A stretch of DNA of 64,000 nucleotides from Cellulomonas flavigena DSM 20109 (GTDB lineage Bacteria > Actinomycetota > Actinomycetes > Actinomycetales > Cellulomonadaceae), in contig NC_014151.1 in NCBI RefSeq assembly GCF_000092865.1, positions 124,001-188,000 on the forward strand. The letters are read 5' to 3'. The position numbers and the translations under genes are program-made. The notes below the pieces were generated by a model. The model was not told the origin of the DNA. It did no database searches and worked only from the letters and a program-made list of their open reading frames with translations. This document shows positions 1-64,000 of the stretch, one piece after another (position 1 is the stretch's first letter; each line of letters starts with the position of its first letter).

Positions 1-313
1 CGACCTCGACGATCCCGAGCATCACGTCGGGCACCATCCGGGTCCGCTCGACCGGCACGTCCCAGCCGTGCCGCCGGGCGGCGAACTGCGCGAACGCCTC
101 CGCGTAGGCGGTGCCTCGCGGGCTCGTCGGGCCCACCTCGTAGCCGGTGTCGCCGTCGCGCATCGCCTTCGTGACGGCGGTGACCACGGCCTCGAGGGGC
201 TGCACGTCCATCTCCGCGACGAACGCCGGCAGGACGTCCTCGGGGTACGTGTGCCACTTCAGCGAGGTGCGCCGCCGGAGCTCGGCAGGGGTGACGTCGA
301 ACGGGGAGCCCAT
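1..313 (-). CDS. MalY/PatB-type PLP aminotransferase (5' part only)
   Basis: The first 104 residues of a minus-strand gene are visible; the rest lies left of the window. It begins ATG with MGSPFDVTPAELRRRTSLKW and continues with the segment FVAEMDVQPLEAV, then a GDTGYEVG stretch. The order LKW..Y..DVLPAFVAEMD is the N-terminal signature of the MalY/PatB branch of class I/II aminotransferases, which often act as cystathionine beta-lyases (known of the family). The PLP lysine is outside the window, so activity cannot be checked. It lies just downstream of the exporter operon on the same strand, with a 38-bp gap after the permease stop. Confidence 0.8.
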   Translation of the reverse strand, partial: MGSPFDVTPAELRRRTSLKWHTYPEDVLPAFVAEMDVQPLEAVVTAVTKAMRDGDTGYEVGPTSPRGTAYAEAFAQFAARRHGWDVPVERTRMVPDVMLGIVEV

Positions 314-351
314 TGCGGCACGCTAGCCGACCTGCTGCCCGGGCCGGCGGG

Positions 352-1416
352 TCACCGGCTCTTGAAGTACCGGAAGAGGTGCGACTCCTGGGTGACCGCG
401 ACCGCGAGCTGCGGTCCGAGCAGGGCGCCGAGCAGCCCGGGGACGACGACGTGGGCGGCCGCGAGGACCAGCGCACCGTCGTCGTGACCACCCGCCCGGG
501 CGATCGTCGCGGCCGCCGCCGCACCGGCGAGGACACCACCGGCCAGCACCCACACCGACGACTCGACGAGCACTTGCGCGTGCTGCGCGCGGCGGGTGAC
601 GCCGACGTGCCGCGCGGACGCGAGCTCGAGCCGCCGGCCCAGAGCGGAGGCCAGGCCGACGAGCAGGCCGGCGACCAGGCCGGCGACCGCGGCGTACCGG
701 GTCACGCGGCCGGTGTAGAGCGCCTCACCGTCGAAGTGCGCGCCGAGGCTCGTGTTGAGACGCGACGACCTGACCTCGCTCATGCCGTCCGGCGCGGGCA
801 GCAGCGTGCTCCGCAGCACGTTCGCCAGGTCGGTCGGCACGGGCCAGGCCTCCACCCAGCACTGGTCGTAGGGGACGCCCGTGTCGTCGGGGACGAGCGC
901 GGCGTACCCGAACCCGGCCCGCCGGCCGTCGTCCGGCCAGGCGTAGGTGCCGCGCACCGTGGTGGTCCCCGCGGTCGTGACCAGGGTCGAGCGCGCGGAC
1001 AGGCCCAGGCTCTCGGCGACGTCGTCGGCGAGCACGACGCCCGGTGTCGCGACCTGACGTGCCCCGACGACCTCGAGCAGCCCGGGGGTGACACTGTACG
1101 CCGCGACGGGCCCGCGGGGCAGCAGCGTCGAGACGAGCGGCTCGGTGCGGGTGCGCAGCGCGCCGGCGGCACGCACGCCGGGCAGCTCGCCGATGGCCTC
1201 GCACGCGCGACCGTCGACCTGGCCGACGGCCTCGAGCGTCAGCACGGACCCGCCCGACGCCCGGTAGGCGGCGGCCCGCGTGAGGAGCTCGTCGACGGTG
1301 GCGACCTCCGCGGCCACCAGCGCGCCGAGCACCAGGGCCAGCACGAGCGCGTACCGCAGCGCGTGGGTCGTGCCGCTGAGGAGGTTGCGCGCGGCCTCCC
1401 CGCCGACCCACCTCAC
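352..1416 (-). CDS. MacB/FtsX-type ABC transporter permease
   Basis: A 354-aa membrane protein. I chose the GTG whose bases overlap the TGA of the upstream ATPase gene (GTGA), with a GGGAGGG ribosome site inside that gene's end. One membrane segment lies near residues 20-40 (YALVLALVLGALVAAEVA). A large extracytoplasmic domain of about 200 residues follows, then three C-terminal segments from about residue 240 to 340. This one-plus-three layout is that of MacB/FtsX/LolCE-type permeases, which work on substrates at the outer face rather than pumping solutes through a channel. It is the last gene of a five-gene operon. A longer upstream start is open but unlikely. Confidence 0.75.
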   Translation of the reverse strand: MRWVGGEAARNLLSGTTHALRYALVLALVLGALVAAEVATVDELLTRAAAYRASGGSVLTLEAVGQVDGRACEAIGELPGVRAAGALRTRTEPLVSTLLPRGPVAAYSVTPGLLEVVGARQVATPGVVLADDVAESLGLSARSTLVTTAGTTTVRGTYAWPDDGRRAGFGYAALVPDDTGVPYDQCWVEAWPVPTDLANVLRSTLLPAPDGMSEVRSSRLNTSLGAHFDGEALYTGRVTRYAAVAGLVAGLLVGLASALGRRLELASARHVGVTRRAQHAQVLVESSVWVLAGGVLAGAAAAATIARAGGHDDGALVLAAAHVVVPGLLGALLGPQLAVAVTQESHLFRYFKSR

Positions 1417-2045
1417 GACGCCCTCCCGTCCGCGGTGCCGTGGTCGGCCCACGCGGTCAGGTCGACGGTCGTCGTGCACGCGGCACGCGTCGCGGGATCG
1501 TGCGTCGCGACGACGACGATCGTGCCGCGGTCCGCCAGCGTGCGCAGCGTGGCATTGACGGCCGCCGCGGTTGCGGGGTCGAGCTGGGCGGTGGGCTCGT
1601 CGACGAGGAGCAGGTCGGGCCGGGCCGCGACGCCCCGCGCCAGCATGAGCCGCTGGGCCTCCCCGCCGGACAGAGCGGCGAAGTCACGCCGGGCGACGGC
1701 GGCCAGCTCGAAGTCCGCGAGCAGCCGGTGCGCCCGGGCCGTCGCGTCGGCCCGGGTCATGCCCTGGGTCAGCAGCGGCAGGACCACGTGGTCGACCGCG
1801 GTGCGCCGCGCCACCCCGTGCGGGTTCTGGAACACCCACCCGGTGCGCTCGACGCCGGTCCGCCGGACCTGCCCCTCCGTCGGCTCGTGCCACCCCGCGA
1901 GCAGCGACATCAGCGTGCTCTTGCCGCTGCCGGACGGCCCGGTCAGCGCGTAGACCCCGTCGGGCTCGAGCACGACGTCGAGGTGCCGGAACAGGAACGG
2001 CTGACCGGGGAACCGGTGCCCGAGGTCCTGGACGACGACACGCAC
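1413..2045 (-). CDS. ABC transporter ATP-binding protein (LolD/MacB or lactococcin-972-export type)
   Basis: A 210-aa ATPase with Walker A GPSGSGKST at residues 36-44, Q-loop VFQNP near 71-75, signature LSGGEAQ from residue 125 and Walker B LLLVDEP near 145. At this length it is a bare nucleotide-binding domain, as in LolD, FtsE and the ATPases of lactococcin-972-type bacteriocin loci. It energises the permease encoded by the next gene, with which it shares a 4-base overlap, and starts 3 bp after the fusion-protein gene stop. The order fusion protein, ATPase, permease is that of MacA-MacB systems. The substrate is inferred only from context: the secreted peptide two genes further upstream. 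Confidence 0.85.
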   Translation of the reverse strand: MRVVVQDLGHRFPGQPFLFRHLDVVLEPDGVYALTGPSGSGKSTLMSLLAGWHEPTEGQVRRTGVERTGWVFQNPHGVARRTAVDHVVLPLLTQGMTRADATARAHRLLADFELAAVARRDFAALSGGEAQRLMLARGVAARPDLLLVDEPTAQLDPATAAAVNATLRTLADRGTIVVVATHDPATRAACTTTVDLTAWADHGTADGRAS

Positions 2046-2048
2046 GCG

Positions 2049-3098
2049 TCACCCGCAGGTCGTCGTCGCGGCGGGCGCGGCCTGGACCTGCGCCGGCAGC
2101 ACCGGCGGGTCACCGTCCCCGGCCGGCAGGACGAACGTCTGCCCGAGCTCCGAGCCGACGACCTGCACGGGCAGCGGTGTCCCGTCGGTCGCCACCAGGC
2201 ACGTGCTGCCGGCCCCGGCGCCGGCGACCGCGCTCGGAGGGACGACGCGTACCGACGCGGGGTCGCGCAGCGCCCACGTCAGCGACAGCTGCCGCGTGCC
2301 CTGGTCGTCCGGGGTGGCTCCGGCGTACGCGCTCGAGGCGAGCACGGCGGCCAGGGCCTCCGTCTCGGTCACCTGGCCGTCGGTGCCGACGGGCACGCGC
2401 TCGCCGTCGACGACCAGCACCCGGTCCCCCGCCAGGGCGTCGGCGGGGAGGGCGCCGATCGTCGCGACCTGACCGGCGTGGAGGGTGACGAGCGGGTCGC
2501 CCTGCGCGACGACGTCGCCGGTCCGCACCGGGCACGTCGCGACGGTGATGCTCGGGGCCGGGAGCCACATGACGGACGCCGCCCGCACCACCCCGTCGGT
2601 GGGGGCCGCGGTGCCCGCCGCGGCCGCGAGGGCACGGTAGGCGGCGACGGTCGCCCGGGTCACGCGGTCGGAGTGCGGTGCGGCATGGCCCAGACGGGTG
2701 AGCTCGGCGTTGAGCGCGGCCGCGTCCGCACCCTTGTCCCCCGTCGTGAGGTCCCGCCACAGCGGCACGGACGTGGCCAGCGCCAGGAGGCCCGCACCGT
2801 CGACGCCCATGACGCTCGTCCCGGACGTCACTGCGGCGCCCGGGCTGCACGAGGAGCTGGTGACGCGCCCGGACAGCAGGCTCGTGAGCGACTGCTCGGC
2901 CTGGCTCGTCACGGTGAGCGTCACCGTGCGCGCGTCGTCCCAGGCGCGCTCGCCGACCGGGCTGACGGACAGCGTCCCCCCGTTCTCGAGCGCGGTCGGC
3001 ACGGGGGGCCGGGCCAGCCAGACGCCGACGCCCAGTCCCGCGCCGAGTGCGACGAGCACCGCGAGGCTCGCCGCCGCGACCGGACCCGACCTAGCCAC
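2049..3098 (-). CDS. Periplasmic-adaptor-like (HlyD/peptidoglycan-binding type) fusion protein
   Basis: A 349-aa protein anchored by one N-terminal membrane segment (residues about 8-28, SLAVLVALGAGLGVGVWLA). A middle region, GADAAALNAELTRLGH, resembles the small peptidoglycan-binding fold often found in actinobacterial adaptor proteins. It is followed by biotinyl-lipoyl-like hairpin halves around VRTGDVVAQGDPLVTLHAGQ. Such proteins link an ABC permease to the cell wall or to a partner outside the membrane. The gene begins 24 bp after the lipoprotein stop and is followed after 3 bp by the ATPase, so all are probably co-transcribed. The domain reading is by eye; the overall family assignment is reasonable but not proven. 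Confidence 0.7.
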   Translation of the reverse strand: MARSGPVAAASLAVLVALGAGLGVGVWLARPPVPTALENGGTLSVSPVGERAWDDARTVTLTVTSQAEQSLTSLLSGRVTSSSCSPGAAVTSGTSVMGVDGAGLLALATSVPLWRDLTTGDKGADAAALNAELTRLGHAAPHSDRVTRATVAAYRALAAAAGTAAPTDGVVRAASVMWLPAPSITVATCPVRTGDVVAQGDPLVTLHAGQVATIGALPADALAGDRVLVVDGERVPVGTDGQVTETEALAAVLASSAYAGATPDDQGTRQLSLTWALRDPASVRVVPPSAVAGAGAGSTCLVATDGTPLPVQVVGSELGQTFVLPAGDGDPPVLPAQVQAAPAATTTCG

Positions 3099-3122
3099 AC
3101 CCGTTCCCCGCCCGTCCTGCGG

Positions 3123-3740
3123 TCACTGCTCGTCAGTGCCCGTCGTGCTGATCATGCCCTTCGGGTCGAGCAGACAGCGCTGCGCGACCTCGTCGCCGGT
3201 GGGCCACGGCAGCTCAGCGCTGTCGTAGGCCTTCTGCAGGTCCTCCCCGGTGAACCCCTGCTCCACGACTCCGGCCTCCACCAGGCACTCGGCCCGGATC
3301 GCCATCTCGTCCTCGTTCTCGGGGTTCGCGGCGACCATGTAGTACAGGATCATGACGCCGCCGTCGGCCGAGCTGCACCCGCCCATGGCCTGGGGCGCCG
3401 AGTCGCCCGCCCCGTCCGGGTCGGTGACTGCGGCGCGGCCGTACTCGTCGAACGTCACGGTGTACCCGGCGGCCGTGTAGCAGCTCTCGACGAGCCCGCG
3501 CCCCTCGAGCATCTCCTGCTCGGTGATGACGCTGTCCGCGAGGGCCGCGTCGGCGAACTCGCTCGGGAAGCGCTCGTTCATGGCGGCGAACTCCGCGGCC
3601 CAGGGCCCCGTGAACCGGCCCGTGGGTGCCGGCTCGTCATCGCTGCTCGCTGGTCCGGCGCACGCCGTGAGCGCGGCGGCCGACACGAGGCCGAGAGCCG
3701 CCGCACCCACGACGCGACACCAGTGGTGCAGGTTCGTCAC
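3123..3740 (-). CDS. Secreted lipoprotein of the exporter operon, unknown function
   Basis: A 205-aa protein starting with GTG one base after the stop of the secreted-peptide gene, so the two are almost certainly translationally coupled. The N-terminus is a lipoprotein signal with lipobox LTAC, giving a lipidated Cys27. The mature part is acidic and has several cysteines spaced through it: LVESCYTAAGY, MGGCSS, IRAECLVEAG and VAQRCLLD. I do not recognise a named domain. Its place between the small secreted peptide and the adaptor suggests a surface lipoprotein that binds, matures or gives protection against the peptide; that role is inference only. Confidence 0.75.
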   Translation of the reverse strand: MTNLHHWCRVVGAAALGLVSAAALTACAGPASSDDEPAPTGRFTGPWAAEFAAMNERFPSEFADAALADSVITEQEMLEGRGLVESCYTAAGYTVTFDEYGRAAVTDPDGAGDSAPQAMGGCSSADGGVMILYYMVAANPENEDEMAIRAECLVEAGVVEQGFTGEDLQKAYDSAELPWPTGDEVAQRCLLDPKGMISTTGTDEQ

Positions 3741-3741
3741 G

Positions 3742-4038
3742 TCAGACGATCCCGAGCATTCCGGGGTACTGGTAGCAGACGGTCGACCAGTTGTACGAGT
3801 ACTTCCCCGTGCCCACCCAGTCCCCGGCCTGGTACCAGGTGTTGCCCGACCGGTAGGCGTACGCGCCCAGCGCGCACGTCTTGTTGTAGACCCGGGTCGA
3901 GGTCAGGTTGCTGTAGGTGCACCCGGCGGCCTCGGCCGGCTGCGCCTGGACGGCCGTTCCGAGCGCGGCCAGCGCGAGCGCGAGGACGGCGATCCGGGAC
4001 ACGGTCGCGTGCTTCCATGAACGTGCTGCAGTGCTCAC
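3742..4038 (-). CDS. Small secreted Tyr/Trp-rich peptide, candidate exported effector or bacteriocin-like precursor
   Basis: A 98-aa precursor starting at GTG, chosen because a GGGGGAGAAGAA ribosome site lies just before it. Residues about 14-38 form a Sec signal (VSRIAVLALALAALGTAV) ending QPAEAA, giving a mature peptide of about 60 residues. The mature part has three cysteines (40, 55, 88), two YxY motifs (YAY, YSY) and four tryptophans, with stretches such as NTWYQAGDWVGTG. It is the first gene of a five-gene run with a lipoprotein, adaptor, ABC ATPase and permease. That arrangement recalls lactococcin-972-type loci, but I see no clear sequence match to that family. Its function is unknown; a structural wall-associated protein is an alternative. 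Confidence 0.65.
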   Translation of the reverse strand: MSTAARSWKHATVSRIAVLALALAALGTAVQAQPAEAAGCTYSNLTSTRVYNKTCALGAYAYRSGNTWYQAGDWVGTGKYSYNWSTVCYQYPGMLGIV

Positions 4039-4340
4039 TTCTTCTCCCCCTGCTGAGGCGTCGACGTCCGTCGACGCGCTGATGAGACGCATGTGCGGGC
4101 CCGTGACCGGCGGGTTCGCCGCCTCGCACAGTGTGGTGGACGAATCCGGCATCCCCCCGGACCTTCTTCCGGCGCAGGAGCGACATGCAGGGTGTAACAT
4201 CCGTGACGCCGAGCCATGACTTCGTCGCCCCTGCGTGGTCGCAGGCGGGGACGGGACGCGCCGGTGGCACGACGAGACCCCGGCGCCGCGGGTGCGGCGA
4301 CCGGCGTCCGTGGTCGTGCGGCGTCCTCGTCGGGGAGGCG
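4039..4340. other. Intergenic stretch between metE and the peptide operon
   Basis: About 300 bases without a convincing gene. It must contain the promoter of the minus-strand peptide operon and the 3' end of the metE transcript. Apart from the 20-bp dyad next to the peptide start I see no clear promoter hexamers and no strong terminator hairpin. The bases near 4120-4205 are less GC-rich than the flanking genes, as expected for promoter DNA. Confidence 0.4.
4058..4077 (-). promoter_or_regulatory. Inverted repeat in front of the secreted-peptide operon
   Basis: A perfect dyad GCGTCGAC-GTCC-GTCGACGC sits 19 bases upstream of the GTG of the secreted-peptide gene and directly before its ribosome site. 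Its place fits an operator or a leader hairpin. GTCGAC is common in such GC-rich DNA, so chance is possible. Confidence 0.35.
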
Positions 4341-6692
4341 TCAGAGGGTCGCGCGGACCGTGCGGGTCGCGGTGACCAGGTGCTCGAGGGAGGGCGTGAC
4401 CTCCTCGTAGCGGCGCGTCTTGAGGCCGCAGTCGGGGTTGACCCAGAGCTGGTCGACGTCGATGGTGCGCACGGCCTCGGTGAGGAGCTCCGTCACCTCG
4501 TCCTGCGACGGGACGCGCGGGGAGTGGATGTCGTAGACGCCCGGTCCGACGGCACGCGGGTAGCCCGCCGCGGCGATGTCGCCGAGGATCTCCATCTTCG
4601 AACGCGCCGCCTCGATGCTCGTCACGTCGGCGTCGAGCCCGTCGATCGCCTCCATGATCTCGCCGAACTCCGAGTAGCACAGGTGCGTGTGGATCTGGGT
4701 CTCGGGCCGCACGCCGGCGGTCGAGAGCCGGAACGAGCGCACCGACCAGTCGAGGTACGCGGCGTGGTCCTTCTCGCGCAGCGGGAGGAGCTCGCGGATC
4801 GCGGGTTCGTCGACCTGGACGATGCCGATGCCGGCGGCCTCGAGGTCGGCGATCTCGTCGCGCAGCGCGAGCGCGACCTGGTTGGCCGTGTCGCCGAGCG
4901 GCTGGTCGTCGCGGACGAACGACCACGCGAGGATCGTCACCGGGCCGGTGAGCATGCCCTTCATCGGCTTCGAGGTCAGCGACTGCGCGTACTGCGCCCA
5001 CGCGACCGTGATCGGCGCCGGGCGCGAGACGTCGCCCCAGAGGATCGACGGGCGGGTGCAGCGCGAGCCGTACGACTGGACCCAGCCGTTCTGCGTCACG
5101 GAGAACCCGTCGAGGTTCTCGGCGAAGTACTGGACCATGTCGTTGCGCTCGGGCTCGCCGTGCACGAGGACGTCCAGGCCGATCTGCTCCTGCAGCTCGA
5201 CGACGCGGCGGACCTCCGCCTTCATCTCGTCCTCGTACTGCTCCGCCGTGAGCTCGCCCTTTCCGAACGCCGCACGGGCCTTGCGGATCTCCGGCGTCTG
5301 CGGGAACGAGCCGATGGTCGTGGTCGGCAGGGCCGGCAGGCCGAGGCGCGCGGCCTGGGCGGCCTTGCGCTCGGCGAACGGGCCGCGGCGGAACTGCTCG
5401 TCGGTCAGCGCGGCGACGCGCTCGCGGACCTCGGGGCGCACGACGCCGGGTGCGGTCGCGCGCGACGCGACGGCCTGGGACGCGGCGGCGAGCTGCTCGG
5501 AGATCGCGTCGCGGCCCGCGGTGAGGCCCTCGGCGAGGGTCGCGACCTCGCGCACCTTCTCGTCGGCGAACGCGAGCCAGTCCACGAGCGTGCGGTCGAG
5601 CGCGGGCTCGTCCTCGAGCGTGTGCGGGACGTGGAACAGCGACGTCGAGGTGCCGACGGCGACCGCGGCGGCGCCGAGTGCTCCGAGCTGCTCGAGCAGC
5701 GCGAGCTTCTGCTCGAGGTCCGCGCGCCAGATGTTGTGGCCGTCGATCACGCCACCGACGACCGTCTTGCCGGCCAGGCCCGCGACGGGCACCGACGGGA
5801 CGTCGCCGCGCACGAGGTCGAGCGCGACGCCCTCGACGTCGGTGGCTGCGACGACGGGCAGCGCCGCGCCGAGGTCGCCGTACGGGGCGGCGAGCAGGAT
5901 CGCGGGGCGCGACGGGCGCGCGAGCTCGGTGGCCAGGACGCGGTACGCGCGGGCCGTCGCCTCGGCGAGGACCTCGGCCGGGACCCCGACGGTGTCGGCG
6001 ACGAGCGCGGGCTCGTCGAGCTGCACCCACGTGGCGCCGGCGGCGGCGAGCTCGGTGAGCAGGCGCACGTAGACCGGGAGGATGTCGTCGAGGCGGTCGA
6101 GCGGCGAGAAGCCCGCCGGGGCGTCCTCGGTGGGCTTGGCCAGCGCGAGGTACGTGACGGGGCCGACGACGACGGGCCGCGTGAGCACACCGTCGGCGAG
6201 CGCCTCGGTGAACTCGGCGACCGGGCGGTCGGACGCGTAGCGGAACGTGGTGCCGGGGCCGATCTCGGGGACGAGGTAGTGGTAGTTGGTGTCGAACCAC
6301 TTGGTCATCTCGAGGGGCAGGTCGTCGCCGCGGCCGCGGGCCACCGTCGAGTAGCCGGCGAGGTCGAGGCGGCCGTCGGCGTCCTGCAGGTCCGCGAAGC
6401 GCTCCGGGACGGCGCCGACGAGCGCGGTGGCGTCGAGGACCTGGTCGTAGAAGGAGAAGGCGCTCGGGATGGCCGCGGCGTCGGTCGCCAGGCCGAGCTC
6501 GGCGAGGCGCGTGCGCGTGCGGCGGCGCAGGTCGGCGGCGACGGCCTCGACCTCGTCGGCCGACGTGCGGCCGGCCCAGAACGCCTCGAGGGCCTTCTTG
6601 AGCTCGCGGCGCGGGCCGATCCGCGGGTAGCCGAGGACGGAGCCGGCGGGGAAGGCCGGGGTCGCCGGCGCGGCGGGCGTGGTGTCGGTCAT
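4341..6692 (-). CDS. metE: 5-methyltetrahydropteroyltriglutamate--homocysteine S-methyltransferase (cobalamin-independent methionine synthase)
   Basis: A 783-aa protein that transfers a methyl group from 5-methyltetrahydropteroyltri-glutamate to homocysteine, the last step of methionine synthesis, in the cytoplasm. It opens with GYPRIGPRRELKKALE, the family hallmark. The zinc and homocysteine site is seen in the C-terminal barrel: HTHLCYSEFGE near residue 667, then NPDCGLKTRRYEE near 755, giving the expected His, Cys and Cys ligands. The ATG overlaps the metF stop (ATGA), so it is translated with metF, whose product supplies its methyl donor. The operon lies behind a SAM riboswitch, so it should be off when SAM is plentiful. 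Length is normal for the family. Confidence 0.97.
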   Translation of the reverse strand: MTDTTPAAPATPAFPAGSVLGYPRIGPRRELKKALEAFWAGRTSADEVEAVAADLRRRTRTRLAELGLATDAAAIPSAFSFYDQVLDATALVGAVPERFADLQDADGRLDLAGYSTVARGRGDDLPLEMTKWFDTNYHYLVPEIGPGTTFRYASDRPVAEFTEALADGVLTRPVVVGPVTYLALAKPTEDAPAGFSPLDRLDDILPVYVRLLTELAAAGATWVQLDEPALVADTVGVPAEVLAEATARAYRVLATELARPSRPAILLAAPYGDLGAALPVVAATDVEGVALDLVRGDVPSVPVAGLAGKTVVGGVIDGHNIWRADLEQKLALLEQLGALGAAAVAVGTSTSLFHVPHTLEDEPALDRTLVDWLAFADEKVREVATLAEGLTAGRDAISEQLAAASQAVASRATAPGVVRPEVRERVAALTDEQFRRGPFAERKAAQAARLGLPALPTTTIGSFPQTPEIRKARAAFGKGELTAEQYEDEMKAEVRRVVELQEQIGLDVLVHGEPERNDMVQYFAENLDGFSVTQNGWVQSYGSRCTRPSILWGDVSRPAPITVAWAQYAQSLTSKPMKGMLTGPVTILAWSFVRDDQPLGDTANQVALALRDEIADLEAAGIGIVQVDEPAIRELLPLREKDHAAYLDWSVRSFRLSTAGVRPETQIHTHLCYSEFGEIMEAIDGLDADVTSIEAARSKMEILGDIAAAGYPRAVGPGVYDIHSPRVPSQDEVTELLTEAVRTIDVDQLWVNPDCGLKTRRYEEVTPSLEHLVTATRTVRATL

Positions 6693-7768
6693 GACAGGTT
6701 TCCTCGCGGTGTCGTGGCGGTCGCTCCGGCGGGGGTGCCGCCGGACGGGTCGTGCGGGGTGACGGCACAGCGGCGGCCGTCGAGCAGGTCGGCGCCGTCG
6801 AGCAGGTCGAGCGCCGCCTCGTGCTTGTTGAAGGTGTAGACGTGGACGCCGGGGGCGCCGCCGTCGAGGACGGCGTTGACCAGGTCGACGCCTGCCTGCG
6901 TGCCGCGGCGGTGGCGCTCGACCGGGTCGTCGGTGGAGCCCAGCAGGTCGAGCAGGTGCCGCGGCACGGGGACGCCGGAGAGCTCCTGGACGCGCAGCAG
7001 CCGTGCAGGGTCGGTGGTCGGGATGATGCCCGGCACGATCGGGATCGTCACGCCCGCCTGCCGGGCCTCGGCGACGAGACCCAGGTACGCCTCGGCGTCG
7101 TAGAAGAGCTGCGAGATCGCGAAGTCGGCCCCGGCCTCCTGCTTGGCGAGCAGGGCCTGGACGTCCTGGGCGCGCGTGCCGCCGGTGGCGTGGTTGCCGC
7201 GCGGGAACGCGGCGACGGCCACCGACAGGGGGCGCACCCGGGCGCGGACGGCCTGCGCAGGGCTGCGGCCGCACCGGCGCTGCTCGAGGTCGCGCAGGAG
7301 CTCGACGAGCTCGGCGGCGGTGTGGACACCCTCGGGGTGGGGTCGCCAGTCCGGCTGGCCCACGGGCGGGTCGCCGCGCAGCGCGAGGAAGGAGCGCACG
7401 CCCTCGTCGAGGAACTCCTCGACGATCGTGGAGACCTCGGTCCGCGACGTCCCGACGCAGGTGAGGTGGGCGATCGGGTTGAGCGAGGTCTCGCGCAGCA
7501 GCCGGCGCACGAACGCGCGCGTGGTCTCGCGCGTCTTGCCGGAGGCGCCGTACGTCACCGAGACGAAGTCGGGCTCGACGGTCTCGACGGCGCGCACGGT
7601 CTCCCACAGGCGCGGCGCCGCGTCGGGGTTGCGCGGGGGGAAGAACTCGAAGGAGACGGTCGGACGGTCCAGGGCGCCGGCCTGCTCGGCACGACGGCGC
7701 GCGGCGCGTGCGCGACCCGGCGCGCTCGGTGCGGCGGGGACGGTCCCGGTCTCGGCCACGACGCTCAT
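6689..7768 (-). CDS. metF: Methylenetetrahydrofolate reductase
   Basis: A 359-aa flavoprotein that reduces 5,10-methylenetetrahydrofolate to the 5-methyl form used by MetE. Recognisable stretches are TVSFEFFPPRN near the start, DFVSVTYGASG, HLTCVGTSR, FLALRGDPP, and AKQEAGADFAISQLFYD, all typical of the MetF TIM barrel. I chose the ATG giving MSVVAETG: it overlaps the TGA of a 31-codon upstream ORF (ATGA) and has almost no ribosome site of its own, which suggests coupled translation. A longer in-frame extension runs through the riboswitch DNA and is not coding. It overlaps metE by 4 bases. The N-terminal 30 residues are Ala/Arg-rich and poorly conserved. Confidence 0.95.
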   Translation of the reverse strand: MSVVAETGTVPAAPSAPGRARAARRRAEQAGALDRPTVSFEFFPPRNPDAAPRLWETVRAVETVEPDFVSVTYGASGKTRETTRAFVRRLLRETSLNPIAHLTCVGTSRTEVSTIVEEFLDEGVRSFLALRGDPPVGQPDWRPHPEGVHTAAELVELLRDLEQRRCGRSPAQAVRARVRPLSVAVAAFPRGNHATGGTRAQDVQALLAKQEAGADFAISQLFYDAEAYLGLVAEARQAGVTIPIVPGIIPTTDPARLLRVQELSGVPVPRHLLDLLGSTDDPVERHRRGTQAGVDLVNAVLDGGAPGVHVYTFNKHEAALDLLDGADLLDGRRCAVTPHDPSGGTPAGATATTPRGNLS

Positions 7769-7860
7769 CGCGCCGTGCGCGCGACCGGACGCGCGGTGGT
7801 GGGGCGGGTGGTCACGGGACCGGCCGCTCGGCACGAGGGGTCGGCGGTGCGCACGTTCAT
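7765..7860 (-). CDS. 31-aa upstream ORF (leader peptide) of metFE
   Basis: A short frame, MNVRTADPSCRAAGPVTTRP and 11 more residues, preceded by GGAG five bases before the ATG. It ends in TGA overlapping the metF ATG. The GGAG partly overlaps the closing stem of the SAM riboswitch, so this ORF, and not metF directly, carries the controlled ribosome site. The peptide has one Cys and no Met after the start, so a classical amino-acid-count attenuator is not obvious. It probably delivers ribosomes to metF by start-stop coupling. The peptide itself may have no role of its own. Confidence 0.6.
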   Translation of the reverse strand: MNVRTADPSCRAAGPVTTRPTTARPVARTAR

Positions 7861-7867
7861 CGTCACT

Positions 7868-7957
7868 CCATCGTTCCTGGCGGAAGCACCCACACCCTCG
7901 CGCGGAGGGGGGTTGCTGCGGCGTCGTCGAGCCAGGTCTCTCAGCCGCTCTGGATGG
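7868..7957 (-). promoter_or_regulatory. SAM riboswitch (S-box class) controlling metFE
   Basis: On the minus strand the order of elements matches the S-box aptamer. P1 is CCATC at 7957-7953 pairing with GATGG at 7872-7868. Next comes AGAGCGGCTGAGAGACCTGG (junction and P2), then CGCCGCAGCAACC, then GGTGCTTCC and CCAGGAACGATGG. The core AGAG..G.GAG.GA...GCAACC...GGTGC is that of SAM-I family riboswitches. The 3' half of P1 overlaps the GGAG of the upstream ORF (7869-7866), which argues for control of translation: with SAM bound, P1 forms and hides the ribosome site. No U-run terminator is seen after it. Whether it is subclass I or IV needs a covariance search. Confidence 0.85.
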
Positions 7958-8056
7958 TCGCAAGGATCGTAGCCCGGCTGCCCGGATGGCGGACAGGGGG
8001 GATCGCTGGATGAGACGGGGGCGTCCGCGCTGCGTGCGAGAGCCCCGCCGGCTGCG

Positions 8057-8275
8057 TCAGCGGCGCCGGCGCTGCAGTGTCGGCGTCGACTCGCGCGACG
8101 TCCGCTGGTGCGGGAGGCCGAACCACGACGTCGTCGGAGCCGCGACCGGCACCGCGAGCAGGCCGTCCTGGACGGCCTCCAGGACGTACGGGTCGGACTC
8201 GCCCGGCGACAGCCACGCGGCGTGCGCCGCACGCACGGCGTCGCGCCGTCCGTCGTGCTCCACGTGGTTGGTCAT
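8057..8275 (-). CDS. Small conserved-looking protein, unknown function
   Basis: A 72-aa soluble protein with strongly GC-biased third codon positions, starting ATG behind an AGGGTG ribosome site. Its centre, SDPYVLEAVQDGLLAVPVAAP, and the tail rich in Arg do not match a family I know. It lies upstream of the metF riboswitch on the same strand, about 100 bases before the aptamer begins, and is probably its own transcript. It could be a spurious frame, but codon use and the start site favour a real small gene. Confidence 0.5.
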   Translation of the reverse strand: MTNHVEHDGRRDAVRAAHAAWLSPGESDPYVLEAVQDGLLAVPVAAPTTSWFGLPHQRTSRESTPTLQRRRR

Positions 8276-8326
8276 GCGGGCACCCTAGCCCGTCGCGGCT
8301 CGTCTGCCGAGTGCTGGACGCTTGTA

Positions 8327-8920
8327 TCACTCCGCGGGAGTAGCACGGGCCGTGGGTGACCCCAGTGCGACCAGGCAGTCCGCCAGGTGGTCGTCGACCA
8401 CGCCGCACGCCTGCATCGCCGCGTACGCCGTCGTGGGCCCGACGAACCGGAACCCGAGGCGCTTGAGCTCCTTGGCCAGCGCTGCCGACTGCGCGGTCCG
8501 CCCCGGTACCTCGGCCCACGTGCGCGGCCGCGGCCTCGGCTCGGGCGCGTACGACCACAGCACCTCGTCGAGCGTACGGCCCGTCGCGTGCAGGTCGAGC
8601 AGCGCGCGGGCGTTGGCGACCGTCGCCTCGATCTTGGCGCGGTTGCGCACGATGCCCTCGTCCGCGAGCAGCCGCGCGACGTCGTCCTCGCCGTACTCCG
8701 CGACGGCCTCGGGGTCGAAGCCGGCGAAGGCCGCCCGGAACGCGGGCCGCTTGCGCAGGATCGTGATCCAGGACAGGCCCGACTGGAACGCCTCGAGGGA
8801 GATGCGCTCGTACAGGGCGTGCTCGTCGTGCACGGGCACGGCCCACTCGTCGTCGTGGTAGGCGGCGTAGAGGGGGTCGGTGCCGCCGAAGCAGCGGAAC
8901 GGCGGGGGCGTCGTGGTCAT
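8327..8920 (-). CDS. tag: DNA-3-methyladenine glycosylase I
   Basis: A 197-aa cytoplasmic base-excision enzyme that removes 3-methyladenine from alkylated DNA. It begins MTTTPPPFRCFGGTDPLYAA and continues HDDEWAVPVHDEHALYERISLE, with SGLSWITILRKRPAFRAAF, the helix-hairpin-helix region of the Tag family. It ends with RFVGPTTAYAAMQACGVVDDH, containing the conserved substrate-pocket and zinc-binding elements. Length is normal. It stands alone between the small 72-aa gene and a divergent carboxypeptidase gene. Confidence 0.95.
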   Translation of the reverse strand: MTTTPPPFRCFGGTDPLYAAYHDDEWAVPVHDEHALYERISLEAFQSGLSWITILRKRPAFRAAFAGFDPEAVAEYGEDDVARLLADEGIVRNRAKIEATVANARALLDLHATGRTLDEVLWSYAPEPRPRPRTWAEVPGRTAQSAALAKELKRLGFRFVGPTTAYAAMQACGVVDDHLADCLVALGSPTARATPAE

Positions 8921-9172
8921 GCGCCGAGTCTCGCGCGCGGTGCCGACGTCGGGGTCGTCGCGGCGCCGTCTGTGGAAACCCTCGTCCGTCGCCGGGGCTG
9001 GGGACGGCCGGCGCTGCCACGACCTCGGCGTCACGACGTCACCGGTGGACGAGCAGTCCGCCATGTCTGCGGGCGAAAAAGCACCACAAAAGGGACACAA
9101 CGGACGCTCCGCTTGTACGTTTCCCGCAGTCGGCCGCGCCCGGGCGGTCGTCCTCAGCAAGGAGGAACCCTC
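8921..9172. other. Divergent promoter region of tag and the M15 carboxypeptidase
   Basis: About 250 bases. The part from 9060 to 9130 is less GC-rich (GAAAAAGCACCACAAAAGGG) and is flanked by CTGCGGG (9067-9073) and CCCGCAG (9123-9129), a 7-bp inverted pair 49 bases apart. A leader structure or operator is possible. It does not fit the c-di-AMP riboswitch that often precedes actinobacterial wall hydrolases. The AAGGAGGAA ribosome site of the carboxypeptidase lies at its right end. Confidence 0.35.
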
Positions 9173-10537
9173 TTGTCGTTCAGCCGCACGAGCCCGCTGC
9201 GTGGCCGCACCAGCGCGCTCGCCGTCGCCGCCGTCCTCGCGTTCGGTGCTCTCGCACCGGTCGTCGCCGCCACACCGGCCGCTGCTGCCTGCGCACAGCC
9301 CCTGCAGTGGGGGGGTCACCAGAACGGTTACGTACCGACGAGCGCTATGACGTCGATCACATGGGCGTCGGGTCACCGGCTCCAGCCGGCGGCGGCCGAG
9401 CGGTTCGAGGCGCTCAACCAGGCGTACCGCGCGCGCTTCGGGACGAACATCTCCGTCACCGACTCCTACCGGTCGTACGCCGCCCAGGTCGCGCTCAAGG
9501 AGGCGAAGGGCAAGTGGGCGGCGACGCCCGGCTGCTCCAACCACGGCTGGGGCCGGGCCGTCGACCTCGGCGGCGGGATCAACCGCTTCGGGACCGACCA
9601 GTACCGCTGGATGCTCGCCAACGCGTCGGCCTACGGCTGGGTGGCGCCGCGCTGGGCACGGCAGGACGGGTCGCTCCCCGAGCCGTGGCACTGGGAGTTC
9701 CCGGGCTCGGGCGTGACGTCCCAGCCGGACGCGGCGCCCGAGACGCCGACCTACGCCGCGCGGATCAGCGCCCTCACGTCGAGCAGCTCCCTGGCGGTCA
9801 AGGAAGGTCCGGTGAACGCCGTCTGGCTGACCGTGCTCGACGGCATGGAGCTCGCCACCACCGTCACCACCCCGACGCGGATCGCGGCACTGTCGACGTC
9901 CGGTGAGCTCTACGTCAAGGCCGGCGCGGTCAACGCCCCGTGGGCCCTGGTGGCGCGCGACGTCGCGGACTTCGACGTCACCGACGACCGCGTCGTCGTC
10001 GCGCTGCGCAGCGGTGCGGCCCAGCTCAAGGAAGGCCCGCTCTCCGCCCAGTGGGTGACCATCGTCGCGGGCGGGGCCACGGACGTCGAGGTCGCCGGTA
10101 CCCGCATCGGTGCGCTCGTCAACGGCGCCGCGCTCGTCAAGGAGGGTGCCTGGGACGCGCCGTGGGTGACGCTCAGCGGCAGCGTCGAGGAGCTCGAGCT
10201 CGACGGCAGCCGGGTCGCGATCCGCAAGGCGGGCGCGGTGCACGTGAAGGAGGGTGCCCTCAACGCCGTCTGGTCGACCGTCTTCACGGGCCAGCCCGTC
10301 GACGTCGAGCTCGGGGGCAACCGCGTCGCGGTGCGCACGGCCGACACGCTGGTGGTCAAGGAGGGTTCCCTGGATGCGATGTGGGTGACGGTCGCGACCG
10401 GGGGGATCACCGACGTCGCCGTGACGCAGGACCGCGTCGCGATGGTCAGCGGCGGGGCGCTGGCGGTCAAGGAGGGTGGTCTCGGGGCGCCGTGGACCAC
10501 GGTCAGCGACAAGGCGAAGGCGGTCGACCTCTCCTGA
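9173..10537 (+). CDS. Secreted M15-family D-alanyl-D-alanine carboxypeptidase with seven C-terminal propeller-like repeats
   Basis: A 454-aa exported protein. The start is TTG, chosen because a strong AAGGAGGAA lies 6 bases before it and it opens the signal peptide (residues 1-42, ending TPAAAA). Residues about 60-185 form a VanY/LAS-type domain with the zinc ligands in NHGWGRAVDLGG (His, Asp) and PWHWEF (His), so it should cut D-Ala or peptide stems in peptidoglycan. From residue about 200 to the end come seven repeats of about 37 residues, each with a VKEG..NA.W.TV core. They are likely a seven-bladed beta-propeller that could bind wall glycans. A perfect hairpin terminator follows. Confidence 0.9.
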   Translation: MSFSRTSPLRGRTSALAVAAVLAFGALAPVVAATPAAAACAQPLQWGGHQNGYVPTSAMTSITWASGHRLQPAAAERFEALNQAYRARFGTNISVTDSYRSYAAQVALKEAKGKWAATPGCSNHGWGRAVDLGGGINRFGTDQYRWMLANASAYGWVAPRWARQDGSLPEPWHWEFPGSGVTSQPDAAPETPTYAARISALTSSSSLAVKEGPVNAVWLTVLDGMELATTVTTPTRIAALSTSGELYVKAGAVNAPWALVARDVADFDVTDDRVVVALRSGAAQLKEGPLSAQWVTIVAGGATDVEVAGTRIGALVNGAALVKEGAWDAPWVTLSGSVEELELDGSRVAIRKAGAVHVKEGALNAVWSTVFTGQPVDVELGGNRVAVRTADTLVVKEGSLDAMWVTVATGGITDVAVTQDRVAMVSGGALAVKEGGLGAPWTTVSDKAKAVDLS

Positions 10538-10556
10538 CGGTCCGCCCCGACGGTCG

Positions 10557-10594
10557 GCCGGCGCCGGTGCGGAACCTTCCGCGCCGGCGCCGGC
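10557..10594. terminator. Bidirectional hairpin terminator
   Basis: GCCGGCGCCGGTGCGGAA pairs with TTCCGCGCCGGCGCCGGC with one G-U pair; the top of the stem opens to a small loop. It lies between the convergent carboxypeptidase gene and the SCO1664-like gene. There is no U-run, as is usual in GC-rich actinobacteria. Confidence 0.7.
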
Positions 10595-10690
10595 AGGTCT
10601 GCCGCCGCCCAGGCCGCGGTGCGAACGTTCACCCGGCGCCGGGCGACCCCGGGTGCGTCCCGTGCCGCAGGGTTGGCCGGGACCGGTCCC

Positions 10691-11479
10691 TCAGAACAGC
10701 GGCCAGGGCACGGGCGGCGCGCCGCCGGTGGGCCCGGGGAACACGGCCGTCGTCAGCAGCCGGTCGCAGCGCTCGGCGAACGCCTCGACCTCGTCGGCGG
10801 CCAGCAGCGCCGACAGCGCGGCGCCGAGGTCGCCGTCCACGGCCACGCGCACGCGCCGCACCCCGGCCGTCTCGTCCGCGTCGAGCGCCTCGCCCACCCA
10901 GCCCCACAGCACGGTCCGCAGCTTGGGCTCGGTGTGGAACGTGACGCCGTGGTCGACCCCGTAGCGGTGCCCGCCGGCGACGGGCAGCACGTGCCCGCCC
11001 TTGCGGTCGGCGTTGTTCACCAGCACGTCGAGCACGGCCATGCGGCGCAGCGCGGCGGAGTCCTCGTGGACCACCGCCACCGGGCTGCCGTGCTCGTCGG
11101 TCCCCTCCAGCACCGTGCGCCACCCGGGCGCGGGGACGGCCGCCGCCGGGACCACGTCGACGGGGTCCTGCCCGGTGTCCGGCTCCTGCCAGAGCTGCAG
11201 CATCCCGGGGCCCAGCGGCCCGTCACCCCACCAGGTGCGCGGCACGACGTCCCAGCCCAGTGCCTGCGAGACGAGGTACGTCGCGACCTCGCGCGACGCG
11301 AGCGTGCCGTCGGGGAAGTCCCACAGCGGCCGCTCGCCGGCCACCGGCTTGTAGACGACCGCCACGTCGCCGAGCGTGCCGACGAACGTCGCGTTGGACG
11401 CGGCGGTGAGCCGCCCGACGATCCGCAGCCCGCCGTCGTCGGGGTCCTGGGCCGCGGCTGCGCCGCCCGGTGCCGTCAC
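10691..11479 (-). CDS. SCO1664-family protein (PI3/PI4-kinase-like fold), unknown substrate
   Basis: A 262-aa cytoplasmic protein starting at the GTG that overlaps the DUF3090 stop (GTGA). It carries NATFVGTLGDVAVVYKPVAGERPLW near the start, then DFPDGTLASREVATYLVSQALGWDVVP. The centre has LDVLVNNADRKGGHVLP followed by YGVDHGVTFH. The Lys in the VYKP strand, the Asn-Asp-Arg-Lys motif and the VDHG motif match the layout of phosphatidylinositol-kinase-like phosphotransferases. This family is found beside DUF3090 and an MSMEG_4193-type phosphatase across actinobacteria; the reaction is not known to me. It is the last gene of that three-gene run. Confidence 0.8.
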   Translation of the reverse strand: MTAPGGAAAAQDPDDGGLRIVGRLTAASNATFVGTLGDVAVVYKPVAGERPLWDFPDGTLASREVATYLVSQALGWDVVPRTWWGDGPLGPGMLQLWQEPDTGQDPVDVVPAAAVPAPGWRTVLEGTDEHGSPVAVVHEDSAALRRMAVLDVLVNNADRKGGHVLPVAGGHRYGVDHGVTFHTEPKLRTVLWGWVGEALDADETAGVRRVRVAVDGDLGAALSALLAADEVEAFAERCDRLLTTAVFPGPTGGAPPVPWPLF

Positions 11480-12015
11480 GCCTCGTCGGGCGGTCCGCAG
11501 ACGTGCCCGTCCGGGTCGACCGGGAGGCCGCAGCGAGGGCACTCCGGACGCCCCGCGGTCACCACGCCGCGCGTGCGCTGCACGAACGCCCGCGCCGTGC
11601 CCACCGGCATCCGCACGCGCAGCACCTGGCCGGGCTCGTCCGGCTCGCCGAGCCGCTCGTCCTCGGCCTCCTCCAGCGGGAACGCCTCGACCACCACCTG
11701 CAGCGTCCGCGGGTCCCAGCCCAGGCGCATCGCGCCGGTGCGGAACAGCGGGTCGACCGGCGGGTCGAGCGGGTCCTCGTCGACGAGCTCGAGCGGGGTG
11801 TCCAGGGGGACGTTGACGGGGTGGTCGGCGTCGGTCGAGAGGTCGTCGAGCAGCTCCTCGAGGAGGTCGGCCAGGGCCGCGGACTGCTGCTTCTCCAGGA
11901 CGACGCTCGTGGCCCGCCCGCCGGTGCGCACCTGCAGGTAGAAGGTGCGCTCTCCCGGGCGTCCGACCGTGCCGACGACGACGCGGTCGGGCCAGTCGAA
12001 CTCGTGGACGGTCAT
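11476..12015 (-). CDS. DUF3090 family protein
   Basis: A 179-aa protein beginning MTVHEFDWPDRVVVGTVGRP, followed by GERTFYLQVR and VVLEKQQSAALADLLEELL, the hallmark opening of DUF3090. It contains a C-terminal CPRCGLPVDPDGHVC segment with three cysteines and one histidine that could bind zinc. It overlaps the SCO1664-like gene by 4 bases and follows the phosphatase gene by 19 bases, so the three are likely one transcript. Function is not established. Length is in the usual range. Confidence 0.88.
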   Translation of the reverse strand: MTVHEFDWPDRVVVGTVGRPGERTFYLQVRTGGRATSVVLEKQQSAALADLLEELLDDLSTDADHPVNVPLDTPLELVDEDPLDPPVDPLFRTGAMRLGWDPRTLQVVVEAFPLEEAEDERLGEPDEPGQVLRVRMPVGTARAFVQRTRGVVTAGRPECPRCGLPVDPDGHVCGPPDEA

Positions 12016-12034
12016 GGGGCGAGTCTACGAACGC

Positions 12035-12739
12035 TCAGTCGCGAACGGCGGTCGAGCCGTGGCCGGCCCCGCCGCCCACCGGCTCGTCGTCGGCGGGGCG
12101 GGCGGTCGCGAGCCACCCCAGGTCGCCGGCGTCGGTGTTGGTGGCGACGACGTGCGGCCGTCGCGCGCCGTAGCGGACCACGGAGACCGACGCCGGCCCG
12201 ACCTCGAGGCGCTGGAACAGATCGAGGTGCATGCCGAGCGCGTCCGCGAGGACGGACTTGATGACGTCGCCGTGGCTGACCGCCGCCCACACGGCAGCCG
12301 GGCCGTGCGCGGCCTCCACCTCGGCGTCGCACCGCCGCACGGCCGCCACGGCCCGGGCCTGCATCGCGGGCAGGGACTCCCCGCCGGGGAACGTCACGGC
12401 CGCGGGGTGCGCCTGGACGGTGGCCCACAGGGGTTCCGCCGCGAGCTCCGTCAGCGGCCGGCCCTGCCAGTCGCCGTAGCCGCACTCCGTCAGCGCCTCG
12501 TCGACCGTGAGCCCCGGGGAACCGCCCTGGCGGTCGAGCAGCAGGTCCGTGGTCTCGCGGCAGCGCTCCAGCGGGCTGGTGACGACGGCCACGAGCGGCA
12601 CCGCGGCGAGGCGTTCGGCCGTCCGCCCGGCCTGCTCGCGTCCGACGTCGTCGAGGTGCACCCCGGGCAGGCGTCCGGCCAGGACGCCGCGGACGTTGGC
12701 GTCGGTGCGGCCGTGGCGGACGAGCAGGACGGTGGCCAT
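12035..12739 (-). CDS. Histidine phosphatase family protein (MSMEG_4193-type putative phosphomutase)
   Basis: A 234-aa enzyme of the phosphoglycerate-mutase-like clan. The catalytic motif is LLVRHGRTDANVRG at residues 5-18, followed by GRLPGVHLDDVGREQAGRTA and SPLERCRETTDLLL. The second catalytic His lies in AAVSHGDVIKSVLAD. It should hydrolyse or transfer phosphate from a small substrate. In actinobacteria this subgroup neighbours DUF3090 and a SCO1664-like gene, as here, which points to a joint but unknown pathway. The ATG start is well placed; HrpA lies 37 bases upstream on the same strand. Confidence 0.88.
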   Translation of the reverse strand: MATVLLVRHGRTDANVRGVLAGRLPGVHLDDVGREQAGRTAERLAAVPLVAVVTSPLERCRETTDLLLDRQGGSPGLTVDEALTECGYGDWQGRPLTELAAEPLWATVQAHPAAVTFPGGESLPAMQARAVAAVRRCDAEVEAAHGPAAVWAAVSHGDVIKSVLADALGMHLDLFQRLEVGPASVSVVRYGARRPHVVATNTDAGDLGWLATARPADDEPVGGGAGHGSTAVRD

Positions 12740-12776
12740 CTGCGCAGCCTAGGCAGCCGGGGCGTGGCCCGCCGTC

Positions 12777-15700
12777 TCAGGCCCCGATCGCCGCCAGCGC
12801 CTTGCGGATGCGCGTCGGCGACACCGGCACCGGCGTGCCGAGCTGCTGCGCGAACAGGCTCACGCGCAGCTCCTCGACCAGCCAGCGCACGTCGTCGAGC
12901 GCGGCGTCGCGGGCCGGGTCCGGTGCGGCGCTCGCGGCGCGCTCGCGGGCGGCGTCGAGCTGCTGCTCGACGTCGTGCACCTGCCACGCGAGGTCGGCGT
13001 CGCGCGTCGGGTTCTCCGCGGCCTTGGCGAGCCGGTGGCGCGCGGCGCGCAGGTACCGGACGAGCTGCGGCAGGCGGTCCGCGCCGACGCGGCGGACGAA
13101 CCCGTCGTGCACGAGCGCCGCGGCCTGCTCGCGCACGTCCTGCGCGGTCGCGAGCAGCGCGAGGCTGCTGACGCCGCGCACGTCGGCGTCCAGCTCACGC
13201 CACGCACCCAGGACGCCGACGAGGTCGCCGACGACGCGGTGCACGTCGTCCTCCAGGTGCGTGCGGACGTGGGTGCGCACCGTGGCGTACGCGTCGGCGT
13301 CGCGGACCTCGCGCGGCGAGCGCCCGCCCAGGTGCCGGCTCACGATCCGGTCGATCGCGGCGAGCTGCACGTCCGTCACCAGGGCGTCGGTGCTGCGATA
13401 GGGGGACGCGGCGAGCGCGAGCGCCTGCGCGCCCGTCCAGCGGGTCGTGATGCGGGCCGTCGCGAGCCCCACGTCGAGCAGCAGCAGGCGCCGCAGGCCG
13501 CGACGGGCACCGGCGTCCGCCGTGCCCGCGTCGGCGAGGACGCGCAGCGCGACCGTCGTGCCCTCCTCGACGAGCGTCGGGTACGCGCGGACGACGCCGC
13601 CGGCGGCCGAGCGGGCCTCGACGACGTCCGGCAGGGCGCCGGGCAGGTCGGGCCACGTGGTGAGGCCGGTGCGCTCGAGGTCGGGGACGTCCTCGGGGCT
13701 GGATCGACGGCTCGCGCCGGGGGTGGGGGTGCCGGGGGTGGCCGGGGTGGGGCTGGAATGACGTCTCGCGCCAGGGGGGGTGGTGGCGCCCGGGGGGGTG
13801 GGGGCGTCGGGGGTGGGGGTGCCCGGGGTGGAGGACGCGCTGGCGCTCCTCGCGGCGGACGACGTGCCCGGCGCCGTGACCCCCGCCTGGGCCGCGGCCT
13901 CCTGCATCGCCGCGCGCACGGCGGTGCGCACCGCGGACGCGACCGCGTCCTGCGCGCGGTCGGCGTTGCGACGCTGCAGCGCGAGCAGGTCCTTGCCCTC
14001 GTCGACGACGCCCCCGCGGTCGCCGACCACGCGGAACGTCATGCGCAGGTGCGCGGGCAGCCGCTCCTCGTCGACGGCGTCCGCGGGCACGTCGACGTCG
14101 CGCAGCGCCCGCACGGCGCGGGCGAACATCTCGCGGAACGAGGGCGCGGCGTCGGCCGCGCGCACGGTGTCGACCCACGACGCGGCGTGCTCGGTGAGCC
14201 ACGCGTCGACGGCCCGGGCGACGTCGGGTGCGGGCACGAGCTGCACGCGCACCGGCTTGGGCAGCGCGCGGATCGTGGCGGTCAGCAGCTCGGCGCGCAT
14301 GCCGGGGACCATCCAGTCGAAGCCCTCGGGCCGCACGCGCGGCAGCTGCGAGATCGGGACGTGCACGGTCACGCCGTCGGCCTCGGTACCCGGCTCGAAC
14401 TGGTAGGTCAACGGGAACGACAGCTCGCCCTGCGGCCAGCGCGACGGGAACGCGCCCTCGTCGATCTCAGCGGCGTCGTCCCCGACGAGCAGCTCGCGCG
14501 TGAACGACAGCAGGTCCGGGTCGGCGCGGCGCGCGTCCTTCCACCAGCGGTCGAAGTGCCGGGCGGAGACGACCTCGGGCGGGACGCGGGCGTCGTAGAA
14601 GTCGAACAGCGCGTCGTCGTCGACGACGAGGTCGCGGCGCCGCGCGCGGGCCGCCAGGGCCTCGGCCTCGGCGAGCAGGCGGCGGTTCTCGTGGAAGAAC
14701 GTGTGGTGCGTGGTCCACTCGCCCTGCACCAGCGCGTGCCGGACGAACAGCTCGCGCGCGTGCTCGGGGTCGATCCTCGCCAGCAGCACGCGCCGCTGCG
14801 CGACGACGGGCACGCCGTAGAGCAGCACCTTCTCGTTGACCATGGCCGCGCCCTGCCGCGTCGACCACGCCGGGTCGGCGTACGTGCGCTTCACGAGGTG
14901 CGCGGCGGCCTCCTCGACCCATGCCGGGTCGACCTTCGCCACGTCCCTCGCCCACAGCCGGGACGTCTCGACGAGCTCGGCGGCCATGACCCACGACGGG
15001 GGCCGGCGCGAGAGCCCCGAGCCGGGAAAGATCGCGAACCTGGCGCCGCGCGCGCCCAGGTACTCGTTGCGCGCGCGGGAGTCGGGGCGCCGCGGTTTGC
15101 CGTCGCGGCCCTTCGCGGGCGCGCCCGCGGCGACGTCGGTGACGACCTGCATGCCGATCTGCGACAGCAGACCGGGCAGCAGTGCGCGGTGGATCGCGTC
15201 GCCGTCCCACGTCCAGCGGGTCTGCAGCGCGTCGGGCCGCTCGACGCTCCCCGCGTCCTGCGTCGGCGCGCCCGTGGGGGTGTGGCGCCCGCCGTCGCGG
15301 CGCCCGTCGCGCCCGTGCCCGGCGGCGGCGGGGACCTCGTCGGACGCGGGCGTCGGTGCGCCCTTGGCCTCGAAGCCCAGGTCCTTGGCCATCTGCCGCA
15401 GCTGCGTGACCACGTCCTGCCACTCGCGCACCCGCAGGAAGTGCAGGTGCTCGGCCTTGCACAGCCGCCGGAACGCCGAGCCGGACAGCTCGCGCTGCCG
15501 GTCGCGCAGGTAGGTCCACAGGTTGAGGTAGGTGAGCAGGTCCGACGACGGGTCGGCGAAGCGCCGGTGCAGCGCGTCGGCCGTCTCGCGGGACTCCGCC
15601 GGGCGCTCGCGCGGGTCCTGGATCGACAGGGCGGCGGCGATGACGAGGACCTCGCGCGCGACGCCCCGGCGCCCGGCCTCGACGACCATGCGCGCCAGGC

Positions 15701-17459
15701 GCGGGTCGATCGGCAGCTGGGCCAGCGCGCGGCCCGTCTCGGTGAGGCGCGTGCGGCCGCCCTGCACCTCGAGCGCGTGCAGCTCGGTCAGCAGCGCAAC
15801 GCCGTCGCGTACCGCCCGCACGTCCGGGGGGTCGACGAACGGGAAGTCCACGACCTCGTCGGGCGACGTCACGACGCCCACCGCGATCATCTGCAGGATC
15901 ACCGACGCCAGCGACGTGCGCAGGATCTCCGGCTCGGTGTACTCCGGGCGGGACTCGAAGTCCTCCTCGCTGTACAGGCGGATCGCGATGCCCGGCGCCA
16001 CCCGGCCGGAACGGCCCGAGCGCTGGTTGGCCGACGCCTGCGAGACCGGCTCGATCGGCAGCCGCTGCACCTTCGTCGCCTTGGAGTACCGCGAGATGCG
16101 CGCGGTGCCCGGGTCGACGACGTACCGCACGCCCGGGACCGTCAGGGACGTCTCGGCGACGTTGGTGGCGAGGATGACGCGGCGCGTCGTGTGCGCCTCG
16201 AACACCCGGCGCTGCTCGGCCGCGGACAGCCGCGCGTACAGCGGCACGATCTCGACGCCGTCCGGGTGCCGCGGGTCCGTGACGCGCGGGCCGAGCGAGC
16301 CGCGCAGCGCGTCCTCGGCGTCGCGGATCTCCCGCTCGCCGGACAGGAACACCAGCACGTCGCCGGGGCCGGCGGCCATGAGCTCGTCGACGGCCTCGGT
16401 GATGCCCGTGACGAGGTCGCGGTCCGGGCCGTCGTCGGGCGACAGCGGCTGGTAGCGGATCTCGACCGGGTAGGTGCGGCCGGAGACCTCGACGACGGGG
16501 GCCGGGGTGCGGTCCTCCGCGGCGGCCGTCGCCGGGGAGCCGAAGTGCCGCGCGAACCGGTCGGAGTCGATCGTCGCCGACGTGATGACGAGCTTGAGGT
16601 CCGGGCGCTGCGGCAGCAGCCGCGTCAGGTAGCCCAGGATGAAGTCGATGTTGAGGCTGCGCTCGTGCGCCTCGTCGATGATCAGCGTGTCGTACATCCG
16701 CAGCATCGGGTCGCGCTGGATCTGCGCGAGCAGGATGCCGTCGGTCATCACCTTGACGAGCGTGGAGTCGCTCGACTCGTCCGTGAACCGCACCTGGTAG
16801 CCCACGACCCCGCCCAGCGGGACGCCGAGCTCGTCGGCGATGCGCTCGGCGACGGTGCGCGCCGCGATCCGCCGCGGCTGCGTGTGGCCGATCTGCCCCG
16901 CACGGCCCCGGCCCAGCTCCAGCGCGATCTTCGGCAGCTGCGTCGTCTTGCCCGAGCCCGTCTCGCCCGCGACGACGACGACCTGGTGGTCGCGGATCGC
17001 GTCGGCGATCTCCTGCCGGCGGGCCGAGACCGGGAGCTGCTCGGGGTAGACGATCGCGGGGAGGACGACCTGCGCGCGGGCCTCCGCGGCGCGCGCGAGG
17101 CGGGCGTCGGCGCGCGTGCGGTCGGGGCGGGTGCGGTCGTCGCGGCGGCGGCGGTCGTCGCGTCGCGGGCGCTGCCCGGCGTCGTCGGCCGCCCCCCCGG
17201 CGCGTCGGGTGTCGTCCGCACCCTCGGTGCGTCGGGTGTCGTCCGCACCCTTGGTGCGTCGGGTGTCGTCCGCCGTCCCCTCGTCCCGGCGCGCGCCGCC
17301 ACTGCGGCCGGGACCGCGGCCGCGGCCCCCACGTCGCCGGCCCCGGGGCCCGTCGCCGCCGGCGGCCCCCGCACGGGGCGACCCCGTGCCGGGCTGCGAC
17401 GCGGCGTCCGCCCGGCGGGAGCCCTCGGCGGCGGCGGGGGTGGGGTCGGACGTGCTCAC
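12777..17459 (-). CDS. hrpA: ATP-dependent RNA helicase HrpA (DEAH box), enlarged form
   Basis: A 1560-aa helicase; E. coli HrpA has about 1300. The GTG start follows GAGAGG. Residues 1-130 are Arg/Asp-rich and disordered, with three 9-residue repeats GADDTRRTE encoded by a 27-bp tandem repeat near 17202-17275. The motor has Walker A GETGSGKTTQLPK near 163, DEAH near 260, SATID, then LATNVAETSLTVPG and the QRSGRSGRVAPG helicase motif. The C-terminal half holds the HA2/OB region and the long HrpA-specific domain. A Pro/Ser/Thr-rich insert of about 60 residues (near residue 1195-1260) interrupts it. HrpA-type proteins act on RNA-protein complexes such as stalled ribosomes. Confidence 0.95.
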   Translation of the reverse strand: MSTSDPTPAAAEGSRRADAASQPGTGSPRAGAAGGDGPRGRRRGGRGRGPGRSGGARRDEGTADDTRRTKGADDTRRTEGADDTRRAGGAADDAGQRPRRDDRRRRDDRTRPDRTRADARLARAAEARAQVVLPAIVYPEQLPVSARRQEIADAIRDHQVVVVAGETGSGKTTQLPKIALELGRGRAGQIGHTQPRRIAARTVAERIADELGVPLGGVVGYQVRFTDESSDSTLVKVMTDGILLAQIQRDPMLRMYDTLIIDEAHERSLNIDFILGYLTRLLPQRPDLKLVITSATIDSDRFARHFGSPATAAAEDRTPAPVVEVSGRTYPVEIRYQPLSPDDGPDRDLVTGITEAVDELMAAGPGDVLVFLSGEREIRDAEDALRGSLGPRVTDPRHPDGVEIVPLYARLSAAEQRRVFEAHTTRRVILATNVAETSLTVPGVRYVVDPGTARISRYSKATKVQRLPIEPVSQASANQRSGRSGRVAPGIAIRLYSEEDFESRPEYTEPEILRTSLASVILQMIAVGVVTSPDEVVDFPFVDPPDVRAVRDGVALLTELHALEVQGGRTRLTETGRALAQLPIDPRLARMVVEAGRRGVAREVLVIAAALSIQDPRERPAESRETADALHRRFADPSSDLLTYLNLWTYLRDRQRELSGSAFRRLCKAEHLHFLRVREWQDVVTQLRQMAKDLGFEAKGAPTPASDEVPAAAGHGRDGRRDGGRHTPTGAPTQDAGSVERPDALQTRWTWDGDAIHRALLPGLLSQIGMQVVTDVAAGAPAKGRDGKPRRPDSRARNEYLGARGARFAIFPGSGLSRRPPSWVMAAELVETSRLWARDVAKVDPAWVEEAAAHLVKRTYADPAWSTRQGAAMVNEKVLLYGVPVVAQRRVLLARIDPEHARELFVRHALVQGEWTTHHTFFHENRRLLAEAEALAARARRRDLVVDDDALFDFYDARVPPEVVSARHFDRWWKDARRADPDLLSFTRELLVGDDAAEIDEGAFPSRWPQGELSFPLTYQFEPGTEADGVTVHVPISQLPRVRPEGFDWMVPGMRAELLTATIRALPKPVRVQLVPAPDVARAVDAWLTEHAASWVDTVRAADAAPSFREMFARAVRALRDVDVPADAVDEERLPAHLRMTFRVVGDRGGVVDEGKDLLALQRRNADRAQDAVASAVRTAVRAAMQEAAAQAGVTAPGTSSAARSASASSTPGTPTPDAPTPPGATTPPGARRHSSPTPATPGTPTPGASRRSSPEDVPDLERTGLTTWPDLPGALPDVVEARSAAGGVVRAYPTLVEEGTTVALRVLADAGTADAGARRGLRRLLLLDVGLATARITTRWTGAQALALAASPYRSTDALVTDVQLAAIDRIVSRHLGGRSPREVRDADAYATVRTHVRTHLEDDVHRVVGDLVGVLGAWRELDADVRGVSSLALLATAQDVREQAAALVHDGFVRRVGADRLPQLVRYLRAARHRLAKAAENPTRDADLAWQVHDVEQQLDAARERAASAAPDPARDAALDDVRWLVEELRVSLFAQQLGTPVPVSPTRIRKALAAIGA

Positions 17460-17785
17460 GACCGTCCATCCTCTCAGGCACCCCCGCCCCACCTCACGTC
17501 GAATCCGGCCGCGGCCCGTCCCACACCTCGGGACGTGCCCCCCGCGAGACCGGGCTCAGGTGGCCCACCGTTCGTCTTCCGCGAGCCCAGGCCGGTCTCG
17601 CGGGCCGAACGTCCCACGACGTGGACGGCGCATTCCCGGCCTCGCGCCCCCGGCCAGCGGTGTCACGGGGAGGGGTCGGGTGCGATGACTCGTCCGACGC
17701 CCGTCGGGGTGACGCGCGCTCCCGCGGCCCGGCGCTACCGTCGTCGGCACGGTCCGTCGTGCCGGGTTGTCCGGGAGGTGCAGCG
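17460..17785. other. Divergent intergenic region between hrpA and the small membrane proteins
   Basis: About 325 bases without a convincing gene. The right part holds the promoter-like pair GTGACG / TACCGT of the first small membrane protein gene, an arrangement that recurs in front of its paralogue. The left part must hold the hrpA promoter; I see no clear hexamers there. Confidence 0.4.
17709..17741 (+). promoter_or_regulatory. Promoter-like element of the first small membrane protein gene
   Basis: GTGACG (17709-17714) and TACCGT (17736-17741) are 21 bases apart and 44 bases before the ATG. The same pair with identical spacing and the same flanking GTGACGCGCGC recurs before the downstream paralogue. 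A spacing of 21 is long for a sigma-70 promoter, so the left motif may be an activator site. Confidence 0.4.
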
Positions 17786-18013
17786 ATGACGCTGCTGGTG
17801 GTCTCCATCGCTGTGGCTGCGGGCGTGCTCACCGCGCTCGCGGTGGTGGCCGCTCGCCGGCGAGGCTCCCGCGGGTTGGTGAGCGCGGCCGTGCTCGGCG
17901 TCCCCGCCGCGGCGTTCGCGCTGTCGCTCGTGGACCGTGGGACCGCTCTGACCGCCTTCACGGCCGCCGCCGTGGTCTACGTCGTGACGTTCGTCGTCTG
18001 CGACGTGACGTAG
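17786..18013 (+). CDS. Small membrane protein, upstream copy of a tandem pair
   Basis: A 75-aa protein with a GGGAGGTG ribosome site and two to three membrane segments: LLVVSIAVAAGVLTALAVVAA at the start, AAVLGVPAAAFALSL, then a C-terminal hydrophobic stretch ending FVVCDVT. It is clearly related to the 103-aa protein encoded next: both share the pattern LLV..A.AAG.LTALA..AARRRGSR. This copy ends early. After its TAG the DNA still resembles the paralogue's tail (AGGTGG, then GCCGACGAGG for its PADEV), but in a shifted frame, so an indel has probably shortened it. Function unknown. Confidence 0.65.
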   Translation: MTLLVVSIAVAAGVLTALAVVAARRRGSRGLVSAAVLGVPAAAFALSLVDRGTALTAFTAAAVVYVVTFVVCDVT

Positions 18014-18134
18014 AGGTGGCGCGCCCGCGACGCCGGCCGACGAGGAGCCGACGTGCGCGGATGGCGTGGGCAGGAGGCGCTGGTCCTCCTCGCGCAGCGA
18101 TGAGCCGGCAGGGTTGCTCATGACGCCCTTCCAG

Positions 18135-18167
18135 GTGACGCGCGCGGCGTGCGACCGCAGGTAGCGT
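18135..18167 (+). promoter_or_regulatory. Promoter-like element of the second small membrane protein gene
   Basis: GTGACG (18135-18140) and TAGCGT (18162-18167), again 21 bases apart and 42 bases before the ATG, copy the element in front of the upstream paralogue. The duplicated arrangement suggests that gene and promoter were duplicated together. Confidence 0.4.
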
Positions 18168-18209
18168 CCAGGACAGGTGTCCGGGTTGTCCGCTTCGCGG
18201 AGGTGGGTC

Positions 18210-18521
18210 ATGGAGCTGCTGGTGCTCGGCGCGGCCATGGCCGCAGGGCTGCTGACGGCGCTCGCCGCCGCGGCCGCCCGCCGGCGCGGGTCCCGCGCCC
18301 ACGCCCTGACGGTCCTGGCCGTCGTCGTGGCCCTCGGGTACGGGCTGTCGGCGGTGGGCCGGGTGACGTCGCTGCTCGTGCTCACGCTCGCGACCGCCAC
18401 GTACGGCCTCACCTACGTGCTCGGTGACATCAGGTGGGGGGTGCGGCCCGCCCCGGCTGACGAGGTCGAGCGGGAGCTCGAGGCGGCGTTCGTCGACGGG
18501 GGTGGCGCGTCGCAGGCGTGA
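18210..18521 (+). CDS. Small membrane protein, downstream copy of a tandem pair
   Basis: A 103-aa protein with three predicted membrane segments: LLVLGAAMAAGLLTALAAAAA, then ALTVLAVVVALGYGLSAV and LLVLTLATATYGLTYVLG. A soluble acidic tail follows, including PADEVERELEAAFVDGG. It is the intact member of a tandem pair with the 75-aa gene 200 bases upstream and keeps the tail which that copy has lost. The ATG follows GGAGGTGGGTC. No family is recognised; the shared basic loop ARRRGSR between the first two membrane segments should face the cytoplasm. Confidence 0.65.
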   Translation: MELLVLGAAMAAGLLTALAAAAARRRGSRAHALTVLAVVVALGYGLSAVGRVTSLLVLTLATATYGLTYVLGDIRWGVRPAPADEVERELEAAFVDGGGASQA

Positions 18522-18631
18522 GGGCGACGGCATGTCGGTCGGCGCCGCGGGGAGTGGTGGACCGCGACCGGTGAGAGGCGCGCCCGTCAGCCGTCCGGTG
18601 TCACGGCATGCGTCGTCACGAAGCACGCCTG

Positions 18632-19630
18632 TCAGCGACCCCGCAGCCCCGGCAGCAGCTCCTCCGGGAGCTCGTCGACGGGCACGACGACGAGGTCCTC
18701 GACCTTCCAGTCCAGGTCGGTGACGACCGTCCACGCCTCCTGCAGCTGCTCCGGGGTGGGCATGCCGTCGCGCGCGACGACGAACGACTCGACGTGGAAC
18801 ACGTGCCCCTCGTCGCGCACGCGCGAGCCGGCCTCGCGCACCCACGGCAGGCCGCGCAGCACCTCGTCGATGCGGTCGTCCAGGGGGTGCGGCGCGGAGC
18901 CGTCGACGGTCGTGGCGCGTGCGTCCATGAGGGCGGTGACGGCGACGCGCAGGTTGGTGAGCCCGTCGCGCAGGATGCTCGCGGAGATGAACAGCGCCGC
19001 TGCCGAGTCCGCCCACCACAACCCGACGCCGATGCCCAGCACGCCGACGATGCCGCCGACCGCCGTCATCCAGTCGGCCTTGTTCATGTCGGCGTCGGCG
19101 TGCAGCACGCGGTCGTGCAGGGTCTCGGCGAGCGGCATCTTGGCCCGCCCCAGCAGCACGGCCGGCACGCACGTGTACGCGAGCACCGCGATCATCAGCC
19201 ACCCGGACCACACCTCCCACCCGAGCACGACGATCAGCCCCACGGGCGGGTGCTCCCCGGCGACGAGCCCGGACACCGAGTCGAACACCAGGAACGCGCC
19301 CATCGTCAGCAGCGCGGTCGCGGCCACCAGGTGCCCGATGCCCACGGAGCGGTGGTAGCCGTACGGGTGCTGCTCGCTGGGCACGCGGCCCGTGACGCGC
19401 ATCGCGACCAGGAACGCGATCGGCGGGATGAACGACAGCAGGTCCTCCGCCCACGCGGCCTTCATGGCCTGCGAGCTGCCCATGACGAGGTACACGAGCG
19501 TGACGGCGGTGACGAGGAACGCGATGGTCAGCCACGCCAGGCGCTTCGCCTTGCGGGTGGCCTCGCTCGCCTCCGGCGGGAGCTCGGTGTTGCCGAAGCG
19601 GAACGACTGCTCGACGGCGCCCTGGGTCAC
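18632..19630 (-). CDS. Cation diffusion facilitator (CDF) family transporter
   Basis: A 332-aa membrane protein. The GTG start overlaps the TGA of the solute-binding lipoprotein gene (GTGA). It has six membrane segments, the first being AWLTIAFLVTAVTLVYLVMG. The HPYGYHR motif after the second, and HADADMNKADW in the fifth, with His and Asp, are typical of CDF metal sites. The last 100 residues form the cytoplasmic regulatory domain. CDF proteins export divalent metals such as zinc, cobalt or manganese using the proton gradient; the metal cannot be told from sequence. Gene order suggests co-expression with DUF1361 and the small lipoprotein. Confidence 0.87.
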   Translation of the reverse strand: MTQGAVEQSFRFGNTELPPEASEATRKAKRLAWLTIAFLVTAVTLVYLVMGSSQAMKAAWAEDLLSFIPPIAFLVAMRVTGRVPSEQHPYGYHRSVGIGHLVAATALLTMGAFLVFDSVSGLVAGEHPPVGLIVVLGWEVWSGWLMIAVLAYTCVPAVLLGRAKMPLAETLHDRVLHADADMNKADWMTAVGGIVGVLGIGVGLWWADSAAALFISASILRDGLTNLRVAVTALMDARATTVDGSAPHPLDDRIDEVLRGLPWVREAGSRVRDEGHVFHVESFVVARDGMPTPEQLQEAWTVVTDLDWKVEDLVVVPVDELPEELLPGLRGR

Positions 19631-20118
19631 GGTGCCTCCACCTCCTGCTCGAGCAGGAACCGCTCGAGCTCGACGAGGAACGCGTTCTCGCCCATCGGCG
19701 TGAGCATCACGTGCCCCTCGGGCTTGCCGTCGGGGTCGGTGACCGTCACGTAGGCGACGGTCACGGCGGCCTTCGACGTCCACGGCGTCGACGCGCTGAA
19801 GCCCCCGACGACGAGGTCGAGGTCGCCGCGCTCCATGTCCGCGACGAGCTCCTCCTCACCGCCGTCGGTCCAGACGACCTCGGCGTCGAGCGTGCGGGCG
19901 AAGGCCTCGACGAGGTCGACCTCGAGACCGGTCGGGGCGCCGTCGGGCCCGATCTGCGTCCAGGGCTCGTGCGGCGAGACGCCGGCGCGCAGCTCGCCAC
20001 CGCGGACGGTGTCGAGGGTGCCGTCGGGGTCGGTGGGCACGGTGACCCCGCATGCCGCGAGGATGAGGACGACGAGCGGCAGCGCTGCGTGCGCGGGTCG
20101 TCGTCGGGTCGTCGTCAT
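19627..20118 (-). CDS. Short family-3 solute-binding lipoprotein
   Basis: A 163-aa lipoprotein with lipobox LAAC at residues 20-23. The mature part reads GGELRAGVSPHEPWTQIGPD, then GLEVDLVEAFARTLDAEVVW and DMERGDLDLVVGGFSAS, which is the first lobe of bacterial family-3 (amino-acid type) binding proteins. The usual length is about 250 residues; here the second lobe is much shortened, ending soon after the crossing point. It has no ABC permease beside it but is coupled by a 4-base overlap to a CDF transporter. It may be a sensor or accessory subunit, or a truncated binding protein kept by coupling; both are inference. Confidence 0.75.
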   Translation of the reverse strand: MTTTRRRPAHAALPLVVLILAACGVTVPTDPDGTLDTVRGGELRAGVSPHEPWTQIGPDGAPTGLEVDLVEAFARTLDAEVVWTDGGEEELVADMERGDLDLVVGGFSASTPWTSKAAVTVAYVTVTDPDGKPEGHVMLTPMGENAFLVELERFLLEQEVEAP

Positions 20119-20154
20119 CCCCCCATGAGAAGCCCGGGAGCGCGACCTCGCACG

Positions 20155-20871
20155 TCAGCCGCGCAGCCGCTCCACCTCGACGAGCCCGGTCACCACGGGG
20201 CCGATCATCACGAGGTACATCAACCCGAGGAAGAGCGCGCCGACCAGGGTGAACCCGAGGGCGTTGCCCATCGCCCCGCGTGAGCGCAGGTGACCGACGA
20301 CCTTGCGGACGAGGTGCCGGGGGTGCCGCACGTCCCAGGAGTTGAGGCGCACGTGGCGGCCCAGGTAGATGCCGAACGCGACGAGCACGAGCAGCACCGT
20401 CTCGACGGCGCGCGCCCACGGCTGCGCGAGCGCGGCCGCGGAGTCGTCACCCGTCGCCAGCAGCCCCAGCAGCACGACGAGGAACACGTTGAGCACCGTC
20501 GTGGCGACCCCGGCCATCGCGAGGGACAGCACGAGCAGCACGTCGTACCACTCGGGCACGCGCTCCCCCGCGCGCCGGTGGTTGAGGTTGAGCTCGGTGA
20601 TGAGGTAGCCGGAGTTGGGCAGCAGCAGCAGCCATACCAGCCCGAGGGCGCCGGCGATCCCCCACACCACGGGCCGCGGCGTGCCGACGACGAGCAGCGG
20701 CAGCAGCACGACCACCGCGAGGCCCAGGACGACGAGCGGCGCCGCGGAGAGCACGAGGTTGAGCAGCATCGGCCGGTAGAGCCGCGTGCGGTACACCGGC
20801 GCCCGCGCGACGACCAGCGCCGCCGCGAGCACGTTGAGCAGCACGACCCCGACGATCAGGCTGTTCAGCAC
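20155..20871 (-). CDS. DUF1361 domain-containing membrane protein
   Basis: A 238-aa protein with about six to seven membrane segments. The start is GTG behind GGGAGGGCGG. The stretch LLLPNSGYLITELNLNHRR, followed by VPEWYDVLLVLSLAMAG, is characteristic of DUF1361 (PNAPYLVTDL-type core), and GIYLGRHVRLNSWDV is the second conserved part. Function of the family is unknown. It is the first gene of a run with a short binding lipoprotein (36-base gap) and a CDF transporter. It probably starts the transcript, since the next upstream gene ends more than 150 bases away. Confidence 0.85.
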   Translation of the reverse strand: MLNSLIVGVVLLNVLAAALVVARAPVYRTRLYRPMLLNLVLSAAPLVVLGLAVVVLLPLLVVGTPRPVVWGIAGALGLVWLLLLPNSGYLITELNLNHRRAGERVPEWYDVLLVLSLAMAGVATTVLNVFLVVLLGLLATGDDSAAALAQPWARAVETVLLVLVAFGIYLGRHVRLNSWDVRHPRHLVRKVVGHLRSRGAMGNALGFTLVGALFLGLMYLVMIGPVVTGLVEVERLRG

Positions 20872-21031
20872 CCGCCCTCCCTCCGCTCGCCGCCCGGTGG
20901 GTCGACGATGGCACACGCACACCCGGCTGCCGACCCGACACCGCGGCTCACCGGCCGACTCCGCCCAGATGTGGTCACAGGTGTGACCACATGCCGTCGG
21001 CGCACCCCCATCCGCGACCACGTCGGGGGCG

Positions 21032-22430
21032 TCACGCGCACGAGTTCCTCGCCTCCGCGCCCGCCAGAGGTTCCGCCGTCCACGCCAGTAGCTCCGGCAC
21101 CAGCGGGGAGTCCGCCTCCACCAGCGCCACGTGGTCCAGCCCCGGGTACTCACGGTGGTCGACCGCGTACCCGGCGGCGCAGCGCGCGGCGACGTACTCG
21201 TCCTGCGCGGACGCGACGACGATCGAGTCCGCGGACCCCTGCGCCACCAGCAGCGGCGCGCCGATCGGCCCCGACGGCACGTTCTCGTCGAGCCGCGCCC
21301 CGAACGCCCCCGTGTACGGGTCCGCCTGCGCCCACACCGGCTGGTCGAGCAGCAGCGCGGTCAGCACGGACACGACGACCCCCCGCTCGGCCAGACACCG
21401 CTGTGCCATCTCCTGCACGACGACGCGCGCGCCCGGTCGCACGGCGTCCGCGAGCCGCTCGTCGTCGTACGTCGCCGCGTAGCCCTCGGCCAGGTAGGCG
21501 CCGAACAGCGCGCCCACCGACACGTCCGGCAGGTGCGCGAGCAGCGCCGACGGGTTCGACGCGGGCGCGAGGGCCGCGACACCGGCCAGCTCGACGTCCG
21601 GCGCGACGAGCGCCCAGCCGCGGCCGACCACCTCGTCCGGCAGGAACATCGCGCCTGCGGCCAGCCCGCCCGGCAGCACCGACGGTGCGCAGCCGGGCGT
21701 GACCCCCGTCGTGCCGTGCGCCCACGCGACGACGTCCGCGGGCCCCCCGCCTGCCCCCGCCGCGCTCGCGGGCGCGACGACCAGGCCGGACGCGACGGTC
21801 GGCGCACCGTGGACGTCGGTCGTCGCGCGTCGGCGGCCGCCCGCGCACCGCCGTCCCGACGCCCCGCAGTCCCGCGACCAGCACCCGCACGCCCACCAGC
21901 ACGGCGACGACGAGCACCGTGACGTCGGGCCACGCGAGGGCGAGCCCGCCCAGCAGCAGCGACGTCGCACCCGACAGCAGGGCGTTCGCCCGGCCCGTGC
22001 CACGCGCGACCCGCCAGCCGCGCACGCCCGGGGAGCGCCGGGCGGCGAGGAGGTCGAGCGCGCCGTCGACGACGAGCGTGACGCCCGCGGCGACCGCGAG
22101 CACCCGGATCGTCGGCCCCGGCCACACGACGACCACCAGGGCCGCGGTGAGCGCGGCGGCTCCCGGCAGCCACCAGGTGCGGGAACCGGGGCCGGCGAGC
22201 ACGCCCGGCTGCTGGTCACCGGGCTCGTCGACGTCGGGCGCGTCGACACCCGGCCGGTCGGCGGCGAGCCGCACGACGCCCAGCGCGACGAGCCCCGCGG
22301 CGACACCCACCACGAGCACCGCCAGCGACACGAAGGGGCGCAGCGCGAGCAGCGCGCCGACGGGCACCGCGAGCACCGACACGGCGAGGAGCACCTGGCG
22401 CGCCCACGTCCACCGGCCTCCGCGCGCCAT
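21032..22430 (-). pseudogene. Decayed membrane-anchored lipase (alpha/beta hydrolase) with frameshift and internal deletion
   Basis: The ATG at 22430 opens a membrane domain (MARGGRWTWARQVLLAVSVL) with about six segments of the DUF308/HdeD type. Near 21806-21840 the coding signal jumps to another frame, where a secretory-lipase domain continues: TDVHGAPTVASGLVVAP, AWAHGTTGV (oxyanion region), then GWALVAPD joined directly to VELAGVAALAPAS. In related lipases about 60 residues lie between these two, including the GHSQGG nucleophile elbow; here they are absent. The acid (VAQGSADS) and His (GLDHVAL) loops remain. Total length leaves remainder one over three, consistent with a single shift. The enzyme cannot be catalytic as it stands. 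Family details are from memory. Confidence 0.7.
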
Positions 22431-22643
22431 GCCTCGAACGTACCCGGGGCTCCGCGGGCCGCGTCGGCACCACGCGTGACGGGACGCGCGGCCCCGGGGC
22501 GGCGGGCGCACCCGTCCGGCGCAGCGGCCGCGCCCACCTCACCCTTTCGCATGAACCCGCTGCGCCGAGCGGCGCCCGGCAGTGCAGGATGGGTGCCTGG
22601 GCGATTCGTCCGTATCCACCCGACACCGACGACGGGAGAGGCA

Positions 22644-23156
22644 GTGCTGGACGAGCTGTGGCCGCCGCCCTTCCCGGGGCCCCACCAGCCGCGCGACGCG
22701 CACGCCGCGCACTGGGGCAACGACGTGCGGCGCAGGTTCGGTGGCACGTCCGCCGGCGCGGTGTCGGACGACGACCTGTGGGCCGACCTGCTGCGGCACG
22801 AGCACGCCGAGCGACGCCGGGCGACCGACGACGCATGGACGGCCGACGCCGCGGACGGCCACCCGCACGACGTGCCCGAGGTGCGCGGGACGGGCTCCCG
22901 TCCCGACCGTGGGGCGCGCCGCGGCCTGCCGGCGAGCTGGGTGCCCCAGGAGGAGTGGATCCCCGACCCCGTCCCGCCGCCCGAGCAGCGCTGGACCCCC
23001 GAGCAGGACTGGCTCACCGCGTTCGCCGATCGTCCCGCCGGCGTGCTCCTGCTCGACCCGCCCGCACCGCGCCGCTGGGGCCGCTGGGTCGGCCTCGCCC
23101 TCGCGGTGGTCCTGCCGCTCGCGGCGGTCGTCGCGCTCGTCGTCGTCCTGCGCTGA
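22644..23156 (+). CDS. Tail-anchored membrane protein, unknown function
   Basis: A 170-aa protein that starts at a GTG behind GGGAGAGGCA. The first 145 residues are hydrophilic, rich in Arg, Asp and Pro, and contain WPPPFPGPHQPRDAHAAHWG and WVPQEEWIPDPVPPPEQ, both with regularly spaced Trp. The C-terminus is a single membrane segment, WVGLALAVVLPLAAVVALVV, so the bulk faces the cytoplasm if tail-anchored. Codon use is typical of real genes here. An in-frame ATG at 22551 would add 31 residues, but without a good ribosome site. I do not recognise a family. Confidence 0.6.
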   Translation: MLDELWPPPFPGPHQPRDAHAAHWGNDVRRRFGGTSAGAVSDDDLWADLLRHEHAERRRATDDAWTADAADGHPHDVPEVRGTGSRPDRGARRGLPASWVPQEEWIPDPVPPPEQRWTPEQDWLTAFADRPAGVLLLDPPAPRRWGRWVGLALAVVLPLAAVVALVVVLR

Positions 23157-23206
23157 GCGTCTCTCGGCCCCGGCGTCCCCGGCCGCGCGTCGCCTATCGT
23201 GGCGAC

Positions 23207-23725
23207 GTGAGCGACACGCCAGCCGGACCCACGGCCGTCCCCGACGCCGAGCTGCGCACCGACGGTGAGCGGCGCACGGTCGAGGCGCTCGACGCCGCGG
23301 GCGTCGCGTACGTCCGCACCCGTCACGGGCGCGTGGGCTCGCTCGCGGAGGCGGCGGCCGCGCGCGGCATCGAGCCGGCGGACCTCGTCAAGACGATCGT
23401 CGTGCGGCGCGGCGACGACGACTTCCTGCTCGTGCTCCTGCCGGGGGACCGCACGATCTCGTGGCCGAAGCTGCGGGCGCTGCTCGGCGTGAGCCGGCTG
23501 TCGATGCCGGACGCGGCGGTGGCGAAGGACGTCACCGGGTTCGAGCGCGGCACGATCACGCCGTTCGGGACGACGCGCGCGTGGCCGGTCGTGGTGGACG
23601 AGCGGGCTGCCGGGCGGCGCGTGTCGATCGGTGGCGGGGGGCACGGCGTGGGCGTCGAGCTCGCGACGGACGACCTGGTGCGCGCGTTGGGGGCGACGGT
23701 CGCGGACGTGAGCGAGCCGGGCTGA
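23207..23725 (+). CDS. YbaK/EbsC-type aminoacyl-tRNA deacylase
   Basis: A 172-aa cytoplasmic protein starting GTG (VSDTPAG). It contains LAEAAAARGIEPADLVKTIVV with the catalytic Lys of the family, RTISWPKLRALLGVSRLSMP, AKDVTGFERGTITPFG and, near the end, RVSIGGGGHGVGVELATDDL. This is the YbaK/ProX fold, which clears mischarged tRNA such as Cys-tRNA(Pro). The exact substrate cannot be set from sequence. It is a single gene; the STAS gene follows after more than 200 bases. Confidence 0.88.
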   Translation: MSDTPAGPTAVPDAELRTDGERRTVEALDAAGVAYVRTRHGRVGSLAEAAAARGIEPADLVKTIVVRRGDDDFLLVLLPGDRTISWPKLRALLGVSRLSMPDAAVAKDVTGFERGTITPFGTTRAWPVVVDERAAGRRVSIGGGGHGVGVELATDDLVRALGATVADVSEPG

Positions 23726-23943
23726 GGGAGCCCACCTCACCCACCCGAGAGCGTCAAGCCCTGGTCAAGTGGCGGTCGACCAGGCGTAGCGTGCCGGGAA
23801 CACGTGCGCCGGCGCACGCGTTGTGAGGCAGGCAGGACGACGTTCGCCGCGCCGATGTGGGCGCCGGTCTGTACCGTCGTCCCGCCCGTCGCACCCCGGT
23901 ACGACGACGTACCGGACCAGAGCACGAGGAGCACGAACGCCAC

Positions 23944-24294
23944 ATGACCGAGCTGACAGCCGCGATCGAGCGCACCCCGGAGCCGGCGGACCACGAGATC
24001 CGCATCGAGCACCGCGCGGGACGCGCCGTCGTCTGTCTGGTCGGTGAGATCGACGCGTCGTTGCGCGAGTCGGCGTCGGCGTCCATGGGGATCGCCCTCA
24101 TGAGCGGTCTGCCGCTCGTCGTGGACGCCAGCGAGGCGACGTTCGTCGACTCCTCGGGCGTCGCGTTCGTGCTGCAGCTGCACCTGGCCGCCACCGAGGC
24201 GGGCGTCCCGCTGACCCTGCAGGACCCGAACCGCGTGCTGCGCGACCTGCTCGACATGGTCGGCCTGGGCGCGGTCATCCCCGACGACGTGTGA
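23944..24294 (+). CDS. STAS-domain anti-sigma factor antagonist-like protein
   Basis: A 116-aa protein with one STAS domain. Key parts are HRAGRAVVCLVGEIDASLRE, LPLVVDASEATFVDSSGVAFVL and a final LLDMVGLGAVIPDD. The Asp-Ser-Ser-Gly loop carries the serine that partner kinases phosphorylate in SpoIIAA/RsbV-type switches. No anti-sigma kinase or sigma factor gene is adjacent, so the partner is elsewhere. The ATG is preceded by GAGGAG at a rather long distance (about 13 bases). It ends 71 bases before sbcD. Confidence 0.85.
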   Translation: MTELTAAIERTPEPADHEIRIEHRAGRAVVCLVGEIDASLRESASASMGIALMSGLPLVVDASEATFVDSSGVAFVLQLHLAATEAGVPLTLQDPNRVLRDLLDMVGLGAVIPDDV

Positions 24295-24365
24295 CGCGTG
24301 GCGGACCGTGACGCCCGCCGCGGGTCGGTCGCGGCGATGTCGGAGGGCTCGGTTACGTTCCCGGC

Positions 24366-25535
24366 ATGCGGTTGCTGCACACGTCGGACTGGCACCTGGG
24401 CCGGACCCTGCACGGGGTCGACCTGCTGGACCACCAGGCGTCCTTCCTGGACCACCTGGTCGACGTCGTGCGCTCCGAGCGCGTCGCCGCGGTCGTGGTC
24501 GCCGGCGACGTGTACGACCGGGCGATCCCGCCGGTCGAGGCCGTGACGCTCCTGTCCGACACGCTCGCGCGGCTCGCGGAGCACACGACGGTCGTCGTGA
24601 CGTCCGGCAACCACGACTCGGCGACGCGCCTGGGGTTCGGCTCGGCGCTCATGCGGGAGCGTGTGCGGCTGCGCACGCGCGTGGCGTCGCTCGGCGAGCC
24701 CGTGGAGGTCGCCGGAGCGCTGGTCTACGGGCTGCCGTACCTCGACCCGGACGTGTGCCGCGCGGAGCTCGCGCCCGTGGCCGGCGACGGCGCGCGCACG
24801 CTGCTCCCGCGGTCGCACGAGGCGGTGACGCGGGCCGCGTTGGCACGCGTGCAGGCCGACGTGGCCACCCGGCGCGGCGGCACGCGGCCGCGGGTCGTCG
24901 TCGCGGCGCACGCGTTCGTCGTCGGCGGCCGGGCCAGCGAGTCGGAGCGCGACATCCGCGTCGGCGGGGTCGACCACGTCCCGGCCGACGTGTTCGCGGG
25001 GGCCGACTACGTCGCCCTGGGGCACCTGCACGGCCCGCAGGTCGTCGACGGCCCCGCCGGCACCGTGCTGCGCTACTCCGGGTCCCCGCTCGCGTACTCG
25101 TTCTCCGAGCAGCACCACGCCAAGTCGTCGGTGCTCGTGGACCTGTCCGGTGACGCGCCGGTGACGACCCTCGTGGCCGCGCCCGTCCCGCGTCGTCTGG
25201 CCGACGTGACGGGCACGCTCGACGACCTGCTCGGTGCCGCGGGCGAGCCGCACGTCGACGACTGGGTGCGCGTCACCGTCACCGACACGGCGCGACCCGC
25301 CGACCTGTTCCGGCGCGTCCGGCAGCGGTTCCCGCACGCCCTCGTCGTGCAGCACCGGCCCGAGCACCCCGACGCCGGGCGCGAGCGGACCGTCCTCGTC
25401 AACGCGGCCGCCGACCCCGTCGTGGTCGCCGCCGACTTCGTCGCGCACGTCACCGGCGCGCGGCCCACCGCCGCCGAGCTCGCGGTGCTGCGGGCCGCGC
25501 ACGAGCACGTCGCCGCCGCGGAGCGGAGCGCCTGA
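24366..25535 (+). CDS. sbcD: Exonuclease subunit SbcD
   Basis: A 389-aa metallophosphoesterase, the nuclease half of the SbcCD (Mre11-Rad50) complex that trims hairpins and double-strand ends. The metal motifs are in order: HTSDWHLGRTL near residue 5, VVAGDVYDRAIPP near 46-58, TSGNHDSATRLGF near 80, VVAAHAFV, and ALGHLHGPQ. The C-terminal cap follows. The stop TGA shares its last base with the sbcC ATG, so the subunits are translated together. Length is normal. Confidence 0.96.
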   Translation: MRLLHTSDWHLGRTLHGVDLLDHQASFLDHLVDVVRSERVAAVVVAGDVYDRAIPPVEAVTLLSDTLARLAEHTTVVVTSGNHDSATRLGFGSALMRERVRLRTRVASLGEPVEVAGALVYGLPYLDPDVCRAELAPVAGDGARTLLPRSHEAVTRAALARVQADVATRRGGTRPRVVVAAHAFVVGGRASESERDIRVGGVDHVPADVFAGADYVALGHLHGPQVVDGPAGTVLRYSGSPLAYSFSEQHHAKSSVLVDLSGDAPVTTLVAAPVPRRLADVTGTLDDLLGAAGEPHVDDWVRVTVTDTARPADLFRRVRQRFPHALVVQHRPEHPDAGRERTVLVNAAADPVVVAADFVAHVTGARPTAAELAVLRAAHEHVAAAERSA

Positions 25536-28500
25536 TGCGGCTGCGCTCGCTCACCGTCCAGGCGATCGGCCCGTTCGCAGGCCGGCACACGGTCGACCTC
25601 GACGCGCTCGGGCAGTCCGGGCTGTTCCTGCTGGAGGGGCCGACCGGGTCGGGCAAGTCGACGCTCATCGACGCCGTCGTGTTCGCGCTGTACGGGAAGG
25701 TCGCAGGCACCGACGCGTCCGACGAGCGCCTGCGCTCGGCGTACGCGGCGGACGACGTGGAGAGCGTCGTCGACCTGGTCTTCGAGGTGCCGTCGGGCGT
25801 CTACCGCGTGCGGCGCACCCCCGCGTACCGCCGGGCCAAGCGCCGTGGCGAGGGCACGACGACGGCGCAGGCGAGCGTCAAGGCCTGGCGCCTGCCGGCC
25901 GACGTGGAGCTGGGCGAGGACCCCGAGGAGCTCGACGGCGTCGGCGTGCTGCTCGGCACGCGCCTGGACGAGGTGGGCCACGAGCTGCAGCGGATCGTCG
26001 GGCTGGACCGCACGCAGTTCGTCCAGACGGTCGTGCTGCCCCAGGGCGAGTTCGCGCGGTTCCTGCGGGCCACCGGCGAGGAGCGCCGGGTGCTGCTGCA
26101 GAAGATCTTCGGCACCCAGGTGTACGAGCAGCTGCAGCAGCGGCTCGCCGCGCTGCGGGCCGAGGCGGCGCGGACCGTCGAGGCGGCGCGTGCCGGACTC
26201 GGGGAGGCGGTCGCCCACCTGCTCGGCGCCTGCGCGCTCGGCCCGGAGGAGCACGCGGCGGCACGCGTCGCGCTCGACGAGGCCGTCGCGGGCGGCCCGG
26301 GCGTCGCGGTGCGCGTCGCGGGCGTCGTCGTGGCCACGACGCGCGCGCTGGACGCCGCCGCCGGCACGCTCGCGCAGGAGGCTGCCTCCGCCCGCACGTC
26401 ATGGGACGCGGCACGGGCCGCGCACGAGGCGGCGCGCGCGACCGCGGCTCTCGCCGCCCGGCGGGACGCGCTGCGCGCGGAGCGTCGCGCGCTCGACGCC
26501 GCGGCCGGGCAGCACGAGGACGACGTGCAGCGCCTCGCACGGGCGCGCGCGGCTGCCGCGGTGCGTCCGCTGCTCACCGGGTGGCAGGACGCGAGGACGG
26601 CGCACGAGGCCGGGACCAAGTCGCTGGTCGCTGCGTGCGACACGGCCCCGGCGGACCTGCTGCCGCCCGGCGGCGCGGCGGTCCTCGTCGTCGGCGGGCG
26701 CGACGGCGGTCCGGGACCCGACGCCGGCGGCACCGAGCGTCTCGACGGTGTGCTCGACGCGTGGCGGCCCCACCTGCGTGCCGAGCGTGACGCGGCCGCG
26801 GACGCCGCCGCCGCGTTGCGTCGCACGGTCGAGGTCGAGGCCGGGCTCACCGAGCGCCGCCGCGCGGTGCGCGAGCTCGCGGCGGTGCTCGAGGAGCTGC
26901 GGTCGGAGGTCGACGCCGCGACCACGTGGCTCGCCGGACGCCCGGGGAGCCGAGCGGCCCTCGAGCAGGAGCGGGACGCCGCGCGCGCGCTCGCGGGCCG
27001 GTCCGACGCCGCCGAGCAGGCCCGGACGGCCGCGCGGGCTCTCGTCGCGGACGTCGCCGCCCTGACGGCGGCGCGCGCCGACCTCGCAGCCGCGCAGGAC
27101 GCCGTCGCCGGTGGTGCGGACGCCGCACGGGCCGCGGTCGCCGCCGAGGCGTCGCTGCGTGCCGCACGCGTCGCCGGCCTGGCCGGCGAGCTCGCGGCCG
27201 GTCTCGTCGCCGGCGACCCCTGCCCGGTGTGCGGTGCCTGTGAGCACCCTGCGCCGGCGTCGGTGGGCGCCGACCACGTGACCGCCGAGCAGGTGCGGGC
27301 CGCCGAGGAGGCGCGCGCCGCTGCCGAGTCGCAGCTCGCCGCGCTCGGGGCGCGTCGGGCGGCGCTCGCCGAGCGCGTCGCCGGGCTGGCCGCGCGCGTC
27401 GGGGAGCACGACGCCGGTGCGGCCGCGGCGCTGCTGCGGGCGGCCGAGGACGACGTCGCCGCTGCTGCCGCCGCCCACGCCCGGGTCGCCACCCTCGAGG
27501 CCGACCTCACGGCGCACGACGCGGCCACCCGGGACCGTGCGCAGGTGCGCGAGGAGGTCCTCGGCCAGGTCCGCGCCGCCGAGCTCACGCTCGAGACCGA
27601 GCGCGACGCTCTCGGGCGGGCCGAGGCCGAGGTCGCGGACGCGCGCGCCGACCACCCGACCGTCGCCGCCCGGCACGCCGCCCTCGACGCGCGGGCGCGC
27701 CAGGCGGTGGCGCTGCTCGACGCCCTCGACACCGAGCGTGCCGCGGCCGCCGACGAGCAGCGTCGTCACGCCGAGCTCGACGCCGCGCTGGCCGAGCACG
27801 GGTTCGCGGACGTCGCCGACGCCCGCGGCGCCTGGTGCCCCGCGACGGAGCTGGCCGACCTCGAGCGTCGCGTCGTCGCCCGCACCGCCGACGAGGCACG
27901 CGTCGACGCCGGCCTGGCCGACCCCGCGCTCGTCGCGCTGCCCGAGGACGTCGCACCCGACCTCGCCGGGACCGAGGGTGCCGAGCGTGCGGCGCGGCGC
28001 AGCGCCGACGACCTCGAGGGCCGCGCCCGCGTCGCCGCGGCGCGCGCCGAGGCCGCCGCGGACGCCGCAGCACGCGTGCGCGCCGCGGCCGAGGCGCTCG
28101 ACGCCGCGGCAGCCGCAGCGGCGCCCGTGACCCGCATGGCGAACCTCGCGTCCGGGACGGGCGCCGACAACCCGCACGCCCTGTCGCTGGCCACCTACGT
28201 GCTCGGGCGTCGCTTCGAGGACGTCGTCGCCGCCGCCAACGAGCGTCTCGCCGTGATGTCCGACGGGCGGTTCGAGCTCGTCCGGTCCGACGAGAAGGAG
28301 GACGTGCGTACCCGGGCGGTCGGACTGGCGATGCGCGTCGTCGACCACCGCACCGAGCGTGCGCGTGACCCGCGGACCCTGTCCGGCGGCGAGACGTTCT
28401 ACGTGTCGCTGTGCCTCGCGCTCGGCATGGCCGACGTCGTCACGGCCGAGGCGGGAGGCGTCGAGCTCGGCACCCTGTTCGTGGACGAGGGCTTCGGTGC

Positions 28501-28675
28501 GCTCGACCCGCACGTCCTCGACCAGGTGCTGGCCGAGCTCGGCCGGCTGCGGCACGGCGGGCGCGTCGTCGGCATCGTCTCCCACGTGGAGACCCTCAAG
28601 CAGGCGGTCGCCGACCGGATCGAGGTGCGGCCGACGCCCGCCGGTCCGAGCACGCTCACCGTGCTCGCAGGCTGA
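25535..28675 (+). CDS. sbcC: Exonuclease subunit SbcC (SMC-like ATPase)
   Basis: A 1046-aa Rad50-type ATPase that partners SbcD. Walker A GPTGSGKSTLID lies near residues 35-46 and the Q-loop in QTVVLPQGEFARFL. A long Ala/Arg/Glu-rich coiled coil spans about 190-900 with the zinc hook CPVCGACEHP near residue 562. The signature LSGGETFYVSLCLALG is near 949, and Walker B LFVDEGFGALD near 982. The 1-base overlap with sbcD shows one transcript. The coiled coil is unusually Ala-rich, which in this GC-rich genome is expected. Confidence 0.95.
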   Translation: MRLRSLTVQAIGPFAGRHTVDLDALGQSGLFLLEGPTGSGKSTLIDAVVFALYGKVAGTDASDERLRSAYAADDVESVVDLVFEVPSGVYRVRRTPAYRRAKRRGEGTTTAQASVKAWRLPADVELGEDPEELDGVGVLLGTRLDEVGHELQRIVGLDRTQFVQTVVLPQGEFARFLRATGEERRVLLQKIFGTQVYEQLQQRLAALRAEAARTVEAARAGLGEAVAHLLGACALGPEEHAAARVALDEAVAGGPGVAVRVAGVVVATTRALDAAAGTLAQEAASARTSWDAARAAHEAARATAALAARRDALRAERRALDAAAGQHEDDVQRLARARAAAAVRPLLTGWQDARTAHEAGTKSLVAACDTAPADLLPPGGAAVLVVGGRDGGPGPDAGGTERLDGVLDAWRPHLRAERDAAADAAAALRRTVEVEAGLTERRRAVRELAAVLEELRSEVDAATTWLAGRPGSRAALEQERDAARALAGRSDAAEQARTAARALVADVAALTAARADLAAAQDAVAGGADAARAAVAAEASLRAARVAGLAGELAAGLVAGDPCPVCGACEHPAPASVGADHVTAEQVRAAEEARAAAESQLAALGARRAALAERVAGLAARVGEHDAGAAAALLRAAEDDVAAAAAAHARVATLEADLTAHDAATRDRAQVREEVLGQVRAAELTLETERDALGRAEAEVADARADHPTVAARHAALDARARQAVALLDALDTERAAAADEQRRHAELDAALAEHGFADVADARGAWCPATELADLERRVVARTADEARVDAGLADPALVALPEDVAPDLAGTEGAERAARRSADDLEGRARVAAARAEAAADAAARVRAAAEALDAAAAAAAPVTRMANLASGTGADNPHALSLATYVLGRRFEDVVAAANERLAVMSDGRFELVRSDEKEDVRTRAVGLAMRVVDHRTERARDPRTLSGGETFYVSLCLALGMADVVTAEAGGVELGTLFVDEGFGALDPHVLDQVLAELGRLRHGGRVVGIVSHVETLKQAVADRIEVRPTPAGPSTLTVLAG

Positions 28676-28681
28676 CCGTCC

Positions 28682-29098
28682 TCACCACGTCCAGCCCCGC
28701 GCGGCCAGCTCGACCTCCTCGCGGAACCGCTCCTGCGCGTCCCCCCTGGCTGCGGGCCGCACCTCGACCCCCGCCAGTCGGCACGCCTCGGCGAGGAGCT
28801 GGTCGTAGGCGAGCTGCGAGGCGATGATCCGTTCCGCACGGGCGAACGTCCGGTCGTCGGCCTCGAGGCGTTGCACGTGGTTCGCGACCGCACCCAGCCG
28901 CTGCTGCACGCGCAGCGTGAGGAACGGGTCGTACGGCTTCGGGTGGTGCCGGCGCAGGTGCTGCGCGGCGTGCTCGAGCCGCTGCGCCAGCGCCACCCGC
29001 CACGGCGGCGTCTCGTCGTCGGAGGGGATCAGGGACCAGAGGGCGCAGAGCAGCAGCGTCGGGATCACCGACATCGCCCCGAGGAGAGCCCAGGTCAT
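28682..29098 (-). CDS. Membrane-anchored hypothetical protein
   Basis: A 138-aa protein with one N-terminal membrane segment (WALLGAMSVIPTLLLCALW) followed by a cytoplasmic or wall-facing helical region. That region contains RLEHAAQHLRRHHPKPYDPF and LRVQQRLGAVANHVQRLEAD, likely amphipathic helices. No known domain. It ends only 6 bases from the convergent sbcC stop, with no room for a separate terminator. The ATG start has a weak ribosome site; codon use supports a real gene. Confidence 0.65.
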   Translation of the reverse strand: MTWALLGAMSVIPTLLLCALWSLIPSDDETPPWRVALAQRLEHAAQHLRRHHPKPYDPFLTLRVQQRLGAVANHVQRLEADDRTFARAERIIASQLAYDQLLAEACRLAGVEVRPAARGDAQERFREEVELAARGWTW

Positions 29099-29254
29099 CG
29101 CGCGTCCTCCGTCGTCCCTACGACGAGCGTAGATGTGCGCTGTGACGCACGCCACACGATCGGGCGTCAGCGACGGCGGTCGAGCGCGTGCGAGCGCGAC
29201 GCGGGCACTGGCCCTACGGTGGGCCCCTGACGAGGCACGGCACGAGGGGAGCAC

Positions 29255-29938
29255 ATGGGCGTCAAGGCAGTGGTGACGGGCGTCGTCGCGCTCGGGCTCG
29301 TCGCGGTGGGCGCGGTCGTCGCCGACGGGTTCGCGCGCAGCAGCGCCGAGGACGACGCCGCGGCGCTCCTCGCGCAGCAGCTCGACGTGGAGGGCACCCC
29401 GCAGGTCCGCATCGACGGCTTCCCGTTCCTCACGCAGCTCGCTGCGCGCTCGCTCGACGACGTCCACGCGACGGCGACCCGCGTGACGCTCGAGGGTCTG
29501 GCGGTGACCGATGTCGTCGTCGACGCCACCGACGTCACGCTCGACCCGCCCCACCGGGCCGGCACGGCCCGGCTCCAGGCGACCGTGCCCGCGTCGTCCG
29601 TGCAGCAGGTCGTCGAGGCCCGCGCCGATCTCGAGGTCGCCGTGGACGGCGACGTCCTGCGCGCCGCCGGGGACCTGTTCGGCATCCCGCTCACCGTCGC
29701 GCTGGTCCCGCGCGTCGCCGACGGCCGCATGCTCGTCGACGTCCAGGAGGTCACCCTCGGCGCCGGCACGCTGCGCCTCGAAGAGCTCCCCGGAGACGTC
29801 GCCGAGCGGCTCGTCGGCATCGAGGTGCCGCTCGACGGCCTGCCCGACGGGGTCCGGCTCGAGGACGCGGTCGTCGTGCCCGACGGCGTCCGCTTCACCG
29901 CGACCGGCACCGACGTCGCCCTGGAGGTCGTCCCGTGA
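29255..29938 (+). CDS. LmeA-type phospholipid-binding protein (DUF2993)
   Basis: A 227-aa exported protein with an N-terminal signal or anchor (VVTGVVALGLVAVGAVVADG). The body reads VRIDGFPFLTQLAARSLDDV, then GLAVTDVVVDATDVTLD and, near the end, LPGDVAERLVGIEVPLDGLP. This is the pattern of DUF2993, whose mycobacterial member LmeA binds phospholipids and supports lipoglycan growth at the membrane. Its TGA overlaps the GTG of the following M50-type gene, so the two are coupled. Length is typical. Confidence 0.85.
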   Translation: MGVKAVVTGVVALGLVAVGAVVADGFARSSAEDDAAALLAQQLDVEGTPQVRIDGFPFLTQLAARSLDDVHATATRVTLEGLAVTDVVVDATDVTLDPPHRAGTARLQATVPASSVQQVVEARADLEVAVDGDVLRAAGDLFGIPLTVALVPRVADGRMLVDVQEVTLGAGTLRLEELPGDVAERLVGIEVPLDGLPDGVRLEDAVVVPDGVRFTATGTDVALEVVP

Positions 29939-31704
29939 CCCCGGCCACGCTCGGCCACGCTGCGCCGACCCCCGCGGTGCTCGCTGCCGCGCCGTCCGGG
30001 GCCACCGAGGGCCTCGCCGGGCTGTGGGAGCAGGTCACGACGCCGCAGCCCGCACCCGGTCGCACCGCGGTGCTCGTGGTCGGCGCCGTCGTGCTCGCCG
30101 CGCTCATGCTCCCGGGCGTCTGGCACCTGCTGCGGCACGGCCTGACGATCGTGCACGAGGCCGCGCACGCCGGTGTCGCCGTGCTGGTCGGGCGGCGGCT
30201 CTCGGGGATCCGCGTGCACTCCGACACCTCGGGCCTGACGGTCTCCCGCGGTCGTGCCCGCGGACCCGGCATGGTGGCGACCGTCGCCGCGGGCTACCCC
30301 GGCCCTGCCCTGCTGGGTGCGGCCGCGGCCTGGCTGCTGTCGCGCGGGTACGCGCTCGGTGTGCTGTGGCTGCTGCTGCTGGTCGTGGTGCTCGTGCTGC
30401 TGCAGATCCGCAACTGGTACGGGCTGTGGGCGGTGCTGGTCAGCGGGGTCGCGCTCGTCGCCGTCACCCTGTGGGCGCCCGCGCAGGTGCAGACGGTCGT
30501 CGCTGCCGGCCTGACGTGGTTCTTCCTGCTCGGTGCGCCGCGCGCGGTCGTCGAGATGCAGGTCCAGCGGCGCCGGGTGCGGCGCCGCGGCGGGCGGGAC
30601 GAGTCCGACGCGGGCCTGCTCGCGGGTCTGACGCACGTGCCCGCGATCGTCTGGGTGGGTGCGTTCCTGGCGGTCTGCGGTGTGCTGCTCGCCGCGGGCG
30701 GTGCGTGGTTGCTCGCCGCCTGGCCTGTGACCGGAATCACGTACCCGCCTTGGGCCGATGTGCCCACGTGTGACCCGATGTGCCCTTCGGCGGCGTCCGC
30801 CACAGCTCCCGGACTGCCGTTCAGCGTCTGCGATAGTGAAGCGGTGAGCACACCTCCCGAGATCGAGCCGCACTCGGGCCGCAACGAGTCGCTCTCCCTG
30901 CGGCGCGCGCTCGCCCTGCTCGACGTCTGCGCCCGGGAGACGGACCCGACAGGCCTGACGGCCGCCGAGATCGGGCGCCGGCTCGGCGTCCACAAGTCGA
31001 CCGTGCTGCGGCTGGCCGCGCCCCTGCTCGAGTCCGAGCTGCTGCGCCGCGACACCACCAGCGGACGGTTCCGCCTCGGTCCCGGTGCGCTGCGCCTCGG
31101 TCACGCCTACCTGTCGACGCTCGACGTCGAGTCCGTCGCCGCCCCCTCCCTCGACGAGCTCGCACGCACCACCGGCTGCCTCACCGTGCTCACGGTGCCC
31201 GACGGACTGCAGTCGCGGATCGCCGGCCACCGGCCCGCCCCCGGGACCGCCGGCCGCGCCGTGCCGCGCCTGCCGAGCGTCGTGCCGCTGCACTGCACCG
31301 CACCCGGCAAGGCCATCCTCTCGGTCGCCGGCACCGCGCTGCTCGAGCGCGCCGTCGCCGGCGGGCTGCGCCCCGTCACGCCCCGCTCGATCACCGACCC
31401 GGGTGAGCTCCGCGCCGAGGTGCTGCGCACGCGCCGCCGCGGGTTCGCCGTGGACGACCGTGAGTTCGACCCCGACGTGCGAGCCGTCGCCGCCCCGGTG
31501 CTCGACCACACCGGCGACGTGGTCGCCGCCCTGGCAGTCGTCGGGCCCGCGGCGCGCATGTCCGCCGCCGCGGTGCAGGAGCACGCACGGTCGGTCGTCC
31601 TCGCGGCACGGACCGTCACGCGTCGGCTCGGCGGTGCGGGACTGGGCCCTAGCGCGGCGGCCGGCGGGGCGGCGGAGGACCTGCGCGCCCGTCGCGGCGC
31701 CTGA
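29935..31704 (+). CDS. M50-type membrane metalloprotease reading in frame into an IclR regulator (no stop between)
   Basis: The GTG overlaps the DUF2993 stop. The first 280 residues form an M50B-type membrane protein: HEAAHAGVAVLVGRRL holds the HExxH zinc site inside the membrane bundle, followed by about six segments ending LLAAGGAWLLAAWPV. After that the frame stays open through some 38 codons of less biased sequence (GITYPPWADVPTCDPMCPS and on) and runs into a complete IclR regulator ending at 31704. As written, the frame encodes a fusion of 589 residues. I think the join is an intergenic region that lacks, or has lost, an in-frame stop. The protease domain itself looks whole. Confidence 0.6.
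   Translation: MTPATLGHAAPTPAVLAAAPSGATEGLAGLWEQVTTPQPAPGRTAVLVVGAVVLAALMLPGVWHLLRHGLTIVHEAAHAGVAVLVGRRLSGIRVHSDTSGLTVSRGRARGPGMVATVAAGYPGPALLGAAAAWLLSRGYALGVLWLLLLVVVLVLLQIRNWYGLWAVLVSGVALVAVTLWAPAQVQTVVAAGLTWFFLLGAPRAVVEMQVQRRRVRRRGGRDESDAGLLAGLTHVPAIVWVGAFLAVCGVLLAAGGAWLLAAWPVTGITYPPWADVPTCDPMCPSAASATAPGLPFSVCDSEAVSTPPEIEPHSGRNESLSLRRALALLDVCARETDPTGLTAAEIGRRLGVHKSTVLRLAAPLLESELLRRDTTSGRFRLGPGALRLGHAYLSTLDVESVAAPSLDELARTTGCLTVLTVPDGLQSRIAGHRPAPGTAGRAVPRLPSVVPLHCTAPGKAILSVAGTALLERAVAGGLRPVTPRSITDPGELRAEVLRTRRRGFAVDDREFDPDVRAVAAPVLDHTGDVVAALAVVGPAARMSAAAVQEHARSVVLAARTVTRRLGGAGLGPSAAAGGAAEDLRARRGA
30832..30843 (+). promoter_or_regulatory. Leaderless-type promoter -10 of the IclR gene
   Basis: GATAGT at 30832-30837 is followed by GAAGCG and then the GTG at 30844. 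A TANNNT-type hexamer ending six to seven bases before the start codon is the usual layout of leaderless actinobacterial genes. The surrounding 100 bases are less GC-rich than both genes. Confidence 0.45.
30844..31704 (+). CDS. IclR family transcriptional regulator
   Basis: A 286-aa regulator if it starts at its own GTG (VSTPPEIEPHSGRNESLSL). The winged-helix part includes ALALLDVCARETDPTGLTAA and IGRRLGVHKSTVLRLAAPLL. The effector domain includes VVPLHCTAPGKAILS and RRRGFAVDDREFDPDVRAVA, as in typical IclR proteins that sense small aromatic or sugar-derived ligands. A GATAGT -10 element lies seven bases before the GTG, so it is probably made from a leaderless transcript even though the upstream protease frame also runs into it. 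No metabolic target gene is adjacent, so the ligand is unknown. Slightly longer than the usual 260. Confidence 0.85.
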   Translation: MSTPPEIEPHSGRNESLSLRRALALLDVCARETDPTGLTAAEIGRRLGVHKSTVLRLAAPLLESELLRRDTTSGRFRLGPGALRLGHAYLSTLDVESVAAPSLDELARTTGCLTVLTVPDGLQSRIAGHRPAPGTAGRAVPRLPSVVPLHCTAPGKAILSVAGTALLERAVAGGLRPVTPRSITDPGELRAEVLRTRRRGFAVDDREFDPDVRAVAAPVLDHTGDVVAALAVVGPAARMSAAAVQEHARSVVLAARTVTRRLGGAGLGPSAAAGGAAEDLRARRGA

Positions 31705-31707
31705 GCC

Positions 31708-32583
31708 TCAGCCTGCCCGCAGCCACGTGGCCGGCAGCCAGTCGGACGGCGACCACTGCGCCGGCAGCCACTCCGACGGCCACCACGCCGTGGGCTCGGA
31801 CCCGACGACGACGCACCGCCCGACCGCACGGGTCAGCGCGTCGTGCTCCGCGGGCGTGACCCACAGGCCGTAGGCCGCCTTGACGGTCGCCTGCCGCAGC
31901 GCGTACGCGCAGCGGTAACCCTTGTTGGGCGGCAGCCATGTCGCCGCGTCGCCGGCGCCCTTGCTCTGGTTCGTGCTCCCGTCGACGGCCAGCAGGTTCG
32001 CGGGATCGTTCGCGAACTGCGCCCGCTTCGTCCTCGACCAGCGGTGGGCGCCCTTCTGCCAGGCGTCCGCCAGGGCGACGACGTGGTCGATCTGCACCTC
32101 GGCCGACCGCGGTCCGCGCTCGAACGCGATGGTCGAGCCGGTGTACGGGTCCGCGAGCGTGCCGCGCAGCACCACGCAGTCGCGCGTCGCGGGGTCGACG
32201 ACGACGTCGACGAGGTCCCGGCGCAGCACGTCGTTGCGGGTGTCGCAGCCGTTGCGGTCGACGTCGGCCCACGCCTGACCGAACGCCTCGCGGTCGTAGC
32301 CCGTCCGCGGCGCCCGTCCCTTGACGTCCAGCGCGGCGAGCGCCGCACGGCCGGCCGCGAGGTCCTCGACCGTCACGGGGTACCGCGCCGCGGCCTGCGC
32401 CTCGGCCACCACGGGCACCCCGAGCCCGGCGGCGACCGCCAGCATGAGCACCAGCACCCAGTGCCACCGCGACCGACGCCGCAGCGGCGGCAGACCGCCC
32501 CGGCGCCGTCCGCCGTCCCCGCCGCGTCCGGCCGGGTGGGTGGTGCGCTCAGCGGTGAGGAGGTCGGCCACGGGCGGAAGCAT
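31708..32583 (-). CDS. Exported HNH-type nuclease (DUF1524/GmrSD-like fold)
   Basis: A 291-aa protein with a basic N-terminus and one membrane or signal segment (WVLVLMLAVAAGLGVPVV, near residue 42-60). The catalytic region is EVQIDHVVALADAWQKGAHR followed by LLAVDGSTNQSKGAGD, the Asp-His...Asn signature of DUF1524 HNH enzymes, with NGCDTRNDVLRRDL before it. The C-terminus ends in a short Trp repeat, SEWLPAQWSPSDWLPATWL. Secreted enzymes of this type are common in actinobacteria and probably degrade environmental nucleic acid. The start is the ATG at 32583; its ribosome site is weak. Confidence 0.85.
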   Translation of the reverse strand: MLPPVADLLTAERTTHPAGRGGDGGRRRGGLPPLRRRSRWHWVLVLMLAVAAGLGVPVVAEAQAAARYPVTVEDLAAGRAALAALDVKGRAPRTGYDREAFGQAWADVDRNGCDTRNDVLRRDLVDVVVDPATRDCVVLRGTLADPYTGSTIAFERGPRSAEVQIDHVVALADAWQKGAHRWSRTKRAQFANDPANLLAVDGSTNQSKGAGDAATWLPPNKGYRCAYALRQATVKAAYGLWVTPAEHDALTRAVGRCVVVGSEPTAWWPSEWLPAQWSPSDWLPATWLRAG

Positions 32584-32670
32584 GCCGGTTCCCGCCCTCA
32601 CGCGTCCGCACGGCTCGCCGCCCCTGTGCACATCGACCCGTCCCCACCGGCCCCCGCCCGCGGGGGAGGG

Positions 32671-33153
32671 TCAGGCGTCGGGGACGTCGACCGGGAGGGC
32701 CTCGTGACCCGGCCGGCCGTGGGTGCGCTCGCGTTCCTTGAGCTGCGCCTCGTAGACGTGACGTCGCCCCGCGGTCAGCTCGTCGCGGACGCGCTGCTCG
32801 GCCTCGGCGAACGCGCGGTGGTAGCCGGAGTCGAAGTCCTCCACGACCTGGAACGTCCAGCGCCCCGCCAGCACGTTGCGCCCCACGACGTCGGCGCGTA
32901 CCCGGTCCGCGAGCTCGGCGTGCCCGGCCTTCTCGAGGTCGTCGAGCGCCTCCTGCAGCTCGAGATCGGCGCGCCCGACGAGCCGGTGGAACGCGTACAG
33001 CATGCCGCGCGCGTGCTCGACGACCTCGAACGCCGCCGTCACCCCGCCCACGGCGGCGATCGTCGCGTCGTCGACGCCCGCGGGTGGGACGTGCCGGTCG
33101 TCGGGGCCGTCGTCGGCGGTGCGCTGCGTGGGCCGGGGCGTCGCGTCGTCCAT
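32671..33153 (-). CDS. Hypothetical cytoplasmic protein, actinobacterial type
   Basis: A 160-aa acidic, helical protein. After a disordered start it has GVTAAFEVVEHARGMLYAFH, then LELQEALDDLEKAGHAELAD and VVGRNVLAGRWTFQVVEDFD; the tail is charged (LKERERTHGRPGHEALP). I do not recognise a named family, but the gene has strong third-position GC bias and a clear ATG. It is divergent from the APC transporter gene, 140 bases away. No membrane segment is seen. Confidence 0.7.
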   Translation of the reverse strand: MDDATPRPTQRTADDGPDDRHVPPAGVDDATIAAVGGVTAAFEVVEHARGMLYAFHRLVGRADLELQEALDDLEKAGHAELADRVRADVVGRNVLAGRWTFQVVEDFDSGYHRAFAEAEQRVRDELTAGRRHVYEAQLKERERTHGRPGHEALPVDVPDA

Positions 33154-33292
33154 CCGTCCACCCTGCCGACCGCCCCGCGGTCCCGCACGCCGAGGGGCCC
33201 GTCAGGACGAACGTCCGGTGGCCCCCGGGGCTGCGGCGCGGAATGCTCGCACCGGACGGGCGCAGCCGCGCGCAGGGCACGAGGGAGAGAGC

Positions 33293-34840
33293 ATGACCGC
33301 GACGGACGCGCACCAGCCGGGGCCCCGGAGCATCCTGCGCCGGAGGTCGGTCGAGACCGCGATGAGGGCGGTCGACGACCCGGACCGCAGGCTGCGTCGC
33401 ACGCTCGGCGCGTGGGACCTGGCGGTCATGGGGGTGGCCGTCGCGGTGGGCGCCGGCATCTTCTCGGTGGGGGCGACGGCGGCCGCGCGGTACGCGGGGC
33501 CCTCGGTGATCGTCTCGTTCCTCATCGCCGCGGTCGTCTGCTCGCTGGCGATCATGTGCTACGCGGAGTTCGCGTCGACGATGCCCGTCGCGGGGTCGGC
33601 GTACACGTACTCCTACACGACGATGGGCGAGTTCATCGCGTGGATCATCGGCTGGGACCTCATCCTCGAGATGCTCCTGGCGGGCGCCGTGATCGCGAAG
33701 TTCTGGGGCGTCTACCTGGCGGACGCGCTGGGGCTGTTCGGGTTCGACGTGCCGCCGACGGTCGTGGTCGCGGGGGCGGACGTGAGCTGGGGACCCGTCG
33801 TCATCGTCGCGCTGTTCACCACGCTGCTGGCGGTCGGGACGCGGCTGAGCGCGCGGGTGAACTCCGTCTTCACGATCATCAAGGTCGGCATCACGCTGTT
33901 CGTCATCGTCGTCGGGTTCTTCTACGTGAAGGCCGAGAACTGGTCGCCGTTCGTGCCGCCGTCGCAGCCCGCGGAGCCGGGCACCTCGGCCCTCGAGCAG
34001 CCGCTGACCGGGTTCCTGCTCGGCCTCGAGCCCAGCACGTACGGGATCATGGGCATCCTGTCCGGCGCGGCGCTCGTGTTCTTCGCGTTCATCGGGTTCG
34101 ACGTGGTCGCGACGACGGCCGAGGAGACCAAGGACCCGCAGCGTGCCGTGCCGCGTGGCATCCTCGGCGGGCTCGCGCTGGTGACGGTGCTGTACGTGCT
34201 GGTGACGGTCGTGGTCACGGGCATGGTGAGCTACACCGAGCTGGCGGCGTCGGACGCGCCCTCGCTGACGACGGCGTTCGTGCTGGTCGGCGCGGACTGG
34301 GCCGGCCGCGTCATCTCCGTCGGCATCCTCGTCGGTCTGACCAGCGTGCTCATGGTGCTGCTGCTGGGGCTGACGCGCGTGGTGTTCGCGATGAGCCGCG
34401 ACGGTCTGCTGCCGCGCGGGGTGTCGCGCACGTCGCCGCGATTCGGCACGCCGCTGCGGCTGCAGGTCGGCGTGGGTGTCGTGGTCGCGCTGATCGCCGG
34501 GCTGTCGGAGGTCGAGCTGCTGGAGGAGATGATCAACATCGGGACGCTGTCGGCGTTCGTGCTGGTGTGCTTCGGCATCCCGCTGCTGCGCCGCTCGCGT
34601 CCCGACCTGCCGCGGGGGTTCCGGGTGCCGTTCTCGCCGGTGCTGCCGGTGGTCGCCGGTCTGGCGTGCATCTGGCTGATGCTCAACCTCACGACGCTGA
34701 CGTGGCTGCGGTTCCTCGTGTGGGTGGTCGTGGGCGCGGTCATCTACTTCTCCTACTCGTACCGCCGCTCGCTGCTGGGGCGCGGGGTCGCGGCGACGAC
34801 GGACGACGAGGCTGCGGGGGAGCCCACGGTCACCCACTGA
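33293..34840 (+). CDS. APC-superfamily amino acid permease (cationic amino acid transporter type)
   Basis: A 515-aa transporter with about 12 membrane segments. After a 40-residue cytoplasmic N-terminus come VAVAVGAGIFSVGATAAARY (the glycine-rich first segment), CYAEFASTMPVAGSAYTYSY and FAFIGFDVVATTAEETKDPQRAVP, all diagnostic of the CAT/APC family. The ATG is preceded by GAGGGAGAGAGC. It should bring in an amino acid by proton symport or exchange. No metabolic genes are linked, so the substrate is open. It is a single gene followed by the NfeD-flotillin pair. Confidence 0.92.
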   Translation: MTATDAHQPGPRSILRRRSVETAMRAVDDPDRRLRRTLGAWDLAVMGVAVAVGAGIFSVGATAAARYAGPSVIVSFLIAAVVCSLAIMCYAEFASTMPVAGSAYTYSYTTMGEFIAWIIGWDLILEMLLAGAVIAKFWGVYLADALGLFGFDVPPTVVVAGADVSWGPVVIVALFTTLLAVGTRLSARVNSVFTIIKVGITLFVIVVGFFYVKAENWSPFVPPSQPAEPGTSALEQPLTGFLLGLEPSTYGIMGILSGAALVFFAFIGFDVVATTAEETKDPQRAVPRGILGGLALVTVLYVLVTVVVTGMVSYTELAASDAPSLTTAFVLVGADWAGRVISVGILVGLTSVLMVLLLGLTRVVFAMSRDGLLPRGVSRTSPRFGTPLRLQVGVGVVVALIAGLSEVELLEEMINIGTLSAFVLVCFGIPLLRRSRPDLPRGFRVPFSPVLPVVAGLACIWLMLNLTTLTWLRFLVWVVVGAVIYFSYSYRRSLLGRGVAATTDDEAAGEPTVTH

Positions 34841-34964
34841 CCGCCGTGGGCCGACCACAGGAGCCGGTTCACCCGATCGCGTCCACAGCCGGGTCCAGGG
34901 GCCCGTCCGGGGAGTGGTGCGCTGCGGCATACTGGCCGCTCACCCCACCCGAAGGGACCCGTCC

Positions 34965-35432
34965 GTGACCGTCTTCCTCGTCATCGGGGGCATCGGCCTC
35001 GTCGTCCTGCTCGCGTCGCTGGTGTTCGGTGACGTCTTCGAGTCGTTCGACATCGGCGAGGGCGGCTTCTCCGGCATCGCGGCCGGGGTCGGGGCGGTCG
35101 TGTTCGGATCGAGCGGGGTCATCGCGCTCGCGCAGGACCTGGACCTGGTGTGGGCCTACGTCATCGGCGTCGCCTTCGCGGTGGTCGCGTTCCTCGTCGC
35201 GCAGCAGCTTGTGAAGCGGCTCTCGGACACCGAGGACGCCCCGCCGCCGCCGCTCGACGGCGCGTTCGGCATGACGACGTCGACCACGGGCCCGGGCGGC
35301 GGCGAGGTCCGCCTCGAGGGCGTGCGTGACCTCGAGGCCCGGCTCGCGTGGGCCGAGGAGGAGATTCCCGCCGGCACGCGCGTCGTCGTCGTCGGGGTCT
35401 CCGGGTCGCGCGTGCAGGTGACGCGCGCCTGA
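34965..35432 (+). CDS. NfeD-like membrane protein
   Basis: A 155-aa protein starting GTG behind GAAGGGACCC. It has two to three membrane segments (FLVIGGIGLVVLLASLVFG, GIAAGVGAVVFGSSGVIAL and VIGVAFAVVAFLVAQQLV). A C-terminal soluble domain follows, with a beta-barrel-like sequence AEEEIPAGTRVVVVGVSGSRVQV, the OB fold of NfeD proteins. NfeD proteins pair with SPFH proteins in membrane microdomains; the flotillin gene follows after 117 bases, which supports the call. It lacks the protease domain of long NfeD forms. Confidence 0.8.
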   Translation: MTVFLVIGGIGLVVLLASLVFGDVFESFDIGEGGFSGIAAGVGAVVFGSSGVIALAQDLDLVWAYVIGVAFAVVAFLVAQQLVKRLSDTEDAPPPPLDGAFGMTTSTTGPGGGEVRLEGVRDLEARLAWAEEEIPAGTRVVVVGVSGSRVQVTRA

Positions 35433-35549
35433 CGCCCCCCGCAGCAGCGCCGGACCGCGTCGTGGAGGCGACGCGGCACCCGCGTCCACCCCTGATCAGC
35501 AGCACCGCGCAGGACCCAGAGGAAGGAGCCCGGCCCGGCCGGGACCATC

Positions 35550-37025
35550 ATGTTCAACGTCGTGGAGGACGGGGCCACCATCCTGGCCGTCGCCGCGCTG
35601 ATCATCGCGTTCGTCGCGGTGATTGCGCTCATCACCAAGCGCATCCGCCGGGTGCCGCCCAACGAGGCGCTGATCATCGTCGGCCGCGGTGCCGGTCGGG
35701 GTGCGGCGGCCGATGCCGGGCAGCGCGTGGTCGTCGGCGGGCGGGTGTTCGTGTGGCCGGTCCTGCAGCAGGGCTTCCCGATCTCCCTCGAGCAGCGCCA
35801 GATCGGCATCACGGTCGAGGGTGTCGACAAGAACCGCATCAAGCTCGCCATCAAGGCGTCCATCAACTTCAAGGTCCGTGGGGACGAGGAGGGTGTGCGC
35901 CGCGCCGCGCAGCGCTTCCTCTCGCAGCAGGCGACGCTGACCGACGTCATCAAGGAGTCCCTCGAGGGCTCGCTGCGCTCGATCATCGGCGACATGACGA
36001 TCGAGCAGATCATCAGCGACCGGAAGTCGCTGCAGGACGCGGTCGTCAACTCCACCAAGACCGACCTGGCCGAGCAGGGTCTGCAGGTCGACCTGCTCAA
36101 CATCTCCGACATCTCGACCCCGGGCTCGGACTACCTCGCCAACCTCGGCCGTGCCGAGGCCGCGCGTGCGCGCCAGGTCGCCGAGGTCAAGGAGGCCGAG
36201 GCGCAGCAGGTCTCCGAGTTCGCCAAGATCGTCGCGATGGAGGCCATCGCCGAGCGTCAGCGCGACCTCGCGCTCAAGCAGGCCGCCATCAAGGCGGAGA
36301 CCGACCGCGCCAACGCCGAGGCGAACGCCTCCGGGCAGCTCGCGCGCGCCGAGCAGGACAAGCTCGTCGCCGCGCAGGAGCGCGAGGCCCTGGTCGAGAA
36401 GGCCCGGGTGACCGAGGAGCAGCTCGACATCGACGTCCGCAAGCCGGCGGAGGCGCGCGCGTACGCCGCGGTCCAGCAGGCCACCGCCGAGCGCGACGCG
36501 GCCAACGCGGCCGCCGAGGCCGACGCCTACCGCCGCATGAAGGTCGCCGAGGCCAACAAGATCGCGACGGTCCAGGACGCCGAGGCTGCCGCCGAGGCCA
36601 CGATCCGTGCCGGTAACGCCGAGCGTGACCGCCAGCTCGCCGAGGCCAAGGCGCTCGAGGCGCTGGGTCTGGCCCGCGCCGCGGCCGCCAAGGCCGAGGG
36701 TCTCGCGCAGGCGGAGGCCACGCGTGCGCAGGCCGAGGCCCTGCGCGAGCAGGGTGAGGCGGTCCTCGCGCAGCAGGTCATCGCCCTGCTGCCCGAGATC
36801 GTGCGCGCCGCGGCCGAGCCGATCGGCGCGATCGACCAGCTCACGGTCGTCTCGACGGACGGTGCGTCCGGCCTCACCCGGACCGTCGGGCAGGTGCTCG
36901 GCGAGGGTCAGGAGGTCATCAAGTCCCTCACGGGCCTCGACCTCAACACCCTCGTCGCGAGCATCGCCGACAAGGCCGTCGCGGGCAGGCCGGTCGCCGG
37001 CAACGGGACGCCGCCTCAGGGCTGA
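35550..37025 (+). CDS. Flotillin-like SPFH protein
   Basis: A 491-aa protein with an N-terminal membrane segment (ILAVAALIIAFVAVIALI) followed by the SPFH domain (RVPPNEALIIVGRG to about residue 195, including EQRQIGITVEGVDKNRIKLA). A long Ala/Glu coiled coil then runs to about residue 400, with repeated QAEA/AEAE units. The C-terminus holds LLPEIVRAAAEPIGAIDQLT. Flotillins scaffold ordered membrane domains and here are paired with the NfeD-like gene upstream. It is followed by a strong terminator, so the pair forms its own unit. Confidence 0.9.
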   Translation: MFNVVEDGATILAVAALIIAFVAVIALITKRIRRVPPNEALIIVGRGAGRGAAADAGQRVVVGGRVFVWPVLQQGFPISLEQRQIGITVEGVDKNRIKLAIKASINFKVRGDEEGVRRAAQRFLSQQATLTDVIKESLEGSLRSIIGDMTIEQIISDRKSLQDAVVNSTKTDLAEQGLQVDLLNISDISTPGSDYLANLGRAEAARARQVAEVKEAEAQQVSEFAKIVAMEAIAERQRDLALKQAAIKAETDRANAEANASGQLARAEQDKLVAAQEREALVEKARVTEEQLDIDVRKPAEARAYAAVQQATAERDAANAAAEADAYRRMKVAEANKIATVQDAEAAAEATIRAGNAERDRQLAEAKALEALGLARAAAAKAEGLAQAEATRAQAEALREQGEAVLAQQVIALLPEIVRAAAEPIGAIDQLTVVSTDGASGLTRTVGQVLGEGQEVIKSLTGLDLNTLVASIADKAVAGRPVAGNGTPPQG

Positions 37026-37040
37026 GCTCCGTACCACGTC

Positions 37041-37075
37041 GACGCGCCCGGTTCCCGCGAGGGACCGGGCGCGTC
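37041..37075 (+). terminator. Hairpin terminator of the NfeD-flotillin unit
   Basis: GACGCGCCCGGTTCCC pairs with GGGACCGGGCGCGTC (one bulged T) around a GCGA loop, 15 bases after the flotillin stop. There is no U-run, as is usual here. Confidence 0.7.
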
Positions 37076-37208
37076 CGTGCGTCCGGCTCCTGGGACGCGG
37101 GGCGTGCGACACCGGGCGCACGTCGCTCACGGGTGCTGATGAGCGCACTCAGCCCGGCGTCGCGGCGGCGTCGTCCTGGATGCCGAACGGGCGACCGCCA
37201 GTCGCCCC

Positions 37209-37515
37209 GCTCGGCGGGGAGGCGGGTGCGCCGACCGGAACCTGACTCCCCGACAGGGCGCCCGAACGGTGACCCAGGTTCCGCTCGGCGGGGAGGCGGG
37301 TGCGCCGACCGGAACCTGACTCCCCGACAGGGCGCCCGAACGGTGACCGAGGTTCCGCTCGGCGGGGAGGCGGGTGCGCCGACCGGAACCTGACTCCCCG
37401 ACAGGGCGCCCGAACGGTGACCGAGGTTCCGCTCGGCGGGGAGGCGGGTGCGCCGACCGGAACCTGACTCCCCGACAGGGCGCCCGAACGGTGACCCAGG
37501 TTCCGCTCGGCGGGG
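37209..37515. repeat. 74-bp tandem repeat array, four full units
   Basis: Units begin GCTCGGCGGGGAGGCGGGTG at 37209, 37283, 37357 and 37431, exactly 74 bases apart, and a fifth start at 37505 breaks off after about 10 bases. A degenerate half unit precedes the first (CGAACGGGCGACC... near 37178). Each unit contains GGAACCTG ... AGGTTCC, a dyad that can form a hairpin with a loop of about 30 bases. Units differ mainly by GACCCAGG in the first and fourth versus GACCGAGG in the second and third. It is intergenic between flotillin and GH31 genes. Function unknown; it could be a tandem-amplified terminator or REP-type element. Confidence 0.9.
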
Positions 37516-37575
37516 GAGGGGGTGGGTGCGGGTGTCCTGGTGCGGGGTGGGCGGGGGCGACGAAGGATGGTGGGC

Positions 37576-39972
37576 ATGGCCCTCCCGACGCTGCCCACCC
37601 GTCCCGTCGCGGACCCCGCCGCTGTCGTGCAGGGCGACCGGTACCGCATCACGGTCCTCACCGAGGGCCTGCTGCGTCTCGAGCACTCGCCCGACGGGAC
37701 CTTCGAGGACCGGCCGTCCACGTTCGCGCTCCACCGGCAGCAGCCGGTGCCGGAGTTCCGCGTCGTCGACCAGGGCACGCACCTGGAGGTGGTCACGCGG
37801 CGCATGCGGCTGACGTACGACAAGGGCCCGTTCACCACCAGCGGCCTGTCGGTCGCGGTGCTGGGGGCGGTGACGACGTGGCACTCGGTGTGGCGGTACG
37901 GCCAGGACGACGACGGCCGCAACCTGGGCGGAACGGCCCGCACCCTCGACGAGGCCGACGGTGCCGTCCCCCTGGAGCCCGGCGTGGTGGGGCGCAACGG
38001 CTACGCGGTGATCGACGACTCGTCGTCCCTGCTGCTCACCGACGACGGCTGGGTCGCGCCGCGTGACGACGGCCGCACCGACCTGTACGTCTTCGCGTAC
38101 GGCCACGACCACGCCGAGGCGGTGCGCGCGCTGTACGCGGTCTCGGGTGCGCAGCCGGTGCTCCCGCGCTGGGCGCTGGGCAACTGGTGGAGCCGCTACC
38201 ACCGCTACGCGGCCGACGAGTACCTGGCGCTCCTGACGAGGTTCCGCGCGGCCGGCCTGCCGTTCTCCGTCGCGGTCCTCGACATGGACTGGCACGTCAC
38301 CGACGTCGACCCCGCGATCTCGAGCGGCTGGACGGGCTACTCGTGGGACCGCGAGGTCTTCCCGGACCCGCGCGCGTTCCTCGCCGAGGTCCACCGTCGT
38401 GGCCTGCGCGTGACGCTCAACGTGCACCCGGCGGACGGGGTCGGCCCGCACGAGGACGCGTACGTCGCGATGTGCGCCGCGCTCGGCCTCGACCCCACGG
38501 ACCGTGACCCCGTCGCGTTCGACGTCACCGACGAGGCGTTCCTCACCGCGTACCTCGACGTGCTGCACCGGGGCCTGGAGGACGACGGCGTCGACTTCTG
38601 GTGGATCGACTGGCAGCAGGGCTCGCACTCGCGGGTCGCGGGGATCGACCCGCTGTGGATGCTCAACCACTTCCACTTCCTCGACAACGCGCGCGGCGGC
38701 CGGCGGCCCCTGACCTTCTCGCGCTACGCGGGCCCCGGCTCGCACCGGTACCCGGTGGGTTTCTCGGGGGACGCGGTGGTGTCGTGGGCGTCGCTGGCGT
38801 TCCAGCCGCACTTCACCGCCGCGGCCGCGAACATCGGGTACGGCTGGTGGAGCCACGACGTCGGCGGGCACATGTTCGGCGCGAAGGACGACGAGCTCGC
38901 GACGCGCTGGGTGCAGCTCGGGGTGTTCTCGCCGATCCTGCGGCTGCACTCGTCGAACAACCCGTTCCTCACCAAGGAGCCGTGGTCGTTCGGCCCGGAG
39001 CACGAGGCCGCCCAGACGGCCGCGCTGCGGCTGCGGCACCGCCTGGTGCCGTACCTGCACACGATGAACCACCGGGCGGCGCGCGAGGGCGTGCCGCTCG
39101 TGACGCCGATGTACCACCGCTGGCCTCGCCACCCCGAGGCGTACGAGGTCCCGGGCCAGGTCGCGTTCGGCTCGCAGCTGCTGGTGGCGCCGGTGACGGG
39201 GCCGCGGGACCGGGAGTCCGCGACGGCGGCCGTGCGCGCGTGGCTCCCGGACGGCGTGTGGGTCGACGTGCTGACGGGTCTGGTCTACGACGGGGGCCGG
39301 GAGCTGGTGCTGCACCGCGACCTGACGTCCGTCCCGGTGCTCGCGCCCGCGGGTGCGCTGGTCCCGCTCGACGCGGCCGACGTGCCGGCCGACGACCCGG
39401 TCGAGCCGGACGCCCTGGAGGTGCTGGTCGTCGTCGGTGCGGACGGCGGCCTCACGCTGGTGGAGGACGACGGCACGGGCGACGGGCTCGACGAGGCGCG
39501 CGTGGTCCGCACGCCGCTGACCTGGGACCAGGCCGCCGGTGTGCTGACGGTCGGCCCGGCGGCGGGGGCGACGGGCGTGCTGCCGGCCGTGCGGACGTGG
39601 ACGGCGACGTTCGTGTCGGTGGCCGGCGGGGTCGCGCCGGTCGCGACCATCGAGGGCGGAGCCGTCGAGCCGGGCGTGGTCCGCACCGCCGACGGGCACC
39701 TGCGTGTCACGGTGGCCGACGTGCCCGTCGGTGCGGTGCTGCGCGTGGGCCTGGGCGAGGCCCCGGAGCTGCGCCCGAACGACGTCGCGGGTCGGCTGCA
39801 CCGACTGCTCGACGCGGCGCAGGTGGGGTTCGAGCTCAAGCGGCGCGTGCTGGAGGTGCTGACGTCCGACCGCCCGCTGCACGTGCGTCTGGCGCACCTC
39901 GCGGCGCTCGACGTGCCGGCGTCGCTGCGCGCGGCGGTCGAGGAGGTCGTGCTGGCGCGGGCGTCGGCCTGA
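37576..39972 (+). CDS. GH31 family glycoside hydrolase (alpha-glucosidase or alpha-xylosidase type)
   Basis: A 798-aa cytoplasmic enzyme without signal peptide. I chose the ATG at 37576 because GAAGGA lies eight bases before it; the ATG nine bases upstream is also possible. Substrate-site motifs are WALGNWWSRY, VAVLDMDWHV and the nucleophile region DDGVDFWWIDWQQG with Asp near residue 343. The acid/base region is SGDAVVSWAS near residue 398, with SRYAGPGSHRYPVGFSGD before it, and SPILRLHSSNNPF follows. This is the GH31 barrel, flanked by N- and C-terminal beta domains. It hydrolyses alpha-linked glucose or xylose from oligosaccharides. The final 60 residues are an extra helical tail. Confidence 0.9.
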   Translation: MALPTLPTRPVADPAAVVQGDRYRITVLTEGLLRLEHSPDGTFEDRPSTFALHRQQPVPEFRVVDQGTHLEVVTRRMRLTYDKGPFTTSGLSVAVLGAVTTWHSVWRYGQDDDGRNLGGTARTLDEADGAVPLEPGVVGRNGYAVIDDSSSLLLTDDGWVAPRDDGRTDLYVFAYGHDHAEAVRALYAVSGAQPVLPRWALGNWWSRYHRYAADEYLALLTRFRAAGLPFSVAVLDMDWHVTDVDPAISSGWTGYSWDREVFPDPRAFLAEVHRRGLRVTLNVHPADGVGPHEDAYVAMCAALGLDPTDRDPVAFDVTDEAFLTAYLDVLHRGLEDDGVDFWWIDWQQGSHSRVAGIDPLWMLNHFHFLDNARGGRRPLTFSRYAGPGSHRYPVGFSGDAVVSWASLAFQPHFTAAAANIGYGWWSHDVGGHMFGAKDDELATRWVQLGVFSPILRLHSSNNPFLTKEPWSFGPEHEAAQTAALRLRHRLVPYLHTMNHRAAREGVPLVTPMYHRWPRHPEAYEVPGQVAFGSQLLVAPVTGPRDRESATAAVRAWLPDGVWVDVLTGLVYDGGRELVLHRDLTSVPVLAPAGALVPLDAADVPADDPVEPDALEVLVVVGADGGLTLVEDDGTGDGLDEARVVRTPLTWDQAAGVLTVGPAAGATGVLPAVRTWTATFVSVAGGVAPVATIEGGAVEPGVVRTADGHLRVTVADVPVGAVLRVGLGEAPELRPNDVAGRLHRLLDAAQVGFELKRRVLEVLTSDRPLHVRLAHLAALDVPASLRAAVEEVVLARASA

Positions 39973-40014
39973 CTCGCGCGGCCACCTAGGGTGGGCGGCG
40001 TGGAGGAGTACGCG

Positions 40015-41277
40015 ATGACCGGGTTCCGGGTCCGCGAGCACCGGGTCGAGGTGCCGGTGGACTGGTCGGACCCGACCCGCTTCGGCTCGATCGAGGTGTT
40101 CGCGCGCGAGGTCGTGGACCCCCAGCGTGCCGCCGACGACCTGCCGCTGCTGCTGTTCCTGCAGGGTGGCCCGGGCGGCATGTCCCCGCGGCCGGCGCCC
40201 GGTGGCTGGCTCGCCACGGCGCTGCGCACCCACCGCGTCGTGCTGCTCGACCAGCGCGGCACGGGTCGCTCGTCGCGCGTCGACGGCACGGACGTCGCGG
40301 CCCTGGGCGACGCGGCGGGGGACCACCTCGCGTGCTTCCGTGCCGACGCGGTCGTCGCCGACGCCGAGCACCTGCGCCGCACCGTGTACGGCGGGCGGCG
40401 GTGGACGACGCTCGGGCAGTCGTACGGCGGGTTCCTCACGCTCACGTACCTCTCGCGGCACCCCGAGGCGCTCGACGCGTGCTGGGTCACCGGGGGGCTG
40501 CCGCCGGTCGGCGCCACGGCCGAGGACGTCTACGCGGCGACGTACCCGCGGCAGGCCGCCCGTAACCGCGCGCTGGCGCGGGCGTTCCCCGACGACGTCG
40601 ACCTGCTGGGCCGCCTGGCGGACCGCGTCGCCGCCGGGGACGTCGTGCTGCCGAACCGTGACGTGCTCACCGTCGAACGCCTGCAGACCCTCGGGATGGA
40701 CCTGGGCATGAGCACCGGGGCCGACGGCCTGCACTGGCTGCTCGACACCGCGCTGGACCGCCGCGGCGAGCCCGCACCCGGATTCCTCGCGCAGGTCGCC
40801 GCCCGCACCGGGTTCGACACCAACCCCCTGTACCTCGTGCTCCAGGAGGCCATCTACCACTCCGGCCCCCGCGAGCCCGGGTGGGCCGCGGCCACCGAGC
40901 ACGCGCGGCACCCGGCGTTCGCCGCCGCCGCGCGGCCGCTGCAGCTCACCGGCGAGGCGGCGTACCCCTGGATGTTCTCGCAGGTCAGCGCGCTGCGGCC
41001 GTTCGCCGCCGCCGCCGAGGCGCTCGCGTCGCGCACGTCGTGGCCCGAGCTGTACGACGTCGACCGCCTCGCCGCCAACGAGGTCCCCGTCGCCGCCGTG
41101 CAGTACTACGACGACCCGTACGTCGACCTCGACCTCGCGCTGGCGACCGACCTGGGCAACAGCCAGGTGTGGGTCACCAACGAGTTCCTCCACGACGGCC
41201 TGCGCGTCGCGGGCGACACGATCCTCCCGCGCCTCGCCGACCTCACCGCCGGCCGCTGGACGGTCACCTCGCGCTGA
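40015..41277 (+). CDS. S33-family alpha/beta hydrolase (prolyl aminopeptidase type)
   Basis: A 420-aa cytoplasmic enzyme. The ATG at 40015 is preceded by GGAGGAG at seven bases. Motifs are LLLFLQGGPGGMSPRP (oxyanion, HGGPG-type), VVLLDQRGTGRSS, and WTTLGQSYGGFLTL with the nucleophile Ser near residue 135. The Asp and His come near the end (YYDDPYVDLD; EFLHDGLR). This is the large prolyl aminopeptidase group of family S33, which removes N-terminal proline or other residues from peptides. Length of about 420-430 is normal for that group. It is convergent with a tiny membrane-protein gene. Confidence 0.88.
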   Translation: MTGFRVREHRVEVPVDWSDPTRFGSIEVFAREVVDPQRAADDLPLLLFLQGGPGGMSPRPAPGGWLATALRTHRVVLLDQRGTGRSSRVDGTDVAALGDAAGDHLACFRADAVVADAEHLRRTVYGGRRWTTLGQSYGGFLTLTYLSRHPEALDACWVTGGLPPVGATAEDVYAATYPRQAARNRALARAFPDDVDLLGRLADRVAAGDVVLPNRDVLTVERLQTLGMDLGMSTGADGLHWLLDTALDRRGEPAPGFLAQVAARTGFDTNPLYLVLQEAIYHSGPREPGWAAATEHARHPAFAAAARPLQLTGEAAYPWMFSQVSALRPFAAAAEALASRTSWPELYDVDRLAANEVPVAAVQYYDDPYVDLDLALATDLGNSQVWVTNEFLHDGLRVAGDTILPRLADLTAGRWTVTSR

Positions 41278-41303
41278 CGCCTCCCACGTCGCACCCGGGT
41301 CCG

Positions 41304-41420
41304 CTACGTCACCAGCGGGTGGATCGCGTACACCAGCCCGACGACGGCGCCCAGGGCGATGACGACGCCCGTCCACACGAGCAGCCGCGCGGTCCGACGG
41401 GTGCGTCGTTCGTCGTCCAC
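41304..41420 (-). CDS. Very small membrane protein (38 aa)
   Basis: The GTG at 41420 has a perfect AGGAGG eight bases before it and opens a 38-residue protein ending at TAG. After the basic start DDERRTRRTARLL comes a single membrane segment, WTGVVIALGAVVGLVYAI, and the tail HPLVT. The basic end should stay inside. It lies 26 bases from the convergent S33 peptidase stop. The strong ribosome site is the main reason to believe it; no homologue comes to mind. Confidence 0.6.
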   Translation of the reverse strand: MDDERRTRRTARLLVWTGVVIALGAVVGLVYAIHPLVT

Positions 41421-41533
41421 CGGAAGGCCCTCCTGTGCTGTCGGACGCCAGGGCGTCCACTGTGTCCCGCGGCCGCGGGACGCGCACCCCGGCCGCGGCG
41501 CGCGAGCCCGATCGACCCGGTCGAGACGCAGGG

Positions 41534-41569
41534 CTGAACGCCGGGTCGGCGCTGAACGTCGGGTCGGCG
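41534..41569. repeat. 18-bp direct tandem repeat
   Basis: CTGAACGCCGGGTCGGCG is followed immediately by CTGAACGTCGGGTCGGCG, differing in one base. It lies between the two tiny membrane-protein genes. Nothing suggests coding. Confidence 0.6.
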
Positions 41570-41590
41570 CGGTGCTCGCCGTGGGAGCCG

Positions 41591-41619
41591 CGCCGGGCCC
41601 GCGGAGAGCGGGCCCGGCG
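41591..41619 (-). terminator. Hairpin terminator of the 41-aa membrane-protein gene
   Basis: CGCCGGGCCCGC and GCGGGCCCGGCG form a perfect 12-bp stem with loop GGAGA, eight bases after the stop of the small gene on the minus strand. Confidence 0.65.
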
Positions 41620-41627
41620 GCCCGTCG

Positions 41628-41753
41628 TCAGCCGGCGACGAGCAGCGCCGTCGCCGCGCCGGCGGTGGCCACGACGACCAGCCCGGCGCACAGCGCCACC
41701 AGCGCGAGCATCGCTCGCAGCCGACCGTTCCACGCCTCGCTCCGTGCGTTCAT
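41628..41753 (-). CDS. Very small membrane protein (41 aa)
   Basis: The ATG at 41753 is preceded by GGAGGTG at six bases. The 41-residue protein begins MNARSEAWNGRLRAM and then has one membrane segment, LALVALCAGLVVVATAGAAT, to the end (LLVAG). A hairpin terminator follows directly. It is similar in size and layout to the 38-aa protein downstream on the same strand, but the sequences are not clearly related. Such single-segment proteins often modulate larger membrane complexes; no partner can be named. Confidence 0.65.
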   Translation of the reverse strand: MNARSEAWNGRLRAMLALVALCAGLVVVATAGAATALLVAG

Positions 41754-42073
41754 GTGATCCACCTCCGTCGTCCGGGTCGCCAGGGCCGTGACCGGTCGGC
41801 CGGGCCCGCGGGTCCGGCTCACCGGGCGTCCCGCCGGTGCCAGCAGAGCACCCCACCCCCGAGGTGCGCGACCGGAAACCTCCGCCGCCCCCAGCTGTCC
41901 CAGCCGCCTGCGTCGGCCGACGAGGAGTGCCGGCCCGGCCTCTCGCGGACGTGGGTGCGGTGCCGGATCGCCCCTACGGGCGGGTGGCGATCGGGTGACC
42001 TGGGGACGCCGGTAGCAGGTGACGCGGACAAATCGGGCACGATGGACCCCCGCCCCCCTCGGAAGGTTCCTGC

Positions 42074-43756
42074 ATGCGTCCGTCCCGCACCCGTCCCGCG
42101 AAGCACCTGACGACACTGGTCGTCGCGTCGGCACTCGGGCTCGCCGCGTGCACCGGTGGGTCGACGGACCCCGACGCCACGCCCACGCCGACCGTCGACC
42201 CGGGGCCGCAGCCCGAGGACGTCGTCGCGACGGCGGTGATCCCCGAGGCCGGGATGGACCTCGAGGTGCGCGTCCACCCGCTCGTGCGGGCCGGTGAGCA
42301 CGTCGTGCTCACCGTCGACGTCGTGCCGCCCGAGGCGCCTGAGGACCTCGTGCACCTTCGTGGCTTCGGCGTGACGTCGTTCATCGCGAGCTCGTGGCCG
42401 CCCGTCAACGTCCGCCTCATGGACCTCGCACGCGACGTGGTCCTCCACGTCGGGGCCGACAGCGACGGGGAGCCGGTCGTCGCCCCGGAGGACTGGAGCA
42501 GGTTCCGGACGGAGCGTGGCACGCGGCTCCAGATGCCGTTCGCGGCCCCGGCCGACGACGTCGACGCGCTGTCCCTCTTCTTCCCCGGTGCGCCGCTGTT
42601 CGCGCAGGTACCGATCATCGACGGCGAGCTGCCGTCGGCGGTCCACCCCGACGACGTGGCCGCGGCGGAGGCCGCCGCCGCGACGGCTGCCGCCCGTGCG
42701 TCCGCGAGCCCGTCCGCGACGCCGGACGTCGAGGAGACCGCACCGCCGGAGGAGCTCGACCTCGACGCGGTCGTCGAGGCGCCGGTCTTCCCCCTCGAGT
42801 CGACGACCGCCGAGCTCGACGGCGCTGTGCAGACCATCGAGTCGACCGAGAAGGTCGAGGTCACCCTCGGGTCCGACGTGCTGTTCGCGTTCGACTCGGC
42901 CGACCTCACCCCGGAGTCCGCGGACGCGGTGGCGCTCGTCGCGCAGCGGCTCGCCGAGCGGGAGGCCGGCAGCGTCGAGGTCGTGGGCCACACCGACGAC
43001 CAGGCGGACGACACCTACAACCTCGACCTGTCGCGGCGCCGGGCGCAGGCCGTCGCGGACGCGCTCGAGGCCCAGGTCGCCGGCTCGGGTCACCGCATGC
43101 GGGTGGCCGGGCGCGGCGAGTCGGAGCCTGTCGTGCCCAACGACTCCGAGGAGAACCGCGCGCTCAACCGCCGCGTGACGGTGTCGCTGACGTCGAAGGT
43201 CGTCACCCGCACCGACGTCACGACGACCGGGGAGCTGCCGCCGTTCGGCGGGGTCGTCGGCACCGCGGGCACCCCGGTGCGCGTGGAGAGCGGCTCGCGC
43301 GTGTGGGAGGCCGACGCGACCGCACGTCGCGTGCACGGTCACGTCGTCGTCGACCTCACCGTGCACGGCGCCGACGAGGAGGACGGCAACCACACGGCCA
43401 TCGGGTTCATGCGGGGCTTCGGCACCCACCGGCTCGGCGACACCATCGCCCCGCACGAGAACACCGCCCGCGCGACGGTGCTCCAGGGCGCGACGCGCCT
43501 GTTCCCGCTGGACTACCGCGTCGGCGAGAACGAGGCGTACCCCGACGGCGAGTGGTTCACCGCCTCCGACCTCCATGCCGGGCACTGGGTCGACGGGGGC
43601 CAGACCCGGACGTACTCGTTCGTCTACCCGCGTCTGGACGTCGACACCCTGGCGTTCCAGATCGGGACGGGCATCGCGTTCGACACCGACGTCCGGCTGC
43701 TCGACGTGCCGGTCGCCCCGGGCGACGAGGTCGCCACCCCCGGTCCGCGCGACTGA
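42074..43756 (+). CDS. OmpA-like domain lipoprotein
   Basis: A 560-aa lipoprotein with lipobox LAAC and Cys26 as the lipidated residue, followed by a Pro/Thr-rich spacer. A first beta-rich domain spans about 50-185. The OmpA-like peptidoglycan-binding domain lies near 265-375: VLFAFDSADLTPESADAVAL, EVVGHTDDQADDTYNLDLSR and SEENRALNRRVTVSL, including the Asp and Arg that hold the diaminopimelate side chain in the family. A C-terminal beta domain of about 180 residues follows. It probably tethers the membrane to the wall. A truncated copy of its second half lies immediately downstream. Confidence 0.88.
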   Translation: MRPSRTRPAKHLTTLVVASALGLAACTGGSTDPDATPTPTVDPGPQPEDVVATAVIPEAGMDLEVRVHPLVRAGEHVVLTVDVVPPEAPEDLVHLRGFGVTSFIASSWPPVNVRLMDLARDVVLHVGADSDGEPVVAPEDWSRFRTERGTRLQMPFAAPADDVDALSLFFPGAPLFAQVPIIDGELPSAVHPDDVAAAEAAAATAAARASASPSATPDVEETAPPEELDLDAVVEAPVFPLESTTAELDGAVQTIESTEKVEVTLGSDVLFAFDSADLTPESADAVALVAQRLAEREAGSVEVVGHTDDQADDTYNLDLSRRRAQAVADALEAQVAGSGHRMRVAGRGESEPVVPNDSEENRALNRRVTVSLTSKVVTRTDVTTTGELPPFGGVVGTAGTPVRVESGSRVWEADATARRVHGHVVVDLTVHGADEEDGNHTAIGFMRGFGTHRLGDTIAPHENTARATVLQGATRLFPLDYRVGENEAYPDGEWFTASDLHAGHWVDGGQTRTYSFVYPRLDVDTLAFQIGTGIAFDTDVRLLDVPVAPGDEVATPGPRD

Positions 43757-43778
43757 CTCACGAACAGGACGTCCCGAC

Positions 43779-44601
43779 ATGCGCCTCCGCCACCGCCGAG
43801 GCGGTCACGGTCCTGGAGGTCGCGGCCGCGCGCATCGGCGAGCGGGAGCCCGGTACGGTCCTGGTCGTCGGGCACACCGACGACCAGGGGGACGACGCGT
43901 ACAACCGCGACCTGTCGCTGCGTCGCGCGCGGGCCGTCGCCGACGCGCTGGCCGGCCTCGTGGACCCCGCGCGGTACCCGGCCGACGTCGAGGGCCGCGG
44001 CGAGTCCGAGCCGTTCGTGGCGAACGACAGCGAGGAGAACCGGGCGCTCAACCGCCGCGTCACGCTGACGCTCGTCTCGTCAGGTCGTGACGCGCACGAC
44101 CTGACGACCATGGGCGAGCTGCCGCCCTTCGAGCGCGGCGTCGTCGCCGAGGCGGGCGCGCCCGTGCGTATCGTCTCCGGTCTGCGGCCCTGGGACGTGG
44201 AGGCGAGCGCCCGCCGGGTGGCAGGGCACGTCGTCGTCGACCTGCGCGTCACGGCGCGCGACGACGCGTCGCACCTCACATCGGTCGCGTTCCTCACGTC
44301 GCTCTTCGGGCACCGGGGCGACGGCGCCAGGAACCCGCACTCCACGAGCAACAACGCGACCGCCCTGTCCGGCGCGACGCGGCTCTACGCGCTGGACTAC
44401 CGCGTGGACCACGAGACCGCGGAGGCCGGCCTGTGGCTCCCGGTCGCGGACCTCTGGGGCGGCGCCTCCCTGGACGACGGGCAGAGCGCCGTCTTCTCGT
44501 ACGTCTTCCCCCGGCTGGACGGTGACACGGTGACGCTCCAGTTCGGGTCGGGACGTGGGGAGGACGACCTGCGGATCGTCGACGTCCCCGTGGTCGACTG
44601 A
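43779..44601 (+). pseudogene. Truncated tandem copy of the OmpA-like lipoprotein gene
   Basis: The DNA after the intact gene begins like a lipoprotein gene: a weak AGGA, then ATG CGC CTC CGC CAC at 43779. It then jumps, in another frame, into the middle of an OmpA domain: AEAVTVLEVAAARIGEREPG, VVGHTDDQGDDAYNRDLS, SEENRALNRRVTLTL. The C-terminal domain (GELPPF to VDVPVVD) is complete and about half identical to the upstream copy. So a deletion of roughly 270 codons with a frame change removed the signal, lipobox and N-terminal domain. No good start remains in the OmpA frame. I call it a pseudogene; a cytoplasmic fragment could still be made. Confidence 0.7.
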
Positions 44602-44799
44602 CACGGCTGCGGTTCCGCCTGCGACGGCCGCGGGCGGGCGACTCCGTGCCGTTGGTCCCTTGCCGCGCGGACGGGCCTCGCCCGACGTCGACGGATCGCC
44701 GCGCACGGCCCCGAGGGCGCGTCCGGCGAAGCGATTCGGCTGTTTGACCAGCCACGGGACCGGGACGAGGTTCGGGCCGCCCGGTGATGGTGCCGGTGC

Positions 44800-44821
44800 C
44801 ACGCCGTACCGAGACGGCGTG
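44800..44821 (+). promoter_or_regulatory. Inverted repeat before the GH9 cellulase gene
   Basis: CACGCCGT-ACCGAG-ACGGCGTG is a perfect 8-bp dyad with a six-base centre, 22 bases before the cellulase ATG. It may be a 5' mRNA hairpin that stabilises the transcript or an operator. It is not the CebR palindrome. Chance is possible in this GC-rich DNA. Confidence 0.35.
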
Positions 44822-44843
44822 CGAGCGACCCGGAAGTGGACCC

Positions 44844-47483
44844 ATGGCAGACACACGTCCTTCCCCGGCCTGTCGCACCCCCGAAGGTCGCCGGCCGTCA
44901 CGGTCGGCGGCCTTCGGTGTGGTGGCAGGCCTCGCCGCAGCCCTGTGCGCAGGAGCCGTCGCGCAGCCCGCCGTCGCGGCGGCCCCGACCCTGACCGACG
45001 AGCCGTACGGCAACCTCGCGCAGGCCCTGCAGACCTCGCTGTACTTCTACGACGCCGAGATGTCGGGCCCGTCCCGCTCGCAGGGCGTGCAGCGTCTGCC
45101 GTGGCGCGGCGACTCCGAGCTCGCCGACGCGCGCATCCCGCTGACCAGCGGCGGCACGGGCACCGACGACCTCGCCGACGAGGGCACCAACCTCACGCCG
45201 GCGATGATCGAGGCGTACCGCGACATCCTCGACCCCGACGGCGATGGCACGGTCGACCTGTCCGGGGGGTACCACGACGCCGGCGACCACGTGAAGTTCG
45301 GGCTGCCGCAGACGTACGCGGCGGCGACGCTCGCGTGGGGGCTGTACGAGTTCCCCGACGCGTACGAGAAGGCCGGCGCGGCCGAGGCGATCGAGACGCA
45401 CCTGCGCTGGTTCGCCGACTACTTCCTGCGGTCGACGTTCCGCGACGCGGACGGCGACGTGGTGGCGTTCAGCTACATGGTCGGTCGCGGCGGGGTCGAC
45501 CACACGTACTGGGGGCCGCCGGAGCTGCAGGACCCCGCGAAGTTCCCGCGGTCGGCGACCTTCGCGTACGAGGGCGCACCCGCGTCGGACCAGGCCGCCG
45601 GGGCGGCGGCCGCGCTGACGGCCGTGTCCCTGGTCACGGCCGAGGACGACCCGCAGTACGCCGCCGAGTGCCTCGACGCTGCGCAGGCGCTGTACGACTT
45701 CGCGCGGGCCCACCGCGGAACCGGCAACGGTGACGGGTTCTACCCGTCGAGCTTCGACGACGACGAGCTGGCGTGGGCGGCGGTCTGGCTGTACGACGCG
45801 ACCGGTGACGAGACCTACCTCGACCACATCGTCGCCAAGGACTCCGCGGGGCGGTACACCGGCTACCTGCGCAAGATCATCAACAGCGCGGAGGACACCT
45901 GGCAGAACATCTGGGTGCACTCGTGGGACACGGTCTGGGGCGGCGTGTTCGCGCGTCTCGCGCCGCTGTCGAAGGGCGTCGTGCCGGACTCCGAGAACCA
46001 GAAGTACTGGTACTACTTCCGCTGGAACGCCGAGTACTGGACGGGTGGCGCGGTGAAGCACCGCGAGGCCGGCGACGGCACGTACGTGGCGACGTCGCCG
46101 TCGGGCTGGTCGGTCATCTCGACATGGGGCTCGGCCCGGTACAACACGGCCGCGCAGCTCCAGGCGCTGACCTACCGCAAGTACTCGCACCTCGACTGGG
46201 GCGACCCCGAGGTCAACGAGCGCGAGGGCGTCGCGCTGTCGCAGTGGGCGCTGTCGCAGATGAACTACCTCATGGGCGACAACCCGCTGCACCGCTCGTA
46301 CGTCGTCGGGTTCACGGCGAACGACGACGACCACCACGCGCGCTTCCCGCACCATCGTGCCGCGCACGGCTCGGACACCAACAGCATGCTCGTGCCCGCC
46401 GAGCACCGGCACGTGCTGTGGGGTGCGCTGGTCGGCGGCCCGGACCTGGCCGACGAGCACAAGGACGAGACGACCGACTACGTGTACAACGAGGTCGCGA
46501 TCGACTACAACGCCGGGTTCGTGGGCGCGCTCGCGGGGCTCGTCGAGTACTTCGGTGACGGGCAGCCCGTCGAGACGTGGGAGCCGGCACCCGAGGCCGA
46601 GGTCGACGCGTACGTCGTGCGCGCCGAGCTGGAGCAGGAGAACACGTCGCGCACGCAGGTGACGCTGGAGATCTCGAACCGCTCGGTGCACCCGCCGGCC
46701 GAGGTCGACGACCTGTCGCTGCGCTACTTCTTCGACATCAGCGAGCTCCAGGCCGACGCTCAGACCATCGACGACGTGCGGGTCGACGTCTACTACGACG
46801 AGGCGAAGACGCTCTCGGGCAAGGCCGTGAGCATCGGTGAGCCCGTGCACGTCGGCGACGGCCTGTACTACGTCGAGGTCTCGTGGGACGGCATCCCGTT
46901 CTACGGCACGCGCGAGGTCCAGATCGGGCTCATCGCGGGCCAGAACGCGCAGTGGACGACCACCTGGGACCCGACGAACGACCCGAGCCGTCAGGGGATC
47001 GGCGACGACCTCGCCCTGACGACGGCGGTGCCCGTGTACCGGGACGGCGTGCTGGTGTTCGGCGAGGAGCCGGACGGGACCACGGGCCCGACGCCCACGC
47101 CCACGCCCACCGTGACCCCGACGCCCACCGCGACGCCGACGACCACACCGACCGCGACCCCCACCCCGACGCCCACGTCGACCACCGCGGCGGGCTGCAC
47201 CGCGCGCCTCGAGGTCCGCAGCACGTGGCCGGGCGGGTACGAGGCCCAGGTGCACGTCACGGCCGACCGTGACCTCACCCGGTGGACGGCCACGACGACC
47301 CTGCCGGCCGCCGTGACGGTCATGCAGGCGTGGAACGGCACGGTCGAGGCGACCGGGACGACGCTGACGGTCGCCCCCGCCGCCTGGAACGGCGCGATCG
47401 CCGCCGGGGACACCGTCTCCGTCGGGCTGATCGGTTCCGGCACCGCCCCCGAGGCCGGAGCGCTGACCTGCACGGCCCGGTGA
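44844..47483 (+). CDS. Secreted GH9 endoglucanase with CBM3c and CBM2 modules
   Basis: An 879-aa exported cellulase. The signal peptide ends AQPAVAA near residue 50. The GH9 barrel follows, with QRLPWRGDS, GGYHDAGDHVKFG near 142-154 (the two catalytic Asp), WGDNPLHRSYVVGF, and DYVYNEVAIDYNAGF with the catalytic Glu near residue 549. A CBM3c module (about 586-740: QENTSRTQVTLEISNRS, YYVEVSWDG) is followed by a Pro/Thr linker and a C-terminal CBM2 (about 785-879: CTARLEVRSTWPGGYEAQVH ... CTAR). This GH9-CBM3c layout belongs to processive endoglucanases such as Cellulomonas CenB and Thermobifida Cel9A. It ends before a strong terminator. The ATG at 44784 is a less likely start. Confidence 0.95.
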   Translation: MADTRPSPACRTPEGRRPSRSAAFGVVAGLAAALCAGAVAQPAVAAAPTLTDEPYGNLAQALQTSLYFYDAEMSGPSRSQGVQRLPWRGDSELADARIPLTSGGTGTDDLADEGTNLTPAMIEAYRDILDPDGDGTVDLSGGYHDAGDHVKFGLPQTYAAATLAWGLYEFPDAYEKAGAAEAIETHLRWFADYFLRSTFRDADGDVVAFSYMVGRGGVDHTYWGPPELQDPAKFPRSATFAYEGAPASDQAAGAAAALTAVSLVTAEDDPQYAAECLDAAQALYDFARAHRGTGNGDGFYPSSFDDDELAWAAVWLYDATGDETYLDHIVAKDSAGRYTGYLRKIINSAEDTWQNIWVHSWDTVWGGVFARLAPLSKGVVPDSENQKYWYYFRWNAEYWTGGAVKHREAGDGTYVATSPSGWSVISTWGSARYNTAAQLQALTYRKYSHLDWGDPEVNEREGVALSQWALSQMNYLMGDNPLHRSYVVGFTANDDDHHARFPHHRAAHGSDTNSMLVPAEHRHVLWGALVGGPDLADEHKDETTDYVYNEVAIDYNAGFVGALAGLVEYFGDGQPVETWEPAPEAEVDAYVVRAELEQENTSRTQVTLEISNRSVHPPAEVDDLSLRYFFDISELQADAQTIDDVRVDVYYDEAKTLSGKAVSIGEPVHVGDGLYYVEVSWDGIPFYGTREVQIGLIAGQNAQWTTTWDPTNDPSRQGIGDDLALTTAVPVYRDGVLVFGEEPDGTTGPTPTPTPTVTPTPTATPTTTPTATPTPTPTSTTAAGCTARLEVRSTWPGGYEAQVHVTADRDLTRWTATTTLPAAVTVMQAWNGTVEATGTTLTVAPAAWNGAIAAGDTVSVGLIGSGTAPEAGALTCTAR

Positions 47484-47511
47484 CCCCGGGCCGGCCGCGG
47501 GTCGGCTGAGG

Positions 47512-47550
47512 ACGGGTGCCCGGCGGTGACCACCACCGCCGGGCGCCCGT
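47512..47550. terminator. Bidirectional hairpin terminator between the cellulase and nrdI
   Basis: ACGGGTGCCCGGCGGTG pairs with CACCGCCGGGCGCCCGT (one G-U pair) around ACCAC. It lies between two convergent genes and can serve both. Confidence 0.8.
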
Positions 47551-47582
47551 CGCGCGTCCCGGGTCGCGTCGCCGGCCGTGCG

Positions 47583-48008
47583 TCAGGCCGAGTGCCGGCG
47601 CGCGAGCTCCGTGTCGAGGTCCCGCAGGATCCGCTCGCACTCCTCGACGTCCCACGGGGTGCCCGCGAGCTCGAACTCGAACAGCACCGGCCGGCCCGAC
47701 CGCTGCGCGATCTCCCGTGCGGCCTTCTGGTAGTACCGCCCGAAGTTGCGGTTGCCGGACCCCATGACGCCGACGAGCAGCCGCCGGTTGTGCGCCGAGC
47801 GCAGGAACCGCCGGACAGCCTCGGGGACGGTGTCGTTCGCGTCGTTGCCCGTCTTGTACGACGGGGTGAGGAGCACCCACGGGCCGTCGACCTCGCTGCG
47901 GCGGTGCTCGCGCTCGGCCAGGTTGAACACGGGCCGGTCGAGGCGCTCGGCGAAGGTGCGGACGAGCCCGCTCGTGGACGAGTAGTAGTAGACGGGCGTG
48001 GGGCGCAT
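47583..48008 (-). CDS. nrdI: NrdI flavodoxin-like protein, orphan
   Basis: A 141-aa small flavoprotein. It begins MRPTPVYYYSSTSGLVRTFA with the FMN phosphate loop, and carries LLTPSYKTG and MGSGNRNFGRYYQKAAREI, both diagnostic for NrdI. NrdI supplies oxidant to load the manganese-tyrosyl cofactor of the class Ib ribonucleotide reductase subunit NrdF. The usual partners nrdH, nrdE and nrdF are not in this window: the neighbours are a cellulase and a peptidase. It is convergent with the cellulase gene and divergent from the M28 peptidase gene. Length is normal. Confidence 0.88.
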   Translation of the reverse strand: MRPTPVYYYSSTSGLVRTFAERLDRPVFNLAEREHRRSEVDGPWVLLTPSYKTGNDANDTVPEAVRRFLRSAHNRRLLVGVMGSGNRNFGRYYQKAAREIAQRSGRPVLFEFELAGTPWDVEECERILRDLDTELARRHSA

Positions 48009-48101
48009 GCCTCCAGCCCACCCGTCGACGCCGCGCGGCGCCGGGGACCTGCGTCCCGTGCGTGCGTGCCGACGTGGGCCCGACGCGTTGTCAGGGATGT
48101 C

Positions 48102-48131
48102 GTGACTTTTCCGACTCCTGCGTCCTACGTT
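48102..48131 (+). promoter_or_regulatory. Candidate promoter of the M28 peptidase gene
   Basis: GTGACT (48102-48107) and TACGTT (48126-48131) with an 18-base spacer lie about 94 bases before the GTG start, in locally less GC-rich DNA. Confidence 0.4.
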
Positions 48132-48224
48132 GGCCTCCGACGTCGGTCCGGTGCACCCGTCCGGGCGACGTCCCGGGCCCCGGCCGACCGGCCGGCGGCC
48201 CCACGCGGAGAAGGGGACACCACC

Positions 48225-49799
48225 GTGGCAGCTCGACGTACCACCGTGCTCGCCGGCACGCTCGCGACCCTCGTGCTCGGGACCAGTGCACTGCTCGCCC
48301 CACCCGCCCTCGCCCACGGGCCCGGTGGCAGGCCCGGGCCGGGGCACGGCCCGGGCCACGCGGTCGACGCGGAGAGGTTCGCCCGGCAGGTGACGACGCG
48401 CGGCGTCTGGCGGCACCTCGAGGAGCTCCAGCGCATCGCGGACCGGCACGACGGCAACCGTGCTGCCCTCACCGAGGGCTACGAGGCGAGTGCGCGCTAC
48501 GTCGAGCGGACGCTGAAGCGCGCCGGCTACGAGGTCACGCGCGACCCGTTCACGTTCGGCTTCGAGGTCATCGACGCCGAGGCGCTCACGCTGGGCACGG
48601 GCGAGACGTTCGCGGTCGACCAGATGCAGTACGCGCCGAGCACGGCGGAGGGCGGCGTGACGGCGCCCGGGTCGGTGCCGAACGACGTCACGGGCTGCAC
48701 GGCCGACTCGTGGGCGGGCGTCGAGGCGACCGGGACGATCGCGGTCATCAGCCGCGGCGCGTGCTCGTTCGCCGAGAAGGCGATCGCGGCGCAGGCCGCG
48801 GGTGCGATCGGCGCCGTCGTCTACAACAACGTCGAGGAGATGCTGTTCGGCACGCTCGGCGAGGAGGGGCTCGTCGACATCCCCGTCGCGGGCGCCGGCC
48901 AGGCCGACGGGGCGGCGATCGTCGCGGCCGTCGCCGCCGGGACGCCGCTGACGCTCGAGGTCCGCTACCACGTCGAGGAGGAGGAGAGCTTCAACGTCAT
49001 CGCGGAGACGAAGGCCGGGCGCGACGACAACGTCGTCGTGCTGGGCGCGCACCTCGACGGCGTGGAGGACGGCCCCGGCCTCAACGACAACGGGTCGGGC
49101 TCGGCGGTGCTGCTGGAGGTCGCCGTCCAGCTCGCGAAGCAGAAGAAGCTCAACAACACCGTGCGGTTCGCGTGGTGGGGCGCCGAGGAGCTCGGGCTGA
49201 TCGGCTCGACCGCGTACGTCGAGGAGCTCGCGGGCCAGGAGGGCGAGCTCGACCGCATCGCCACGTACCTCAACTTCGACATGGTCGGCTCGCCGAACTA
49301 CGTCATCGGCGTGTACGACGCGGACCAGTCGACGTACGAGGCGCCGGTGGACGTCCCGCCGGGCTCGGCGGAGACGGAGGCGGTCTTCACCGGCTACTTC
49401 GACTCCCGCGACCAGGCGTGGGTCGACACCGAGTTCTCCGGCCGGTCCGACTACCAGGCGTTCATCCTCAACGGCGTCCCCGCGTCCGGCCTCTTCACGG
49501 GCGCGGACGACATCAAGACCGACGAGGAGGTCGCGCTGTTCGGCGGCACGGCCGGCATCCGGCACGACCCGAACTACCACACGCCGGCGGACGACCTGTC
49601 CAACGTGAGCCGCGAGGCGATCGGGATCATGGCGCCGGCGGTCGCGTTCGCGACGGCGAGCCTCGCGACGGACACGTCGGCGATCAACGGGGTCTCGGGC
49701 CCGGGCGACCAGGGGCACCACCACGGGCCGTCGCACCACGGCAAGGGCCGTGCGCCGCACCACGGGCACGAGCACGGAGGCCTGCTGAAGGCGTCGTGA
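48225..49799 (+). CDS. Secreted M28-family zinc aminopeptidase with PA domain
   Basis: A 524-aa exported peptidase. The GTG start lies behind GGAGAAGGGG and opens a signal peptide ending APPALA. A PA domain (CSFAEKAIAAQAAGAIGAVV) is inserted near 170-240. The M28 zinc site is visible: VVVLGAHLDGVEDGPGLNDN (His, Asp), WWGAEELGLIGS (Glu-Glu), YLNFDMVGSPNYV (Asp) and, near the end, PNYHTPADD (His). It should release N-terminal residues from peptides outside the cell. The C-terminus is an unusual His/Gly tail (HHHGPSHHGKG...PHHGHEHGG) that may bind metal. A terminator follows. Confidence 0.92.
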   Translation: MAARRTTVLAGTLATLVLGTSALLAPPALAHGPGGRPGPGHGPGHAVDAERFARQVTTRGVWRHLEELQRIADRHDGNRAALTEGYEASARYVERTLKRAGYEVTRDPFTFGFEVIDAEALTLGTGETFAVDQMQYAPSTAEGGVTAPGSVPNDVTGCTADSWAGVEATGTIAVISRGACSFAEKAIAAQAAGAIGAVVYNNVEEMLFGTLGEEGLVDIPVAGAGQADGAAIVAAVAAGTPLTLEVRYHVEEEESFNVIAETKAGRDDNVVVLGAHLDGVEDGPGLNDNGSGSAVLLEVAVQLAKQKKLNNTVRFAWWGAEELGLIGSTAYVEELAGQEGELDRIATYLNFDMVGSPNYVIGVYDADQSTYEAPVDVPPGSAETEAVFTGYFDSRDQAWVDTEFSGRSDYQAFILNGVPASGLFTGADDIKTDEEVALFGGTAGIRHDPNYHTPADDLSNVSREAIGIMAPAVAFATASLATDTSAINGVSGPGDQGHHHGPSHHGKGRAPHHGHEHGGLLKAS

Positions 49800-50205
49800 C
49801 GCGTTACGCCTGACGCGTGAGGCGGTGGCCCGGGTTCCCCAGAGGGGCCCGGGCCGCTGCACGTCCCGGGGCGTCGTGCCGACGTCCGTGACGTGCGTGC
49901 GGTGCGGTGTCGCAGACCGCCCGCTGCGTCGCGGTGCGGTGTCGTGCTGTCCGTCGTCGTTGGCGTGGCCGCCCAGCCCCGCTGGAGACGGGCGACATCC
50001 TGCTCCCGGAGCGAGGCCCTTGCCAAGCCCCTTCGTGACCGTTTCTTGACCTGTGGACGCTCGAGCGTCAAGACGGGGGCAGGCGCGGTCGTTGAAACGT
50101 CGGCTTGTGAGGAAAATGTGAAGATTCTCACCGGGCCGGGACAGCGGGCGTGAGGGAGGAGCAGGATCCGAGGTGGCCGCCCAGCCTCGCGCCCAACGTC
50201 GCTCG
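49800..50205. other. Gene-free 3'-3' region between the M28 peptidase and the XRE gene
   Basis: About 400 bases with no supported gene. The left end holds the peptidase terminator. From about 49990 to 50150 the DNA is distinctly less GC-rich and dyad-rich: GACGCTCGAGCGTC is a perfect 14-base palindrome, and GTGAG ... CTCAC flank GAAAATGTGAAGATT. A small RNA or remnant is possible; no ribosome site with a credible frame is seen. Confidence 0.4.
49822..49859 (+). terminator. Hairpin terminator of the M28 peptidase gene
   Basis: GCGGTGGCCCGGGTTCCCC pairs with GGGGCCCGGGCCGCTG with small bulges around AGA, 22 bases after the stop. Confidence 0.65.
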
Positions 50206-50481
50206 TCAGGACGTCGGGCCGCCACCGATCCGCGGGAACGGGTCGAGGGAGAACAGCACCTCCACCGGCACGTCGAAGAACGCCGCGATGCGCAGCGCGA
50301 GGTGCAACGACGGGCTGTACTCCCCGCGCTCCAGGTACCCGACCGTCTGGTAGTGCACCCCGAGGGCGTCCGCGAGCTGCCGCCGGCTGACGCCGCGCTC
50401 CGCGCGCAGCACGGAGATCCGGTTGTGCACGGCGTCCGCGCCGGGTGCCCGCCGCCGCTCGTCCTGCGTCGCCTCAGCCAT
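50206..50481 (-). CDS. Small XRE-family transcriptional regulator
   Basis: A 91-aa protein with one Cro/CI helix-turn-helix: ISVLRAERGVSRRQLADALG (helices 1-2) and VHYQTVGYLERGEYSPSLHL (recognition helix and helix 4). It ends PVEVLFSLDPFPRI, as in the short YozG/XRE regulators next to ABC exporters. Its ATG lies inside the last codons of the ABC permease gene (8-base overlap), so it is the third gene of that operon and probably represses it. A 20-bp palindrome at the operon start is a likely target (inference). Confidence 0.85.
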   Translation of the reverse strand: MAEATQDERRRAPGADAVHNRISVLRAERGVSRRQLADALGVHYQTVGYLERGEYSPSLHLALRIAAFFDVPVEVLFSLDPFPRIGGGPTS

Positions 50482-51327
50482 GCAGCACCGACTCCACCCG
50501 GCGGGCCAACGCCCCGGCCGCCTGACGGGCGTTCGCGCGGCGCAGCACCAGCGGTGCGGCGACGAGACCGACGGCCGCCCACGTCATGAGCACCGCCGCC
50601 GCGACACCCGGGTGCCACGCCCCGCCGAGCTCCAGGGCCTCCGCGGGCGCGGGCAGCGTCGTCGACCGCAGCCCGTGCGCGAGCCAGTACAACGGGAACG
50701 CCTGGACCACCCCGGACGCCCACGGCGGCACGGTCTGCGGACCGAGCACGCCCGAGACGAACGCGAGCGCGACGACAGGGGCCATGACGCACAGCATGAC
50801 GCGCGTGGGCCGCCCGGCCAGCGCGCCGCCCACGATGCCGACGGGCAGCGTCGCGAGAGTGCCGAGCAGCAGCCAGCCGACCACCGCGACCCAGCCGCCG
50901 GCGCCCTGGTGCATCGGGTCACCCAGCAGGAACGGCCACGGCACCAGCAGGATCGCCAGCATCGGCAGCGCGCCGAGCGACTGCGCGACGACCGTGCCGG
51001 CGGTGTATGTCGTCGTGCCTCGGGGCACCGCCCGCATCCGCAGGACGGTCCCGTCCTCGACGTCGGCGGCGAGCGTGAACGCCGGGCCCATCACCATGCC
51101 GAACACGATCGTCGCGGCGAGCAGCCCGGGCAGGGCCACGTCCGGCAGGGTCAGTCCACCGCTGCCCGGCACCACCACGTCGCGCTGCGTCACCAGGTAG
51201 ACGACGATCGCGACGCCGACGACGGCGTTCCAGCCGACGTCCTCAGGGTTGCGCAGCATGTGCCGGAACTCCGTCAGGCCGCGGCGGACGCCGAGGCGGA
51301 CGGCCCAGCGGGTCGGTGCCGACGTGC

Positions 51328-51331
<4 letters not shown>
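50474..51331 (-). CDS. ABC-2 type exporter permease
   Basis: A 285-aa membrane protein with six predicted segments, among them WNAVVGVAIVVYLV, GLLAATIVFGMVMGPAFTLA and VAVVGWLLLGTLATLPVGIV. Between them lies AADVEDGTVLRMRAVPRGTTTY, the cytoplasmic loop typical of ABC-2/DrrB-like permeases. It shares an ATGA overlap with the ATPase gene upstream, and overlaps the XRE gene downstream. The pair resembles drug or lipid exporters of the DrrAB type; substrate unknown. Confidence 0.85.
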
Positions 51332-52228
<897 letters not shown>

Positions 52229-52230
<2 letters not shown>

Positions 52231-52248
52231 GTAGTAGGTCTACTACAT
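52229..52248 (-). promoter_or_regulatory. Perfect palindromic operator at the start of the ABC/XRE operon
   Basis: ATGTAGTAG-GT-CTACTACAT is a 9+9 base perfect dyad that overlaps the ATG of the ATPase gene. It stands out as AT-rich in GC-rich DNA. A repressor bound here would block the promoter and the start. The XRE protein of the operon is the natural candidate, but a separate regulator is possible. Confidence 0.65.
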
Positions 52249-52395
52249 ACCGTTGTATCTGCGCTACACCCTGTCCGCCCCTGGCTCGCGTCTCCGGTGG
52301 GTCCGACCCCGGAGAGCCCGCCGGGCAGTGGTGCACGTGCGAGCGCGAGCAGCAGGCGGCCGCGTCTGTCGGTCGCGGGTGATACACCAGAGGGC

Positions 52396-54510
52396 ATGAC
52401 GACACCGCCCGGCGGCGACACCCCGGCCGCCACGCCCTTCCACGACCTCGACGCCTACGTCGCGCTGCCGCGCCTGTCCGGGCTCGTGCTGTCGCCCGAC
52501 GGCTCGCGCCTCGTGACCGCCGTGCAGACCCTCGACCGCAAGCGCACCGCGTACGTCACGGCGCTGTGGGAGGTCGACCCCTCCGGTGAGCGCCCGGCGC
52601 GCCGCCTGACCCGCTCGGCGAAGAGCGAGTCGTCCGCGGCCTTCACGCCCGCCGGTGACCTGCTGTTCACGAGCGCCCGGCCCGACCCGGACGCCACCGA
52701 GCCGGACGACGAGCCGCCAGCGGCGCTGTGGTTGCTGCCCGCGGACGGCGCCGAGGCGCGGGTCGTCGCGGACCGGCGCGCGGGGATCGGCGGGGTGCGG
52801 ACGGCGAAGGACGCACCGACCGTGCTCGTCGTCTCCGACGTGCTGCCGTCGGCGAGCGACCCGTCCGACGACGACCGTCGCCGCAAGGAGCGCAAGGAGG
52901 CCAAGGTCGCCGCGATCCTCCACACCGGCTACCCGGTGCGGTACTGGGACCACGACCTCGGGCCCGGGGCGCCGCACGCGTTCGTCGCGACCGTCTCCGA
53001 CAACATCGCGGCGCCGCTCGCCGGCGAGCGCGACCCCCGCCTCGACCTGTCCGACGTCACGCCCGGCGCGCGGCACGAGCTGCACCAGCAGTCGCCGGCG
53101 CTGAGCCCCGACGGCCGCACGGTCGTCACGCCGTGGAACCGTGCGGTGGCGCGCGGCGAGGTGCGGACCCACCTCGTCGCGATCGACGTGGCGACCGGTG
53201 ACCGGCGCGTGCTCGTCGAGGACGCCGACGGCGACCTCAGCCGCCCGGTCGTCTCCCCCGACGGGCAGCAGGTGGTCTACCTGCGCGAGTCGATCTCGAC
53301 GCCGCACCGGGCGCCCGCGCTCGAGCTCTGGGTCGTGCCGCTGGCCGGTGGTGAGCCGCGCCGCGTCGCCGGGCACTGGGACCGCTGGGCCGTCGACCCC
53401 GTCTGGCTGCCGACCTCCGACGCGCTGCTCGTCGTCGCCGACGACGACGGCCGCTCCCCGGTGTTCCACGTGGAACTGGCCACCGACACCGTCACGCGCG
53501 TGACCAGCGACGACGCGGCGTTCACCGACGTCCGGGTGAGCCCCGACGGGCGCACCGCGTACGCGCTGCGCTCGTCGTACGCGGCCCCCGCCGCGCCCGT
53601 CCGGATCGACCTGGCTGCCGCCCTCGCCGGCGGGCCCGTCGCCGCCGAGCCGCTGCGCTCGCCCGCACCCGAGGTCGCGCTGCCCGGCCGCCTCGACGAG
53701 GTCGTCACCACCGCCGAGGACGGCACGCGCGTGCGCGCCTGGCTCGCGCTGCCCGACGGCGCCGGCCCGGACGCGAAGGCGCCGCTGCTGCTGTGGATCC
53801 ACGGCGGCCCGCTCGGGTCGTGGAACGCGTGGTCGTGGCGGTGGAACCCGTGGCTGCTCGTGGCGCAGGGCTACGCCGTGCTGCTGCCGGACCCGGCCCT
53901 GTCGACCGGCTACGGCCAGGAGTTCGTCCAGCGCGGCTGGGGCGCCTGGGGTGCGGCGCCGTACACCGACCTCATGGCCGCCACGGACGCCGCCCTGGAG
54001 CGCGACGACGTCGACCCCGAGCGCACCGCCGCGATGGGCGGGTCCTTCGGCGGGTACATGGCCAACTGGGTCGCCGGGCACACCGACCGGTTCCGCGCGA
54101 TCGTCACGCACGCGAGCCTGTGGGCCCTCGACCAGTTCGGGCCGACCACCGACGCGTCCTACTACTGGCAGCGCGAGATGACGCCCGAGATGGCCCTGTC
54201 GAACTCGCCGCACCGGTTCGTCGGCGACATCGTCACGCCGATGCTCGTCGTCCACGGGGACAAGGACTACCGCGTGCCCATCGGCGAGGGCCTGCGCCTG
54301 TGGTACGAGCTGCTGTCGGCCTCCGGCCTGCCCGCCGACGAGCACGGCCGCAGCCCGCACCGGTTCCTCTACTACCCGGACGAGAACCACTGGGTCCTCA
54401 AGCCGCAGCACGCCAAGGTCTGGTACGGCACGGTCGCCGCGTTCCTCGCCGAGCACGTGCTCGGCCGCACGGGCGACGACGCGGTCCCCTACCCGGAGCT
54501 GTTGGGCTGA
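52396..54510 (+). CDS. S9-family prolyl oligopeptidase-like peptidase
   Basis: A 704-aa cytoplasmic serine peptidase (no signal peptide). Residues 1-420 are a beta-propeller with repeated SPDG motifs (LSPDGSRLVTAV, LSPDGRTVVTPW, VSPDGQQVVYLR, VSPDGRTAYALR). The hydrolase domain follows, with LLLWIHGGPLGSWNAWSW, AAMGGSFGGYMANWVAGHT carrying the nucleophile Ser near residue 553, LVVHGDKDYRVP (Asp) and YYPDENHWV (His). This is the acylaminoacyl/dipeptidyl peptidase branch of S9. ATG follows a weak AGAGGG. Divergent from the ABC/XRE operon. Confidence 0.93.
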   Translation: MTTPPGGDTPAATPFHDLDAYVALPRLSGLVLSPDGSRLVTAVQTLDRKRTAYVTALWEVDPSGERPARRLTRSAKSESSAAFTPAGDLLFTSARPDPDATEPDDEPPAALWLLPADGAEARVVADRRAGIGGVRTAKDAPTVLVVSDVLPSASDPSDDDRRRKERKEAKVAAILHTGYPVRYWDHDLGPGAPHAFVATVSDNIAAPLAGERDPRLDLSDVTPGARHELHQQSPALSPDGRTVVTPWNRAVARGEVRTHLVAIDVATGDRRVLVEDADGDLSRPVVSPDGQQVVYLRESISTPHRAPALELWVVPLAGGEPRRVAGHWDRWAVDPVWLPTSDALLVVADDDGRSPVFHVELATDTVTRVTSDDAAFTDVRVSPDGRTAYALRSSYAAPAAPVRIDLAAALAGGPVAAEPLRSPAPEVALPGRLDEVVTTAEDGTRVRAWLALPDGAGPDAKAPLLLWIHGGPLGSWNAWSWRWNPWLLVAQGYAVLLPDPALSTGYGQEFVQRGWGAWGAAPYTDLMAATDAALERDDVDPERTAAMGGSFGGYMANWVAGHTDRFRAIVTHASLWALDQFGPTTDASYYWQREMTPEMALSNSPHRFVGDIVTPMLVVHGDKDYRVPIGEGLRLWYELLSASGLPADEHGRSPHRFLYYPDENHWVLKPQHAKVWYGTVAAFLAEHVLGRTGDDAVPYPELLG

Positions 54511-54583
54511 CGGGGCCACCGCGGCTGGGGCGCCGCACCTGCGGGTGCCGCGCTCCAGCCGCGAGCAGGACGCCCGCGACAGG

Positions 54584-55723
54584 TCAGAGGTCGGCCGGGT
54601 CCACCAGGAAGTCGGCCTCGTCGGCGACCTCACCGCCGACCACGGCGTGCAGCGCCTTGGCGACCTGCGCGATGAGCGGGGCCGAGCGGCTCCGTGCGAC
54701 ACGGTGCTCGAACGACGGCTTCTCGAGCTCGATCTGCTCGATCTCGAACGGCTCCCAGCGCACGCGGTACGCCACGACGCCGGCCTTCGTCCAGGGCAGG
54801 TCGTCCATGAGCGGAGGGAGCTGCTCGCACGCGGCGACCTCCGCGGCCAGCATGCCGTCGACGCCCAGGTCGACGAGCACGCCGAACGCCTCGGCGGGCG
54901 GCGGCTCGGCCAGCATGAGCCGGTCGTACGCGTCGGCCTCGGCCATGAGGCGGCGCCGCTCGTCGGGGTCCTGCACCCCGTGCAGCTCCAGCGCCGTCCG
55001 CAGCCCGGACCCGCCCGACTCGGGGGCCCCGCCCACCGCCCCCTGCGACGTGCGGCCGGCGAGACCGGTCGGGCCCGTCCACGACCCCGGGGTCGCGACC
55101 GACAGGTACGCCCGCGGCTGCACGGCCTGGACGATCGCGAGCACCTCCTCGGGCTCGATCCAGCGGTCGGTCAGCACGGTGAGGTCGGTGGCCGCGTCAG
55201 GGTCGGGCGTGAGGATCGCGCCGGTCTGCGTGCGCACGGCCCCGCCGAGCCGCCGTGCGGCGGCGACGAGCCACGTGAGGACCCGTTCCTCCTCACGGAC
55301 CGGCAGGCCGTCGGGGAACGCGCGCTTGAGGCCGTCGCGGTCGCCCCCGGGCCACGGCCGCTCGCCGCGTTCGCGCGGCGCGTCGAGCACCCACACCATC
55401 ACCGTCGACGCGGGCAGGCCCAGCGCGATCGCGTCCTGCGTGTCGACCGCGTACGGGCCGGCGATCGTCGAGAGGCGCGCGAGCCGCAGCACCCGCGCGG
55501 GGCGCGGCGCCTGGCGGCCGACGGAGCGGATGCCGAACGCCGCGGTGACGGCGGGCAGCACGCCGGTGCGAGTCTGCGTCTCGGGCGCGTCCTCCCATCG
55601 CACGCCGCGGAACCTGCTGGCAGCGAGGACCTCGATCTCGTCGGGCTCGACGCCCTCGGGCAGCGCCAGCAGGTGGCGGTCGGCCAGCGTCGGGTCGTCG
55701 ACGACGAGCGGCGGGTAGGTCAT
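54584..55723 (-). CDS. Hypothetical protein coupled to dcd
   Basis: A 379-aa soluble protein whose ATG shares one base with the dcd stop, so both are translated from one mRNA. It opens [20 protein letters not shown] and has a region APRPARVLRLARLSTIAGPY, then AIVQAVQPRAYLSVATPGSW. A C-terminal VRWEPFEIEQIELEKPSFEH and VVGGEVADEADFLVDPADL follow. I know no domain for it; it lacks membrane segments and signal. The link to dCTP deaminase may be only transcriptional. A Gly/Ser/Pro-rich insert (near residues 215-238) separates two halves. Confidence 0.75.
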   Translation of the reverse strand: MTYPPLVVDDPTLADRHLLALPEGVEPDEIEVLAASRFRGVRWEDAPETQTRTGVLPAVTAAFGIRSVGRQAPRPARVLRLARLSTIAGPYAVDTQDAIALGLPASTVMVWVLDAPRERGERPWPGGDRDGLKRAFPDGLPVREEERVLTWLVAAARRLGGAVRTQTGAILTPDPDAATDLTVLTDRWIEPEEVLAIVQAVQPRAYLSVATPGSWTGPTGLAGRTSQGAVGGAPESGGSGLRTALELHGVQDPDERRRLMAEADAYDRLMLAEPPPAEAFGVLVDLGVDGMLAAEVAACEQLPPLMDDLPWTKAGVVAYRVRWEPFEIEQIELEKPSFEHRVARSRSAPLIAQVAKALHAVVGGEVADEADFLVDPADL

Positions 55724-56298
55724 CAGACCTCCGTCCGGTGGAAGCCCTGCCAGGAGCGCGACGCGGTCGGACCGCGCTGCCCCTGGTACCGCGACCCGTA
55801 CTGCGACGACCCGTAGGGGTGCTCGGTGGGCGACGTGAGGCGGAAGAAGCAGAGCTGCCCGATCTTCATGCCGGGCCACAGCAGGATCGGCAGCGTCGCG
55901 ACGTTCGAGAGCTCGAGCGTCACGTGGCCGGTGAAGCCCGGGTCGATGAAGCCGGCCGTCGAGTGCGTCAGCAGGCCGAGACGTCCGAGCGACGACTTGC
56001 CCTCGAGGCGGGCCGCGATGTCGTCGGGCAGCGTCACGTTCTCGTACGTCGACCCCAGGACGAACTCTCCCGGGTGCAGCACGAACGGCTCGCCGCCCTC
56101 GACCTCGACCAGGCGCGTGAGGTCCGGCTGCTCGGCGGCCGGGTCGATGACCGGGTACTTGTGGTTGTCGAACAGCCGGAAGTACCGGTCGAGGCGCACG
56201 TCGACGCTCGACGGCTGGACCATCGCGGGCTCGTACGGGTCGAGCGCCACGCGCCCGGACCCGAGCTCGGCACGGATGTCGCGGTCGGAGAGCAGCAC
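55723..56298 (-). CDS. dcd: dCTP deaminase
   Basis: A 191-aa enzyme converting dCTP to dUTP, feeding thymidylate synthesis. I chose the GTG that gives [20 protein letters not shown], the normal family start; a GTG three codons earlier is also open. Conserved parts are [36 protein letters not shown] with the Ser-Ser-Arg and active Glu region, [15 protein letters not shown] and QLCFFRL. The chosen GTG lies seven bases after TACGGT, a leaderless-type promoter. It is followed by a 379-aa gene with a one-base overlap. Confidence 0.95.
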
Positions 56299-56305
56299 GC
56301 AGGAC

Positions 56306-56311
56306 ACCGTA
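56306..56311 (-). promoter_or_regulatory. Leaderless-type -10 element of dcd
   Basis: TACGGT (minus strand) is followed by GTCCTGC and then the GTG start of dcd, placing the likely transcription start on the first base of the start codon. There is no ribosome site, which agrees with leaderless translation. Confidence 0.45.
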
Positions 56312-56446
56312 GTGCCGAACCGGTCCGAATCGACCGCGCGCGGGTGGCCGACACAGGTTCCTCACACGGACGGCGGGCACGCGAGCGGCCGCACCGCCCG
56401 GGGGGGGGCGAACCGGTCGGTCGTCCTGATGAAAGGTCACGCACCG

Positions 56447-56476
56447 TTCCGGGGTCCGACGCTCTCGGGTTATGCT
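56447..56476 (+). promoter_or_regulatory. Promoter of the cellobiose phosphorylase operon
   Basis: TTCCGG (56447-56452) and TATGCT (56471-56476) with an 18-base spacer. The -10 is strong for this genome. The CebR-like operator begins 14 bases downstream of it, where a bound repressor would block initiation or elongation. Confidence 0.5.
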
Positions 56477-56490
56477 GTCCCCGCTTGTCG

Positions 56491-56504
56491 TGGGAGCGCT
56501 CTCT
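56491..56504 (+). promoter_or_regulatory. CebR-like (LacI family) operator
   Basis: TGGGAGCGCTCTCT matches 12 of 14 bases of TGGGAGCGCTCCCA, the cellobiose-responsive CebR palindrome of actinobacteria (known from Streptomyces and Thermobifida). It sits just after the promoter of the cellobiose phosphorylase gene, so the operon is probably repressed until cellobiose is present. The regulator gene is not in this window. Confidence 0.75.
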
Positions 56505-56666
56505 CCGCATGATCGCGGGGCGCCTCCGGGTCGAGCCCGCGCGGGGCGGCCCGCGATGTAGTTCCGTAGGACGACCAGGTACCTGAGCAGGGTCGCTGAC
56601 ACCTGGCGTGCACCTCCCGGTGACGCCTCGGTCGTCGGCCGTGCGACGAGGCACGAGAGGCATGCG

Positions 56667-59135
56667 ATGCGGTTCGGCCACTTCGACGACGAGGCACGTG
56701 AGTACGTCGTCACCACGCCCCACACCCCCTACCCGTGGATCAACTACCTCGGGTCGGAGCAGTTCTTCTCGCTGCTGTCGCACCAGGCCGGTGGGTACTC
56801 GTTCTACCGCGACGCCAAGATGCGCCGGCTCACGCGGTACCGCTACAACAACATCCCGGCCGACGCGGGCGGCCGCTACCTGTACGTCAACGACGGCGGC
56901 GACGTGTGGACCCCGTCGTGGCTGCCGGTGAAGGCGGACCTCGACCACTTCGAGGCGCGCCACGGCCTGGGCTACTCGCGCATCACCGGTGAGCGGGGCG
57001 GCCTGCGCGTGGCGACCACGTTCTTCGTGCCGCTCGGCGAGAACGCCGAGGTGCAGCGCGTCGCGGTCACCAACACGTCGGACGCGGAGAAGACGGTCAC
57101 CCTCTTCTCGTTCGTCGAGTTCTGCCTGTGGAACGCGCAGGACGACCAGACGAACTACCAGCGCAACCTGTCGATCGGCGAGGTCGAGGTCGAGCAGGAC
57201 GGTCCGCACGGCTCGGCGATCTACCACAAGACCGAGTACCGCGAGCGGCGCGACCACTACGCCGTCTTCGGCGTCAACACGCACGCCGACGGGTTCGACA
57301 CCGACCGCGACACGTTCGTCGGCGCGTACAACTCGCTCGGCGAGGCGGCCGTGCCGCGCGCCGGGCAGTCGGCCGACTCGGTCGCGTCGGGCTGGTACCC
57401 GATCGGCTCGCACTCGGTGCGCGTGACGCTCGCCCCCGGTGAGACGCGCGACCTGGTGTACGTGCTGGGCTACCTCGAGAACGCGGACGACGAGAAGTGG
57501 GCGGACGACGCCCACCAGGTCGTCAACAAGGAGAAGGCGCACGGCCTGCTGGGCCGCTTCGCGACGGCCGAGCAGGCCGACGCCGCGGTCGAGGCGCTGC
57601 AGGTCTACTGGACCGAGCTGCTGTCCACGTACTCGGTGCGCTCGGACGACGAGAAGCTCGACCGGATGGTCAACATCTGGAACCAGTACCAGTGCATGGT
57701 CACGTTCAACATGTCGCGCTCGGCGTCGTTCTTCGAGACGGGCATCGGGCGTGGTATGGGCTTCCGCGACTCCAACCAGGACCTGCTGGGCTTCGTCCAC
57801 CTGGTGCCGGACCGGGCGCGCGAGCGGATCATCGACATCGCGTCGACGCAGTTCGAGGACGGCTCCGCGTACCACCAGTACCAGCCGCTGACGAAGCGCG
57901 GGAACAACGACATCGGGTCGGGCTTCAACGACGACCCGCTGTGGCTCATCGCCGGCGTCGCGGGCTACGTCAAGGAGACGGGCGACTTCTCGATCCTCGA
58001 CGAGCCCGTGCCCTTCGACAACGAGCCCGGCTCCGAGGTCCCGCTGTTCGAGCACCTCACGCGCTCGTTCGACTTCACGGTCAACCACCGCGGCCCGCAC
58101 GGCCTGCCGCTCATCGGCCGTGCCGACTGGAACGACTGCCTCAACCTCAACTGCTTCTCCACCACGCCGGGCGAGTCGTTCCAGACCACCGAGAACCAGG
58201 CCGGCGGCCACGCGGAGTCCGTGTTCATCGCGGCGCAGTTCGTCCTGTACGGCGAGCAGTACGCCGAGCTGGCCGAGCGTCGTGGGCTCACCGAGGTCGC
58301 GTCGCAGGCCCGCAAGGTCGTCGGCGAGGTCCGCGAGGCGGTGCTCGAGCACGCGTGGGACGGCCGCTGGTTCCTGCGCGCGTACGACTTCTACGGCAAC
58401 CCCGTCGGCACCGACGCCAAGCCCGAGGGCAAGATCTGGATCGAGCCGCAGGGCTTCGCCGTCATGGCGGGCATCGGGGTCGGCGAGGGCCCGGACGACA
58501 CCGAGGCCCCGGCCATCCAGGCGCTCGACGCGGTCGAGGAGATGCTCGGCACGCCCCACGGCCTCGTGCTGCAGTACCCCGCCTACACCACGTACCAGCT
58601 GGAGCTGGGCGAGGTCTCCACCTACCCGCCCGGGTACAAGGAGAACGGCGGCATCTTCTGCCACAACAACCCCTGGGTGATCATCGCCGAGACGGTCGTG
58701 GGCCGCGGGGACAAGGCGTTCGACTACTACAAGCGGATCACCCCGGCGTACCGCGAGGAGATCAGCGACGTCCACAAGCTCGAGCCGTACGTCTACGCCC
58801 AGATGATCGCGGGCAAGGAGGCGCCGCGCGCCGGCGAGGCGAAGAACTCGTGGCTCACGGGCACGGCGGCCTGGAACTTCGTGGCCGTCTCGCAGTACCT
58901 GCTGGGTGTGCGGCCCGACTGGGACGGCCTCGTGGTCGACCCCCAGATCGGCCCGGACGTCCCGTCGTTCACGGTCACGCGCGTCGCCCGCGGTGCGACG
59001 TACGAGATCTCGGTGACCAACTCCGGTGCGCGCGGCTCGCGCGCCTCGATCGTCGTCGACGGGACCCCCGTCGAGGGCAACCTCGTGCCCTACGCACCGG
59101 CCGGGAGCACCGTCCGGGTCGAGGTCACGCTCTGA
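56667..59135 (+). CDS. Cellobiose phosphorylase (GH94)
   Basis: An 822-aa cytoplasmic enzyme that splits cellobiose with phosphate to alpha-glucose 1-phosphate and glucose. It opens [20 protein letters not shown] and is very close, as far as I recall, to the Cellulomonas gilvus and C. uda enzymes, with the same length. The catalytic Asp490 lies in [12 protein letters not shown]. Other family parts are [36 protein letters not shown] and [18 protein letters not shown]. It has its own promoter with a CebR-like operator and is followed after 46 bases by an aldose 1-epimerase. It uses the product of the GH9 cellulase encoded 10 kb away. Confidence 0.97.
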
Positions 59136-59181
59136 CCGGGGCGCACGCGCGCCCGGCGCCGACAGCAGGGGGCTGCCGCCG

Positions 59182-60192
59182 ATGACCATCACCGCACCGC
59201 TCACCCACCCCGCGCCCGCCGCGCCGGTCACCCCGGCCGTGGCGGCGCCGCCGGGTGCCGTCACGCTGCGCACCGACCTGTGGGAGGTCGACGTGCTGCC
59301 CGGCACGGGGGCCTCGCTCGGTGCGGGTCGCATCCGCACGTCCGACGGCGTGTGGCGCGACCTGCTGCGCCCCACGCGCCGCACGTCGTCGGGTGACCCG
59401 GAGAAGTGCGCGAGCTTCCCGATGGTGCCGTGGTCCAACCGGATCCGCGACGGCGTGCTGCCGTTCGAGGGGCGCCGCTGGCAGCTGCAGCGCAACGCGG
59501 CCGACGGCACCGCGATCCACGGTGCCGTCCGGTACGCGCACTGGGACGTCGTCGAGCAGACGCCGACCGCGGTGACCCTCGCGGTCGACACCGCGGAGCA
59601 GATCGGCATCAACTTCCCGTGGCAGTTCGGCGCGACCGTCCGGTACGCCGTCGAGGGGCAGAACCTCGTCGTGACGACGTCCGTCCGCAACACCGACGTC
59701 GAGCCGTTCCCCGCGGGCTTCGGCCACCACCCGTACCTGAGCCGGGCGCTGCTGCCGGTCGGTGCACCGATCCGCGAGTACCCGCCCACGGCGGGACCGC
59801 TCCTGCAGGTGCCCGCGCGGTCGGGCTACCGGCTCGACGCCGCGCTGGCCGACGGCCCCGCGGGGGCGGTGCCGCCGCGCGCGGACTTCCGGCAGATGCG
59901 CCCGCTCGGCTCGGCGTTCGTCGACGACGTGCTCACCGACCTCGACCCGTGCGAGCCGGTGCGCATCGAGTACCCCGACGAGGGCGTCCGCGTGGATCTC
60001 ACCGTCGACCCGGTGTACCGGCACCTCGTGCTGTACGCGCCGCGTCGGCGCTGCTACTTCGCGGTCGAGCCGGCCACCAACGTCAACGACGGGTTCACCC
60101 TGCACGACCAGGGCGTGCCGGGCACCGGGGTCTTCGTGCTCGAGCCGGGCGAGGAGCGCACGGGCGCGTTCCGGCTGGCCGTCACCGTCTGA
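59182..60192 (+). CDS. Aldose 1-epimerase family protein
   Basis: A 336-aa sugar mutarotase-like protein. Conserved parts are CASFPMVPWSNRIRDGVLPF, GTAIHGAVRYAHWDVVEQ (active His), AGFGHHPYLSRALL (His-His) and, near the end, FAVEPATNVNDGF with the catalytic Glu. It has no signal peptide. Placed 46 bases behind the cellobiose phosphorylase gene with no terminator between, it probably equilibrates the glucose anomer released there. The stop codon lies within a 17-bp tandem duplication. Confidence 0.9.
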   Translation: MTITAPLTHPAPAAPVTPAVAAPPGAVTLRTDLWEVDVLPGTGASLGAGRIRTSDGVWRDLLRPTRRTSSGDPEKCASFPMVPWSNRIRDGVLPFEGRRWQLQRNAADGTAIHGAVRYAHWDVVEQTPTAVTLAVDTAEQIGINFPWQFGATVRYAVEGQNLVVTTSVRNTDVEPFPAGFGHHPYLSRALLPVGAPIREYPPTAGPLLQVPARSGYRLDAALADGPAGAVPPRADFRQMRPLGSAFVDDVLTDLDPCEPVRIEYPDEGVRVDLTVDPVYRHLVLYAPRRRCYFAVEPATNVNDGFTLHDQGVPGTGVFVLEPGEERTGAFRLAVTV

Positions 60193-60217
60193 CGGTGGTG
60201 ACCGTCTGACGGTGGTC
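60184..60217. repeat. 17-bp tandem duplication across the epimerase stop
   Basis: ACCGTCTGACGGTGGTG is followed directly by ACCGTCTGACGGTGGTC. The first copy contains the stop codon of the epimerase. Each copy has ACCGTC-TG-ACGGT self-complementarity and may act as a weak terminator. Confidence 0.7.
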
Positions 60218-60300
60218 GCGGTCGGCGCCGCCCCGTGCGGTCCGTTGCACGGGGCGAAATCCCCTGGCGTGCGGTGCGCAGGTGGGTGGACGGTGCCGTC

Positions 60301-61437
60301 ATGACGACATCGACGTTGTGGAGCGTGCGCGCCGCGCCGGCGCTCCCGGCGTCCCCTGACGACCCCGACGCGTGGGCCTACGCCGGCCTCAGTGAGATCG
60401 ACCGGCTCGTCGAGCTCGAGCGGTGGGGCTGGTCCGACCTGTGGGCCCCCGTGCACGTGCGACTCGCGCTGCTACGCCCCCAGCCGCACGTGCGGCACCA
60501 CGTCTGGGTCGCGGTCGAGGGCGACGGCGGCGACCCGCAGGACGTCGTGGGCTACGCACTCCTGAGCGAGCCCCTGACGTCGAACCAGCACACCGCGTCC
60601 GTGACGGTCGCCGTCCGGCCCCCGCACCGCGGCCGCGGCATCGGCACCCGGCTGGCCGCGACGGCCTGCGGGCAGGCGGCGGCCGACGGCCGCGGCACGC
60701 TCCAGGCTGCGACCGCGCACAGCCCGGAGCCCCCGGCCGGTCCCGGGGCGCTCGAGTCGCCCGTCGGCACGGGCCGCGTCCCCGCCGACGACCCCCACGT
60801 GCAGTTCGCGCTGCGGCACGGCTTCCGGCTGGAGCAGGTCGCGCGGTACTCGGTGCTCGAGCTGGGCGACGCGCACGGCGCCGGGACCCCCGAGCACGTC
60901 GCCCACCTCGCGGCCGCGCGTGAGGCCGCCGGCGCGACGTACCGCACCCACACCTGGCGGTACGAGCCCCCGGCGGACCGACTCGACGACATCGCCGAGC
61001 TCTACACCCGGATGAGCACCGACATCCCGCTCGGCGGGCTCGACCTCCAGGAGGACCCGTGGGACGCCGACCGGGTGCGGGAGATGGTCGCGCACGCCGC
61101 AGGCGCCGGGCTGCGCCTGCTCGTCACCGCCGCCGAGCACGTCGCGACGGGGCGCCTCGTGGCCTTCAGCGTCCTGGAGGTGCCGGACGGCGACGTGCCG
61201 TTCGCGTTCCAGGAGGACACCCTCGTGCTGCGTGAGCACCGAGGACACCGTCTCGGGATGCTGGTGAAGGCCGTCAACCTCGAGGAGCTGGCGGTCTGGC
61301 GGCCCGCCGTGCGGCGCATCCACACGTGGAACGCGCAGGAGAACGCCCACATGCTCGCGATCAACGTCGACCTGGGGTTCCGGCAGGCGGGCGTCTCGGC
61401 GGTGTGGCAGCGAGCGGACGCACCCACGGGTACCTGA
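60301..61437 (+). CDS. Double-domain GNAT acetyltransferase
   Basis: A 378-aa cytoplasmic protein with two tandem GNAT folds. The first holds VTVAVRPPHRGRGIGTRLAA, the acetyl-CoA pyrophosphate-binding loop. The second holds LVAFSVLEVPDGDVPFAFQE and DTLVLREHRGHRLGMLVKAV, followed by RRIHTWNAQENAHMLAINVD, LGFRQAG. Such double proteins include mycothiol synthase-like and antibiotic-modifying enzymes; the substrate cannot be named. The ATG at 60301 opens MTTSTLWSV; its ribosome site is weak. Convergent with the YibE/F gene, with only 6 bases between. Confidence 0.85.
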   Translation: MTTSTLWSVRAAPALPASPDDPDAWAYAGLSEIDRLVELERWGWSDLWAPVHVRLALLRPQPHVRHHVWVAVEGDGGDPQDVVGYALLSEPLTSNQHTASVTVAVRPPHRGRGIGTRLAATACGQAAADGRGTLQAATAHSPEPPAGPGALESPVGTGRVPADDPHVQFALRHGFRLEQVARYSVLELGDAHGAGTPEHVAHLAAAREAAGATYRTHTWRYEPPADRLDDIAELYTRMSTDIPLGGLDLQEDPWDADRVREMVAHAAGAGLRLLVTAAEHVATGRLVAFSVLEVPDGDVPFAFQEDTLVLREHRGHRLGMLVKAVNLEELAVWRPAVRRIHTWNAQENAHMLAINVDLGFRQAGVSAVWQRADAPTGT

Positions 61438-61443
61438 CCCGGG

Positions 61444-62760
61444 TCAGTGCGCGTGCCCGTGCCCGTGCCCGTGCCCGGACCGGTTCGGCGGTGCGCCGAC
61501 GGCCGCGACGGCCGCCACGACGGTCGTCAGCGGGATCGCCAGCACCAGGCCCGTCGCCCCCGCGAGGGTGCGGACGATCTCCTCGGCGAACGCGCCGCTG
61601 GTCAGCGTGACGAGCAGCGGCTGGTCGTACAGCTCGAGCAGCAGCAGCAGGGGCAGGGACGCGCCCGCGTACGCGAACGCGATCGTGTAGACGGTGGACG
61701 CGATGTGGTCGCGGCCGATGCGCATGCCGCGCGCGGTCAGCGTGCGCCACGACGCGGACGGGTCGGCGGCGCGCAGCTCCCACACTGCCGACGCCTGCGT
61801 GATCGTCACGTCGTTGAGCACGCCGATGCCGGCGAGCACGACGCCGCAGAGGAACACCCCGCGCAGCACGTCGACACCGTCCGCGCCGAGCGCCCGGGCG
61901 AGGGCGAAGGTGTCCTCCGACGTCACGGGCTGCAGCCGTGCCGCGTGCGCGCCCAGCAGCCCCAGCCCCGTGACCATGGCGAGGCCCAGGAGCGTGCCGA
62001 CCAGGGCGGTCGTGGTGCGCACCGAGACACCGTGCGCGAGGTACAGGACGACGACGACGATGACGGTCGACCCGGACAGCGCGACCCCGAGCCCGTCATG
62101 ACCCGCGACCAGGGCGGGCAGGACGTAGGCCCCGAGCACGAGGAACGCCAGCGCGAGGCCGACCAGCGCCCGGAGCCCCCGCAGGCCCGCGACGAGCGTC
62201 GTGACCAGCGCGAACGCGAGCGCGAACGTCCCCAGGGGGAGGGTGCGGTCCATGTCGTGCCACGCCCACACCTCGGGCTCGCCGTCCTGCGCGGGGTAGC
62301 GCTCGAGCAGCACGCGCGTGCCGGGCGGCACGTCCGTCGAGGTCACGCCGCTCGTGGCGAGGACGTCGACCTCGCGCCCGCCGGTGGTGCGCGCGGTGAC
62401 CTCCAGGCAGTCGACCGTGGGCGGGACGGTCCCGTCGGGCAGGACGTCCTCGATGGTGCCGTCGCACGACCGCATGCGGGAGTCGACGACCTGCGCGCCG
62501 ACGTAGTGGACGCCGGGGTCGACCAGGCCCGTCTCCGGCCCGTCGCCGCTGGGCCAGGTCAGCACCATCCCGACCGCCGCCGCGACGGCGGCGACGACCA
62601 CGACCACGGCGAGCACGAGCCGCGTCGGCTCCCGCCGCGCACCTGGCCCGAGCGCGCTCGTGGGTGGCACCGACGGCGAGGCGGGCTGTGCGGACGGCGA
62701 GTCGGGCTGTGCGGACGGCGAGTCGGGCTGTGGGGACGGCGTGGGTTCGTTCGAGCTCAC
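61444..62760 (-). CDS. YibE/F family membrane protein
   Basis: A 438-aa protein. The GTG start lies behind GGGGAGGAT. The first 45 residues are a Pro/Ser-rich repeat (SPSAQPD, from a 21-bp DNA repeat), then one membrane segment and an extracytoplasmic beta domain to about residue 195. Then come seven to eight segments (LGTFALAFALVTTLVAGLRG, FLVLGAYVLPALVAGHDGLG, GVFLCGVVLAGIGVLNDVTI). GVLNDVTITQA and GRDHIASTVYTIAFAYAGAS are typical of YibE/F. The very C-terminus is GHGHGHGHAH, a possible metal site. It lies next to a zinc-metallochaperone gene on the same strand. Family function is not settled. Confidence 0.88.
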   Translation of the reverse strand: MSSNEPTPSPQPDSPSAQPDSPSAQPASPSVPPTSALGPGARREPTRLVLAVVVVVAAVAAAVGMVLTWPSGDGPETGLVDPGVHYVGAQVVDSRMRSCDGTIEDVLPDGTVPPTVDCLEVTARTTGGREVDVLATSGVTSTDVPPGTRVLLERYPAQDGEPEVWAWHDMDRTLPLGTFALAFALVTTLVAGLRGLRALVGLALAFLVLGAYVLPALVAGHDGLGVALSGSTVIVVVVLYLAHGVSVRTTTALVGTLLGLAMVTGLGLLGAHAARLQPVTSEDTFALARALGADGVDVLRGVFLCGVVLAGIGVLNDVTITQASAVWELRAADPSASWRTLTARGMRIGRDHIASTVYTIAFAYAGASLPLLLLLELYDQPLLVTLTSGAFAEEIVRTLAGATGLVLAIPLTTVVAAVAAVGAPPNRSGHGHGHGHAH

Positions 62761-62805
62761 GCCCCGATCCTCCCCCGACCGCCACCCCGCCGGGGGCACG
62801 ACGCC

Positions 62806-62910
62806 CCCACCCCAGCCCGCGAGAGAGCCATCCAGCCCCACCCCAGCCCGCGAGAGAGCAATCTGGTCACGAGGAGATGACGGGATTGCTCTCTCGGCCC
62901 AGGGGGTGGG
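62806..62910. repeat. Three-copy 27-bp element, two direct and one inverted, forming a hairpin
   Basis: CCCACCCCAGCCCGCGAGAG is present at 62806 and again at 62837, both continuing AGC(C/A)ATC; the reverse copy runs 62884-62910. The second and third copies form a perfect 13-bp stem CGAGAGAGCAATC / GATTGCTCTCTCG (62851-62863, 62884-62896) with a 20-base loop. It lies between the AztD gene stop and the YibE/F gene start, so it can end the aztD transcript. Confidence 0.75.
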
Positions 62911-64000
62911 TCAGTGGGAGTGCGTGGGGGCTGTGCCGCCCGGGGCGACGGTGAGCTCGTCGGGGACGACGTCGAGGCGGGCCGAGCGGTAGACCTCGCC
63001 CGTCAGGACGTCGACGGCGTGGATGCTGCGGGTGGCGGGCTCGGTGACGTAGGCGGTGCCGTCGTGGACGCGGACCGCGGGACGCGGCGTCTGCCACTCG
63101 GCCGGCTCCTCCCACGGCGCGACGACGGGGACGGACCGGACCAGCGCACCGGTCTCGGGGTCGATGACGTGCAGCGCGCCGTCGGTGCCGAGTACGAGCG
63201 CCTCGCCGGCGTCGCCGCGCGCCAGGGGGCGGAACGTGTAGGACGCGGGCAGGTCGACGAGCCGCAGTGTGGCGGTGCGGGTGTCGACGAGGGACACGCG
63301 GGTGGGCCGCTCGAGGTCGGCGTCGGGGTCGGACTTGTAGTCGCCGAGCACGACGGGCGAGGCGTCGCTGCCGGCCTGGTTGCCGATGCGGCCGTACGGG
63401 TCCGGGCTCGTGACGTGCGTGAAGGTGCCGTCGCGGTAGAGCAGCACGCCGTTCTCGCAGCCGATGGCGACGACGTCGTCCGCGGCGACCGACTCGCCGT
63501 GGACGCCGGGGCACTCGTCGGACGCGGCGATCTCGCGGCCGTCGGCGTCGAGCGCCCGGGCGCCGGTGCGCGCGTCCTCGGTGCCGTCCGAGACGACGAG
63601 CGTGCCGTCGTGCAGCTCGACGGCCACGCCGTGGTGCGCGTGCGGCGTCGTGTGGGTACGGGCGCCGGCCGCGTCGTCGGGCCCGTGGGCGACGTCGCCG
63701 GCGTCGAGCGCGGTGACGGTGCCGGTGCCGTCGTCGAACAGCACCGTGCGGCCGTCGTGCACGACGACGTGGCCGGGGGTGACGGCCGGGTACGTGACGT
63801 CGGTGAGCAGCGGGTCGACCGTGAAGTGGTGCGCGTGGTCGCCGTGCTCGTCGCTCCACGTGCCCGCGTCGAGCAGGCGGAAGCCCTCGGCGGTGCTGAC
63901 GACGACGTGGCGACCGTCACCGGCCGGGTTGAGGCGCAGGTAGCCGTCGAGGGGCAGGTCGGCGACGACCTCGAGGGTCGTGGCGTCGAGCACCTGCACG
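62911..64000 (-). CDS. aztD: AztD-type zinc metallochaperone (3' part, runs past the right edge)
   Basis: The last 362 residues or so of a secreted or periplasmic beta-propeller protein; the start is outside the window. Typical AztD parts are DGYLRLNPAGDGRHVVVSTA, a His-rich EHGDHAHHF, PGHVVVHDGRTVLFDDGTGT, then ASDECPGVHGESVAADDVV, GRIGNQAGSDASPVVLGDYK and TEPATRSIHAVDVLTGEV. AztD hands zinc to the AztC binding protein of the AztABC importer (known of the family), whose genes would lie to the right. A His-rich segment, TTPHAHHGVA, adds to the metal-binding picture. Confidence 0.88.
   Translation of the reverse strand, partial: VQVLDATTLEVVADLPLDGYLRLNPAGDGRHVVVSTAEGFRLLDAGTWSDEHGDHAHHFTVDPLLTDVTYPAVTPGHVVVHDGRTVLFDDGTGTVTALDAGDVAHGPDDAAGARTHTTPHAHHGVAVELHDGTLVVSDGTEDARTGARALDADGREIAASDECPGVHGESVAADDVVAIGCENGVLLYRDGTFTHVTSPDPYGRIGNQAGSDASPVVLGDYKSDPDADLERPTRVSLVDTRTATLRLVDLPASYTFRPLARGDAGEALVLGTDGALHVIDPETGALVRSVPVVAPWEEPAEWQTPRPAVRVHDGTAYVTEPATRSIHAVDVLTGEVYRSARLDVVPDELTVAPGGTAPTHSH

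Follow-up and report, generated by a model that had tools for sequence, protein, structure and literature searches.

A SAM-I riboswitch that may act on metF through a short overlapping leader ORF in Cellulomonas and related actinobacteria

Introduction

One demonstrated case is known to us in which a riboswitch relays its signal through a short upstream open reading frame (uORF), in Mycobacterium tuberculosis. There, according to passages of PMC11260477, the B12 riboswitch of ppe2 masks the Shine-Dalgarno (SD) sequence of a short uORF, uPPE2. In the same passages, PPE2 is described as having no obvious SD of its own and an AUGA overlap with uPPE2, and its expression, as judged from reporters and blots, needs translation of the uORF and proceeds mainly by termination-reinitiation. 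Actinobacterial amino-acid attenuators, such as that of metL in Streptomyces lividans (in the portion of PMC8079986 that deals with it), likewise place a short leader ORF before a methionine gene. None of the matches listed in the open-access literature describes a SAM riboswitch acting through a uORF; PMC9971707 pairs the terms 'SAM riboswitch' and 'uORF', but in the relevant part of that source the uORFs are attenuators.

Here, we describe a metF-metE locus in a 64,000-nucleotide stretch of the Cellulomonas flavigena DSM 20109 chromosome (hereafter the window), at which a SAM-I aptamer precedes a short leader ORF that overlaps metF. The layout resembles that of uPPE2-PPE2, as far as PMC11260477 portrays it, in having an SD within the switch helix, an overlap of stop and start codons, and a main gene without an SD. 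It differs in ligand, aptamer, and gene, and in that an anti-TIR stem is reported in those passages to do the masking, whereas in metF the P1 helix itself overlaps the SD. Unlike uPPE2-PPE2, the metF layout is kept over many species, where it alternates with a direct form lacking the leader ORF. Among SAM-I (S-box, RF00162) riboswitches, with which it shares the aptamer core and a full-length match, the metF locus is distinguished by a P1 of 5 bp that would also serve to mask the SD and by a leader ORF as first target. The SAM-IV and SAM-I/IV families belong to the same clan, are also actinobacterial, and have a short P1. In contrast to the attenuators, no terminator-like site was found around the metF leader by a consensus scan, the leader stop codon overlaps the gene start, and the amino-acid bias of the leader is suggestive only. 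Taken singly, ligand class, aptamer, and reinitiation relay are already known; their proposed combination here, in which SAM would control metF by relay with P1 as the SD-masking arm, together with its conservation and evolutionary toggling, was not among the open-access literature matches listed.

Results and discussion

The elements of the locus all lie on the minus strand and are given below in window coordinates, in the direction of transcription.

7966..7971, minus strand: putative -10 element TACGAT (TAnnnT), from conservation in genus loci
7854..7960, minus strand: SAM-I riboswitch aptamer (RF00162), covariance match of 53.2 bits
7953..7957, minus strand: 5' strand of P1, CCATC, from sequence
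7868..7872, minus strand: 3' strand of P1, GATGG, from sequence
7866..7869, minus strand: ribosome site GGAG of the leader ORF, its GG common to P1, from sequence
7765..7860, minus strand: 31-codon leader ORF (MNVRTADPSCRAAGPVTTRPTTARPVARTAR), stop included, from sequence
7765..7768, minus strand: ATGA overlap of leader stop and metF start, from sequence; RTGA kept in relatives
6689..7768, minus strand: metF, methylenetetrahydrofolate reductase (PF02219, MTHFR; E 8.9e-71)
4341..6692, minus strand: metE, cobalamin-independent methionine synthase (PF01717 and PF08267, Meth_synt_1/2)

An earlier note on this DNA had recognized a SAM riboswitch from the letters, and a covariance search of the window with Rfam confirms it: RF00162 matches at 7960-7854 with 53.2 bits against a gathering score of 44.4 (E 2.1e-9), covers the whole model (1-108), and is the sole Rfam match within the window at gathering scores. 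The note had left the choice between SAM-I and SAM-IV models to such a search; no other family of the clan scored better, and SAM-IV or SAM-I/IV identity was not supported: clan competition left RF00162 as the sole model, both here and throughout the 20 loci scanned (window plus relatives). The P3 of the window aptamer, unlike that of the SAM-IV type, ends in a short loop, for which no PK-2 partner (PK-2 as presented in part of PMC6890682) was visible by eye. The linkage of SAM-I to methionine genes holds here as well, with metF and metE assigned by Pfam downstream of the aptamer.

The remaining architecture proposed in the note also agrees with the sequence coordinates. Two bases of P1 (CCATC/GATGG) also belong to the GGAG that serves the leader ORF: GATGGAGTGACGATG comprises the 3' strand of P1, the GGAG with two of its bases in P1, a 5-nt spacer, and the ATG at 7860. 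The leader ORF runs from this ATG (7860-7858) through 31 sense codons to a TGA at 7767-7765, which overlaps the metF ATG (7768-7766) as ATGA. No GGAG, GAGG, or AGGA is found at the usual distance before the window metF, and the leader peptide has no Pfam match at an E value of 0.001.

A consensus sigma-70 promoter scan found nothing at the metF leader. Three bases mark the putative -10 element, namely T (-14), A (-13), and T (-9), counted from P1; each is kept in 75-76% of 79 genus loci, and TAnnnT is the -10 element reported for S. lividans in the consulted sections of PMC8079986. The position of this element at 7971-7966 and the conservation of its key bases suggest that transcription of the metF mRNA starts near the 5' edge of the aptamer.

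We propose, with a probability of about 80%, that the locus is a translational OFF switch on the leader ORF whose state is relayed to metF by termination-reinitiation. SAM would bind the aptamer and stabilize P1, which would then take up two bases of the leader GGAG and keep ribosomes from loading; with the leader uninitiated, metF, lacking a ribosome site, would be silent too. At low SAM, P1 would open and the leader ORF would be translated, and ribosomes arriving at its TGA would reinitiate on the overlapping ATG or GTG of metF. The leader ORF would thus serve as a landing pad that passes on the riboswitch signal.

Many Firmicutes SAM-I riboswitches work by transcription termination, and the same action might occur here, with the leader ORF as a by-product. 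We regard it as highly unlikely, given that a consensus scan of 7600-8200 revealed no intrinsic terminator-like site, on which ground transcription attenuation was likewise rejected, and that the start codon follows P1 by 7 nt, leaving no room for a separate expression platform ahead of the start. Action of Rho after a block of translation would add to the translational reading, not replace it.

Thermodynamic folding does not by itself predict a clean switch, nor any difference between loci with and without the leader. When folded without constraint, the window sequence reaches -52.1 kcal/mol, as compared with -47.7 kcal/mol with P1 forced, so that P1 is not favored, and the bases of the GGAG are mostly paired in the free state (unpaired probabilities of 0.26, 0.25, 0.96, and 0.03). 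The mean unpaired probability of the SD is 0.40 over 52 leader-class loci (one of them actually direct) and 0.37 over 27 direct loci; these similarly low values mean that the SD is not predicted to be open without SAM in either class. The letters of P1 are identical in the relatives compared, and this invariance gives P1 no covariation support. By eye, no pseudoknot between the P3 loop and the leader ORF was seen in the genus of the window, where the loops are short and have no common partner.

A different P3 occurs in Cellulosimicrobium, Sanguibacter, Luteimicrobium, Antribacter, and their kin, in which this region of the aptamer reads GGAAGCCTCC (loci L139, L141-L143, L146-L149, L164-L176, L216, L217, L219-L230, L233, L234, L236, L251, and L256). 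A complementary GAGGC or GGCTTCC recurs within the codons that immediately follow the start, whether the locus is of the leader or the direct form, and could possibly form a SAM-IV-like PK-2 that closes over the start codon. As measured by stretch length, the complementarity averages 6.1 against 5.6 in shuffles, and most of the 43 rows do not exceed their shuffles.

The conservation of the layout was followed in the genus, where RF00162 and metF are each found in 79 of 81 genomes. The survey comprises 80 metF loci from 79 genomes (one genome has two; a second, weak MetF match in genome G059, with 36% identity, was left out). Aptamer and leader ORF occur together at 51 of these loci, metF stands directly behind the same site at 28, and one has no aptamer by pattern. 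The leader ORFs follow the same GATGGAG..ATG. They range from 10 to 34 codons in 16 different lengths, and all 51 end in an RTGA (24 ATGA, 27 GTGA) whose RTG is in the metF frame; the distance from leader ATG to RTG is 2 mod 3 in 51/51 despite the 16 lengths. The earlier note had held that metF lacks a ribosome site and had pointed to relatives in which the ORF might be lost and a metF site kept. The first claim stands in the window and extends to the genus, where a strict SD precedes 50/51 leader starts and only 1/51 leader-type metF starts; as for the second, the relatives keep the leader ORF with its invariant overlap, and no metF SD replaces it upstream of an unchanged metF start. Mean duplex energies with the anti-SD give the same picture, at -6.59 kcal/mol for leader starts, -3.47 for metF starts, and -3.22 for random positions.

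The base before the leader stop is also biased. In a thinned set of 21 leader ORFs, all have a purine before TGA, although C and T make up 62% of third positions (chance 1.4e-9), and 10 have A, which accounts for 6% of third positions (chance 7.6e-8). This bias fits selection for a start codon and not for a stop alone, and the overlap, the frame, and the SD pattern are together what selection for coupled starts would be expected to give. They suggest annotating metF in these genomes from the RTGA onward.

A start for metF that owes nothing to the leader was weighed against these data. Initiation without an SD is common in actinobacteria (17% of transcripts are leaderless in S. lividans, according to the part of PMC8079986 concerned), and metF might be entered in this way with the leader ORF incidental. 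The metF frame is open above RTGA in 48/51 leader loci, the window included, where it is open all along the leader; only 3/51 have a stop in this frame between the leader ATG and the RTG of metF, and at least one in-frame start-like codon lies further downstream in 50/51. What fixes the start is therefore the conserved overlap; stops do not fix it and leave room for an SD-less metF start upstream in frame. We nevertheless consider independent entry quite unlikely, as it leaves unexplained why the frame never varies, why RTGA persists at 16 different lengths, and why a purine precedes TGA. The last of these bears as well on programmed frameshifting, by which leader ORF and metF would be joined into one protein and of which a minor product is mentioned for uPPE2-PPE2 in passages of PMC11260477. 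Frameshifting needs no A or G before TGA, yet one is present in 51/51; the peptides encoded by the leaders are highly diverse and are absent from direct-form species, so that we assign this explanation almost no probability.

A conserved peptide as the function of the leader was also rejected. Substitutions inside the leader ORFs amount to 0.198, 0.125, and 0.150 at the three codon positions, and the absence of a third-position excess gives no sign of purifying selection on the whole peptide. GC contents of 0.68, 0.77, and 0.87 by codon position are weakly coding-like.

The coupled leader could, in addition, carry a second input. An early Cys codon would tie metF-metE output to charged tRNA-Cys, since stalled ribosomes would not reach the RTGA. 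Cys occurs in 44 of the 51 genus leader ORFs, and in 25 of these 44 the earliest Cys is codon 6 or 7 (range 4-17). In the thinned set, 16/21 leaders have Cys, as compared with 9.7 ± 2.1 in dinucleotide shuffles (2/500 as high), and the total of 24 Cys exceeds the 12.5 ± 3.0 of the shuffles (0/500); over all 51 leaders, there are 66 Cys codons in frame against 35 and 17 in the other frames. Cys-bearing leaders are found also in genus g17 (7/7), genus g2 (2/2), Kineococcus, and Ruania. The thinned set, however, has 19 Cys in the +1 frame against the 24 in frame, near enough that base composition may explain much of the excess. Cys is missing from 7/51 genus leaders, from genera g14 (0/3) and g11 (0/3), from Occultella, and from three coupled loci of other families (L266, L267, and L277); single Cys codons would presumably be weak sensors, and the scan of 7600-8200 revealed no terminator-like site. 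We judge this two-input version improbable and treat Cys sensing as a lead, not a result. Slightly more doubtful is its formulation as an in-line gate, in which loading would need low SAM (P1 open) and reaching metF would need enough cysteinyl-tRNA for the early Cys codon. Were such a gate real, cysteine shortage would keep homocysteine from MetE, for cysteine synthesis, and some 200 nt would hold both a riboswitch and a reinitiating leader ORF that senses cysteine.

Downstream, the stop of metF and the start of metE overlap as a second ATGA (6692-6689). The earlier note had metE following metF by this overlap; the overlap is present, but metE also has a purine-rich, GAGGA-like (SD-like) site of its own before its ATG (gaggaaacctgtcATG, also given as gaggaaacctgtc). 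With this site, metE need not depend on coupling alone and may load ribosomes itself. Judged by these start regions, metF is the only one of the two genes that would clearly depend on the leader ORF.

The metF loci of other genera of the family were also surveyed. We drew 40 loci from a 200-genome family search, with at least one per genus among the matches listed; genera g4, g6, g7, g9, g13, g18, g19, and g22 lie outside these 40, and some metF loci of g6 and g9 are of the direct form. Over the 16 genera sampled, 23/40 loci have a leader ORF, with the RTGA overlap in the metF frame in 23/23; 14/40 are direct, and 3/40 have no aptamer by pattern. Of the last three, G124 has an aptamer that the pattern missed, and G144 and G113 have only P3-like remnants (150 nt). 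The shortest leader has four codons, MEAS (G170). A set of 80 named GTDB loci divides into 51 with a leader ORF, 22 direct, and 7 without an aptamer by pattern, again with RTGA in frame in 51/51; many species are common to this set and the genus survey, so the counts must not be added. Counted among the 7 is L237, which looks leader-type and was not parsed by the pattern. The leader form is present in Cellulomonas (C. fimi HM71, C. uda, C. gelida, C. biazotea, C. terrae, C. iranensis, and others) and also in Cellulosimicrobium, Luteimicrobium, Paraoerskovia, Kineococcus, Occultella, and Ruania. Three further metF-like coupled cases, with metF recognized by eye, are L266, L267, and L277 in other families.

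Leader and direct forms are interspersed. Two direct forms that stand among leader forms are those of Cellulomonas composti (L208) and Cellulosimicrobium funkei JCM 14302 (L223); C. hominis is also of the direct type. In L223, the protein opens with MTSEASFAHRPG, much as the leader peptide of L220 does, and continues without a break into MetF, as if leader and metF had been fused by deletion. For the MetF comparison, four of the 80 named rows were dropped because they lack the MetF core motif (L237, L253, L254, and L255); one part of the analysis also left out L248, whose MetF row is aberrant. On a quick MetF tree of 77 rows, in which 20/74 inner branches are weak, the two forms require at least 7 changes; the starred branches by themselves force 4 changes if the leader form is counted and 5 if the direct form is. 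The tree does not separate gain from loss of the leader form. Because metF stands directly behind the same site in other species, the relay is dispensable and has arisen or disappeared in the course of evolution.

These patterns indicate that, within one branch of the actinobacteria, passing a riboswitch signal on by way of a short coupled ORF is an arrangement that is conserved and that evolution can reverse. Close relatives with and without the leader behind the same aptamer provide a natural experiment on what the ORF contributes, be it tightness, noise, or a second input. The metF locus further suggests that the targets of other riboswitches may be overlooked short ORFs.

As a separate observation, Cellulomonas marina (L212, G026) and G013 have the direct form, and the N-terminus of their MetF (MTDRPRCPRGADVCPPG... 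in L212) resembles a Cys-bearing leader peptide fused in frame.

Other SAM riboswitches were met in the course of the surveys. The C. flavigena genome has a second SAM-I copy (L002, G000:C1:3269128-3269225), which lies directly before a rhodanese-like gene (named by eye) with its own GGGAGG and no leader ORF. At L024 (genome G037, aptamer 1501-1602), the riboswitch of a rhodanese gene precedes an eight-codon leader ORF, MTHETRPA, whose stop overlaps the start of the rhodanese gene as ATGA; this is another gene that shows the metF design. In other families (L261, L263, L264, L268, L269, and L270), SAM riboswitches stand before short ORFs like MRSPLFLTTRRHVDLLRQSSALPPRR or MKVLITRRVIDHMRRGVTACQRS, without the RTGA overlap; we take these ORFs to resemble actinobacterial leader peptides. 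Finally, four genomes of genus g15 (G094, G116, G132, and G145) have a second RF00162 match on the strand of the metF match and shortly downstream of it. In G094, for instance, it lies at G094:C1:4648407 and the metF match ends at 4648396, so that a separate SAM riboswitch may serve each of the two genes, metF and the one after it.
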